From positions 1 through 44,601 of the forward strand of contig NZ_JAEULP010000045.1 in assembly GCF_016792905.1 (NCBI RefSeq): DNA of 44,601 nucleotides, read 5' to 3'. The translations under genes were made by a program, and so were the position numbers. Source of the DNA: Tabrizicola sp. (GTDB lineage: Bacteria > Pseudomonadota > Alphaproteobacteria > Rhodobacterales > Rhodobacteraceae). Under the pieces are notes generated by a model. The model saw only the letters and a program-made list of their open reading frames with translations, searched no databases and was not told where the DNA came from. Shown here in pieces: positions 1 through 44,601 of this stretch (positions within the stretch are counted from its first letter, which is position 1; each line of letters opens with the position of its first letter).

Positions 1-47
1 GACTACGAATCTGAGGGTCGGGCGTTCGAATCGCTCCGGGTCCGCCA
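1..47 (+). tRNA. tRNA-Arg (anticodon ACG), 5' part cut off by the window
   Basis: Only the 3' half is present. The anticodon loop CTACGAA (3-9) carries ACG at 5-7, so A34 would be modified to inosine and read CGN arginine codons. The 3' strand of the anticodon stem (TCTGA) follows the loop. The T arm is GGGCG-TTCGAAT-CGCTC with one G-U pair. The 3' acceptor strand CGGGTCC, discriminator G and an encoded CCA (45-47) complete it. The 5' half lies outside the window, so pairing of the acceptor and D stems cannot be checked. Confidence 0.9.
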
Positions 48-579
48 TTTATCCCTACAAGTTGGCTACTTGACAGGATACCCGGCGTCAGCGCCGGTCA
101 GCTCGATAGCCGACAGGGCGACATGCTGGCAGCGCGATCAAGACCTGCTGGAATCATTGAGCAGATGTCACGCGACGAAGCTGTCGGTCATGAAGCTACG
201 CCCGGATTCTGGCAGTAGAAGGACACTCTGCTCGCACTTCGATGATAGCAAGCAGATGCATCTGTTGGAGCTTGCAGAACACTCGCTGCTCCAAGGAATG
301 CTTGCCGAGCGGCCTGGAGGACAAGCTCGACTCCACGAGGGCAGCCCGACTACCGAACTCGACCGAACCAGGCTGCGAACAGATGCCTGATCCGACCTCG
401 GACGAAACGATTCCACAATGCGATTTCCGTTTCCGCGAAACGCTCTCGCCATCAATCCGGGAAAGCAAAAAACGGGCACAGAAGCTGTTCGGAAACTGCG
501 ATAATCCGCAGCCTCCGGTGGCTGGCGCAGCCCCGGCAATGGCCGTAAGCTGCACGCGACGAAAACACTCAGGTTTCAC
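48..579. other. gene-free stretch downstream of tRNA-Arg
   Basis: About 530 bp without a convincing gene. Open frames exist on both strands (for example 70-390 plus and 168-539 minus), but none has a Shine-Dalgarno sequence, a recognisable domain or the local codon style. The sequence is less GC-biased at third positions than the genes to its right. A sequence directly 3' of a tRNA is a common landing site for integrating elements, but I see no integrase remnant and no repeat of the tRNA 3' end. Confidence 0.5.
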
Positions 580-1158
580 ATGCCCCGCCGCAACGACGCT
601 GCCCTTGCCTTCCTGTCCCACCGCCACTCCCGGCCCGCCAAGCTTTTCTCCCTCCCGGTCCCGACGCGCGAGCAATTGACCGAGATCCTGACCGCCGCCA
701 CCCGCGTTCCCGACCACGGCAAGCTTGAACCTTGGCGGCTGGTCGTCGTGCAGGGCGCTGCGTTCAAGCGGCTGGCCGATCTGGCCGAGGCGCGGGCGCG
801 CGAGCTTGGTGGCGACGACGAGAAGGTCGCCAAGGGGCGCGGCCAGTATGACCTGGGCAAACTGGCCGTGGTGGTGGTCGCCTCGCCAAGGCCCTCACCC
901 AAGATCCCGCCGGTCGAACAGCTGATGTCCGCCGCCGCCCTGTGCTTCAGCATTGTCACCGCGGCGGAAGCAGCGGGCTGGGGCGCAAACTGGCTGACCG
1001 GCTGGCCCGCGCATGACCCCGTCTTCGCCGCCCGCGCCTTCGGCTGCACCGAGGGCGAGACGGTGGCAGGCATCGTCCACATCGGCACCCCGCCCGAGGA
1101 TTTCCCGGACCGTCCGCGCCCCGATCTTGCCCGCATCGTCACCTGGGCCGAGGCGTGA
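580..1158 (+). CDS. nitroreductase family protein
   Basis: 192 aa, the size of short YdjA/TdsD-like nitroreductases, which are FMN-dependent NAD(P)H oxidoreductases acting as dimers in the cytoplasm. The N-terminal half has the family pattern 'TRVPDHGKLEPWRLVVV' (about 41-57), the phosphate/FMN-binding segment after the first helix. A mid-protein 'AALCFSIVTAAEAAGWGANWLTG' helix and the C-terminal 'GIVHIGTPPE' strand also fit the fold. The substrate cannot be deduced. No strong Shine-Dalgarno sequence precedes ATG 580. The stop overlaps the GTG start of the next gene (GTGA), so the two are probably co-translated. Confidence 0.85.
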   Translation: MPRRNDAALAFLSHRHSRPAKLFSLPVPTREQLTEILTAATRVPDHGKLEPWRLVVVQGAAFKRLADLAEARARELGGDDEKVAKGRGQYDLGKLAVVVVASPRPSPKIPPVEQLMSAAALCFSIVTAAEAAGWGANWLTGWPAHDPVFAARAFGCTEGETVAGIVHIGTPPEDFPDRPRPDLARIVTWAEA

Positions 1159-1850
1159 TCTTCTCCGCCTTCTTCCGGGCGCTCGGCCAGCTCGGCGACC
1201 GCCGGTTCCGGCGCGTGGTCTTCCTTGGCATCCTTCTCGCACTCGCGCTTCTGTTCGGGGTCTACGTCCTGTTTCTGCAAGTCATCTGGTGGCTCTCGCC
1301 GGATACCATCGACCTGCCCGTGATCGGCCCTATCACCGGACTGCACACGATTCTCGGCTGGACCTCGGTCTTCTTCATGCTCGGGCTTTCGGTCTTCCTG
1401 ATGGTTCCGGTCGCCTCGGCCTTCACCGGGTTCTTCCTGGAAGACGTCGCCGACGCGGTCGAGGACCGACACTATCCCGGCCTGCCGCCCGCGATGCCGG
1501 TGACCCTTGCCGAAGGACTGCGCCAGTCGGTCAATTTCCTGGGTCTGGTGATTGCAGTGAACGTGGGCGCGCTGTTCCTCTACCCCCTCGTCGGCCCCGG
1601 CATCCCGGTACTGTTCTGGGCGGTGAACGGATACCTTCTGGGCCGCGAGTATTTCAGTCTCGTCGCCCTCCGCCGCCTTCCGGCCAACGAAGTGAAGGCC
1701 ATGCGCCGCCGCAACCGCTGGACGCTCTGGGCCGCCGGAACCCTGATGGCAGCGCCCCTGTCGGTGCCGATCCTGAACCTGGCCATCCCGGTGCTGGGCG
1801 TGGCGACCTTCACCCATCTCTACCACCAGCTTGCCGACGCGGGACGATAG
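1155..1850 (+). CDS. EI24 / CysZ-like membrane protein
   Basis: 231 aa, starting at GTG 1155, which overlaps the TGA of the nitroreductase gene. The opening 'FSAFFRALGQLGDRRFRRVVFLGILLALALLFGVYVLF' is the cytoplasmic lead-in and first membrane span of the EI24 (etoposide-induced 2.4 / CysZ) family. Further hydrophobic segments lie at about 75-95, 135-160 and 195-220. CysZ in E. coli takes up sulfate, but many alphaproteobacterial EI24 proteins have no assigned substrate and this one is not beside sulfur genes. I therefore give the family only. Inner-membrane location is inferred from the hydrophobic segments. Confidence 0.8.
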   Translation: MIFSAFFRALGQLGDRRFRRVVFLGILLALALLFGVYVLFLQVIWWLSPDTIDLPVIGPITGLHTILGWTSVFFMLGLSVFLMVPVASAFTGFFLEDVADAVEDRHYPGLPPAMPVTLAEGLRQSVNFLGLVIAVNVGALFLYPLVGPGIPVLFWAVNGYLLGREYFSLVALRRLPANEVKAMRRRNRWTLWAAGTLMAAPLSVPILNLAIPVLGVATFTHLYHQLADAGR

Positions 1851-1863
1851 TCCGGAACGGCCG

Positions 1864-2133
1864 TCAGTGGCGGATGCGCTCGAACCAGTCCAGGTCCTCG
1901 ATCGTGATCCAGCCCGACATGATGACCGCGACAATCACCGCCCAGATCGGCGTCGCAATCAGCGTGGTGATCCAGGCCTTGCGTTTCATCACCTCGCCTG
2001 CAGGCGCACCCGGCGGCGTGCCCGGCACGATGTCCTTCGCCTCGTCCTGCGAAACGGTGCGGATCGGCAGAACGCAGAACAGCGTCATGAACCAGGTGGT
2101 CGCGTAAAGGACGATGGCGCCCGTGATGCTCAT
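1864..2133 (-). CDS. DUF1467 family small membrane protein
   Basis: 89 aa counted from the ATG at 2133. The N-terminus MSITGAIVLYATTWFMTLF, followed by 'VLPIRTVSQDEA', is characteristic of DUF1467, a small two-span membrane protein of unknown function found across Alphaproteobacteria. The second span is 'WITTLIATPIWAVIVAVIM'. The gene lies 7 bp behind the methylmalonyl-CoA epimerase gene on the same strand, an association I recall as common in Rhodobacterales. The reading frame is open further upstream, but the extra residues would overlap the epimerase gene and do not fit the family. Confidence 0.85.
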   Translation of the reverse strand: MSITGAIVLYATTWFMTLFCVLPIRTVSQDEAKDIVPGTPPGAPAGEVMKRKAWITTLIATPIWAVIVAVIMSGWITIEDLDWFERIRH

Positions 2134-2140
2134 TTGATGC

Positions 2141-2545
2141 TCATGCCTGTTCCAGTTCCACCAGGCAACCGTTGAAATCCTTCGGGTGCAGGAACAGCAC
2201 CGGCTTGCCATGCGCCCCGATCTTCGGCTCGCCCGACCCCAGCACCCGCGCCCCTTGCGCCTTCAGGTGGTCACGCGCGGCAAGGATATCATCGACCTCG
2301 TAGCAGATATGATGGATGCCGCCCGAAGGGTTCTTCTCCAGGAAACCGAGGATCGGCGACGCCTCGCCCAGCGGATGCAACAACTCGATCTTGGTGTTCG
2401 GCAATTCGATGAAGACCACCGTCACCCCATGATCCGGCTCGGCCTGAGGTGCGCCAACCCTTGCCCCCAGCGTGTTGCGATACTGCGCTGCCGCCGCCTC
2501 CAGGTCGGGCACGGCGATGGCAACATGGTTCAGGCGTCCGATCAT
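2141..2545 (-). CDS. mce: methylmalonyl-CoA epimerase
   Basis: 134 aa, the standard length. The enzyme interconverts (S)- and (R)-methylmalonyl-CoA in the propionyl-CoA to succinyl-CoA route. It is a VOC/glyoxalase-fold protein with two beta-alpha-beta-beta-beta modules. The start 'MIGRLNHVAIAV' supplies His7, 'GGIHHICYEV' supplies a His near 79, and the C-terminal 'GCLVELEQ' supplies Glu130. These are the expected divalent-metal ligands. It is transcribed divergently from the response regulator at 2681 and leads the downstream DUF1467 gene. No other propionate-pathway gene lies in the window. Confidence 0.93.
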   Translation of the reverse strand: MIGRLNHVAIAVPDLEAAAAQYRNTLGARVGAPQAEPDHGVTVVFIELPNTKIELLHPLGEASPILGFLEKNPSGGIHHICYEVDDILAARDHLKAQGARVLGSGEPKIGAHGKPVLFLHPKDFNGCLVELEQA

Positions 2546-2680
2546 GGGGTCCTCGCAAGCTCTCGGTCCCGCTTATGCGATCCGGGCGGGCCGCGTGCAA
2601 GCGGCCTTGGGGTCGCAATCGCGTTAACCGGGGCTTTACGGGGGTCGTGGACACTCCGGCGCAGACAGACGAGGTTCGCC

Positions 2681-3361
2681 ATGCCCTTCCCGCCCGATCC
2701 GCAGCTGCCGCAAGACCCGCCGCAAGGCCAGGGCAGCCTGCCCTTGCGGGGGCTGTCCCTGCTTGTCGTCGATGACAGCCGCTTCACCTGCGACGCCCTG
2801 CGGCTGATCCTGCACCGGGCCGGGGCGCGCCTGCGTCGGGCGGAAAGCCTGGAAATCGCCCGCCTGCACCTGGCCTTCCATCGTCCCGACCTTGCCATCG
2901 TCGATCTTGGCCTGCCCGACGGAAGGGGTGAGGATCTGATCGCCGAACTATCCGCCGAAGGCTTCCCGGTGCTTGGCATCTCCGGCGATCCCGACAACCG
3001 GGACGTGGCGCTGGATGCAGGCGCCGCAGGCTTCATCGAAAAGCCCATCGGTTCGGCCGCCGGTCTGGTCCGGCTGATTCGCCAGCTCGCCACCGGCGCC
3101 GGACCGCTCGACCGGGCGGAAGATCAGCCGGTCCCCTCCGGCGATCTGATGGCGCTGCGCGACGATCTGGTCCGCGCCGCAGCGCTGATCGCAGCGCCGG
3201 GGGACGCGGGTTATGCCCTGGCCTTCCTGCGCAGCCTGGCGCGTGCCTCCGGCGATACCGCGCTTGAAACCGCCGCTCAGGACATCCGCAGCGGGTTCGA
3301 CCGGGCAAAACTGGCCCGGATGATCGAGGAGCGGGTGGCCACGCTCGGGACGATGGCTTGA
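2681..3361 (+). CDS. stand-alone response regulator
   Basis: 226 aa from ATG 2681. After a Pro/Gln-rich leader of about 24 residues comes a complete CheY-like receiver domain. The acidic pair is D31-D32 ('VVDDSR'), the phospho-acceptor is D75 ('AIVDLGLPDGRG'), the switch hydroxyl is S101, and the invariant lysine is K121 ('FIEKP'). The last 90 residues (about 137-226) are helical and have no DNA-binding, GGDEF or HPt motif that I recognise. It is not a typical transcription factor and may act by protein-protein contact. No histidine kinase is adjacent. The receiver call is secure; the partner and output are unknown. Confidence 0.85.
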   Translation: MPFPPDPQLPQDPPQGQGSLPLRGLSLLVVDDSRFTCDALRLILHRAGARLRRAESLEIARLHLAFHRPDLAIVDLGLPDGRGEDLIAELSAEGFPVLGISGDPDNRDVALDAGAAGFIEKPIGSAAGLVRLIRQLATGAGPLDRAEDQPVPSGDLMALRDDLVRAAALIAAPGDAGYALAFLRSLARASGDTALETAAQDIRSGFDRAKLARMIEERVATLGTMA

Positions 3362-3383
3362 AACGCTTGCACCGTTGCAGCGG

Positions 3384-3851
3384 TCAGAACCGGAAATCCG
3401 CCGGATAGGAATGAAACCCGTCGAAATCGGCCTTGCCAAGCGGCACGCCCGCCGCGCGCAGCGCTGCATAGCCCATGGTCAGGTGAAAGAAGAAATTCGG
3501 CATCCCGTAAAGGTGCAGGAACTCCTCGCCGCTCTGCTCCAGCACCGCGAAGCCCGCCTGGTGACGGATCACCCGCCTCTCCGCGCCCTCGAACTCGGCC
3601 GGGGTCATCGCCCCCAGCATCGCGCGGGCCACCGCCAGCCGCGGCCCCAGCGCCTGCGGTAGGTCCGGCACCTCGCGCCCGGCCAACGGACAGGCCACCC
3701 GCAAGGCAAAGCCTGCCGCAGTCTCGAACTGCTGGCGGGCTGCAAAAGCATCGGCGATCCGGGCATCCAGTGCGTCTGGCCCTGCGACCGCCACAATGTC
3801 GCTGATGCGCGACAGGTAGTGGCGGAAGACGGGGACCGAGGCCTGGTACAT
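3384..3851 (-). CDS. DUF1993 domain-containing protein
   Basis: 155 aa. The start '[16 protein letters not shown]' and the C-terminal 'GMPNFFFHLTMGYAALRAAGVPLGKADF' match DUF1993, a family of small helical proteins related to the DinB/YfiT four-helix fold. Their function is not established. The ATG (3849-3851) shares one base with the stop of aspS, so it is probably translated as the last gene behind aspS. The family call is confident from the ends of the protein; I propose no biochemical role. Confidence 0.85.
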   Translation of the reverse strand: MYQASVPVFRHYLSRISDIVAVAGPDALDARIADAFAARQQFETAAGFALRVACPLAGREVPDLPQALGPRLAVARAMLGAMTPAEFEGAERRVIRHQAGFAVLEQSGEEFLHLYGMPNFFFHLTMGYAALRAAGVPLGKADFDGFHSYPADFRF

Positions 3852-5629
3852 CAGCTGTCCTTCGGAACCACGCGCAGGTTCAACTCCCGCAACTGCTGCA
3901 AGGTTGGGTCAGAAGGTGCGTTCATCAAGAGGTCCTCCGCGCGCTGGTTCATCGGGAACATGATGACCTCGCGGATATTCTGGGTGTCGGCCAAGAGCAT
4001 CACCAGCCGGTCGATCCCCGCAGCACAACCGCCGTGAGGCGGGGCGCCGTACTTGAACGCCTTGACCATGCCGCCGAAGCGCTTGTCGACCTCGCTGTTC
4101 GGGTAGCCTGCCAGTTCAAACGCCTTGTACATGATCTCCGGCTTGTGGTTGCGGATGCCGCCCGAGATCACCTCATAGCCGTTGCAGGCAAGGTCGTACT
4201 GGTACGCATAGACCTGCAACGGATCGCCCGACAGCGCCTCAAGGCCCCCCTGCGGCATCGAGAACGGGTTGTGCGAGAAGTCGATCTTGCCCTCGTCGGT
4301 CTTCTCGTACATCGGGAAATCGACGATCCAGGCAAAGCGGAAGCTGTCGCTGTCGGTCAGCCCCAGCTCGCGCCCGATCTCGTTGCGCGCCTTGCCGGCC
4401 ACGCCCTCGAACGCCTCGGCCTTGCCGCCCAGGAAGAATACCGCGTCGCCCTCGGCGAGGCCCAGTTCCAGCCGGATCGCCTCGGTCCGGTCATGCCCGA
4501 TCGCCTTGGCGATGGGACCGGCCGCTTCGGTCGAGCCATCCTCGGCCTTGCGCCAGAAGATGTAGCCCATGCCCGGCAGGCCCTCTTTCTGGGCGAAGGC
4601 GTTCATCCGGTCGGCAAACTTGCGGCTGCCCCCGGTCGGGGCGGGAATGGCACGGACTTCGTTGCCGTCCTGTTCCAGGAGCTTGGCAAAGATCGCGAAG
4701 CCCGAGCCGCGGAAATGCTCGCTCACATCCTGCATCCTGATCGGGTTGCGCAGGTCGGGCTTGTCCGAGCCGTACCACTTCAGGCTGTCCCGGTAGGCAA
4801 TCAGCGGCCAGTCGGCATGCACCTTGCGGCCCTTGCCGAAGGCCTCGAACAGCCCCTGCAGCACCGGCTGCACGGCGGCAAAGACGTCAGCCTGAGTCAC
4901 GAAGGACATCTCGATGTCCAGCTGGTAGAAGTCGGTCGGCGAACGATCCGCCCGCGGGTCCTCATCGCGGAAGCAGGGCGCGATCTGGAAATAACGGTCG
5001 AAGCCCGCCACCTGGATCAGCTGCTTGAACTGCTGCGGCGCCTGCGGCAGCGCGTAGAACTTGCCCGGATGCAGTCGCGACGGAACCAGGAAGTCGCGCG
5101 CGCCTTCCGGCGAGGAAGCCGTGATGATCGGCGTCTGGAACTCGGTGAACCCCTGATCCCACATCGCGTTGCGCAGCCAGCGCACCACGTTCGACCGCAG
5201 CATCATGTTCTGGTGCATCGTATCGCGGCGGAGATCAAGGAAGCGGTAGGTCAGCCGGGTCTCCTCGGGATATTCGGTGTCGCCGAAGACCGGCAGCGGC
5301 AGCTCCTCGGACGCGCCAAGCACCTCGACCTCGGTCACATAGACCTCGATCTCGCCGGTCGGGATCTTCGCATTCACCAGAGACGCGTCCCGCGCCTTCA
5401 CCCGTCCGTCGACCCGGATCACCCATTCGGCACGCACCTTTTCCAGCGCGGCAAAGGCCGGAGAATCCCCGTCGCACAAAAGCTGGGTGATGCCGTAATG
5501 GTCGCGCAGGTCGATGAACAGCACCCCGCCATGGTCGCGCACCCGATGGATCCAGCCCGACAGGCGGACGGTTTCGCCCACGTTGGACTTGTTCAGCGCG
5601 GCACAGGTATGGCTGCGGTAGGCGTGCAT
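3851..5629 (-). CDS. aspS: aspartate--tRNA ligase
   Basis: 592 aa, bacterial-type class II AspRS charging tRNA-Asp in the cytosol. An N-terminal OB-fold anticodon-binding domain (about 1-105, '[21 protein letters not shown]') precedes the class II core. The core has 'QAPQQFKQL' at about 196-203, motif 2 'FRDED' at about 220-224, a bacterial GAD insertion near 300-400, and motif 3 'GIDRLVMLL' from about 538. I chose the second of two tandem ATGs (5629, [13 protein letters not shown]) because it fits the family and sits 7 nt from GGGGA; 5632 is the alternative. Motif 2 reads '[18 protein letters not shown]' rather than the E. coli-like 'ARCFRDEDLRADRQPEF'. I recall this variant as usual in Rhodobacterales. 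Confidence 0.96.
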
Positions 5630-5707
5630 CATCGTTCCCCTTTCCAGGGCCTCAAGGTCATCCGGGCCGATACACCTTGCCCAAGGGGCCAAGTCAAGCC
5701 CGCCCCC

Positions 5708-5793
5708 TTTCATACTGGACTAAATATCCCCGCCGGAGGCACGCGACACCAACCGCAGGAGCCTCCGGCGGGGATATTTAGTCCAGTATGAAA
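5708..5793. repeat. 33-bp perfect inverted repeat with 20-nt loop between pabC and aspS
   Basis: The left arm (5708-5740) and right arm (5761-5793) are exact reverse complements over 33 bp, separated by 20 nt (5741-5760). Each arm runs through CATACTGGACTAAATAT and CCCCGCCGGAGGC. The right arm contains the last codons and stop of pabC (5778). The left arm lies just upstream of the aspS leader. It would form a very stable hairpin in RNA from either strand and may act as terminator, processing site or mobile palindromic repeat. The half-motif GCCTCCGGCGGGGATATTTA is of a type I recall as frequent at Rhodobacterales gene ends. Confidence 0.9.
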
Positions 5794-6389
5794 ACCGCCG
5801 GGATCAGGCCACGCAGGGCGTTGCCGACCCAAAGCCGAACCCCGGGCAGGTCCTCGGCCCGCAGAACCTCTTCCGCGCAGCCAAGCTCCGCCCTGAGTAC
5901 CCCGGGCAGCAAGCCGCTGGACAAGGGCGGCGTCCGCATCCCCTGCCCCCGGTCGAAGAAGACGGATGTGATCGAGCCGTCACAGACCTCGCCCCGTTCG
6001 TTCAGGAACAGGACCTCGTCCAAGCCTTCGGGCAGCGCTGCCCGCGCACGGTCGTAAGCCTCGCGCCGGGTGGATTTCACCCGTAGCCAGGGATCGTCAG
6101 ATCGCAGCCTTTCCTGCGCCAGCCCAACCCGCCATTCCGCCTTGGCCGGAGGCAGCGCAGCATCGGTCCATTCCACCCGGCCCTCCCGGTCCATCGTCAA
6201 CCGCAGCCGCGCCGGATGGCCGGGGCCCGAGGGCATCACGTCAGGACAGGACCACCCCAGCATCCTCGCCGACCGTCGCAGCCGCGCGAGATGCAGCGCC
6301 CAGCGCGGAGCCTTCGCCCCGTCCCAGAGCACCGTCTCGATCAGCCTCAGCCCCGGCTCACCGCCGCGTTCACGAAGCGCGCTTTCCAC
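5778..6389 (-). CDS. pabC: aminodeoxychorismate lyase (class IV aminotransferase fold)
   Basis: 203 aa from GTG 6389. PabC splits 4-amino-4-deoxychorismate into p-aminobenzoate and pyruvate for folate synthesis, using PLP. The start segment 'LRLIETVLWDG' is typical of short alphaproteobacterial PabC. The PLP lysine is probably K105 in 'VKSTRRE', and 'ERGEVCDGSITSVFF' (131-145) is the cofactor-phosphate region. The gene overlaps the end of pabB by 43 nt in another frame, so translational coupling is likely. The frame stays open farther upstream inside pabB, but the GTG start gives the family's normal length. Its 3' end lies inside the 33-bp inverted repeat. Confidence 0.85.
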   Translation of the reverse strand: MESALRERGGEPGLRLIETVLWDGAKAPRWALHLARLRRSARMLGWSCPDVMPSGPGHPARLRLTMDREGRVEWTDAALPPAKAEWRVGLAQERLRSDDPWLRVKSTRREAYDRARAALPEGLDEVLFLNERGEVCDGSITSVFFDRGQGMRTPPLSSGLLPGVLRAELGCAEEVLRAEDLPGVRLWVGNALRGLIPAVFILD

Positions 6390-7483
6390 AGCGCCTCCTC
6401 CCATTCGCCCGCCGTGGTCGAGCCATGCGTCACCCCCCCGCCCACGTTCATCACGATATCCAGCCCGCTCACCGACAGGGTGCGGATCGCCACGCTGAAA
6501 TCCGCATCCCCGTCCGGAGACATCCAGCCCACCGCCCCGCAATAGACCCCGCGCGGATGGCGCTCCACCTCGCGGATGATCTCCATTGCCCGGATCTTCG
6601 GCGCCCCCGTCACCGAGCCGCAGGGGAACAGCGCCGCCATCAGCCCCGGCAGCGTTGCGGGCGCTGCAAGCTCCCCCGTTACCGTCGAGGTCATCTGGTG
6701 CACCGTCGAATAGCTTTCCACCGCGAAGAGCGTCGGGACCTTCACGCTGCCCACCCGCGACAGCCGCGAGATGTCGTTGCGCAAGAGATCGACGATCATC
6801 AGGTTCTCGGCCCGGTCCTTCTCGGACCCGAGGAGTTCGGCGACGATCGCCACATCTTCAGCCGCATCGCGCCCGCGCGGCCTTGTGCCCTTCATCGGGC
6901 GGGTCACGATCCGCCCTCCCGTGACCTGAAAGAACAGTTCGGGCGAGCGCGACACCACCACCGGCCCCACGCCCAGATCGACAAAGGCACCATGCCCGAC
7001 CGCCCCGGTGCGCCGGAACGCGCCGAAAAGCCCAAGCGCCGTGCCTTGCGCCAGCCTGGCATGCATCGGAAAGGTCAGGTTCACCTGGTAGCAGTCGCCC
7101 GCCGCGATGTAGTCGAACACTTTCCGCGCCGCATGGCCATAGGCCCGGCGGCCCACCATCGGCTCGGGTGCGGTCATCCGGGTCGACCGGCCCTCCGCCG
7201 CCGCGCGTTCCAGCGCCGATCCGGCCGCGAGCGGGCCATCGAACACCCCCAGCGCCAGCAATGGCCCGCTCCGTCGGCGCGGCGTCAGCGGGCGCAGCTT
7301 CGCCTCCAGCGCATAGCCCGCCTCGTAAGCGACATAGCCCGCCACCCAGGCCCCCGCTGCCCGCGCCGCCTCGGCCCGGGCCAGCGCGCGTGACACATCG
7401 GCGGGCCGCCCGGCGAGGATCACCTCGCGCGGGTGCTGGAACAGCGCGGGATCGCCCCCCGGTCCATGTTCGATGAGGATCAC
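6347..7483 (-). CDS. pabB: aminodeoxychorismate synthase component I
   Basis: 378 aa, within the short PabB class. It converts chorismate plus ammonia or glutamine to 4-amino-4-deoxychorismate. The chorismate-binding domain fills about 110-370. It has the PabB signature PMKGT at 196-200 (Lys198 forms the covalent intermediate in PabB), 'CGSVTGAPKIRAMEII' around 286-301, and 'GGGVTHGSTTAGEWEEALWKA' near the end. The PxKGT lysine argues for PabB rather than TrpE. No glutamine amidotransferase (pabA) gene is adjacent. It forms an overlapping pair with pabC. Confidence 0.92.
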   Translation of the reverse strand: MILIEHGPGGDPALFQHPREVILAGRPADVSRALARAEAARAAGAWVAGYVAYEAGYALEAKLRPLTPRRRSGPLLALGVFDGPLAAGSALERAAAEGRSTRMTAPEPMVGRRAYGHAARKVFDYIAAGDCYQVNLTFPMHARLAQGTALGLFGAFRRTGAVGHGAFVDLGVGPVVVSRSPELFFQVTGGRIVTRPMKGTRPRGRDAAEDVAIVAELLGSEKDRAENLMIVDLLRNDISRLSRVGSVKVPTLFAVESYSTVHQMTSTVTGELAAPATLPGLMAALFPCGSVTGAPKIRAMEIIREVERHPRGVYCGAVGWMSPDGDADFSVAIRTLSVSGLDIVMNVGGGVTHGSTTAGEWEEALWKARFVNAAVSRG

Positions 7484-7596
7484 CCGTCGGCCCCCGCTCC
7501 GCCTTCCGCGCCCTGAGATAGGCCGATCCCGCCCCTGCCGCCAGACGAATCCGCGCCGCCCATGTCACGCAAAACGACACGGGACCGCAAATTTTC

Positions 7597-7686
7597 TGAT
7601 CAAAAGATCAAGGAACGCATTCAAAGCTTGCCTGATGATCAAAATCGCGCTTCCCTGTCGCCACTACCGGCCACCACATGATGTGG
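7597..7686. promoter_or_regulatory. palindromes in the intergenic region upstream of the APC permease
   Basis: The 259-bp space between the divergent pabB (7483) and permease (7743) genes is AT-richer than its surroundings. It holds TGATC-AAAA-GATCA (7597-7610), a second TGATCAAAA about 38 bp later, and a 13-bp palindrome CCACAT-G-ATGTGG (7674-7686) just before AT-rich sequence. These look like regulator-binding sites for the permease promoter. No matching regulator gene is next to it. This is inferred from symmetry only. Confidence 0.4.
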
Positions 7687-7742
7687 CCTGGCCGTAACGA
7701 ATAACAAAAAAGCGTCCAACACCGGTACGAAGGGAACATTCC

Positions 7743-9302
7743 ATGTCTTCCGACGACTACAATGACAGTGCCAAGCACGAGGACCTGAAGGTCCTGCATG
7801 GCATGGGTTACGCGCAGGAGCTTTCACGCTCCATGTCGAAATTCTCGAACTTCGCGATCTCGTTTTCCATCATCTGCATCCTCTCGGGCGGCATCAACTC
7901 CTTTGCCCAGGCCGTCTCCTCGGTAGGCGGCGCGGGCGGCGGCATCGGCTGGATCGTCGGCGCTGCCCTGTCGGGCATGTTCGCCCTCTCGATGGCGCAG
8001 ATCGCCTCGGCCTTCCCGACGGCGGGCGGGCTTTACCACTGGGGTTCGATCCTCGGGAACCGCTTCTGGGGCTGGCTGACCGCCTGGCTCAACCTTCTTG
8101 GCCTTATCACCGTGCTCGGCGCCATCAACATCGGCACCGCCTACTTCTTTACCGGCACCTTCGGGCCAATGGTCGGTTTTGGCGGCACCGACTGGGAGAT
8201 CGTCGGCTTTGTCGCCGTGATCACCGTGATCCAGGCGATCTTCAACCACATCGGGATCAAGGCCACCACCTTCCTGACCGACATCTCGGGCTACATCATC
8301 TTTGCCACCACCGCCGTTCTGGTCCTCGCCTGCCTCTACTACGCGCCGGCGATCGACATTTCGCGGCTCTGGACCTTCAAGAACTACTCCGGTGCGGCAG
8401 GCGGCGAGGTCTTCCCGCAGTCCGACAGCATCGGCTACCTCTTCCTGCTCTGCCTTCTCCTGCCGGTCTACACCATCACCGGCTACGACGCCTCGGCCCA
8501 TACCTCCGAAGAGACCAAGAACGCCGCGCATTCGGTGCCGCGCGGCATCGTCTCATCCGTGTTCTGGTCTGCCATCGTCGGCTGGATCATGATCTGCGCG
8601 ATCATACTGGCGATCCCCGACATGGACGCCGCCGCCGCCCAGGGCTGGGGTGTGTTCTTCGGCACGATGGACGCGATCCTGCCCAGCGGGCTGAAGCTGG
8701 CGCTCTACTTCTTCATCCTGATCACGCAACTGCTCTGCGGCCTTGCCACGGTGACCTCGGCCAGCCGGATGCTCTTCGCCTTCTCGCGCGATGACGGGGT
8801 TCCCGGCTTCTCGAAGCCGCTGGCCACCGTTTCGCCGAAGTATCGCACCCCGGTCAACGCGATCTGGACGGCGACCGTGCTTTGCATCCTCTACGTGGTG
8901 CTGGCGCTGTCGATCAAGGTCGGCGAGACCTCGATCTACGTGATCGTGGTGAACTCGACGCTTGTCTTCCTGTTCCTGTCCTTCACCATCCCGCTGATCG
9001 CAGGCATGTTCGCTTACGGCGGGCCGAAATGGCCGACCCCCGGTCCCTGGGCCATGTCAACCGGGCTCTACAAGCTGGTGACGGTGCTGTCGGTCGTCGG
9101 CATGGCCGTTATCCTGTTCATCGCGGTCGCGCCGCCGAATGAACGGGTCCTCTATGTCGTCCTCGGCTTCATCGCGATTGCCCTTGTCGTCTGGGTGCTG
9201 GTCGAGAATCGCCGCTTCGAAGGCCCGCCGACCGGCGACCGCATCGCCGCCCGCAAGGCCGTTATCGCGGCCGCCGAGGCTGCGGTGGGCGAGAAGGGCT
9301 GA
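7743..9302 (+). CDS. APC superfamily amino acid / GABA-type permease
   Basis: 519 aa with about 12 predicted membrane spans. The N-terminal 'LSRSMSKFSNFAISFSIICILSGGI' and 'FPTAGGLYHWGSILGN' are typical of the APC-superfamily ACT/BAT group, which includes yeast Uga4-like GABA permeases and bacterial amino acid or amine permeases. 'GYDASAHTSEETKNAAHSVPRGI' (about 248-270) and 'ASRMLFAFSRDDGVPG' (about 340-355) are conserved family loops. GAAGGGAA precedes ATG 7743 as ribosome-binding site. The gene is a single unit ended by a strong hairpin terminator. The substrate is unknown; amino acids, GABA or choline-like amines are all possible for this group. Confidence 0.85.
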   Translation: MSSDDYNDSAKHEDLKVLHGMGYAQELSRSMSKFSNFAISFSIICILSGGINSFAQAVSSVGGAGGGIGWIVGAALSGMFALSMAQIASAFPTAGGLYHWGSILGNRFWGWLTAWLNLLGLITVLGAINIGTAYFFTGTFGPMVGFGGTDWEIVGFVAVITVIQAIFNHIGIKATTFLTDISGYIIFATTAVLVLACLYYAPAIDISRLWTFKNYSGAAGGEVFPQSDSIGYLFLLCLLLPVYTITGYDASAHTSEETKNAAHSVPRGIVSSVFWSAIVGWIMICAIILAIPDMDAAAAQGWGVFFGTMDAILPSGLKLALYFFILITQLLCGLATVTSASRMLFAFSRDDGVPGFSKPLATVSPKYRTPVNAIWTATVLCILYVVLALSIKVGETSIYVIVVNSTLVFLFLSFTIPLIAGMFAYGGPKWPTPGPWAMSTGLYKLVTVLSVVGMAVILFIAVAPPNERVLYVVLGFIAIALVVWVLVENRRFEGPPTGDRIAARKAVIAAAEAAVGEKG

Positions 9303-9329
9303 GGCCTTCTCGCGCCTGAAAACCTTAGA

Positions 9330-9356
9330 GGCCGGGGGTCCGCCCCCGGCCTTTTC
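9330..9356 (+). terminator. rho-independent terminator after the APC permease
   Basis: A 9-bp perfect GC stem GGCCGGGGG / CCCCCGGCC (9330-9338 with 9343-9351) with a TCCG tetraloop, followed by TTTTCC. It lies 28 nt beyond the permease stop codon. Confidence 0.85.
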
Positions 9357-9445
9357 CTTTGCCCGACGGTCCGCCGTTTGCCCCTTGCGCCGCCCCGCCT
9401 TCTCTCTATAACCCGCACAATTTTGCGCAGTAGATGGGGGCTGAC

Positions 9446-12765
<3,320 letters not shown>

Positions 12766-12775
<10 letters not shown>

Positions 12776-12787
12776 CCCCAGCCCTGC
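12766..12787 (+). terminator. weak terminator-like hairpin overlapping the carB stop
   Basis: GCAGGGCT (12766-12773) pairs with AGCCCTGC (12780-12787) around a 6-nt loop. The stop codon TGA straddles the stem end. Downstream is CCCCGCCTTTCG with no clean T-run, so efficiency is doubtful. Confidence 0.35.
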
Positions 12788-12875
12788 CCCGCCTTTCGCG
12801 GCCCTGCGCCCTTGCAGCCCGCACTTAGTCCGCTATCCTCAGCCCCGGAAGGCGTTGAACGGGCGGAGTATGTTA

Positions 12876-13844
12876 ATGGCGGGCGATCCCTATGCCGCGC
12901 TCGGGGTGAAGAAGACGGCCACCGAGGCCGAGTTGAAGGCCGCTTATCGCAAGATCGCCAAGGTCGATCACCCCGACCTGAACCCTGATCCCGCAGCGGC
13001 TGAACGGTTCAAGGCCGCCGCTGCCGCCTATGACCTTCTGAAAGACCCCGAACAGCGCCGCCGCTTCGACGCGGGCGAGATCGACGAACAGGGCCAGGAA
13101 CGCCCGCAGCGCCGCTACTATCGCGACCATGCCGAGGCCGCCGACAATCCCTATGCCCGCAGCTACGGTTTCGAGAATGACGCCGACATGGGCGATGTCT
13201 TCTCCGACCTCTTCGGCCGCCGTGGTGCGGGCGGACGGGCCGGTACGGGCGGCGGCGGCTTCGAAGGCTTTGAGGGCTTCGGCCAGGGCGGCCAGCAACG
13301 CGACTTCCACATGCGCGGGCAGGACCACCGCTTTACCCTGGAGGTGGATTTCCTGACCGCCGTCCGCGGCGGCAAGACCCGGATCACCCTGCCCGACGGC
13401 AGTGACCTGGAAGTGACGATCCCCAAGGGCGCGCAAGACGGCCAGACCATCCGGCTGAAGGAAAAGGGCGGGGCAGGCCTTGGCAAGGGCGGTTCGGGGG
13501 ACGCCTATCTGACCCTGACCGTCGCGCCGGACCCCCTGTTCCGCCGCGAGGGCGACGACATTTTCCTGACCCTGCCGATCACCCTGGCCGAGGCGGTTCT
13601 GGGCGGCAAGGTCGCCACCCCCACCATCGACGGCCCGGTCAACCTGACCATCCCGAAAGGTGCGACCACCGGCCAGAAGCTGCGCCTGCGCGGGCGCGGC
13701 ATCAAGGGCGGCGACCAGCAGGTCGAGCTGAAGATCGTGATGCCGCCGAAGGTGGACCCCGAGCTTGAGACCTTCATGGAAAGCTGGCGCAAGTCGCATG
13801 ACTACGACCCGCGCGTCGGCATGAACTCCGGGAGCAGATCATGA
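12876..13844 (+). CDS. cbpA: curved-DNA-binding / DnaJ-class II co-chaperone
   Basis: 322 aa. An N-terminal J domain (1-70, HPD motif at 32-34) is followed by a Gly/Phe-rich linker (about 105-150) and the two beta-barrel DnaJ C-terminal substrate-binding domains (about 155-310). There is no CxxCxGxG zinc finger, so it is the class II/CbpA type. Such proteins stimulate DnaK ATPase and, in E. coli CbpA, also bind curved DNA. I chose ATG 12876 (MAGDPYAALGV) because GGAG lies 7 nt upstream; an in-frame ATG at 12870 is too close to it. The 4-nt overlap with the CbpM-like gene supports the CbpA assignment. Confidence 0.9.
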   Translation: MAGDPYAALGVKKTATEAELKAAYRKIAKVDHPDLNPDPAAAERFKAAAAAYDLLKDPEQRRRFDAGEIDEQGQERPQRRYYRDHAEAADNPYARSYGFENDADMGDVFSDLFGRRGAGGRAGTGGGGFEGFEGFGQGGQQRDFHMRGQDHRFTLEVDFLTAVRGGKTRITLPDGSDLEVTIPKGAQDGQTIRLKEKGGAGLGKGGSGDAYLTLTVAPDPLFRREGDDIFLTLPITLAEAVLGGKVATPTIDGPVNLTIPKGATTGQKLRLRGRGIKGGDQQVELKIVMPPKVDPELETFMESWRKSHDYDPRVGMNSGSRS

Positions 13845-14176
13845 CCCGCTATTACAGCTCGACCGAAGTCGTGGCGCTGATCGACGACCTGACCGAACCC
13901 CGCCTGACCGCCTACCTGCGGGCCAGCATCGTTCAGCCGGTGGCAACCCCCGACGGCCCCGGCTTCCGCGAAACCGACGTCGCGCGCCTGCAACTCCTCT
14001 GCGATCTGGATGAGAACTACGCGCTCCCGGAAGAGTCGCTGAAAATGGTGATGGGCTTGATCGACCAGCTGAACGCCATGCGCGGCGACATGCGCGCCCT
14101 GCTGCGCGCCGTCGCCTCGGAACCCGACGAGGTCCGCTGCCGCATCCACAGCAGCATCCGGGTGCTGCGGGGATGA
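13841..14176 (+). CDS. cbpM: chaperone modulator CbpM-like protein
   Basis: 111 aa, overlapping cbpA by ATGA. It starts with a MerR-like winged helix ('STEVVALIDDLTEPRLTAYLRASIVQPV', 'FRETDVARLQLLCDLDENYALPEESLKMVMGLIDQL') and ends in a helical segment. In E. coli, CbpM binds the CbpA J domain and inhibits its activity. The same gene order here suggests the same partner. Length and motifs fit the family well. No DNA-binding role needs to be assumed. Confidence 0.87.
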   Translation: MTRYYSSTEVVALIDDLTEPRLTAYLRASIVQPVATPDGPGFRETDVARLQLLCDLDENYALPEESLKMVMGLIDQLNAMRGDMRALLRAVASEPDEVRCRIHSSIRVLRG

Positions 14177-14244
14177 GGAAAGTCGGGCGAGGGTAGAGAG
14201 GGGCGGTCTGGCATTGGCGTCGCTCGGGCATTGTCTTTCACCCT

Positions 14245-14475
14245 GTGAGCCACAATATCATCATCCCCTTGAACACGACCAAAGGCATACAGATTTTCGG
14301 CGCCGACAAAGAATTGCGCCGCATGGTGGGAACGGAACAGGCCCGCTATTGCATCGGGCTGCGGCGAGCTTGGCGGTTCTGGTGGCAGGGAACTCAGGGG
14401 CAATGGGTATGGACACTCTGGGGTCAGGATCAATGTGTCGCACCTATACTCTTGATCGGTGAACCACTTGAATAA
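14245..14475 (+). CDS. hypothetical small protein
   Basis: 76 aa from GTG 14245, in the AT-richer patch that begins after cbpM. The predicted product has a central Trp/Arg-rich part ('LRRAWRFWWQGTQGQWVWTLWGQDQ'). It has no signal peptide and no domain I recognise. No clear Shine-Dalgarno sequence precedes the GTG. It may be a real accessory gene or chance open sequence; codon use differs from the flanking operons. The opposite strand is also open across most of this interval, so the call is weak. Confidence 0.35.
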   Translation: MSHNIIIPLNTTKGIQIFGADKELRRMVGTEQARYCIGLRRAWRFWWQGTQGQWVWTLWGQDQCVAPILLIGEPLE

Positions 14476-14548
14476 CACCCCGCTGCCTAAGTTTCGTCTT
14501 GGTTGAATTCAACATGGGCATGTTCAAATTGATCAAGATGAGGAACGA

Positions 14549-14788
14549 ATGAAACTGCGTATTTTTCTTATCCCTCTGATGCTTGCGGGATGTGTGACGA
14601 CCCCAATCGTATCGGACTTTAACGGCTCAAGCGTCAAAATCGTCGAGAGTTTCGGCGGTGCGAAGCCGTCCGAAGCGACAATTGCTGAAGCCAAGCGCAT
14701 CTGTGCGAAAGTCGGCAAGACCGCAGAGGGCGCCTCCGCTCGTTCGCTGCCCAATTACGACACCGAGTATCTGTTCCTCTGCCTCTGA
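14549..14788 (+). CDS. small predicted lipoprotein
   Basis: 79 aa. The N-terminus 'MKLRIFLIPLMLAGC' is a short signal peptide with lipobox LAGC, so Cys15 should be lipidated by signal peptidase II processing. The mature chain is about 64 residues and carries two further Cys (in 'RICAKVG' and the C-terminal 'LFLCL') that could form a disulfide. AGGAACGA before ATG 14549 is a good ribosome-binding site. I recognise no family. The 3' end overlaps the convergent ribbon-helix-helix frame by 34 nt. It sits in a patch with lower GC than the rest of the window. Confidence 0.65.
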   Translation: MKLRIFLIPLMLAGCVTTPIVSDFNGSSVKIVESFGGAKPSEATIAEAKRICAKVGKTAEGASARSLPNYDTEYLFLCL

Positions 14789-15027
14789 AAAAATGCAAAG
14801 CTGTGGTGCGCAACTCGGGCACCACAGCACTCCGGCCGACTCACCGGAAATCCAATCGCCCAATCCACAGCGCCGTTCTTGCCGCGTTCGGAAAAGAACT
14901 CGGTCGCGCCACGCGCACCAATCCTGTCGGCCAAGGCAAGGCCAGTGTATTGATTGAACGATACACTTTCCGTCGTGGCGAAGTCCTCTACGTCCCTCTT
15001 AAGCGATTTGGGCAAGCTGACGATCAT
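14755..15027 (-). CDS. ribbon-helix-helix (HicB/Arc-like) antitoxin-type protein, possibly decayed
   Basis: 90 aa. Residues 1-55 read as a ribbon-helix-helix protein: 'MIVSLPKSLKRDVEDFATTESVSFNQYTGLALADRIG' gives the N-terminal strand and two helices with the SxNQ turn usual in HicB-type and Arc-like antitoxins. The following 'TEFFSERGKNGAVDWAIGF' also fits that group. The last 30 residues (Cys/Arg-rich) do not, which hints at frame damage or readthrough. An in-frame stop lies 9 codons upstream of the ATG. No toxin gene (hicA, relE, vapC type) is visible on either side. It overlaps the lipoprotein gene tail to tail. Confidence 0.5.
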   Translation of the reverse strand: MIVSLPKSLKRDVEDFATTESVSFNQYTGLALADRIGARGATEFFSERGKNGAVDWAIGFPVSRPECCGARVAHHSFAFFQRQRNRYSVS

Positions 15028-15152
15028 CCGCGTTTCTTGGCTCAGGCCATGATACTACTTCGGCAGAAGCTCTCTTCACACGGTCTATTGCAAACCTTAA
15101 CCCCACCCTAACGCCCGCGACCAACCCATTGATTCCAAACGCCCCGATTTTC

Positions 15153-15167
15153 TGTCCACCGTGGACA
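15153..15167. promoter_or_regulatory. 15-bp palindrome upstream of the SnoaL-like gene
   Basis: TGTCCAC-C-GTGGACA is a perfect odd palindrome with 7-bp arms, 95 bp before the ATG of the SnoaL-like gene. It resembles a repressor operator. The regulator is unknown and no regulator gene is adjacent. Confidence 0.4.
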
Positions 15168-15262
15168 CTGCCTCCCCCAAAGTCGCTTTCCGCCCCCAAC
15201 CCGTCCCCCCGGCTTGGAAACCCCGCCCCGCCCCGCTACTCTCCCACCCCAAAGGAGACCCC

Positions 15263-15673
15263 ATGCCCCGCGCCGAGACCCTCGCCCTGATCCGCCGCTA
15301 TTACGACGCCTTCAATGCGGGCGACCCCGAGGGCATGCTCGCCTGCCTGACCGAGGATATCGAGCACCGGGTGAATGAGGGCGGCCACCGGCTCGGCAAG
15401 GCCAGGTTCCGCGAGTTCTGTGGCCACATGGGGGTCAGCTACCGCGAGCAGCTGAAGGACCTGACGATCTTCGCGACCGACGACGGCACCCGCGGGGCCG
15501 CCGAATTCGTCGTCCACGGCGCGTACCTGAAGACCGACCCCGGCCTGCCCGAAGCGAGGGGCCAGACCTACATCCTCCCCGCCGGGGGGTTCTTCGAGAC
15601 CCGCGACGGTCTCATTTCCCGCATCACCACCTTCTACAACCTGAACGACTGGATCGCGCAGGTCCAGGCATGA
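15263..15673 (+). CDS. SnoaL / ketosteroid-isomerase-like protein (NTF2 fold)
   Basis: 136 aa from ATG 15263, preceded by AAAGGAGACCCC. The pattern 'LIRRYYDAFNAGDPEGMLACLTEDIEHRVNEGG' followed by beta strands ending 'RDGLISRITTFYNLNDW' is a typical NTF2-like domain of the SnoaL/ketosteroid isomerase group. These small enzymes or binding proteins have diverse substrates and none can be assigned here. The gene overlaps the next acetyltransferase by ATGA (15670-15673), so the pair is probably a two-gene operon. Confidence 0.83.
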   Translation: MPRAETLALIRRYYDAFNAGDPEGMLACLTEDIEHRVNEGGHRLGKARFREFCGHMGVSYREQLKDLTIFATDDGTRGAAEFVVHGAYLKTDPGLPEARGQTYILPAGGFFETRDGLISRITTFYNLNDWIAQVQA

Positions 15674-16266
15674 ACATCGACGACATCGACGTCCGCGCCC
15701 TGAAAGGCCCCGATCTGGAAGCGGCGCTTGACGGCGTCGCCCAGCTTCGCATCACCGTGTTCCGCGACTGGCCCTACCTCTACGACGGCTCACCGGAATA
15801 TGAGCGAGAGTATCTCGCCACCTACCGCGACAACCCCGGCGCGCTTCTGGTGGGGGCGTTCCACGACGGCCAGCTGATCGGTGCCTCGACCTCCACCCCG
15901 ATGGAGGACCACGCCCGTGAATTCGCCGCGCCCTTCCGCGACCTCGGCATTCCGCCAGAGAAGATCCTCTACGGGGCCGAGTCCGTCCTCCTCCGCCCCT
16001 ACCGCGGCATCGGCCTCGGCCACCGCTTCATCGACCTGCGCGAAGCCCATGCCCGGGCCTTGGGCCGCACTCATGTCGCCTTCTGCTCGGTCATCCGGCC
16101 AAGCGACCACCCGGCCCGGCCCGCCGTCTATCGGTCCAACGACTCCTTCTGGCGCGGCCGGGGCTACCGGACCCTGCCGGGTGTCGTGGCACGGTTCAGT
16201 TGGAAGGACCTTGGCGACACGGTGGAAACCGAGAAGCCGCTCCAGTTCTGGATGCGCGAGCTGTGA
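15670..16266 (+). CDS. GNAT family N-acetyltransferase
   Basis: 198 aa. The GNAT core is visible: 'LRITVFRDWPYLYDGSPEYEREYLATY' (alpha1-alpha2), 'ALLVGAFHDGQLIGASTSTPM' (beta2-beta4), then 'ESVLLRPYRGIGLGHRFIDLREAHARALG', where RGIGLG is the acetyl-CoA pyrophosphate loop (motif A R-x-x-G-x-G/A). The substrate is not predictable. It overlaps the SnoaL-like gene and is followed directly by a hairpin terminator, so it ends the operon. Confidence 0.85.
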   Translation: MNIDDIDVRALKGPDLEAALDGVAQLRITVFRDWPYLYDGSPEYEREYLATYRDNPGALLVGAFHDGQLIGASTSTPMEDHAREFAAPFRDLGIPPEKILYGAESVLLRPYRGIGLGHRFIDLREAHARALGRTHVAFCSVIRPSDHPARPAVYRSNDSFWRGRGYRTLPGVVARFSWKDLGDTVETEKPLQFWMREL

Positions 16267-16272
16267 ATGAAG

Positions 16273-16303
16273 AGGCCGACCCGGGCGACCCGGACCGGCC
16301 TTT
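16273..16303. terminator. hairpin terminator between convergent genes
   Basis: AGGCCG..CCGGG pairs with CCCGG..CCGGCCT across a 3-nt loop, with two internal mismatches, then TTTGA. It lies between the ends of the GNAT gene (16266) and the APC permease (16323) and could serve both. Confidence 0.6.
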
Positions 16304-16322
16304 GACTTCGATTTGACCCGGA

Positions 16323-17768
16323 TCAGTCCAGGTTCATCCCCATCTTCGCAAAGCGCGCCGGGTCCGAGGACTTCAGCCGCTGGGCCAGCAGGAAACCGAC
16401 AACGCCGCCCGCCGGGATCAACGCGGGCAGGAGCCAGCTGAGCGAGCCGCCCGTCGTCCCGGTGAGATCGCCGTAGTTGATGAAGATGTAGACGAAAAGC
16501 GCCGCCATGATCAGCCCGGCGATGGCCGGAAGGATCCTGGTCGACAGGGGCGAACCCCCGCCCTGTTTCGAGAAGAAGGCAATCACCGACAGCGAGGTGA
16601 TGGCCATCATCCCGATCACGCCCAGGGTGCCGATCTGGCTGATCCAGGTGAACATGTTCAGGATCGGGTCGAGGCCCAGGCCTGCGAAAATCGCGAGGAC
16701 GATCACCGCAAGCACCGTCTGCACGACCGAGCCGATATGCGGGCTTTGATGCGCATCATGGGTGCGGCCGAAAGCTTCCGGCAACAGTCCGTCACGGCCC
16801 GCGACATAGGAATAGCGGGCGATGTAGTTGTGGAAGGCCGACAGCGCGGCGAAGAGACTGGAGACCAGCAGAAGCCCCGCGATCATCGAGATGGTCGGAT
16901 TGGTGTAGGTCTCGGCCAGGATGAAGAAATGCGCGGTCGGGTCGGGCAGGCCGCCGATGGTTTCCAGAAGCTTGTCGGCCCCGGTTCCCGCGATCATCAG
17001 CCAGGTGGTGAAGACGAAGAAGATGCCGATCATCAGGATCGACAGGTAGGTCGCGCGCGGGATGGTCTTCGCCGGGTCCTTGGCCTCTTCGCCATAGATC
17101 GTGGTCGCCTCGATCCCGATGAAGGAGCCCAGGCAGAACAGGATCGCAGCGGTCAGCGAACCGGACGTCAGCGCCGAGAAGTCGAAGATGTTGACCGCAA
17201 GGCCCTTGCCCTCGGCCCCGCCCGCGCCAAGGATGGCGAAGTCGACGATGAAAACGATCAGGTATTCCAGGCCGACCAGCACCACCATGACCTTGGCCGA
17301 CAGGTCCACCTGCCGGTAGCCTAGGATGCCGACCAGCGCGATGGCGATCAGGCTGTAGACCCACCAGGGCATGGTGATGCCGAAGCCGCCGAACACCCCC
17401 GCAGCGACGCCGCCCAGAAGCCCGATCAGGCCGAACTGCATGGTGTTGTAGGCGACCAGCGCCATGATCGAAACCGCGCCGCCCCAACTGCCGCCAAGCC
17501 CCCGTGCGGCATAGGCGTAGAAGGCGCCGGCGTTGATGACATGGCGGCTCATCGCGACATAGCCGGCGGCGAAGGCCAGCATGACCAGCGTGAGCAGGAT
17601 GAAGGTCAGCGGGATGCCGGTGCCGTTCCCCAGAAGGAACGCGAGCGGCATGGCCCCGGCCACCCCGGTCAGGGGTGCGGCGGCCGAGATCACCATGAAG
17701 GTGACGGCGACCAGCCCCAGCGAATTGCGTCGCAGCCGGTTCGGCCCGATTTCGGTGAATTCAGACAT
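16323..17768 (-). CDS. APC family permease, last gene of the NicX-like catabolic operon
   Basis: 481 aa, about 12 membrane spans. The opening 'LRRNSLGLVAVTFMVISAAAPLTGVAGAMPLAF' and the loop 'ATTIYGEEAKDPAKTIPRATYLSILMIG' (about 222-250) are standard for amino acid and amine APC permeases. It probably imports the compound degraded by the upstream genes. It starts 83 bp after the flavin reductase stop with a strong GGAGGGAAC ribosome-binding site. The gap contains a hairpin, so its expression may be set partly independently. The substrate is unknown; a zwitterionic amine or amino-acid-like molecule is the reasonable guess. Confidence 0.85.
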   Translation of the reverse strand: MSEFTEIGPNRLRRNSLGLVAVTFMVISAAAPLTGVAGAMPLAFLLGNGTGIPLTFILLTLVMLAFAAGYVAMSRHVINAGAFYAYAARGLGGSWGGAVSIMALVAYNTMQFGLIGLLGGVAAGVFGGFGITMPWWVYSLIAIALVGILGYRQVDLSAKVMVVLVGLEYLIVFIVDFAILGAGGAEGKGLAVNIFDFSALTSGSLTAAILFCLGSFIGIEATTIYGEEAKDPAKTIPRATYLSILMIGIFFVFTTWLMIAGTGADKLLETIGGLPDPTAHFFILAETYTNPTISMIAGLLLVSSLFAALSAFHNYIARYSYVAGRDGLLPEAFGRTHDAHQSPHIGSVVQTVLAVIVLAIFAGLGLDPILNMFTWISQIGTLGVIGMMAITSLSVIAFFSKQGGGSPLSTRILPAIAGLIMAALFVYIFINYGDLTGTTGGSLSWLLPALIPAGGVVGFLLAQRLKSSDPARFAKMGMNLD

Positions 17769-17788
17769 GTTCCCTCCGTGTTGAGCGC

Positions 17789-17808
17789 GCCCGGTCTTGT
17801 TGCCGGGC
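17789..17808 (-). promoter_or_regulatory. intercistronic hairpin in front of the APC permease
   Basis: GCCCGG (17789-17794) and CCGGGC (17803-17808) form a 6-bp stem with an 8-nt loop, in the leader between the flavin reductase and permease genes. In the minus-strand transcript it is followed by non-T sequence and the permease ribosome-binding site, so an mRNA processing or stability element is more likely than a terminator. Confidence 0.35.
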
Positions 17809-17851
17809 CCTTTTCCTGCGGTCGTTGACTCGCCGCAAATTACTTAACAGT

Positions 17852-18367
17852 TTAACTATCTCCGGTGAGATGTATAGCCCTTCTGTAGGCCCGCTGCCCG
17901 TATAGCAGCGCCGACGGGTTGTCGGAGAGCCGCACCGAGGCCACGCGACCGACGAGGATGTGATGGGTTTCCCACAGAAGCGCGGTGGCGAGACGGCATT
18001 CAAAGACGGCCGTCGCGCCGGACAGGACGGGCTGGCCGATGTCGCCCTTTTCCCAGGCCACGCGATCAAAGCGTTCGGCGCGGTCCGAAGCGCTGCGCCC
18101 GGCAAAGAGGTTGGAAACCTCCTGCTGGTGCTCGGCCAGAAGATTGGCGCAGAAGGCACGGTTCTTCAGGATCGCGGCGGCGGCGGGCGACTGGTGGTGG
18201 ATGCACAGCAGCAGCGAGGGTTGCTCGCCATCCGCCGAGACCGAAGTCAGCGAGGAGACCGTGACCCCCGCGCGCCCGCCCTCGCCATCGGTGGTGGCGA
18301 CGGCGACGAAGGTGGCCGCGCGGCTCATCCCTTCCATGAAGGCGGTGCGAAGATCGGCGGCGGTCAT
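17852..18367 (-). CDS. flavin reductase family protein (HpaC/RutF-like)
   Basis: 171 aa. 'FMEGMSRAATFVAVATTDGEGGRAGVTVSSLTSVSADGEQPSLLLCIHHQSPAAAAILKNRAFCANLLAEHQQEVSNLFAG' is the FMN-binding split-barrel of NAD(P)H:flavin reductases that feed reduced flavin to two-component monooxygenases. The start overlaps the stop of the glutamine synthetase-like gene (ATG at 18370 or 18367; the second is better spaced from GGGTG). In this operon the likely partner is the acyl-CoA-dehydrogenase-fold protein at 21675-23018. That partnership is inference from context. The family assignment is firm. Confidence 0.87.
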   Translation of the reverse strand: MTAADLRTAFMEGMSRAATFVAVATTDGEGGRAGVTVSSLTSVSADGEQPSLLLCIHHQSPAAAAILKNRAFCANLLAEHQQEVSNLFAGRSASDRAERFDRVAWEKGDIGQPVLSGATAVFECRLATALLWETHHILVGRVASVRLSDNPSALLYGQRAYRRAIHLTGDS

Positions 18368-18371
18368 CATG

Positions 18372-19715
18372 TCACCCAAGATCAAAAAAGCGTTGCAATT
18401 CGACGTCCGGCACCTTGCGGCGGAATTCGTCGTGCTGAGAGTCGCGCGTCGCCGTGAAACCGTCAACAAAGCGCGTGCCCAGCCAGTCGCGCGCAAAGTC
18501 CGACCCGCGCAGGCGGCTGATCGCCTCGGGCATGGAGCGGGCGAAGTCGCGGGCGGGTTCCTGGGAATAGCCCGACCCGACGACTTCCGGCTCCGGCTCG
18601 ATCTTGTTAAGGATCCCCGCGATCCCTGCGGCGAGGGTGGCAGCGGTGGTCAGGTAGGGGTTTGTATCGGCCCCCGGCAGCCGGTTTTCCACCCGCAAGG
18701 ACCCCGCATCATGGCCCACCAGCCGGAAGCAGGTGGTGCGGTTCTCGTAGCCCCAGGTCAGGCCGGGGGGCGCGAAGGTGCCCGGCGCAAAGCGGCGATA
18801 GCTGTTCACCGTCGGCTGGAAGATCAGGGTCATGTCGCCGATATACGCCTGCAACCCGCCGAGAAAATGGCGGAAGGTCTGGCTGACGCCGTTCTTCTGT
18901 GCCTCGTCCCAGAACAGCGGCTTGCCCGCCTTGTCCTTCAGGCTGATGTGCAGGTGGATCGACTGGCTGTCGGCCTGTTCGTTCCAGCGGGGCATGAAGG
19001 TGACGGACCTGCCCTGCCGCAGGGCAAGGGCGCGCAGGAAATTCTTCAAGAGCACCAGCTGGTCGGCGGGCTCAAGTCCCCCACCAGCGGCGATGCAGCA
19101 TTCCATGAAGCCGCCGCCGATCTCTTCATGCATCTTGGCCAGATCGATCCGCAGCGGCTCGCAGATGGCGGAAAGCGCCTCGTACCATTCCGTCTGCAGG
19201 GCCTGGTAGATGATCAGGTCATGGCTGGCATGCGGTGTCGCGGTCTGGAGATTACGATACCCCTTGGCCCGAGCGCTTTCCGGGGTTTCGTCGAAAAGGG
19301 TGTACTCCAGCTCCATCCCGTATTTCGGAAAGAAGCCCGCCTCGGCGGCGCGGGCCAGGACACGGGTCAGGATCGAGCGCGGGCAAAGCTCGGCAGAGGC
19401 GCCGGTGAAGTTCGACAGGACCAAGAGGTCATGGCCGGGCTTCGACCAGGGCAGGCGCCGGGCGCTGGTAGGATCAATGCGCAGGGGATCGTCGTGGAAA
19501 TCGCCCGCGTCGTCGTTCACGCCGGGCAGGTTCAGGTGGACATCGGTCGGGTCAAGCGCCAGTTGCGCCGGGGCCATGCCCATGCCGTTTTTCGCAATCC
19601 CTTTCAGGGACGCGGCCGAGACCATCTGCCCGCGCAAAAGGCCGTTGGTATCGGCCATCGCCACCGTGGCGAAACGGCTGGCGGGATCGGCGAGGAAGTC
19701 GTCAATCATGGTCAT
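18372..19715 (-). CDS. glutamine synthetase family protein (PuuA/GlnT-like gamma-glutamyl ligase)
   Basis: 447 aa. It has glutamine synthetase fold hallmarks: metal-binding ExE in 'GMELEYTLFDE' (E135, E137), 'HEEIGGGFME' (about 196-205), 'HLHISLKDKAG' (254-264) and the C-terminal 'SLRVENRLPGADTNPYLTTAATLAAGI'. The divergent N-terminus and the lack of the GlnA adenylylation loop place it with GS-like ligases such as PuuA, GlnT, IpuC and aniline-type ligases, which join glutamate to amines. Its place inside a catabolic operon suggests amine activation or capture of released ammonia rather than housekeeping nitrogen assimilation. ATG 19715 overlaps the TetR stop by 4 nt. Confidence 0.85.
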   Translation of the reverse strand: MTMIDDFLADPASRFATVAMADTNGLLRGQMVSAASLKGIAKNGMGMAPAQLALDPTDVHLNLPGVNDDAGDFHDDPLRIDPTSARRLPWSKPGHDLLVLSNFTGASAELCPRSILTRVLARAAEAGFFPKYGMELEYTLFDETPESARAKGYRNLQTATPHASHDLIIYQALQTEWYEALSAICEPLRIDLAKMHEEIGGGFMECCIAAGGGLEPADQLVLLKNFLRALALRQGRSVTFMPRWNEQADSQSIHLHISLKDKAGKPLFWDEAQKNGVSQTFRHFLGGLQAYIGDMTLIFQPTVNSYRRFAPGTFAPPGLTWGYENRTTCFRLVGHDAGSLRVENRLPGADTNPYLTTAATLAAGIAGILNKIEPEPEVVGSGYSQEPARDFARSMPEAISRLRGSDFARDWLGTRFVDGFTATRDSQHDEFRRKVPDVELQRFFDLG

Positions 19716-20386
19716 CTGTCACCTGTTGGGAGGGTCAATAGCGCGGCCAGTTGCTCCAGGTCCTGCGCGGGGGTGGTTGAATAGGCCTTGAGGAACACCT
19801 TGAGGCCGTTGGCGATGTAGCGGGTCAGCGTCTCGCGGTCGGGCACCGCGTCGGGCATGTACAGCGCCTGCGTCCGGGGGGCGGAGAGGATCAGGCCCCA
19901 GAGATCCTGCGCGGCAAGCTCGGCCTCGTCGAAGGCCAGCCGCCCCGCGTCGCGCTGGGTTTCCAGGTAGCGCATGATCCCGCGCAAGAGGTGGTCGGGT
20001 CCGCTGGCCTGGTAGGCCCGGCCGATCTCGGGGAAGCGGCCGACCTCGCCGATGATCAGGCGGGCGAGCGATAGCAGATCCGGACGCATGACGGTGTCGG
20101 CATAGGCCCAGGCGAAGGTCAGAAGATCGGCGACCATCCCCGACGCCGAGGGATGCTCGAAGACATCGAGCATCAGGTCGCGTTTGCCAAGCATCATCGC
20201 CTGGAAGAGCGATTCCTTCGACGGGAAGTAGGAATAGAGCGTGGGCTTCGTCACCCCGGCCTCGGCGGCGACGGCGTCCATCGACGCGCCGGAATAGCCG
20301 GATGCCGCAAAGACCGTCAGCGCCGCGTCGAGGATCTGGCGCTCGCGGTTCAGCCGGTTCTGCTGGCGGCGGGGAAGGTCGTTCAC
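19712..20386 (-). CDS. TetR family transcriptional regulator
   Basis: 224 aa. The N-terminal HTH is textbook: 'ILDAALTVFAASGYSGASMDAVAAEAGVTKPTLYSYFPSKESLFQAMM' (about 18-66), followed by a helical ligand domain of about 150 residues. It lies inside the operon, overlapping its upstream neighbour (ATGA at 20383-20386) and its downstream neighbour (19712-19715). It should therefore be autoregulated with the pathway genes. The probable operator is the palindrome at 24130-24141 before the first gene. The ligand would be the pathway substrate or an intermediate. Confidence 0.92.
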   Translation of the reverse strand: MNDLPRRQQNRLNRERQILDAALTVFAASGYSGASMDAVAAEAGVTKPTLYSYFPSKESLFQAMMLGKRDLMLDVFEHPSASGMVADLLTFAWAYADTVMRPDLLSLARLIIGEVGRFPEIGRAYQASGPDHLLRGIMRYLETQRDAGRLAFDEAELAAQDLWGLILSAPRTQALYMPDAVPDRETLTRYIANGLKVFLKAYSTTPAQDLEQLAALLTLPTGDR

Positions 20387-21675
20387 GGCAGCCTGCGCAG
20401 GAAGCTGAGAAGGTGGCGGTTGTAGGCCTCTGGCTTCTCGACGTTGCAGACATGACCCGCGCCGGGGATGACCTCGAAGCGGACGTCGGGTCGGGGGGCG
20501 GCGTCCCAGATACGGCCCGCGACGGCGCGGATCTCGGCGGGGGGCGCGAGGCGGTCATGTTCGCCGGTCATCATCAGGACGGGCATGGTGAGCTTGGCGA
20601 AGTCGAAGCGTTCCAGCGGGTTGGTGAAACAGCTCAGGGCGTCGCGGTAGGTGGCGGCGGGGATCGCGGCCATGCTGTCGAAGAGCTGTTGCCGGGTTTC
20701 GTGCGAGGCATCCGGCCCGGCCAGGACCTTGACCACCGCAGGCGCAAAGTCGGCAGGAACCTGGCCTGCGTCCATCGGCACTTCACGGCTGACGCGGAAG
20801 GCCTCCCGTTCGTCGGGGCCCGCTTCGGACATGCCGGTGCAACCGCCGGAGAGGACGAGGCCCGCCAGCATCTCGGGGTGGCGCATGGCGAAGGAGGTGG
20901 CGATCCAAGACCCGTAGGAGAGGCCGACCAGTACCAGCCGTTTCGCCCCGAGCCTTTCGGCGACGCGCAGGATATCGGCGCAATAGTCATCGACCGTGGA
21001 TTGCCGGGGCCCGAGCGTGCTGTCGCCATAGCCTCGCAGGTCAAGAGCGGCGGCCTGCATGGTTGAACCTGCGGCTTGCAGCTGCGGCAGCCAATTGGAG
21101 CGCCCGCCGCCGATACCGTGCAGGAAGAGGCAGAGGGTGCCAGGGGATTGGGGTTGGCGGCCTTCGGTGACGGTCAAGGCAAGCCGGGGCAAGTCGTCGA
21201 AGATCAGCGTCTCGACCGGCGCGGGAGTAGTCTTTTCCGCAGGCTGCACGTTCCTCGCGGTCGCTGACGCCAAAGCCGCGATCCCGGCCTCGAACACGGC
21301 CTTCGTCCCGTCGCAAATCCCGGTCAGCCGCGTGGCAGGGGCGCGAACGGTTGCGGTCCAGTTGACCACCGACCCGCCCACCTCGGCCGACGACACGGTG
21401 ATGCGGGCATCATAGGCCTCGCAATCGCGGATGCCCTCAAGATGCGTGTAGCCAAGCACCCGGTCGCTGTCCGAGAGATAGGTCTGCTGTTCGCGGTAGA
21501 CGGTATCCTCGCCCGCGACGGTGAAGGTCCGGATGCGGGCACCTTGCGGCCCCCGCTCCTCGGTCATCGTCGCGATCCACGGATGCCAGGCGCCGCAGAA
21601 GTCGCGGACGACTGACCACACCACCTCGGGTGCAAGCGGCACAAGGCCCCGGACCTGCACCACCTCACGCCCCAT
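20383..21675 (-). CDS. SRPBCC::alpha/beta-hydrolase fusion protein
   Basis: 430 aa, two domains in one chain. Residues 1-142 form a polyketide-cyclase-like SRPBCC domain ('VPLAPEVVWSVVRDFCGAWHPWIATM', 'VNWTATVRAP'). Residues about 155-430 form an alpha/beta hydrolase with oxyanion loop HGIGG (186-190), nucleophile Ser253 in GLSYGS, acid Asp374 (GEHD) and His408 (GAGHV). Beside a NicX-like dioxygenase, the hydrolase half is a candidate for hydrolysing the ring-cleavage product, as the alpha/beta hydrolase NicD deformylates N-formylmaleamate. The SRPBCC half may bind a hydrophobic substrate. TGATG and ATGA overlaps link it to both neighbours. Confidence 0.85.
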   Translation of the reverse strand: MGREVVQVRGLVPLAPEVVWSVVRDFCGAWHPWIATMTEERGPQGARIRTFTVAGEDTVYREQQTYLSDSDRVLGYTHLEGIRDCEAYDARITVSSAEVGGSVVNWTATVRAPATRLTGICDGTKAVFEAGIAALASATARNVQPAEKTTPAPVETLIFDDLPRLALTVTEGRQPQSPGTLCLFLHGIGGGRSNWLPQLQAAGSTMQAAALDLRGYGDSTLGPRQSTVDDYCADILRVAERLGAKRLVLVGLSYGSWIATSFAMRHPEMLAGLVLSGGCTGMSEAGPDEREAFRVSREVPMDAGQVPADFAPAVVKVLAGPDASHETRQQLFDSMAAIPAATYRDALSCFTNPLERFDFAKLTMPVLMMTGEHDRLAPPAEIRAVAGRIWDAAPRPDVRFEVIPGAGHVCNVEKPEAYNRHLLSFLRRLP

Positions 21676-23018
21676 CAGCGCAGCATCCGCAGGGCGCCCG
21701 AGTCCCCGCGCCAGAGCGAGTTCCTCGCCCCGCCCTCGTCGCCGGGGGCATGGTCCAGCTCGTTCATCTCGTAAAGCGCGAGGACGCCGATATAGTCCTC
21801 CATGATCTCGGAGGTATAGGGCAGCATCAGCGCCCCGCAGCGACTGTCGCGGTACATGCGTTCCAGCGGCAGCGACTTCAGCATCGACTGCCCGCCGCAG
21901 GTGCGGATCGCCAAGGCGGTGATCTCCTGCACGCCTTCCATCACGTTGTATTGCGCGGCATACATCCGCATCACCTCGCCCTTCGACGGCATCCCTTTGG
22001 CCTCGGAAAACGCCTGCCACCAGAGCGCCCGCATGTTCGCCAGCCGGGCATACATCTTCGACACTGCCACCCGCTTGGTCGCATACATCCGCCGGTCGAT
22101 CGGCGGCTGGCCCGGGACCCGTCCCTGCAAATAGGCCAGCGTAAAGTCATAGGCCCCCTGCGCCACGCCCATGTAGGTGGGGCTGAGAGTGGCCATCATA
22201 TGCGGCCAGTTCGGCAGCGTCTTGCCGAAGATGCCCTTCGGCATCAGCAGGTCCTCCTCGGTGACGAAAACGTCTTTCAGGATCAGGTCGCGGCTGTTCG
22301 TGCCCCGCATTCCCAGCGGGTCCCAGTCGCCCTTCACCGTCAGGCCCGGTGCATCCTTGTGGACGACGAACAGCATCGTGTCCTCGTGCCGGGGTTCCTG
22401 GCCCTCGAATACCTCGGTGCAGACGATGGTGTAATAGTCGCAGTATCCCGCCAGCGAGGCGAATTTCTTGAAGCCGGTGATCTTCCAGCCGCCCTCCACC
22501 GGGCGGGCCTGGGTCTGGTTCGGCTTCGAGGTCCAGTTCTGCCCTCCCTCCGAGATCGGCTGTGAATAGATAGCGCGTTCGGTCATCGCCCGGGTGAACT
22601 GCTTGGCCCGCAAGGGGGCAAAGGCCGCCTTTTCCTCGGCCGACAGGTTCGGCATGTCATACATGAACCGCGACCAGGCCATCGAGGAGTTGTGCATATT
22701 GAACGTGAGCGCCGTCGCCCCGCAATACTTGGCGATCTCGGCGCCCACCATGGCGTATTCGCCCATGGAGAAGCCCCAGCCGCCGAATTCCTGCGGGATC
22801 GACAGACCCAGAAAGCCGTTGTCGGCGAGGTCCTTGTAATTCTCAACCGGGAACGAGGCATCGTCGTCCACCCCCTTGGCGCGGGCGGCAAAGACCGGGC
22901 CAAGCTCGTTGATCTTCGCCATGGCGGCGGCGACCTCGGGGCGGACGCCGCTCATGTCATAGTAATCCGCAGGCGCGCTCATCGGCAGGACGGCGGGGAT
23001 CGGGGACTGGTCGGTCAT
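21675..23018 (-). CDS. acyl-CoA-dehydrogenase-fold flavoprotein, possibly a reduced-flavin monooxygenase
   Basis: 447 aa with ACAD architecture. It has an N-terminal helical domain (to about 150), a middle beta domain ('YSQPISEGGQNWTSKPNQTQARPVEGGWKITGFKKFASLAG', 151-191) and a C-terminal helical domain ('ERMYRDSR', 386-393). The segment that normally carries the catalytic base, IYEGTSEI in medium-chain-type enzymes, reads MLPYTSEI (398-405) with no Glu. With a flavin reductase in the operon, a DszC/HpaH-like oxygenase role is possible. Isovaleryl- and glutaryl-CoA-type enzymes place the base elsewhere, so a dehydrogenase cannot be excluded. No CoA ligase is nearby. Start ATG 23018 overlaps the previous stop. 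Confidence 0.8.
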   Translation of the reverse strand: MTDQSPIPAVLPMSAPADYYDMSGVRPEVAAAMAKINELGPVFAARAKGVDDDASFPVENYKDLADNGFLGLSIPQEFGGWGFSMGEYAMVGAEIAKYCGATALTFNMHNSSMAWSRFMYDMPNLSAEEKAAFAPLRAKQFTRAMTERAIYSQPISEGGQNWTSKPNQTQARPVEGGWKITGFKKFASLAGYCDYYTIVCTEVFEGQEPRHEDTMLFVVHKDAPGLTVKGDWDPLGMRGTNSRDLILKDVFVTEEDLLMPKGIFGKTLPNWPHMMATLSPTYMGVAQGAYDFTLAYLQGRVPGQPPIDRRMYATKRVAVSKMYARLANMRALWWQAFSEAKGMPSKGEVMRMYAAQYNVMEGVQEITALAIRTCGGQSMLKSLPLERMYRDSRCGALMLPYTSEIMEDYIGVLALYEMNELDHAPGDEGGARNSLWRGDSGALRMLR

Positions 23019-24070
23019 CAGGCAAGCTCTCCTTGCAGAACGCCGTCCTTGACGACGACGCGCCCGTCGAGGGCGATGGTGCAGTTGCGCATCGGAAGGT
23101 CGAAATGGCCGAGCGTGTAGCGCCCGGCATACTGGTTGGCCCCGGTGGACCACAGGAAGCTCCCGGCAATGGCCCGGAACTCCACCGCCTGCATGTCGCG
23201 CTTGTCGTACATGGCGGCGGAAACCCATTTCGCGCCGTGGTTCATGCCCCAGCCGACATGGCTGAGCCCATAGGCGTTGCGGTCGTTCCAGGCTTCCATG
23301 TATTCGCGCAGGTGCAGCGCGTCGATGCCGTCGCCTTTGATCGCGGTGACGAAGTCGTTCTCAATGGTAAAGTCGATGCGGCTGGTCAGGAAGGTCTTGA
23401 ACGTCAGGTTCATGTCGCCCACGTCCATCACCACGCGGCCGTTCACCGCGTCCTTGCCGGGGAAGGCCAGGCACAGCCCGGCCGGCCAGTGCGCCACCGC
23501 GCCCGGCTTGGTACCGAAACCCGCCGTGCCGCCGCAGGGCGCGCCGCGCAGGTCAACCGTCAGGTCGGTGCCGATGGCCGATGTCACCCGCATCTCCGCC
23601 GCCTCGCGCAGCATCTGGATGCCGATCTGCAACTTCACGTCGTCCTCGGCCTTCGGCTCGGTCCGCTCAAGGATTTCCGGGTGTTCGTTGGTGATGACTA
23701 GCAGGCGGGTGCGCCCGGCATCCTCGATCTCGGGCCATTCGGGGGCATGGATCAGCCCCTCGACCGTGCAGTCCACGATCACCTCGACCAGCTTCAGCGC
23801 CTCGACCACCGCGCGGTTTCCGGCGATGGCCCAGCTGGTGCCGGTGGACTTCACCGGGACCGGGGCCGACTGCGCGGGCGTCGGCATCTGGATGTGGAAG
23901 CTTTCCGCCCCGAGGTCATACCCCGCGAGCTCGCACAGATGCACCAGAACGGGCCGCGACTGGGTTTCGCTGATGATCGCGATCTTCGTGCCCTTGCCGA
24001 TCCCGTTCAGCGCCAAGACCCGGCGGAAGGCGGCAAGCCATTTCCCCTCGATCCGTTCCTGCAACATCAA
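23018..24070 (-). CDS. NicX-like 2,5-dihydroxypyridine 5,6-dioxygenase family protein
   Basis: 350 aa, the same length as NicX of Pseudomonas putida as I recall it. Shared features include 'AVAHWPAGLCLAFP' (191-204), 'DVGDMNLTFKTFL' (216-228), 'LREYMEAWNDRNAYGLSHVGWGMNHGAKW' (254-282) and 'GHFDLPMRNC' (321-330). His271, His322 and Asp324 correspond to the Fe(II)-binding His/His/Asp set proposed for NicX. NicX is a mononuclear iron enzyme of the peptidase-M29-like fold that opens 2,5-dihydroxypyridine to N-formylmaleamate. Database names such as 'leucyl aminopeptidase' are possible mislabels of this fold. It is the first gene of the operon. The exact substrate is not proven. Confidence 0.8.
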   Translation of the reverse strand: MMLQERIEGKWLAAFRRVLALNGIGKGTKIAIISETQSRPVLVHLCELAGYDLGAESFHIQMPTPAQSAPVPVKSTGTSWAIAGNRAVVEALKLVEVIVDCTVEGLIHAPEWPEIEDAGRTRLLVITNEHPEILERTEPKAEDDVKLQIGIQMLREAAEMRVTSAIGTDLTVDLRGAPCGGTAGFGTKPGAVAHWPAGLCLAFPGKDAVNGRVVMDVGDMNLTFKTFLTSRIDFTIENDFVTAIKGDGIDALHLREYMEAWNDRNAYGLSHVGWGMNHGAKWVSAAMYDKRDMQAVEFRAIAGSFLWSTGANQYAGRYTLGHFDLPMRNCTIALDGRVVVKDGVLQGELA

Positions 24071-24129
24071 CCCCCTCCTGACCCCAGTGCATTGCCGGTG
24101 CGACGATTCGCCCCATCGGCAAATTGCTT

Positions 24130-24170
24130 TACTGATCAGTATAGTTTTTCGGAGTGAGGCCGTCTGTCAA
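24130..24170 (-). promoter_or_regulatory. candidate promoter and TetR operator of the NicX-like operon
   Basis: A perfect 12-bp palindrome TACTGATCAGTA (24130-24141) lies 60 bp upstream of the first gene. On the minus strand it overlaps a -10-like TATACT. A TTGACA box is read at 24165-24170. The 21-nt gap between TTGACA and TATACT is long, so the precise promoter elements are uncertain. The palindrome is the best operator candidate for the TetR protein encoded in the operon. Confidence 0.55.
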
Positions 24171-24187
24171 CGATTTTCCGTTGGCAG

Positions 24188-24610
24188 TCAGTTTTTCGTT
24201 GTGCTGCAATGATTTGCCGCAACCCTTCCCCCAAGATCGTCGAGAATCGGGCAGTCCGGACGGGCGTCTCCGGCGCAGGCATGGACCAGATGCTCCAGCG
24301 CCGCCTTCATCTCCATCATCTCGCGGATGCGGGTTTCCAGCGCTTCGATCTGCCCTTCGGCAAGCCGTTTCACGTCGGCACTCGCCCGCTCCCGGTCGCG
24401 CCACAGCGCCAAGAGGTCGCCGACCTTTTCCATCGGAAAGCCGAGGTCGCGGGCCCGGCGGACGAAGCGCAGGACCTGCACTTCCTTCGGCCCATAGGTG
24501 CGGTAGCCCGACCCCGTGCGCCCGGCGGGCGGGATCAGTCCGGTCTCCTCGTAGTAGCGGATCATCTTCGCCGACACACCCGAGGCACGGGCGGCTTCGC
24601 CGATGTTCAT
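24188..24610 (-). CDS. cueR: Cu(I)-responsive MerR-family regulator
   Basis: 140 aa. The MerR HTH '[40 protein letters not shown]' is followed by a dimerisation helix and the metal loop C112-x7-C120 ('HACAGDARPDCPIL'). Counted from ATG 24610, the cysteines have the numbers I recall for E. coli CueR. CueR activates copper-export genes when it binds Cu(I). The start overlaps the copA stop (TGATG; ATG 24613 is the alternative), so cueR is the second gene of the copA operon. A fitting operator lies upstream of copA. Confidence 0.92.
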   Translation of the reverse strand: MNIGEAARASGVSAKMIRYYEETGLIPPAGRTGSGYRTYGPKEVQVLRFVRRARDLGFPMEKVGDLLALWRDRERASADVKRLAEGQIEALETRIREMMEMKAALEHLVHACAGDARPDCPILDDLGGRVAANHCSTTKN

Positions 24611-27045
24611 CATGCGCGGGCTCCATAGCGTTTCAGCCGCAGGGCGTTGGTGAGGACGAAGACCGAGGACATCGCCATCGCGCCCGCCGCCAGCACCGGG
24701 GACAGCAGGATGCCGAAGGCCGGATACAGCACACCAGCGGCGACCGGGATCAAGGCGGCGTTGTAGGCGAAGGCCCAGAACAGGTTCTGCCGGATGTTCC
24801 GCATCGTCGCGCGGGACAGGCCGATGGCGTCGGCCAGTGCGGGCAGGCGGCCCGAGACCAGCACCACATCCGCCGCCTCGATGGCGATATCGGTGCCGGT
24901 GCCCATGGCGATGCCGACATCCGCCTCGGCCAGAGCGGGCGCGTCGTTGATCCCGTCGCCCGCGAAGGCCAGCGCGCCTTGCGCCTTCAGCTTGTGCAGC
25001 GCCTCGACCTTGCCCTCGGGCGTGACCTCGGCCACCACCTCGTCGATGCCAAGGTCGCGCGCGATGGCCCGCGCCGTGCGGGCATTGTCGCCCGAGATCA
25101 TGGCTAGCCTCAGCCCCAGCGCCTTCAGCGCCGCAATCGCTTGCGGCGTGGTCGGTTTCACCGTATCCGCCACCGCCAGCAGCGCCACTGCCATGCCGTC
25201 CCGCGCGGCATAGATCGGGCTTTCGCCCCGGTCAGCCAGCCGCTCGGCCTCGGCAATGAAGGCCACGATGTCCACGCCCCGCTTGCCCATCTCGTGCGCG
25301 GACCCCAGCGCGATTTCCGACCCGCCGACCCGCGCCGAGACGCCGTGACCCGGCTTGGCAAGGAACCCCTCGACGGCAGGCAAGGCCATCCCCTCCGCCG
25401 CTGCAACGATGGCCCGCGCCACGGGATGCTCCGACTGCGCCTCGACCGCAGCGAGGACCGGCAGCAGCGCATCCTTCGTCTCCCCCCTTGCGGGCTGGAA
25501 AGTGGTCAGCACCGGCTTGCCCTCAGTCAGCGTCCCGGTCTTGTCGAAGGCCACGACCTGCACGCCTTGCAGCGCCTGCAACGCCTCGCCCTTGCGGAAC
25601 AGGACGCCCAGTTCTGCCCCCCTCCCCGTGCCCACAAGGATCGAAACCGGCGTCGCTAGCCCCATTGCGCAGGGGCAGGCGATGATCAGGACGGCCACCC
25701 CGTTGACCAGCGCCATCGGCAGCGCCGGTGCAGACCCAAAGACCAGCCAGGCCAGGAAGGTCAGCGCCGCGACAGCCATCACCGCCGGGACGAACCACAG
25801 CGTCACCTTGTCAACCAGCGCCTGGATCGGCAGCTTGCCGCCCTGCGCAGCCTCGACCATGCGGATGATCCGCGACAGCATCGTGTCGGCGCCGACCGCC
25901 ACCGCCTCCATCACCAGCGCCCCGGTCTGGTTCACCGTGCCGCCGATCACCCGGTCGTCCGCATGCTTTTCCACCGGCAGAGGTTCACCTGTCACCATCG
26001 ACTCATCGATCCAGCTCGTTCCTTCCGCCACCCGCCCATCCACCGGCACCCGTTCCCCCGGCCGCAACTCCAGAAGATCGCCGGGGCGCAGCTCGGCCAC
26101 CGACACATCCCGCACCTGCCCCTCGCGCCGCAGATGCGCCAGGGCCGGTTGCAGCCCCACCAGCCGCTCGATGGCGCGCGAGGACCGACCCTTTGCCCGC
26201 GCCTCCAAGAGCCGCCCGAGCAGGATCAGCGTCACGATCATCGCCGCCGCCTCAAAATAGACCGCGACAGAACCGGGAGGCAGCAGCCCGGGCAGGAAGG
26301 TCGCCAGCGTCGAATAGACCCAGGCTGCGCCAGAACCGACGGCCACCAGCGACGACATGTCCGGCGCACCCTTCACCAGCGCCGGGATGCCCTTGACGAA
26401 GAACCGGCGCCCCGGCCCCGCCAGCACCAGCGTCGTCAGAGCGAACTGGATCAGCCAGCTCGTCCCCTGCCCGATGGTCATCATCACCCAGTGGTGGAAA
26501 GACGGGCTCATGTGGCCACCCATCTCCAGCACGAAGACCGGCAGGGTCAACAGAGCCGCCAGGACCAGATCGCGTGTCAGCCCTTCGGCCTCGCGTTCGC
26601 GGCGATGGGCGGGTGTTTCGGCATCCCTCTCCGCAACCCGCGCGTCATACCCCGCGCCCTTGATCGCAGCGACGAGGGCAGAGGCATCGACCATCCCTTC
26701 GACGCGCGCGCTTTCGGTTGCGAGGTTCACATGGGCGACGGAAACTCCCGGCACCGCCTTCAGGGCGCGTTCCACCCGGGCCACGCAGGAGGCACAGGTC
26801 ATACCGTCGATGGACAATTCCTGCGTGCGCAACGGGACTGCGTAGCCCGCTGCAGCGACCGCGCGGATCAGTGCGTCAGCGGGTGCGATACCTTTGATTT
26901 CAGCACTTTCCGTGGCCAGATTGACGGCAGCGGATGAAACCCCGGGAACGGCTTTCAAGGCCCGTTCGACACGACCCGTGCAGGACGCGCAGGTCATCCC
27001 CTCGATAGGTAACGAAAGTGTGGTTTCCGTTGGAGATAAGGTCAT
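24610..27045 (-). CDS. copA: Cu(I)-exporting P1B-type ATPase
   Basis: 811 aa. Two N-terminal heavy-metal-associated domains carry MTCASC (C19/C22 and C84/C87). The actuator domain has TGE (352-354), the membrane metal site is CPC (457-459, '[11 protein letters not shown]'), the phosphorylation site is D501 in DKTGT, and '[10 protein letters not shown]' forms the hinge near the C-terminus. CPC with paired MxCxxC domains indicates Cu(I)/Ag(I) export from the cytoplasm. I chose ATG 27045 because AAGGAAG precedes it with suitable spacing and it starts the first HMA domain properly. An upstream in-frame start at 27093 would lie inside the CueR operator. Confidence 0.96.
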
Positions 27046-27076
27046 GGTCCAGTCTTCCTTGGCCGGGGACCATCTG

Positions 27077-27107
27077 CATATGGGGGTTCCCATGATGGGA
27101 AGGTCAA
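27077..27107 (-). promoter_or_regulatory. CueR-type promoter/operator of copA-cueR
   Basis: On the minus strand -35 TTGACC (27102-27107) and -10 CATATG (27077-27082) are separated by 19 bp, the over-long spacer typical of MerR-family activated promoters. The spacer carries the dyad TTCCCA-TCA-TGGGAA (27087-27101). Its position just upstream of copA, with cueR in the operon, makes Cu(I)-dependent activation the natural reading. Confidence 0.85.
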
Positions 27108-27289
27108 GGGCTCCGGTAAAGATTTTCTGGGGTCAAAAGAGTGGACCATATTAAAAGGTGCAGGCGCAGCCTGACTGGACAGGATGCCACTTCCAGACAA
27201 GACCGCTTTCGCGACAAAATTTCGTCACCAAACCAAGTTAGACGCCCAGAGCAAGTACTTCATGCGGAAAAGACATTGCAGGCCCAGTG

Positions 27290-29743
27290 ATGAATACTGA
27301 AAAGATTCAGTCGACTGCGGTTGTCCGCAGAAACTCCATCACCTTCGTCGAACAAGTCTTCGCCCTTTATGCCGCGCGTCGGCCACTGGTGCTGGTGTCC
27401 AGTGCTGCGCAGGTGGACCACTTGCCGGGTCTCGCCATCGACCGCTGCATCGACCCGGGCGAGAAATCGGGCTGGTTCACGGCGCATCACCCGGTAGTCC
27501 TGGATGATTTGCCGGCTCAGGTCAGTTACACCTCGGGCACCGAGGGCCTGCCCAAGGGTATCCTTCTGAGCTATCGCAACCTCGGCTACACCACCGAGCG
27601 GATCATCGAACAGATGCAGCTGACCGCCGAGGTCCGCGAATATGTCGGCGTCCCGGCAACCTTCAGCTTCGGAATGGCGCGGTATCGCGCAGTCAGTGCG
27701 GTGGGTGGCAAGGCCTATCTGCCGCCACGCGGCTTTGATCCCTTGGAACTTGCCCGCATGCTGACGGCGGGAGAGGTCAACGCCCTGTCCGCGGTGCCCA
27801 CCCTGTTGCGCATTCTTCTCGCGGATCCGGCAATCATCGGTCCGGCGGGCAAGAAGCTCCGCTGGATGGAAATCGGCTCGCAGCACATGACGGCAGACGA
27901 GAAGCGCCGCATCCGCGAGATTTTTCCGAATGCGCTGATCGTTCAGCACTATGGGCTGACCGAAGCCTCGCGCAGCACCTTTCTGCAGATCTCCGACGCC
28001 CCCGACGCGGTGCTGGAATCAGTCGGTCGACCGGTCGGCGATGGAGAAATCCAGCTGGCGCCGGATGGACGTATCCGCATTCGCGGCCCGCAGGTGGCGA
28101 AATTCCGCGTGGATGGAGAGGGACTGCACGATCTGACCGATGCCGATGGCTGGTTGCAGACGAACGATCTTGGTCGTCTGCAGGACGGCTTCCTGTTCTT
28201 CGATGGCCGCGCCGACGACCTGATCAATTGCGGCGGCCAGAAGGTTGTGCCGGACCAGCTGGAGGAACGCATCCGGTCGCGCGTCCGATCGGGAATGCAG
28301 ATTGCGGTTGCCAAGGTCCCGGACGCCCAGCGCGGTGACGGGGTGCTGGTCGCACTGGTCGGCGAGGCCGATGCGGTCGCGCAGGTGAAGGCCGCCGCGA
28401 CCGAAGCGCTGCAGGAGATGGGCATTTCGGCTGGCAGCTCGCTGCATGTACTCGCGCTAGACAGCCTTCCGGTAACAGGTACCGGAAAGGTCCAGCGCCG
28501 GGTGCTGGCCGAGCAGTTCGCACTGCGGAAAGTCACTGACCCGCAGCCGCCACCCCGGAGCGAGGACGAGATCGAGGACGTGAAGTCGCTGTTCCAGTTC
28601 GAATTTCCGGGCCAGGACGTTGGCGACCACGATACGTTCGAAACACTGGGCGGCGACTCACTGCACTACATCCAGTTCTCGCTGGCTTTCGAAAGCCACT
28701 TCGGCCAGTTGCCTGACCAGTGGGAAAAACTGACGGTCGCGGAGCTTCAGCAGCAGGTCCAGGTCACGGACAAGTCAACCTGGCGCCGGCTGGAGTCGGT
28801 CACGCTGACGCGGGCGTTCTTCATGATCTGCATCATCGCCCTGCATACGAATGCCTTTGTCTATAGCGCCAACTGGTGTGCAGCCTATTTCCTGATGATG
28901 CTGGCGGGCTATTCCGTCGCCCGCTTCCAGCTGCCCGAGATCATCCGCTCGGGAAGTGTCCGGACGTTGTGGGGCACAATCCGCTTCGTGGCTGTCCCGA
29001 CGATCCTCATGGATGCCTTGCTGGAGATGGTGACCCGGAACTTCGAGTTGCCTTCGCTGCTTCTGGTGTCCAACTACCAGGATCCCAGCGCCATCCGTGG
29101 CTACACATTCTACTTCGTCGAGTTCTACCTGCAGTTGCTTGTGCTTTCGGCCATTCTGTTCTCCTTTGAACGAGTGCGAGAGGCCTTCCGGCAGCGTCCG
29201 ATACTGAGTGCCGTCGTCCTCTTCCTGGTCGTCGTCGCAATCGACCGGACCGTGGAATCGATTTGGAACGGCGATTACAACTATCATCGGACGCCGTGGC
29301 ATTACGGCTGGTGCTTCGCGCTCGGCATAATCATGGCTTCGGCCAAGGACCTGAAGACCCGTTTGTTCGCCTTTGCGCTTGCGATCGTCTGCTCGCTGCT
29401 GGTCTGGCAACTCACCTCGGCGGCCTTCTATGTGATCGGCGGATCCGCCATCGTGCTTTTCGTGCGCTCGATCGTCGTACCCGCGCCGGCAAAGGTGGTT
29501 ATTGCCGAGATCGCGGGCGCTTCGATGTTCGTATATCTCAGCCACTTCCAGATCATTTCATTGGTGGAGAAATCGTTCGGCAAGCCGCACCCGTGGCTGG
29601 AACTGACCTTGTCGATCTTCGTGGGCATCGGCGTTGCGCGCTTCTACATCGGGCTGGAACGGAAGATCCTGCGGCTTGGCAATCCGCGGAGAATGCCTGA
29701 GAGCCTGGGGCCTCAGACGCTGATGAATTCCCGGACGAATTGA
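27290..29743 (+). CDS. adenylation - carrier - acyltransferase-3 fusion protein
   Basis: 817 aa from ATG 27290 (GTG 27287 is an alternative; no strong ribosome-binding site). Residues 1-410 form a short ANL adenylation domain lacking the usual first 100-150 residues but keeping the core motifs: [11 protein letters not shown] (about 80-90), HYGLTEAS (220-227), the ND of 'WLQTNDLG', '[14 protein letters not shown]' and catalytic Lys400 in '[11 protein letters not shown]'. Residues about 425-490 form a carrier domain with phosphopantetheine Ser457 (LGGDSLHY). Residues about 500-800 form an acyltransferase-3 (OafA/WecH-like) membrane domain starting '[15 protein letters not shown]'. It is presumed to activate an acid, load it on the carrier and transfer it at the membrane. 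GC is lower than its neighbours. Confidence 0.82.
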
Positions 29744-30432
29744 GACGCCGGCTTTGCACGGATATCTTGCGGCTTGCCGATCTGTTCGATCCGTCCCATT
29801 GACATAACGACCACCAGATCTGCCAGTTCCATCGCTTCGTCCTGATCATGGGTCACGAAGACCGTTGTAAGCCCGGTCTCGTCATGAATGTCGCGCAAGC
29901 CCTGGCGAAGCTCCTTGCGGACCTTGGCGTCAAGGGCTCCGAAGGGTTCGTCAAGCAGCAGCATCCGGGGTTCGATGGCAAGTGCACGCGCGAGGGCGAC
30001 GCGCTGGCGCTGACCGCCGGAGAGCTGGCTTGGATAGCGGGAGCCAATGTCTGGCAACTGGATCAGGTCGAGCAGTTTGGTCACGCGGCGCGAAATCTCC
30101 GCGCGTGGCGGACGTGAGGCGCGGGGTCGGGCGTCCAGGCCGTAGGCGATGTTCTCGAAGACCGTCATGTGGCGAAAAAGCGCGTAAGACTGAAAGACAA
30201 ACCCGGCGCGGCGATCCTGCACGGAAAGGCCGGTGGCATCCTGCCCATCGAAGAGAACACGGCCAGATGTCGGGTATTCAAGGCCCCCGAGAATGCGCAG
30301 AAGCGTGGTCTTGCCCGAGCCGGACGGACCGAGGAGGGCCACGAGCGCGCCGGAGGGGATTGCGAGGGAGACGGGGTGCAGGGCGGCGGTGATGCCAAAC
30401 TGCTTGGAGATTTCGTCGATTTCGATGTGCAT
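29713..30432 (-). CDS. cysA: sulfate/thiosulfate ABC transporter ATP-binding protein, short form
   Basis: 239 aa. The nucleotide-binding domain is intact: Walker A GPSGSGKT (35-42), Q-loop 'FQSYALF', signature LSGGQ (137-141), Walker B 'MLLLDEP' and the H-loop 'VTHDQDEA'. It powers sulfate import with CysT and CysW. CysA proteins are normally about 330-360 aa, with a C-terminal TOBE/regulatory domain after 'FVREFLG'. Here the protein stops at 'QFVREFISV', so that domain is missing. The 3' end overlaps the convergent fusion gene by 31 bp. It may be a natural short form or the result of an insertion. Confidence 0.9.
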
Positions 30433-30443
30433 GGCAGGTCCCC

Positions 30444-31304
30444 CTAGTGGCGGCGGGTGGCGGCAAGCGCGTCGGCGTGCCGGATTTCGAGAAAGGTTTT
30501 CAGGCCCAAAGTAAGGAACCCGAGGAAGGCCAGGACGGCGGCGAGGGTGAAGGCCGCAACGGAAAGGTACTCGTTGTAGAGCATCTCTATGGTGATCGGC
30601 ATGGTCGCAGTCTGGCCGCGGATCTTGCCCGAGACGACAGCGACGGCACCGAATTCCCCCATCGCGCGGGCGTTGCAAAGAAGTATGCCGTAGAGCAGCG
30701 CCCAGCGGATGTTCGGCAGCGTCACCGTGAAGAACGTGCGCCAGCCACTGGCTCCGAGTGTCAGGGCCGCCTCTTCCTCGGCCCGGCCCTGTTCGATCAT
30801 GACCGGGATCAGCTCGCGCGCGACGAAGGGGAAGGTCACGATCATCGATGCGAGGACGATACCTGGAAGGGCGAAGACGATCGGGTAGCCCGCGTCGACC
30901 ATCATCCCGCCGATCCAGCTGTTCGCCCCGAAGGTCAGGACGACGCAGAGGCCGACGACCACGGGGGAGACGGAGAAGGGCAGGTCGATAAGGGTGAGGA
31001 GCAGGGCTTTCCCACGGAAATCGTACTTGGTGATGAACCAGGCGGCGGCGACGCCGAAGATCGCGTTCAAGGGCACGGCGATGGCGGCGACCGTCAGGGT
31101 CAGGCGGATGGCCGAGATGCCCTCGGGGTCGGCCAGCGAGGAGGCGGCCTTCCACCACCCCTCGCGCAGGGCCTCGTAGAAGACGGTGACGAGGGGCGCG
31201 AAGAGGAGCAGCGCCAACACGACGAGGACGCCGCCGATCAGCAGGCGGCGGACGACTGGCGTTTCCTCGGTTGCGGGGCGCCAGGTGGCGGGGGCGTCAG
31301 ACAT
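30444..31304 (-). CDS. cysW: sulfate ABC transporter permease CysW
   Basis: 286 aa from ATG 31304, preceded by GGAG at 8-nt spacing. It has six membrane spans, and the binding-protein-dependent transport signature is '[32 protein letters not shown]' (the EAA loop contacting CysA). The conserved '[22 protein letters not shown]' is typical of CysW. It overlaps the end of cysT by 8 nt and lies 11 nt before cysA. It is one half of the inner-membrane sulfate channel. Confidence 0.94.
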
Positions 31305-32145
31305 AACCAATTCTCCGGCGGCTCCAGACCTGGATCGCGTTGATGAGAAGGAGAAGCGCGAAGGAGATGACCAGCATGGCGATGCCGATGGCGGTCGCTC
31401 CTTCGTAGTTGAACTCTTCCAGCTTGATGACGATCAGGAGGGGGGCGATTTCCGTCTTCATCGGCAGGTTGCCTGCGATGAAGATGACGCTGCCGTACTC
31501 ACCCACGGCGCGCGCGAGCGACAGCGCGAAACCCGTCAGCGCTGCGGGCGAAAGCATCGGCAGGATCACCCGGCGGATCGTGTGCACACGGGAGGCGCCG
31601 AGGGTGGCTGAGGCTTCCTCGACCTCGCGCTCGATCTCGTCGATCACCGGCTGGACGGTGCGGACGACGAAGGGAAGGCCCACGAAGACCAAGGCGATGA
31701 AGATGCCAGAGGGGGTATAGGCGATCTTGAAACCGAGGTCCTTTGCCAGCGCGCCGAAGGCGCCGTTCGGGGCGTAGAGAGCAGTCAGCGCGATACCGGC
31801 AACGGCGGTGGGCAGGGCGAAGGGCAGGTCGACGGCGGCGTCGATCAGGCGGCGGCCCGGGAAGCGATAGCGGGCCAGCACCCAGGCAAGTGCCACGCCG
31901 AAGACGAGGTTGAATAGCGCGGCAAGGAACGACAGCCGGAACGAAAGCCAGAGCGAGGCCCAGATGCGGGGGGTGTTCACCTCGATCCACAGCCGTTCCG
32001 GGCCGGCAAAGGCACCCTTCATAAGAAGGGCGCCGATGGGCAGGAGGACCACCAGAGAGAGGAGGGTGATCGTGATCCCGGCACTGATCCCGAGACCGGG
32101 GATCGGAGATCGGTGGATGAGGGGTCTGCCCATTGGTTTTCCCAT
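31297..32145 (-). CDS. cysT: sulfate ABC transporter permease CysT (CysU)
   Basis: 282 aa, six membrane spans, partner of CysW. The EAA loop is 'EVEEASATLGASRVHTIRRVILPMLSPAALTGFALSLARAVGEYGSVIFIAGNLP', typical of CysT. 'VDLPFALPTAVAGIALTALYAPNG' is also conserved. ATG 32145 is used; an in-frame ATG at 32133 would remove four residues. It lies 50 bp after the binding-protein gene in the same operon. Confidence 0.94.
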   Translation of the reverse strand: MGKPMGRPLIHRSPIPGLGISAGITITLLSLVVLLPIGALLMKGAFAGPERLWIEVNTPRIWASLWLSFRLSFLAALFNLVFGVALAWVLARYRFPGRRLIDAAVDLPFALPTAVAGIALTALYAPNGAFGALAKDLGFKIAYTPSGIFIALVFVGLPFVVRTVQPVIDEIEREVEEASATLGASRVHTIRRVILPMLSPAALTGFALSLARAVGEYGSVIFIAGNLPMKTEIAPLLIVIKLEEFNYEGATAIGIAMLVISFALLLLINAIQVWSRRRIGYV

Positions 32146-32195
32146 GCAAGGCGGGCCGGCACCGGGATGCCGACCCGTTGGGTCAGGAGGAACGG

Positions 32196-33311
32196 TTACT
32201 GCCCGACGTAGATCTGGTCGAAGACGCCGCCGTCGGCGAAGTGCTTGGCCTGCACGTCCTTCCAGCCACCGAACGAGGCGATGTCGCGCAGTTCCAGCTG
32301 CGGGAAGCGGGCGACGTCTTCAGGCGCGGCTTTCGAGGTATCCCAGCCGCGGTAGTAGTCCTTGAAGATGATCGCCTGGGCTTCCGGGGTATAGAGGAAG
32401 TTCAGGTAGGCCTCGGCCAGCTTGCGCTGATCGTCGGTCTTGATGTTGGCCTCGACCAGCGCCACGGGCGGTTCGGCCAGGACCGAAACCGAGGGCACGA
32501 CGATGTCGAACTGGTCGTCGCCAAGCTCGTTCAGGGCCAGATAGGCTTCGTTCTCCCAAGCCAGAAGCACATCACCGATGCCACGCTGGGCGAAGGTGGT
32601 CGTGCTGTCGCGCGCCCCTTTGTCCAGAACCGGGACATGCTCGAACAGCGACTTGACGAAGGCCTGCGGGTCCTGGCCGTTCTTTTCGGCCCAGGCCCAG
32701 GCGGCAAGGTAGTTCCAGCGCGCGCCTCCGCTCGTCTTCGGGTTCGGCGTGATCACTTCCACTCCTTCCTTGGTCAGGTCGCCCCAGTCCTTGATGCCCT
32801 TGGGGTTGCCCTCACGAACGAGGAAGACGATGGTCGAGGTGTAGGGCGAGGAGTTGTGCGGCAGCTTCGACTGCCAGTCTTCCGGCAGCTTGCCCTCCTT
32901 GGCGATCTTGTCGATGTCGGCGGCAAGAGCAAGGGTCACGACCTGGGCGTCGAGCCCTTCGATCACCGCGCGGGCCTGGCTACCCGAGCCGCCATGCGAC
33001 TGCTCGATGGTCGGCGCCTCGTTGCCCTGGGCAGTCCACCAGGCAATGAAAGCCTCGTTCAGGTCGCGATACAGCTCGCGGGTCGGGTCGTAGCTGACGT
33101 TGAGGAGGCTTTCGGCAGCAACCGGCGCCGGGGCCGCACCAAGGCCCAGCGTGGCGATGGCGGCGGCGGCGACTAGGCCCTTGAGGCGGCCGATGGGCCA
33201 GCCGGTCAGGCGACGCAATCCGTCGGCAATGGTGACGCGGCCGTCGTCATGGCGTTCGGCAACGGGGCCTTGCGCACTCACGGTGCCGGCGAGGGTGATG
33301 GTGGCGAGCAT
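32196..33311 (-). CDS. sbp: sulfate-binding protein with an unusual N-terminal extension
   Basis: 371 aa from ATG 33311 (AAGGAGAAGACC before it). The mature part, from '[23 protein letters not shown]' on, is a periplasmic sulfate-binding protein ('[34 protein letters not shown]', '[13 protein letters not shown]'). The signal peptide '[24 protein letters not shown]' does not start the protein; about 43 residues ('[15 protein letters not shown]', '[18 protein letters not shown]') precede it. An internal TTG (start of '[15 protein letters not shown]') would give a normal secreted protein. Upstream, a GTG at 33386 in the same frame overlaps the previous gene's stop. The true start is therefore uncertain; the function is clear. 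Confidence 0.88.
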
Positions 33312-33382
33312 GGTCTTCTCCTTGGTCGGAAAGGGGCGGTAGGGCATCAGGCCCAGAACGGTCTGCGGCAGGTGAAACTGGG

Positions 33383-33637
33383 TCACGACGGCTCTCCGAT
33401 CGGTTCGACGCGGGCTTCCCAGACCGAGGCGTCGCGGCCTTCAAGGAGGTCCGCGACGGCTTCGGCGGGATTGCGGGTGAAGATCACCAGCGGGCTGCCA
33501 TTGACCCGGTGGGTCAGGCCGGTACGGCGGTCGATCAGCCGGACGGCACAGGTGGCGCGAGGGGTCCGGGGCATGGCGGTCAGCGCCAGCCCGGCCTGTC
33601 CGTAGACAGTGCGGGGGGATACGGCTGCAGTCATCAT
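33383..33637 (-). CDS. hypothetical protein, first gene of the sulfate transport operon
   Basis: 84 aa. ATG 33637 or 33634 follows AAGGACAAGG. The core reads '[49 protein letters not shown]', a small alpha/beta-looking domain without a known catalytic motif. It has no signal peptide or membrane span. It sits directly downstream of the candidate Rrf2 operator and immediately before sbp, so it should be expressed when sulfate is scarce. I cannot name a family. A role in sulfur metabolism is inferred from position only. Confidence 0.65.
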
Positions 33638-33696
33638 CCTTGTCCTTCGCTATGGGTGGGCATCTGCCCGGTGCCATTAATAACGACAGGAGTAGT

Positions 33697-33721
33697 CGAG
33701 TATTGCAAAGGAAAATACTCG
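33697..33721. promoter_or_regulatory. 25-bp operator-like inverted repeat before the sulfate operon
   Basis: CGAGTATT (33697-33704) and AATACTCG (33714-33721) are perfect 8-bp inverted arms separated by 9 nt. They lie 60-84 bp upstream of the first gene of the sulfate transport operon, in AT-rich sequence. The Rrf2-family regulator gene ends about 100 bp further upstream, which makes that protein the obvious candidate to bind here. Confidence 0.65.
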
Positions 33722-33819
33722 CTGAATTTTGTCGTGATTAGAGAATGGAATTCTACGCCAGCGCTCCGGCGACTCAGCCGTGAGTTGAGCGGGAGTCGGG
33801 GGAATTCAGTGAGTTGCGA

Positions 33820-34278
33820 CTACTCGGCCGCGCCAAGAACCTGATCGGCGACCGCGCCAGACCGCAGCATGTCTTCCAGCGTCAGCGAGTCGATGATCAG
33901 GAGGTAGGACCAGAACACCTCGGCAAAGACCTTCCGGATGCGGCAGGTCGCTTCGTCGGTGCAATCCTCGCAGCGCTGGTAGGCCCGACGCGACAGGCAG
34001 GGCAACGGTGCGATTGGCCCGTCGATCGTCCGCAGAAGTTCCGAGATCGAGATGTCGGACGGTCGCTTGATCAGGCTGTAGCCCCCCGACCGCCCGCGGA
34101 TCGAGGCGATCACTCCGGCGTTGCGCACCTCGAGCAGGATATGTTCCAGGAACCGCTTCGGGGTGCCGGAGCGCTTGGCGATCTGTTCGATCGTCAGCGC
34201 CTGCGGGTCGGGCCTCGCCGCCTCGTCCGCCAGGGCCAGAAGCGCCTTGAGGGCATATTTCATCTTCTGCGTGATCAT
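33820..34278 (-). CDS. Rrf2 family transcriptional regulator
   Basis: 152 aa. The winged helix 'MKYALKALLALADEAARPDPQALTIEQIAKRSGTPKRFLEHILLEVRNAGVIASIRGRSGGYSLIKRPSDISISELLRTIDG' is a standard Rrf2 domain (compare CymR, IscR, NsrR). Four cysteines follow: C94, C103, C106, C112 ('CLSRRAYQRCEDCTDEATC'), more than IscR's three, and they could hold an Fe-S cluster. It lies upstream of and co-directional with the sulfate ABC operon, with a perfect inverted repeat between. I infer a CymR-like or Fe-S-based sulfur regulator. The family is certain, the signal is not. Confidence 0.9.
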   Translation of the reverse strand: MITQKMKYALKALLALADEAARPDPQALTIEQIAKRSGTPKRFLEHILLEVRNAGVIASIRGRSGGYSLIKRPSDISISELLRTIDGPIAPLPCLSRRAYQRCEDCTDEATCRIRKVFAEVFWSYLLIIDSLTLEDMLRSGAVADQVLGAAE

Positions 34279-34431
34279 GGTGCGACGCTACGCCCGGCAA
34301 TGTCGAGAATCAACGTCGCGATTGGCGATTCTGGCGCGCTTCTCTGCTTCTGTGTCGGAAAAACACCGAGGAAAGGCCAAGAAAACAAGGTGAAAGCATA
34401 TACACGATCAAACCTATAGACTTTTACTTCT

Positions 34432-34452
34432 TTTACGCCATGCTTGCGTAAA
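34432..34452. promoter_or_regulatory. candidate Lrp-type operator upstream of the AsnC/Lrp gene
   Basis: TTTACGC (34432-34438) and GCGTAAA (34446-34452) form a perfect 7-bp dyad with a 7-nt spacer, 22 bp before the ATG of the Lrp-family gene. It probably serves autoregulation. The surrounding 150 bp, shared with the divergent Rrf2 gene, are AT-rich. Confidence 0.55.
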
Positions 34453-34474
34453 GACCCTGCGAAAGGCCGACGAC

Positions 34475-34948
34475 ATGACCGAGCTGGACCTGATCGACCG
34501 CAAGATCGTCGCCGAATTGATGCGCGATGCGACCATGCCCATCGCCCAGATCGCCGACAAGGCGGGCCTTTCGCAGACCCCGTGCTGGAAACGCATCCAG
34601 AAGCTGGAGGCGACCGGAGTCCTTGCCGGCCGGGTGGCTCTGGCTGACCCGGAAAAGCTTGGCTTCGGGCTTACCGTCTTCGTCGGGATCGAGGCCCCGG
34701 ACCATTCTTCCGACTGGCGCGGATCCTTCGCGAAAGCGGTCGAAACCATCCCCGAGATCATGGAAGTGTACCGGATGGCAGGCGAACTGGACTATCTTCT
34801 CCGCGTCGCGGTGTCCGACATGTCGGCCTACGATACGCTCTACAAGCGCCTGACGGATGCGGTGCCGATCAAGAACGTGACCTCGCACTTCGCGATGGAG
34901 CGGATGAAGTACACCACCGCCTACCCGGTCGACACCCGCAATCGCTGA
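34475..34948 (+). CDS. Lrp/AsnC family transcriptional regulator
   Basis: 157 aa. The N-terminal HTH is 'LDLIDRKIVAELMRDATMPIAQIADKAGLSQTPCWKRIQKLEATGVLAGRVALADPEKLGFGLTVFVGIE', followed by a C-terminal RAM ligand-binding domain ('ETIPEIMEVYRMAGELDYLLRVAVSDMSAYDTLYKRL'). Such proteins are amino-acid-responsive local or global regulators. It is divergent from the Rrf2 gene and no amino-acid metabolism gene follows on the same strand, so its target beyond itself is unknown. CGAAAGG precedes ATG 34475. Confidence 0.92.
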   Translation: MTELDLIDRKIVAELMRDATMPIAQIADKAGLSQTPCWKRIQKLEATGVLAGRVALADPEKLGFGLTVFVGIEAPDHSSDWRGSFAKAVETIPEIMEVYRMAGELDYLLRVAVSDMSAYDTLYKRLTDAVPIKNVTSHFAMERMKYTTAYPVDTRNR

Positions 34949-35046
34949 CCCTGCAAGGCGCGACATGCAGCCCTGTTCCTCTCTGGGCGGCTGAAGCGGT
35001 CCTGTGCAATAGCCGGGCCGCCTGCTGCCTGCCGGTCAGCCGTGGG

Positions 35047-35265
35047 CTACGGTCGGGAGCCGGTATCGCTGTTCGCGGCGTTCCATTGATCCGCGCGAAT
35101 GATTGCGTCCGGCCCCGGCTTCAGGCCGAGCCAACCGGCAAGAATGGCAGCGACCAGGATAATCGACACTGCAAGCACGCGCGAAACATGGGCGTCGTCG
35201 GCCCGCCGGGCGGGCGATTGGGCAAAGATCTCCAGGAAATGCTGGTCGAACCGTCCGTCGATCAT
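35047..35265 (-). CDS. small single-span membrane protein
   Basis: 72 aa. A charged N-terminal part ('MIDGRFDQHFLEIFAQSPARRADD') precedes one strong membrane span ('VLAVSIILVAAILAGWLGL'), then a polar tail. It is the third gene of a small operon behind the 53-aa membrane protein (31-bp gap) and the RBBP9-like hydrolase. I recognise no family. Its size and topology resemble small accessory membrane subunits. Start ATG 35265; the open frame extends upstream, but only into the preceding gene. Confidence 0.55.
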   Translation of the reverse strand: MIDGRFDQHFLEIFAQSPARRADDAHVSRVLAVSIILVAAILAGWLGLKPGPDAIIRADQWNAANSDTGSRP

Positions 35266-35296
35266 TTTCACCCTCCGATCCGGGGAGCAGTCCCCG

Positions 35297-35458
35297 TCAT
35301 GGTGCCAAAGTCGCGCGCGCAGCGTCGACAAGCTGGTCGCCGGATCGCAGGCCCGGAGCAAGGACCAAGGCCATCGCTGCAAGGTAGATCGCCGCGAAGA
35401 GTGCCAGGGAGGCATAGCCGGTTCGGCCTGCGCCAGGATTGCGGAACAGGCGGCTCAT
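35297..35458 (-). CDS. very small single-span membrane protein
   Basis: 53 aa. After 'MSRLFRNPGAGRTG' comes one membrane span 'YASLALFAAIYLAAMALVLAPG', then a short tail. The ATG overlaps the stop of the RBBP9-like hydrolase gene by ATGA (35455-35458), which strongly supports that it is translated. The family is unknown. With the neighbouring 72-aa membrane protein it may form a two-component membrane element. Confidence 0.6.
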   Translation of the reverse strand: MSRLFRNPGAGRTGYASLALFAAIYLAAMALVLAPGLRSGDQLVDAARATLAP

Positions 35459-36024
35459 GCCGGAATCCTCGCCGTGCTGATCTTGGCGCCATGTCGCGGT
35501 GCGCTTCTGCACAAAAGTTCGTCCCGGTACCGTTTGCCATCCTCCCAGGGACCGAAACCCGATGCAACGTTGATGTGTCCGGCAAAGCCCATGTCCACCA
35601 GGCTGGCATTCCAGGATCGCGCCAGGCTGGCCGCGCGCTGAGCCCGCATCCAGGGATCGTTGCGGCTGGCAATGACGGTGGCTGGAACTCCGAGAGGGCC
35701 TTCCGGTATCGGCCCGAAATGGCCGATCCTGTCGCTGCCCGAGGTTTCTGCCGGTGCGACAAGCAGCGCGGCGCGCACCTTCAGTTGCGGCCACTTTTTC
35801 AACAGGCGGGCAATCAGAACGGAACCCAGGGAATGGCCCACGAGAATCGAATCCGGATGATGCAGGACCATCGAGGCAAGCTCGGTTTCCCAGACTGCGG
35901 GAACAGGGCGCGAAAGGTCGGACAGATCGACCATCAGGGCACGCGGGTCGGTCGCCGCCCACCAGTGCTGCCAGTGCGGCGCCGGAGAGCCATCGAGCCC
36001 GGGGACAATCAGTGTCTTGGTCAT
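35455..36024 (-). CDS. RBBP9/YdeN-family alpha/beta hydrolase
   Basis: 189 aa. The start 'TLIVPGLDGSPAPHWQHWW' is the hallmark of the RBBP9/YdeN (DUF1234) serine hydrolases. Nucleophile Ser66 lies in GHSLG, the acid is in 'ASRNDPW', and the His is in 'DMGFAGHIN'. The physiological substrate of this family is largely unknown. It leads an operon with two tiny membrane proteins. The frame is open upstream, but ATG 36024 gives the exact family N-terminus. Confidence 0.87.
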   Translation of the reverse strand: MTKTLIVPGLDGSPAPHWQHWWAATDPRALMVDLSDLSRPVPAVWETELASMVLHHPDSILVGHSLGSVLIARLLKKWPQLKVRAALLVAPAETSGSDRIGHFGPIPEGPLGVPATVIASRNDPWMRAQRAASLARSWNASLVDMGFAGHINVASGFGPWEDGKRYRDELLCRSAPRHGAKISTARIPA

Positions 36025-36183
36025 CACATGTCCTTCCGGAATGGCGAATCTGCGATGATTAATATCTATCAGGTCAGTCGTGTTTGAATGTTCCAAAGGC
36101 TGGGCCAGAAAGAGAAACGCGTTCTCTGTCGTCCCGCACCACACTGCGAACAGGTTGCGGCCCAAGGGCCCCGAATCGTTGAT

Positions 36184-37050
36184 CTAGTAGAGGCCCAGTC
36201 CCCGCATGATTGGCGGCCAATCCTTGATCCGCTTTCTCGCCTTTTCCGGCGCACGACCGGCGACCTCGTGGATAATCACGTTCATCAGCGTGGTCATCGG
36301 CCCTGTGCTTTCCAGAAAGGCATCGACCTTGGTGGCCACGTGGAAGACCATCGGCGTTTCCGATCCGGCCCAGGTGTTCAGTTCATCCGTCACCACCACG
36401 ACCTGCAAGCCAAGTCTGCGCGCGGTTTGGACGATGGGCAGGGCTTCGTGGGCATAGGGGGCCATGTCGATCATGACCAGGCACCGCTTTTCGTCGGCCC
36501 GGCGGAACGAGGGGATCCACTCCACCAGCCCACTGTCATGTGGGGACAGGAAGCGGACCGATCCCCGCACGATGGATAGTCGCCGGGCGAAATCCTCGGC
36601 GATGCCGCGAATGGTCTGGAAGCCGGTGACGAAAACCTCGTCCGCTGCCGCTATGGCGTCGATGGCCTGCGACCATGCAGGCTTCTCCACCTCATGCGCC
36701 AGCGCCAGTACGGCATCGGCATCACGCTTCAGAATCGCACCGATCTCGCCATCAAGCAGGCGGAAATAGCGGTCGGAGGGTGAGACATGCGCATGCACCA
36801 GCGCCGCCTGCAGGTCTTCCTTCAGCCCTTGCAACCCCTTGTAGCCAGCGCGTTTCAGGAACCGGCTGACGGTGATCTCGCTAACCCCGGTTCTCGCCGC
36901 GATCGAGGCCCCTGTCTCAAGCCCAAGCGTCGACTCATTCAGGATCAGCCACTGGGCGATGATCGCCTCGGATTTGGTCAGGCCACCGGCAACGCTGCGC
37001 AACCTTGCAGCAAGCGGCGATTCTTCAGCAGAGGGCAGGATCTCATTCAT
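36184..37050 (-). CDS. MurR/RpiR family transcriptional regulator
   Basis: 288 aa. The N-terminal RpiR HTH ('LTKSEAIIAQWLILNESTLGLETGASIAARTGVSEITVSRFLKRAGYKGLQGLKEDL', about 25-82) is followed by a SIS domain (about 125-270; 'ADEVFVTGFQTIRGIAEDFARRLS', 'VVVTDELNTWAGSETPMVFHV'). SIS domains usually sense phosphosugars, but RpiR proteins next to amine or peptide transporters also exist. It is divergent from the PotF-like binding-protein gene (125-bp gap), so it is the probable regulator of that transporter-peptidase operon. Confidence 0.88.
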   Translation of the reverse strand: MNEILPSAEESPLAARLRSVAGGLTKSEAIIAQWLILNESTLGLETGASIAARTGVSEITVSRFLKRAGYKGLQGLKEDLQAALVHAHVSPSDRYFRLLDGEIGAILKRDADAVLALAHEVEKPAWSQAIDAIAAADEVFVTGFQTIRGIAEDFARRLSIVRGSVRFLSPHDSGLVEWIPSFRRADEKRCLVMIDMAPYAHEALPIVQTARRLGLQVVVVTDELNTWAGSETPMVFHVATKVDAFLESTGPMTTLMNVIIHEVAGRAPEKARKRIKDWPPIMRGLGLY

Positions 37051-37175
37051 GGCAGTATTTACAACAAAAGTTACGAATGGTAGCGTTCTGTCATAAACAT
37101 AACATGCCCGAGTCGGCTCCGCCAAGTCTTTTGACCACCGGCAAACGATCTTGGGGCACCAACCGGGAGAAGATC

Positions 37176-38195
37176 ATGAAGACACTTGCATTGGCCTCCG
37201 CGCTCGCCCTGTCGGCCGGTCTGGCACAGGCCGAAGGCACGCTTTCGCTGTACAACTGGGGCGACTACATCAACCCCGAGGTGCTGACTAAGTTCACCGA
37301 GGAAACCGGCATCACGGTGACGCTGGACACCTATTCCTCGAACGAGGAGATGCTGGCGAAGATCCAGGCCGGGGCGACCGGATACGACATCGTCTTCCCC
37401 TCGGTCCACATGAACGACATCATGATCAAGCTGGGCCTGCTCGAAAAGACCGGCATCAACACGGCTCCCGATTTCAAGAACATCGACCCGGCCTTCTTCC
37501 GGGCCAAGGAAGACCCGAACAGCGAATACTGCCTGCCCTACGCCTGGGGCACCGTCGGCATCTTCTACAACGAGGACATCACCGGCCCGATCACCGGCTG
37601 GGCGGATTTCTTCGCGATCCCGGAAAAGACCGGGGCGAAGATCACGCTTCTGGACGACATGCGCGAGGTGCTGGCCATCGGTCACATCATGAATGGTACC
37701 TCGGTCAACAGCACCGATCCGGCGGAAGTGCAGGCGGCGGCCGATTATGTGCTGGCCCACAAGGCGGCGGTCAACGCCTTCACCTACGAAGTGCCGCCGA
37801 TGCTGACCTCCGGCGACATCGCGGCCGGGCATTTCTTCGTCGGTGGCAACGTCTTCTTCACCGAAATGCCGAACATCAAGTACATCATCCCGGCCGAGGG
37901 CGGCACGATGTATCAGGAAAACATCTGCGTGCTGGCCAGCGCGCCAAACAAGGAAAACGCGAAGAAGTTCCTGGAGTTCTACCTGAAGCCGGAAATCGCC
38001 GCGCTGAACGTCGCGCAACAGTTCAACGGGACCCCGAACATTCCTGCCAATGAACTGACGCCCGATATCATCAAGTCGAACGCCAATATCAACGTGGGCG
38101 CCGACACGATGACCCGGTTGCAGATCTTCGAGGACATCGGGGCCGCGCTCAAGTTGTACGACCGCGCCTGGAACACGATCCGCACGGCACAATAA
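37176..38195 (+). CDS. polyamine-type ABC transporter substrate-binding protein (PotD/PotF family)
   Basis: 339 aa with signal peptide 'MKTLALASALALSAGLAQA' (cleavage before EGTLSLYNWGDYINPEVL). The mature start 'LYNWGDYI' plus 'TYSSNEEMLAKIQAGATGYDIVFPSVHM' are hallmarks of spermidine/putrescine-binding proteins. Their acidic amine-binding residues are not fully verifiable here, so the ligand might be another cationic or peptidic amine. GGGAGAAGATC precedes ATG 37176. It is the first gene of a five-gene operon with ATPase, two permeases and a P1-family peptidase. Confidence 0.88.
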   Translation: MKTLALASALALSAGLAQAEGTLSLYNWGDYINPEVLTKFTEETGITVTLDTYSSNEEMLAKIQAGATGYDIVFPSVHMNDIMIKLGLLEKTGINTAPDFKNIDPAFFRAKEDPNSEYCLPYAWGTVGIFYNEDITGPITGWADFFAIPEKTGAKITLLDDMREVLAIGHIMNGTSVNSTDPAEVQAAADYVLAHKAAVNAFTYEVPPMLTSGDIAAGHFFVGGNVFFTEMPNIKYIIPAEGGTMYQENICVLASAPNKENAKKFLEFYLKPEIAALNVAQQFNGTPNIPANELTPDIIKSNANINVGADTMTRLQIFEDIGAALKLYDRAWNTIRTAQ

Positions 38196-39263
38196 ATGGC
38201 AGCCCTTCTGGAAATCAGCGCGGCGCGACGGGAATTCGTCACCCCCGAGGGGGGCCGTCTGGCCGCCCTCGACGGGGTCGACCTGACGGTCGGCGCGAAC
38301 GAATTCGTCACGCTCCTTGGCCCCTCGGGCTGCGGCAAGACCACGCTTCTGCGGGCGATCTCGGGATTCGAGGTGCTGGACAACGGCACGATGCGACTGG
38401 ACGGGATGGACCTGACCGCCCTGCCGCCCTTCCGCCGCCCGGTGAACACGGTGTTCCAGAGCTATGCCTTGTTCGGCCACATGACCGTCGCACGGAACGT
38501 GGGCTACGCATTGGAAGTGGCGGGGGTCGGGAAGGCATCCCGTGACGCACAGGTCGCGGAAGCACTGGAAAAGGTCGGCCTCGCGGGCATGGGCGGGCGG
38601 CGGCCCGGCCAGCTGTCGGGTGGGCAACGGCAACGGGTGGCGCTGGCCCGCGCGATCATCGCCAAACCCCGGCTTCTGCTGCTGGACGAACCGCTCTCCG
38701 CGCTCGACCGCAACCTGCGCCAGCAGATGCAGCTGGAGTTGAAGACGCTGCAACATTCGCTTGGCATCGCCTTCATCTTCGTGACGCACGATCAGGAGGA
38801 AGCGCTGACCATGTCCGACCGGATCGTGGTGATGCGCGCCGGAAGAATCGAGCAGATCGGCTCGCCCCGCGACATCTACCGGCATCCGAAGAACCGCTTC
38901 GTCGCGGAGTTCATCGGCGAAACCAACCTGTTCCCGGTCACGGTGGACCATGTTGCGGGCAACATTGCCCTGGGGCGCACCGCGGACGGTGTGGAACTCC
39001 AGCTCCCGGCCACGGGACGATCGGTCGGCGAGCAGGTCACCGCGATCCTGCGTCCGGCGGACTTCACGCTTGGCACTGCGGGGATTCCCGGACAGGTCAC
39101 ACGGGAGGTCTATCTCGGCTCTGACCTCTACATCTTCGTCCAGCCAAAGGCGGGCGGACCGGAAATCCGCGTGATCGCCCGGGACGGTGCGGGTGCCGCC
39201 GAAGGTGCAGCGGTGCATCTGGCCCATGACCCGACCAGCGTGCATGTGCTGGAGGCCGCGTGA
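38196..39263 (+). CDS. polyamine-type ABC transporter ATP-binding protein (PotA-like)
   Basis: 355 aa. Walker A GPSGCGKTT (42-50), signature LSGGQ (140-144), Walker B 'LLLLDEP' (160-166), H-loop 'VTHDQEEAL', and a C-terminal TOBE domain (about 275-350: 'VTAILRPADFTLG', 'REVYLGSDLYIFV'). The ATG follows the stop of the binding-protein gene with no gap (TAA-ATG), indicating translational coupling. It energises import through the two downstream permeases. Confidence 0.93.
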   Translation: MAALLEISAARREFVTPEGGRLAALDGVDLTVGANEFVTLLGPSGCGKTTLLRAISGFEVLDNGTMRLDGMDLTALPPFRRPVNTVFQSYALFGHMTVARNVGYALEVAGVGKASRDAQVAEALEKVGLAGMGGRRPGQLSGGQRQRVALARAIIAKPRLLLLDEPLSALDRNLRQQMQLELKTLQHSLGIAFIFVTHDQEEALTMSDRIVVMRAGRIEQIGSPRDIYRHPKNRFVAEFIGETNLFPVTVDHVAGNIALGRTADGVELQLPATGRSVGEQVTAILRPADFTLGTAGIPGQVTREVYLGSDLYIFVQPKAGGPEIRVIARDGAGAAEGAAVHLAHDPTSVHVLEAA

Positions 39264-40147
39264 TGGCGATCAGGCGGCAATCCGTCGTCCTGGGCGTGCT
39301 CCTGGCCCCGGTCACGCTCTTCCTCGGCTTCTTCTTCCTGCTTCCGCTTCTCATCATCGCGCTCTACTCGTTCCTCTCCCCCGGGCTCTACGGCGGGGTC
39401 GAGTGGACCTTCTACCACTGGAACTACGGTCGCATCTTCGGCTGGGCGGACGGTATCAACGAGATCTTCGAGCCGATCTACCTGCAAATCCTCTGGCGCT
39501 CGCTGTCCTTTGCCGCGCTGACGGTCGTGCTGACGCTGATCCTGTGCTACCCGGTCGCCTTCTGGGTCAGCCGCCTGTCGGAGCGCTGGCGGCTGGTGTT
39601 CATGTTCCTGATCACCCTGCCCTTCTTCTCCAGTCTGATCGTGCGGCTATACGCCTGGCTTCTGATCCTGAAACCCACCGGGCTCTTCAACACCGCGCTT
39701 CTGTCGCTTGGCGTGATCTCGGAGCCGCTGGAAATCCTCTACACCCCCACGGCGGTGGTACTGGGCATGGTCTATGTCATGGTGCCCTTCATGTTCCTGC
39801 CGCTCTACTCGGCGGTTGACAATCTTGACCGCGCGCAGGTCGAGGCCTCGCTCGACCTCGGCGCGAACCGCGTTCAGACCTTCCTGAAGGTCATCCTGCC
39901 CCAGACTCTGCCGGGCATCATGGGGGGCGCGGTCATCGTCTTCATCCCCTCGGTCGGCAACTTCGTCGTGCCCGATGTCCTGGGCGGCGCGAAGGGGCTG
40001 ATGATCGGCAACCTGGTCGAACAGCAATTCCTCTCGGCCCGCAACTGGCCCTTCGGCTCGGCCCTGTCGATGATCATCATGGCCGTCGTCCTGACCGTAC
40101 TCCTGATCTCGGTCACGCGGGCCAGAAAGGCGGGCGGCCATGCGTAA
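39263..40147 (+). CDS. polyamine-type ABC transporter permease (PotB/PotH-like)
   Basis: 294 aa, six membrane spans. The EAA loop is 'DRAQVEASLDLGANRVQTFLKVILPQTLPGIMGGAVIVFIPSVGNFVVPDVLGGAKGLMIGNLVEQQF', typical of PotB/PotH. ATG 39263 overlaps the stop of the ATPase gene (TGATG); an in-frame GTG at 39260 is the alternative. It is the first of two heterodimeric inner-membrane subunits. Confidence 0.93.
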   Translation: MAIRRQSVVLGVLLAPVTLFLGFFFLLPLLIIALYSFLSPGLYGGVEWTFYHWNYGRIFGWADGINEIFEPIYLQILWRSLSFAALTVVLTLILCYPVAFWVSRLSERWRLVFMFLITLPFFSSLIVRLYAWLLILKPTGLFNTALLSLGVISEPLEILYTPTAVVLGMVYVMVPFMFLPLYSAVDNLDRAQVEASLDLGANRVQTFLKVILPQTLPGIMGGAVIVFIPSVGNFVVPDVLGGAKGLMIGNLVEQQFLSARNWPFGSALSMIIMAVVLTVLLISVTRARKAGGHA

Positions 40148-40976
40148 CCCGGTTGGATGGGCCGCACTGACGGCGTTCTCGCTGGCGTTCTTCGCCTTTA
40201 TCTACGCACCCCTCTTCGTGATCATCGGCTATTCGTTCAACTCGAACCCGGTCAACATGATGATCTGGGAGCATTTCACCTTCGACTGGTATGCCGGGCT
40301 TCTGGGCCTGGCGGACCGGACGACCGACGTGTCGAACCGCGCGGCCTATGTCGAAAGCACGGGCCAGATGCTGGCCGCGCTGCGCACCTCGCTGACGGTT
40401 GCGGTAATCACGACCACAATCTCCACCGTGCTGGGCACGGCCACGGCCATCGCGCTGGCCCGCTACCGGTTCCGGCTGCGCGGGGTCTACAATGGCTTCC
40501 TGATGCTGCCGATGATGATGCCCGACATCGTGCTGGGGATCGGGCTTCTGATCTTCTTCGTCACCATAGGCATGAACCTCTCGATGCTGACCATCATCAT
40601 CGGGCACTGCACCTTCCTCGCCTCCTACGTCTTCATCATCGTCCAGGCCCGCATCGCCGGCATCGACCCGGCGCTCGAGGAAGCCTCGGCCGATCTCGGC
40701 GCCTCGGAATGGGTGACGTTGCGCAAAGTGCTTCTGCCGCAGCTGGCCCCCGGCATCCTCGGCGGGGCGCTTCTGGCCTTCGTCATCTCGATGGACGACC
40801 TCGTGATCACCTATTTCGTCTCGGGTACCGGGGACACCACGCTTCCGGTCTTCATCTTCGGCATGATTCGCCGCGGGGTGAAGCCCGAGATCAACGCCAT
40901 CGCCACGCTGATTATCCTCGCCTCGGTGGTGATCGCGGCCCTTGGCCTGTGGCTTCGCAGCAGAAAGACCGACTGA
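40140..40976 (+). CDS. polyamine-type ABC transporter permease (PotC/PotI-like)
   Basis: 278 aa, six membrane spans. The start 'GWAALTAFSLAFFAFIYAPLFVIIGYSFN' and the EAA loop 'DPALEEASADLGASEWVTLRKVLLPQLAPGILGGALLAFVISMDDLVITYFVSGTGDTTLPVFIFGMIRRGVKPEINA' are characteristic of PotC/PotI. It overlaps the previous permease by 8 nt and is followed by the peptidase gene with one base between. Confidence 0.93.
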   Translation: MRNPVGWAALTAFSLAFFAFIYAPLFVIIGYSFNSNPVNMMIWEHFTFDWYAGLLGLADRTTDVSNRAAYVESTGQMLAALRTSLTVAVITTTISTVLGTATAIALARYRFRLRGVYNGFLMLPMMMPDIVLGIGLLIFFVTIGMNLSMLTIIIGHCTFLASYVFIIVQARIAGIDPALEEASADLGASEWVTLRKVLLPQLAPGILGGALLAFVISMDDLVITYFVSGTGDTTLPVFIFGMIRRGVKPEINAIATLIILASVVIAALGLWLRSRKTD

Positions 40977-40977
40977 C

Positions 40978-42060
40978 ATGACAAGTAATCCCATCCGGCC
41001 CCGGGCTCGTGATCTGGGCCTGCCGTTCCTTGGCGCGCCTGGGCCTCTGAACGCGATCACCGACGTGGCTGGCGTGGCGGTCGGATTCTGCACGCTGACC
41101 GATCCCTCGCGCAAGATGCGCACCGGGGTCACGGCCATCCTGCCGCGCCCGGGAACCGATCCGCAGCCTGTCTGGGCAGGTCAATACGCCCTGAACGGCA
41201 ATGGCGAGATGACCGGCACGCACTGGATCAACGATGCAGGGTATTTCCTGGGGCCGATCCTAATTACCAATACGCATGGCGTGGGTGCCGCGCACACCGG
41301 GGCGACGCGCTGGATGATCGGGCATTATGCCGACTATTTCCGGGAGCACCACGCCTGGGCGATGCCCGTAGTGGCCGAAACCTATGACGGTGTGCTGAAC
41401 GACATCAATGCGCTACATGTCCAGCCCGACCACGCTATTGCCGCACTTCAGGCCCGAAGCACCGGCCCGGTCGCCGAGGGCTCGACCGGGGGTGGAAACG
41501 GCATGATCGCCTACGAGTTCAAGGGAGGCACGGGTACCGCCTCGCGCCGCATCGAACTTGGCAGCAAGGACTATACGGTGGCAGCACTTGTGCAGGCCAA
41601 TCACGGCATCCGTTCATGGCTGACCATTCTGGGCAAGCCGGTCGGAAAGCTGGTGCCGGAAGGTGCCTTCTACTCTGGAGAGATGGGCTCGATCATTGTG
41701 ATCATGGCGACGGACGCCCCGTTGTCGGGCCTTGCGCTGCGCCAGGTTGCCAAAAGGGCCGCGATCGGAATAGGCCGCGGCGGTACCCCCGGAGGCAACA
41801 ATTCCGGCGACATATTCCTGGCATTCTCCACAGCAAACCCCGGCCCGATGCCGCAATTCGCCGAAGCAATCACATCCCGGCAAGAGCTGAACGTCGAGCT
41901 TCTGGACGATCTGTATCTGGCCGCTGTGCAGTCAATTGAAGAAGCGGTCGTCAATGCCATCGTGGCCGGAGAAGACGTGCCGACCGTCAAGCCCGAAGGG
42001 ATGATCTGCCGGGCATTGGACCTGGAACGCCTGAAGGCCATCTTCGCTGGCCAATCCTAG
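40978..42060 (+). CDS. P1 family (DmpA/BapA-type) aminopeptidase
   Basis: 360 aa. P1 peptidases are Ntn-hydrolase-like enzymes that cut themselves to expose a catalytic serine. They include DmpA (L-aminopeptidase/D-esterase) and the beta-peptidyl aminopeptidase BapA. The cleavage motif here is GGNNSGDIFLAFST, with predicted scission at N275-S276, the Asn-Ser arrangement I recall for BapA. 'EGSTGGGNGMIAYEFKGG' (168-185) and 'LITNTHGVGAAHTGA' (95-109) are family blocks. No signal peptide is seen, so it is probably cytoplasmic. It is the last gene of the PotFGHI-like transporter operon and is expected to hydrolyse what the transporter imports. Confidence 0.9.
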   Translation: MTSNPIRPRARDLGLPFLGAPGPLNAITDVAGVAVGFCTLTDPSRKMRTGVTAILPRPGTDPQPVWAGQYALNGNGEMTGTHWINDAGYFLGPILITNTHGVGAAHTGATRWMIGHYADYFREHHAWAMPVVAETYDGVLNDINALHVQPDHAIAALQARSTGPVAEGSTGGGNGMIAYEFKGGTGTASRRIELGSKDYTVAALVQANHGIRSWLTILGKPVGKLVPEGAFYSGEMGSIIVIMATDAPLSGLALRQVAKRAAIGIGRGGTPGGNNSGDIFLAFSTANPGPMPQFAEAITSRQELNVELLDDLYLAAVQSIEEAVVNAIVAGEDVPTVKPEGMICRALDLERLKAIFAGQS

Positions 42061-42228
42061 GGTTCAGCCGGATTTCTCTTCCTGCGCCCGTCGGCATCCC
42101 CACGGTGAAGTCCGGACGATGGCGGAACCGCCGGACGGGTGTTGCCGACCATCATCCATCGCAACGGGCGGAAGTCCCCTTTGGATCTCTTTCCGGAAGA
42201 ACCTGTCCCATTCCCGGCAGGGTGGCGA

Positions 42229-44136
42229 TCAGATGACCATCTGCTGCCCAAGCTCGATCACGCGGTTGACCGGCAGCCGATAGAAGCTCGTTGCATCGGC
42301 AGCACTACGCGTCATCGACAGGAAGATCTTCTCCTGCCAGACCGGCAGGCCCTGTTTGCGCCCCGGTTTGAACGACCGGCGGTTCAGGAAGAACGAGGTC
42401 GACATGATATCGTACTTGACCCCCATACGCCGGGCCAGAGCCAGGGCCTTTGGCACATTGGTTTCCTCCATGTAGCCGAAGACCAGGTTGATCCGGGTGA
42501 AGCGTTCGTTGATCGGCGTGACCTCTACGCGGTCTTCTTCCTCGACATAGGGGGTGTTCGCCATGTTCACACCGACGATAAGGTTTTGCGCATGCAGAAC
42601 CTGATTGTGCTTGAGATTGTGCAGAAGCGCGGCTGGAGCGACCTCGGGATCGGCGGTCAGGAAGACGGCGGTGCCAGAGACCTCCTTCAGCCGTTTCGAT
42701 TTCTGGACCGTCATCATGAGCGTGTCGATGCTGACCGCATCCCGACGAGCCTGCGACAACACATGGGCCGAGCCACGCAACCAGGTCCACATCATCAGGC
42801 AAAGGCCCGAGGCGATCAGGATCGGCACATAGCCGCCGTCGATGATCTTCGTCGCGTTGGCGATCAGGAACATCACCTCGATCGCCAGCAAGGGGCCGAT
42901 CACCACATTGGTCAGCAAGGGCGACCAGCCCCAGACCCGCCGGAACAGCACTGTCGCGAGGATCGAGGTGATCACCATGTCGCCCGTCACCGCTATGCCG
43001 TAGGCCGAGGCGAGGTTGGACGAGGACTGGAACTGCAGGACCAGGAAGACCACGCCCGCCGCCAGGATCGTGTTGACCTTGGGCAGATAGATCTGCCCGA
43101 CCTGGCTTTCCGAGGTGTGCAGGATCTCCATCCTTGGCAGAAGGCCCATCCGCACCGCCTGCTTGACCATCGAGAAAGCCCCGGAAATCACCGCCTGGCT
43201 CGCGATCACCGTCGCACAGGTGGCCAGAATGACCAGCGGCAACAGAAGCCAGTCGGGTGCCAAACGGAAGAAGGGGTTGTCGGCGGCGTCGGGATGCGCG
43301 AGAACCAGCGCGCCTTGGCCCAGGTAGCAAAGTGTCAGGGATGGAAAGACCAGGGCGCCCCATGCGATGCGTATCGGGCGGCGGCCGAAATGGCCCATGT
43401 CGGCATAAAGCGCCTCGCCCCCGGTAACGGCCAGGAAGACCGAACCCATCACGACAAGCGAGGACCGGCCGTTCTCGATCAGGAAGAGGATACCGTGATA
43501 GGGGTTCACCGCCGCAAAGATCGCCCAGTCGTCTCCGATATGGCGCAGCCCCAGGATGCCGATGGTGAAGAACCAGACCAGCATGATCGGCCCGAACAGG
43601 ACCGAGACGACCGCCGTACCGAAGCGCTGCACGAAGAACAGGACCAGGATGATGGTCAGGGTAACGGGTACGACGAAGGACTCAAAGCCCGGGGCGACCA
43701 GCACCATGCCTTCGACTGCGGACAGGACCGACATCGCCGGGGTGATCATCGCGTCGCCGAAGAACAGAGAAATGCCGACCATGCCGATCCCGATCAGCCA
43801 GGTCGGCCGCGTGGACAGCGATTGCTGGATCAACGCGACCAGCGACAGCGTGCCGCCCTCGCCATGGTTGTCGGCCCGCATGACCAGAACCACATACTTG
43901 ACGGTGACGATCAGGGTCAGCGTCCAAAGGAGCAGCGAGACAATCCCCAGCACCTCGTGCCGCATCAGGCCGTTCGCACTGGCGGTCCGAATTGATTCCC
44001 GCATCGCATATAGCGGGCTGGTACCGATATCGCCGTAGACAACCCCGATACAGCCGAGGACCAGAACTGCAAGACTACCCTTGGCGCCATGTTCGGTGGC
44101 CGTCGACGTTGAGGCCTCGGTAGACTGTTCGGACAT
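42229..44136 (-). CDS. kup: Kup-type potassium uptake protein
   Basis: 635 aa with about 12 membrane spans and a cytoplasmic C-terminal domain (about 460-635). The start of the core, 'LAVLVLGCIGVVYGDIGTSPLYAMRES' (about 20-46), is the Kup/HAK/KT signature for K+:H+ symporters. Other blocks are 'RADNHGEGGTLSLVALI', 'FFGDAMITPAMSVLSAVEG', 'GEALYADMGHFGRRPIRIAW' and 'YGIAVTGDMVITSILA'. ATG 44136 (MSEQSTEAS) was chosen because GGGGGTG lies upstream; the open frame extends further but has no Kup-like sequence. It is convergent with the P1 peptidase gene. Confidence 0.95.
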   Translation of the reverse strand: MSEQSTEASTSTATEHGAKGSLAVLVLGCIGVVYGDIGTSPLYAMRESIRTASANGLMRHEVLGIVSLLLWTLTLIVTVKYVVLVMRADNHGEGGTLSLVALIQQSLSTRPTWLIGIGMVGISLFFGDAMITPAMSVLSAVEGMVLVAPGFESFVVPVTLTIILVLFFVQRFGTAVVSVLFGPIMLVWFFTIGILGLRHIGDDWAIFAAVNPYHGILFLIENGRSSLVVMGSVFLAVTGGEALYADMGHFGRRPIRIAWGALVFPSLTLCYLGQGALVLAHPDAADNPFFRLAPDWLLLPLVILATCATVIASQAVISGAFSMVKQAVRMGLLPRMEILHTSESQVGQIYLPKVNTILAAGVVFLVLQFQSSSNLASAYGIAVTGDMVITSILATVLFRRVWGWSPLLTNVVIGPLLAIEVMFLIANATKIIDGGYVPILIASGLCLMMWTWLRGSAHVLSQARRDAVSIDTLMMTVQKSKRLKEVSGTAVFLTADPEVAPAALLHNLKHNQVLHAQNLIVGVNMANTPYVEEEDRVEVTPINERFTRINLVFGYMEETNVPKALALARRMGVKYDIMSTSFFLNRRSFKPGRKQGLPVWQEKIFLSMTRSAADATSFYRLPVNRVIELGQQMVI

Positions 44137-44295
44137 TCGGCACCCCCGGAGCCATGACCGATACTGGATCGGCATCGGAACGGCAAGGTTGGGCAGACGC
44201 CGCCTTGCGCTTCCGCCGGATGGGCTGTGGCCGCCACCCGGATTGTCCCCCCCGTCCGTAAGTTGGACTTGGCCGGCTTTCATGGAGAGCGTCCA

Positions 44296-44549
44296 GCTCG
44301 CTTCCCGGGCCTTTCGCTCGAAGATGATCAGGCACTGGAAGCCGCGCGATGCATGTCACTCACGGGAATATGGAGCCCGTCGATGCATCTGGCGACGGCG
44401 GTTTCGGCCTGCTGACGGGATCGCCAGGCGGCGGACCGGATCAGTTCTGACTTGATGGCTTTGAAGAACGTTTCCACAGTCGAGATGCCCTGGCACGTCC
44501 CGCGACCGCGTTCTCCGCCATGTTCCACGCTCGCTTGATCCAAGGACAA
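44296..44549 (-). pseudogene. remnant of an IS3-family transposase (C-terminal part, frameshifted)
   Basis: The minus strand encodes 'GISTVETFFKAIKSELIRSAAWRSRQQAETAVARCIDG', matching the end of IS3-family OrfB around the third catalytic residue (compare xxVESFFxxLKxEL...RRQAExAIxxYIxGFYNP). The match then loses frame after 'MHRAA'. It resumes one base shifted as 'GFQCLIIFERKAREAS', equivalent to the usual HSALGxxSPxxFERKARE ending. The upstream 'CWDNA' block is degraded (CQGIS). At least one frameshift and several substitutions make it inactive. The element continues towards or past the window edge; no terminal repeats are visible. Confidence 0.7.
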
Positions 44550-44601
44550 AGCCGGGGCTACTCAAGGGCTTGACGGTGAAAGTGGTGCCAGAGCCGCACT
44601 C

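Follow-up and report, generated by a model that had tools for sequence, protein, structure and literature searches.

A widely conserved operon around a NicX-like protein, probably acting on a nitrogen-containing ring compound

In the excerpts on NicX from the papers on which we draw (PMC7910607, PMC13390433, PMC12817926, PMC9723723, PMC9038784, PMC7356986), the iron of NicX is ligated by His265, Ser302, His318 and Asp320, His105, Glu177 and His189 form the substrate network in which Glu177 holds 2,5-dihydroxypyridine, and this compound is the only one on which NicX activity is reported. The stretch of DNA analysed here (the window; 44,601 nucleotides from Tabrizicola sp., contig NZ_JAEULP010000045.1) encodes a NicX homologue, NicXL, which aligns with the solved NicX 7cn3 over residues 14-343 (E 9.9e-58) and which belongs, with six further genes, to a widely conserved operon likely acting on a nitrogen-containing ring compound.

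Layout, conservation and candidate operator

The first-pass annotation had described seven minus-strand genes with a NicX-like core, most of them overlapping by 1-4 nt. All seven open reading frames are present at the location and on the strand given (24067-16323; Table 1), with the first start corrected from 24070 to 24067, as the ATG at 24067 is more likely than the TTG at 24070 and orthologues begin ML[QRP]E..EGKW. Four of the six junctions do overlap: from NicXL to the flavin reductase FR the overlaps are 1, 1, 4 and 4 nt, followed by a 1-nt gap, and 83 nt separate FR from the permease APC. Pfam names six of the seven proteins, the exception being NicXL, for which no Pfam or NCBIfam model, M29 included, was found at E<=0.001. 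A promoter and terminator scan gave no signal above shuffles.

Table 1. Features of the gene set in the window
Feature	Positions	Strand	Basis
Candidate TetR operator, CTTWACT-N4-AGTWAAG	24127..24144	.	reads CTATACTGATCAGTAAAG on - strand, 1 mismatch
NicXL, NicX-like non-heme Fe(II) ring-cleaving dioxygenase (predicted), distinct subclass	23018..24067	-	7cn3 homology; Glu177 lost
ACAD-fold flavoprotein (ACAD), probable two-component ring hydroxylase	21675..23018	-	Pfam ACAD domains; best PDB matches 5gj7/5z8t
SRPBCC fused to an alpha/beta hydrolase, probably acting on an N-acyl/N-formyl (or C-C) bond of the ring-cleavage product	20383..21675	-	Pfam Polyketide_cyc2 + Abhydrolase
TetR/AefR-like repressor (predicted), intra-operon	19712..20386	-	Pfam TetR_N + TetR_C_7; operator conservation
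GSL, GS-like ligase, probable gamma-glutamyl-amine ligase	18372..19715	-	Gln-synt_C 272 bits; GS motifs
FR, short-chain flavin reductase, RutF/HpaC type	17852..18370	-	Flavin_Reduct 120 bits
APC-family permease, variable member	16323..17768	-	Pfam AA_permease

The comparison drew on the best 80 of 196 relatives, Sulfitobacter, Phaeobacter and SAR116 among them. For gene order 72 relatives could be evaluated (8 of 80 loci were dropped for having less than 6.5 kb downstream), and 63 of these carry the first six genes in the order seen here; the order is identical in all 63 loci holding all six, which is more than chance would give. The relatives' gene models are picks among open reading frames, some over-long or missed, and distant regions were rechecked by tblastn. 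Hence the gene set does stay together, the opposite of what the first-pass annotation had named as refuting its proposal of a conserved operon combining a NicX-like enzyme, flavin chemistry and a GS-like ligase. Conservation of all seven genes holds for the first six; APC is variable (47 of 61 otherwise complete loci with enough sequence), and GSL and FR are dispensable, both being missing from 8/85 loci, with FR missing from five others as well. A GSL orthologue at E<=1e-90 occurs in 6/149 genomes of the family, all six among the ten with the NicXL core; four NicXL-core genomes (G134, G145, G056 and G123) lack one at this threshold. Because GSL is absent from these genomes and from the eight loci, the core reaction cannot depend on it.

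An 18-bp palindrome, CTTWACT-N4-AGTWAAG, was scored in the 86 loci having the TetR gene, a NicXL of at least 60% and at least 200 bp upstream. In 65 of them it occurs, with at most one mismatch, in the 160 bp that precede NicXL; 21 gave no match. At the same stringency there are 66 sites across 1.69 Mb of loci and a single place in the host genome (3.79 Mb, 92.9% complete). The position before NicXL and the single genomic match therefore point to a dedicated TetR operon, which is probably self-regulated through this candidate operator. Upstream of APC, none of the 55 loci examined has a TetR site.

Iron site and substrate pocket of NicXL

The ligand set His, Ser, His, Asp of NicX-type enzymes is present in NicXL: the equivalents of the four iron ligands, of Arg293 and of His105 are retained in the protein of the window and in every member of its clade that was aligned. 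The network of His105, Glu177 and His189 is incomplete. While His189 is kept in the window (it is Tyr in L198, L200 and L201), Glu177 is replaced by Thr, across the clade by Thr, Val, Ile or Gly, and is Glu in no aligned member; small residues surround the position, Gly-Gly-Thr in the clade of the window. Glu177 is retained in L040-L042, which a tree of 61 chosen NicXL sequences, carrying a long-branch warning for L043, L044, L039 and L195, places together with L043-L044 and outside the NicXL clade. NicXL is probably, judging from homology and ligand conservation, an Fe(II) dioxygenase opening a ring beside a hydroxyl. Since the residue that holds 2,5-dihydroxypyridine is lost, this compound is probably not the substrate, and the substrate of NicXL likely differs from that of NicX; the loss in every aligned clade member thus lends support to the different nitrogen-containing substrate proposed earlier.

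Partner enzymes and neighbouring genes

The best PDB sequence matches of ACAD are 5gj7 and 5z8t, the latter titled flavin-containing monooxygenase. A YEGTSEI-type motif marks the usual base region of acyl-CoA dehydrogenases; ACAD lacks the MCAD-type Glu and reads LPYTSEI there, with LP[YFW]T in 21 aligned sequences (L038, with a stop codon, was excluded). As in two-component monooxygenases, ACAD thus lacks the base of the dehydrogenases and the flavin reductase is a protein of its own, and in three distant relatives (L198, L200 and L201) a class A Rng_hyd_C aromatic hydroxylase occurs with no ACAD match nearby. From the lost base and this hydroxylase swap, ACAD is probably a ring hydroxylase, and with FR probably a two-component one. 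A flavin reductase stands immediately divergent of NicXL in L194, L199, L203 and L204; within the stretch available of each, ACAD is missing from L195 and L191, and the hydrolase from L200. ACAD scores low against every named model: the best NCBIfam match is to a dehydrogenase model, FadE16 giving 114.5 bits vs 70 bits for HsaA (cut-off 450 bits), both far below cut-off, and in a fold search monooxygenases and true dehydrogenases tie in Z.

GSL falls below all NCBIfam cut-offs, and alignment to solved glutamine synthetases (GS) places the GS motifs for the metal, ATP and glutamate sites in it; it is probably a gamma-glutamyl-amine ligase. GSL relatives in Sagittula and Novosphingobium adjoin a class I GATase and a P450, and in L032 a GATase lies directly 3' of FR. 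In aniline degradation, the GS-like TdnQ/AtdA1 reportedly make a gamma-glutamyl-arylamide. The catalytic triad of the SRPBCC-hydrolase is intact.

Operons of the nic, or maleamate, pathway are expected to encode a maleamate amidase and a maleate isomerase. Their absence, stated in the first-pass annotation, stands for the interior of the operon and less so for its surroundings, where nitrilases and, at two loci (L084 and L088), an Amdase-fold gene accompany relatives; we do not retain the name 'maleate isomerase' for the latter, for which Pfam gives Amdase only, although this function is possible. Likewise, the 'kynurenine formamidase' beside L024 is hormone-sensitive-lipase family according to NCBIfam. 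An acyl-CoA ligase lies near NicXL in 13/20 regions of distant or other relatives and in most distant relatives replaces the GSL of this clade; with ACAD relatives so paired, a CoA-thioester substrate would also fit. Aryl-CoA ligase occurs in 52/149 genomes, including 6/10 with the NicXL core and 4/4 with the complete operon; it may be a partner, though not a strict one. Gentisate dioxygenase is present in 26/84 loci having at least 4.5 kb upstream and in 3/10 NicXL-core genomes, so that no lower pathway is strictly linked. Since at E<=1e-80 it is missing from G104 and G121, which do have the NicXL operon, and since the Tabrizicola contig C69, on which the gentisate-type operon (GntR-dioxygenase-FAH-nitrilase-reductase) lies, shows no TetR motif at up to 2 mismatches, we reject it as part of the pathway and regard the gentisate module as a separate, often clustered one. 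Glutamate-synthase-type genes, possibly for N-methylglutamate synthase, lie near L028 and L123; they occur in 14/149 genomes (NicXL-core: G134, G056 and, at 55%, G146) and are not discriminating. Tryptophan 2,3-dioxygenase is found near L024, L118 and L124. Eleven loci have a gene of the benzoate-CoA-ligase family nearby, and L186 has a salicylyl-CoA 5-hydroxylase, above cut-off, members of whose cluster are found near L194, L202 and L205.

Proposed pathway, alternatives and comparison with known systems

On balance we favour, with some confidence, a TetR-repressed, substrate-induced operon for import, hydroxylation, ring cleavage and hydrolysis of an N-(hetero)aromatic compound. APC would import the substrate; ACAD, with flavin reduced by FR, would hydroxylate the ring, as the lost base, the linked reductases and the hydroxylase swap suggest; NicXL would open the ring next to the hydroxyl; and the SRPBCC-hydrolase, by NicX-NicD logic and given its intact triad, would remove a formyl or acyl group or split the product. 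In the least certain step, GSL may gamma-glutamylate a primary amine, either as a substrate tag or on the amine released. The dispensability of GSL and FR, the ACAD scores favouring a dehydrogenase model, the tie in the fold search and the CoA-ligase pairing of distant ACAD relatives speak against this proposal, as do the gaps in L195, L191 and L200, the Tyr in place of His189 in L198, L200 and L201, the lack of a strictly linked lower pathway and the 21 loci in which no operator was matched. It is tempting to speculate, albeit tentatively, on a new class of ring-cleavage pathway: a NicX-fold Fe(II) dioxygenase freed from pyridone recognition would cleave a non-pyridone ring once an ACAD-fold monooxygenase has hydroxylated it, and in this clade activation by an acyl-CoA ligase, as in most sister loci, would have given way to a gamma-glutamyl tag made by GSL, with the ring chemistry left as it was.

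The loss of the pyridone-holding Glu177 amid Gly-Gly-Thr, the GATase and P450 partners of GSL relatives, and the tryptophan 2,3-dioxygenase, benzoate-CoA-ligase-family, gentisate dioxygenase and salicylyl-CoA 5-hydroxylase cluster genes near the loci are also what one might expect of an aromatic-amine or carbocyclic pathway, in which GSL makes a gamma-glutamyl-arylamide, ACAD and FR hydroxylate it and the ring opened by NicXL is carbocyclic or fused rather than a pyridine. We consider this rather unlikely, however, as GSL is dispensable, a lower aromatic pathway does not strictly co-occur, and the excerpts report NicX on 2,5-dihydroxypyridine only. Distinctly unlikely is identity with the homarine (N-methylpicolinate) operon of 2026, where hydroxylation, C5-C6 cleavage and deformylation would yield an N-methylglutamate skeleton; the number of carbons left after a cleavage of the NicX type and deformylation agrees with this. 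The occurrence of relatives in Sulfitobacter, Phaeobacter and SAR116 and the synthase-type genes near L028 and L123 are consistent with identity. That operon is reportedly named homABCDER, which five enzymes and one regulator would fit, but this name has R last whereas TetR is fourth here, GSL would have no clear role, a synthase-type gene is close in only 2/10 NicXL-core genomes, and the Tabrizicola genome has no such match at E<=1e-150. In favour of identity, a 2026 paper citing the homarine work states that homarine catabolism involves N-methylglutamate dehydrogenase. The earlier description of the operon as undescribed is not established: our search, with most subscription papers beyond its scope, found nothing relevant on this gene set, and the homarine operon might be the same one.

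The homology of NicXL to NicX and the possible maleate isomerase at two loci could be accommodated by the usual 2,5-dihydroxypyridine (maleamate) pathway in a rearranged gene order, which is nonetheless highly improbable given the loss of Glu177, a clade apart from the loci that keep it, and an operon with neither amidase nor isomerase. It is scarcely conceivable that there is no ring cleavage at all and that an M29-type peptidase, an acyl-CoA dehydrogenase and a glutamine synthetase form an amino-acid operon: public annotation does read 'peptidase M29' and 'acyl-CoA dehydrogenase family protein', yet no M29 model matches, the NicX iron site is invariant in the NicXL clade, and ACAD lacks the dehydrogenase base. 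The 'peptidase M29' label then masks a probable ring-cleavage pathway. For NicX-type enzymes, reported in the excerpts for one substrate only, NicXL adds a large sister clade from many Alphaproteobacteria, with the iron site retained, the substrate residue lost and a compact operon with its own candidate operator, which makes NicX-like specificity testable.

Compared with NicX of Pseudomonas putida KT2440 (7cn3), NicXL exhibits near-full-length homology and shares the iron ligands, Arg293, His105 and His189. As in the nic pathway, hydroxylase, dioxygenase and alpha/beta hydrolase are adjacent; in contrast to it, (i) the hydroxylase is ACAD-fold rather than NicC-type, (ii) the hydrolase is fused to SRPBCC, (iii) a GS-like ligase, TetR and APC are added, and (iv) amidase and isomerase are missing from the operon. 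HsaAB, DszC, the nitrososynthases and 5z8t likewise combine an ACAD fold devoid of the catalytic Glu with a separate short flavin reductase. With the gamma-glutamyl-amine ligases PuuA and GmaS, GSL shares the metal, ATP and glutamate motifs of the catalytic domain, while a GATase partner is missing from this operon and found in L032. Finally, the homarine catabolic pathway (Nat Microbiol 2026) may agree with this operon in gene count and ring chemistry.

Layout, conservation and surroundings of the operon

The seven minus-strand genes that the first-pass annotation had placed at 16323..24070 are present, with the upper bound shifted to the ATG at 24067 that is most likely the start of the NicX-like dioxygenase gene (NicXL); the 1–4 nt overlaps it described for most genes occur at four of the six junctions, and an 83-nt gap precedes the permease gene (APC). 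Pfam families comprise ACAD domains (the flavoprotein ACAD), Polyketide_cyc2 plus alpha/beta hydrolase (the SRPBCC-hydrolase fusion), TetR, Gln-synt_C (the GS-like ligase, GSL), Flavin_Reduct (the flavin reductase, FR) and AA_permease (APC). A search of NicXL against Pfam and NCBIfam gave no hit at E≤0.001; its alignment with the solved 2,5-dihydroxypyridine dioxygenase NicX spans residues 14–343 (E 9.9e-58).

Features and their coordinates
Feature	Location	Strand or orientation	Remark
Seven-gene operon	24067-16323	minus	
Candidate TetR operator	24127-24144		upstream of NicXL; palindrome match
CueR regulator and copper-translocating P-type ATPase genes	24188-27093	minus	directly upstream of the operon
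SnoaL-like (TIGR02096) and GNAT genes	15254-16266	convergent with APC	
Flavin reductase of the operon fused to LysR substrate-binding domain	L021:17704-18882		Aminobacter; both Pfam domains found
RutA-like luciferase-type monooxygenase and gentisate dioxygenase operon	L129:6775-12574	divergent	contig C69 of the window's own genome

The proposed co-occurrence of the gene set was borne out, with identical gene order in all 63 complete loci. Among the best 80 of 196 NicXL relatives kept from a scan of genome contigs, with hosts including Rhodobacterales, Mesorhizobium, Rhizobium, Shinella, Sulfitobacter, Phaeobacter and a SAR116 cell, 72 loci offer sufficient downstream sequence: ACAD and the fusion occur in all 72, TetR in 70, GSL in 68 and FR in 63, and APC is likewise found in 47 of 61 loci with sufficient sequence. 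Within the window's family, the NicXL core (at least 68% identity) is present in 10 of 149 genomes and GSL (E≤1e-90) in six, all among those ten (hypergeometric ∼1.5e-8); across the class, 25 of 385 genomes have a NicXL match at E≤1e-85, and across the phylum 18 of 398 have an ACAD match at E≤1e-100. The operon is real, conserved and apparently autonomous. The full set of seven is present on four plasmid loci, in Aminobacter, Ensifer, Sinorhizobium and Shinella; the Ensifer copy (L022) sits amid transposase and toxin-antitoxin genes, and a Sulfitobacter copy (L123) directly adjoins repABC genes, surroundings which suggest transfer by plasmids.

The neighboring CueR and copper ATPase both score above NCBIfam cut-offs and also adjoin NicXL in L045, L046 and L066–L068, with more distant copies near L119; the SnoaL-like and GNAT genes also accompany the operon in L045, L046 and L066. 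Of 84 loci, 26 contain a gentisate dioxygenase gene, usually upstream of NicXL and in line with it, accompanied by an FAH-family hydrolase and partly by a nitrilase and a second flavin reductase (in L064, 562 bits against 3bu7 for the dioxygenase and 355 bits against NIT4 6i00 for the nitrilase). This set lies on a separate contig in the window's genome (GntR, gentisate dioxygenase, FAH, nitrilase, flavin reductase, then ABC-transporter-like genes). We rejected gentisate dioxygenase as part of the system because two genomes carry the complete operon without it.

A candidate operator for TetR

In 65 of 86 loci the 160 bp before NicXL contain the palindrome CTTWACT-N4-AGTWAAG (≤1 mismatch); it starts 53–67 bp before the gene in 57 of these, and was not found there in the other 21. 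Across 1.69 Mb of loci only 66 such sites exist, the sixty-sixth being located ∼175 bp upstream of NicXL in L096. The 3.79-Mb host genome has no second place at ≤1 mismatch and two further places with two mismatches, a smaller number than the reversed-pattern control gave, and no site was found upstream of APC in 55 loci checked. We infer that TetR would control this operon only, through this site.

Active-site residues of NicXL

According to PMC7910607, the iron of NicX is bound by His265, Ser302, His318 and Asp320, and the substrate is held by His105, Glu177 and His189. In every aligned sequence of the NicXL clade (the window with L021–L039 and, separately, 19 regions of L186–L205) the iron ligands and the equivalents of Arg293 and His105 are conserved, and Glu177 is replaced by Thr in the window clade and by Val, Ile or Gly elsewhere. 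The iron chemistry is therefore likely kept and the substrate likely changed, in line with the earlier proposal that the substrate may differ. L040–L044 form one group (support 100/99) apart from the 56 other tree sequences: L040–L042, of the same protein family, keep Glu177 with Phe at the His105 position, and L043 and L044 have Gln at the Glu177 position, L044 also lacking the Ser302 and His189 equivalents. NicXL of L198, L200 and L201 has Arg at the Val175 and Tyr at the His189 position; together with the class A aromatic hydroxylase beside it, this suggests a further subclass with another pocket.

Exchange of the probable hydroxylase and of the ligase

ACAD might be an acyl-CoA dehydrogenase, since the NCBIfam model it scores highest on is that of a dehydrogenase and true dehydrogenases tie by fold alone. 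At the place of YEGTSEI in acyl-CoA dehydrogenases, however, the aligned ACADs have LP[YFW]T (LPYTSEI for the window's copy), so that the usual base is missing. The best PDB sequence matches are 5gj7 and 5z8t, the latter titled a flavin-containing monooxygenase. Moreover, a class A aromatic hydroxylase adjoins NicXL in L198, L200 and L201 (FAD_binding_3 and Rng_hyd_C in the two tested), where no ACAD was found in the available stretch, that of L201 ending soon after; the hydrolase is retained in L198 and L201 and was not found in the stretch available for L200. Finally, a flavin reductase lies just divergent of NicXL in L194, L199, L203 and L204. Taken together, these observations lead us to favor ring hydroxylation as the predicted role of ACAD.

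Of 20 regions, 19 from distant relatives plus L205, a member of the window clade, 13 have an acyl-CoA ligase near NicXL; in the distant regions the similarity of the hydrolase to the fusion is confined to its hydrolase part. The window clade makes up 31 of 61 tree rows (support 100/100); GSL is found in both of its main branches and is missing from eight rows; FR is missing wherever GSL is, and from five more loci. Evidently, the core pathway works without GSL. GSL keeps the GS motifs, and its simplest reading would be amine tagging. Relatives at 56–57% (Sagittula, Novosphingobium) have a class I GATase and a P450 as neighbors; GS-P450-GATase sets also lie near NicXL in L061, L079, L112 and L114, and L031 has GS and P450. 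In these five loci the P450 and the second GS-like ligase, with the amidotransferase in four of them, may form a second amine-oxidising module. The LysR-fused FR of Aminobacter belongs to a cluster with members in 12 further loci, Mesorhizobium and Rhizobium among others.

The main threat to the operon's novelty is the published homarine pathway, which might rest on the same operon. We would read the operon as a NicX-like pathway whose specificity has been altered and whose ligase has been exchanged.
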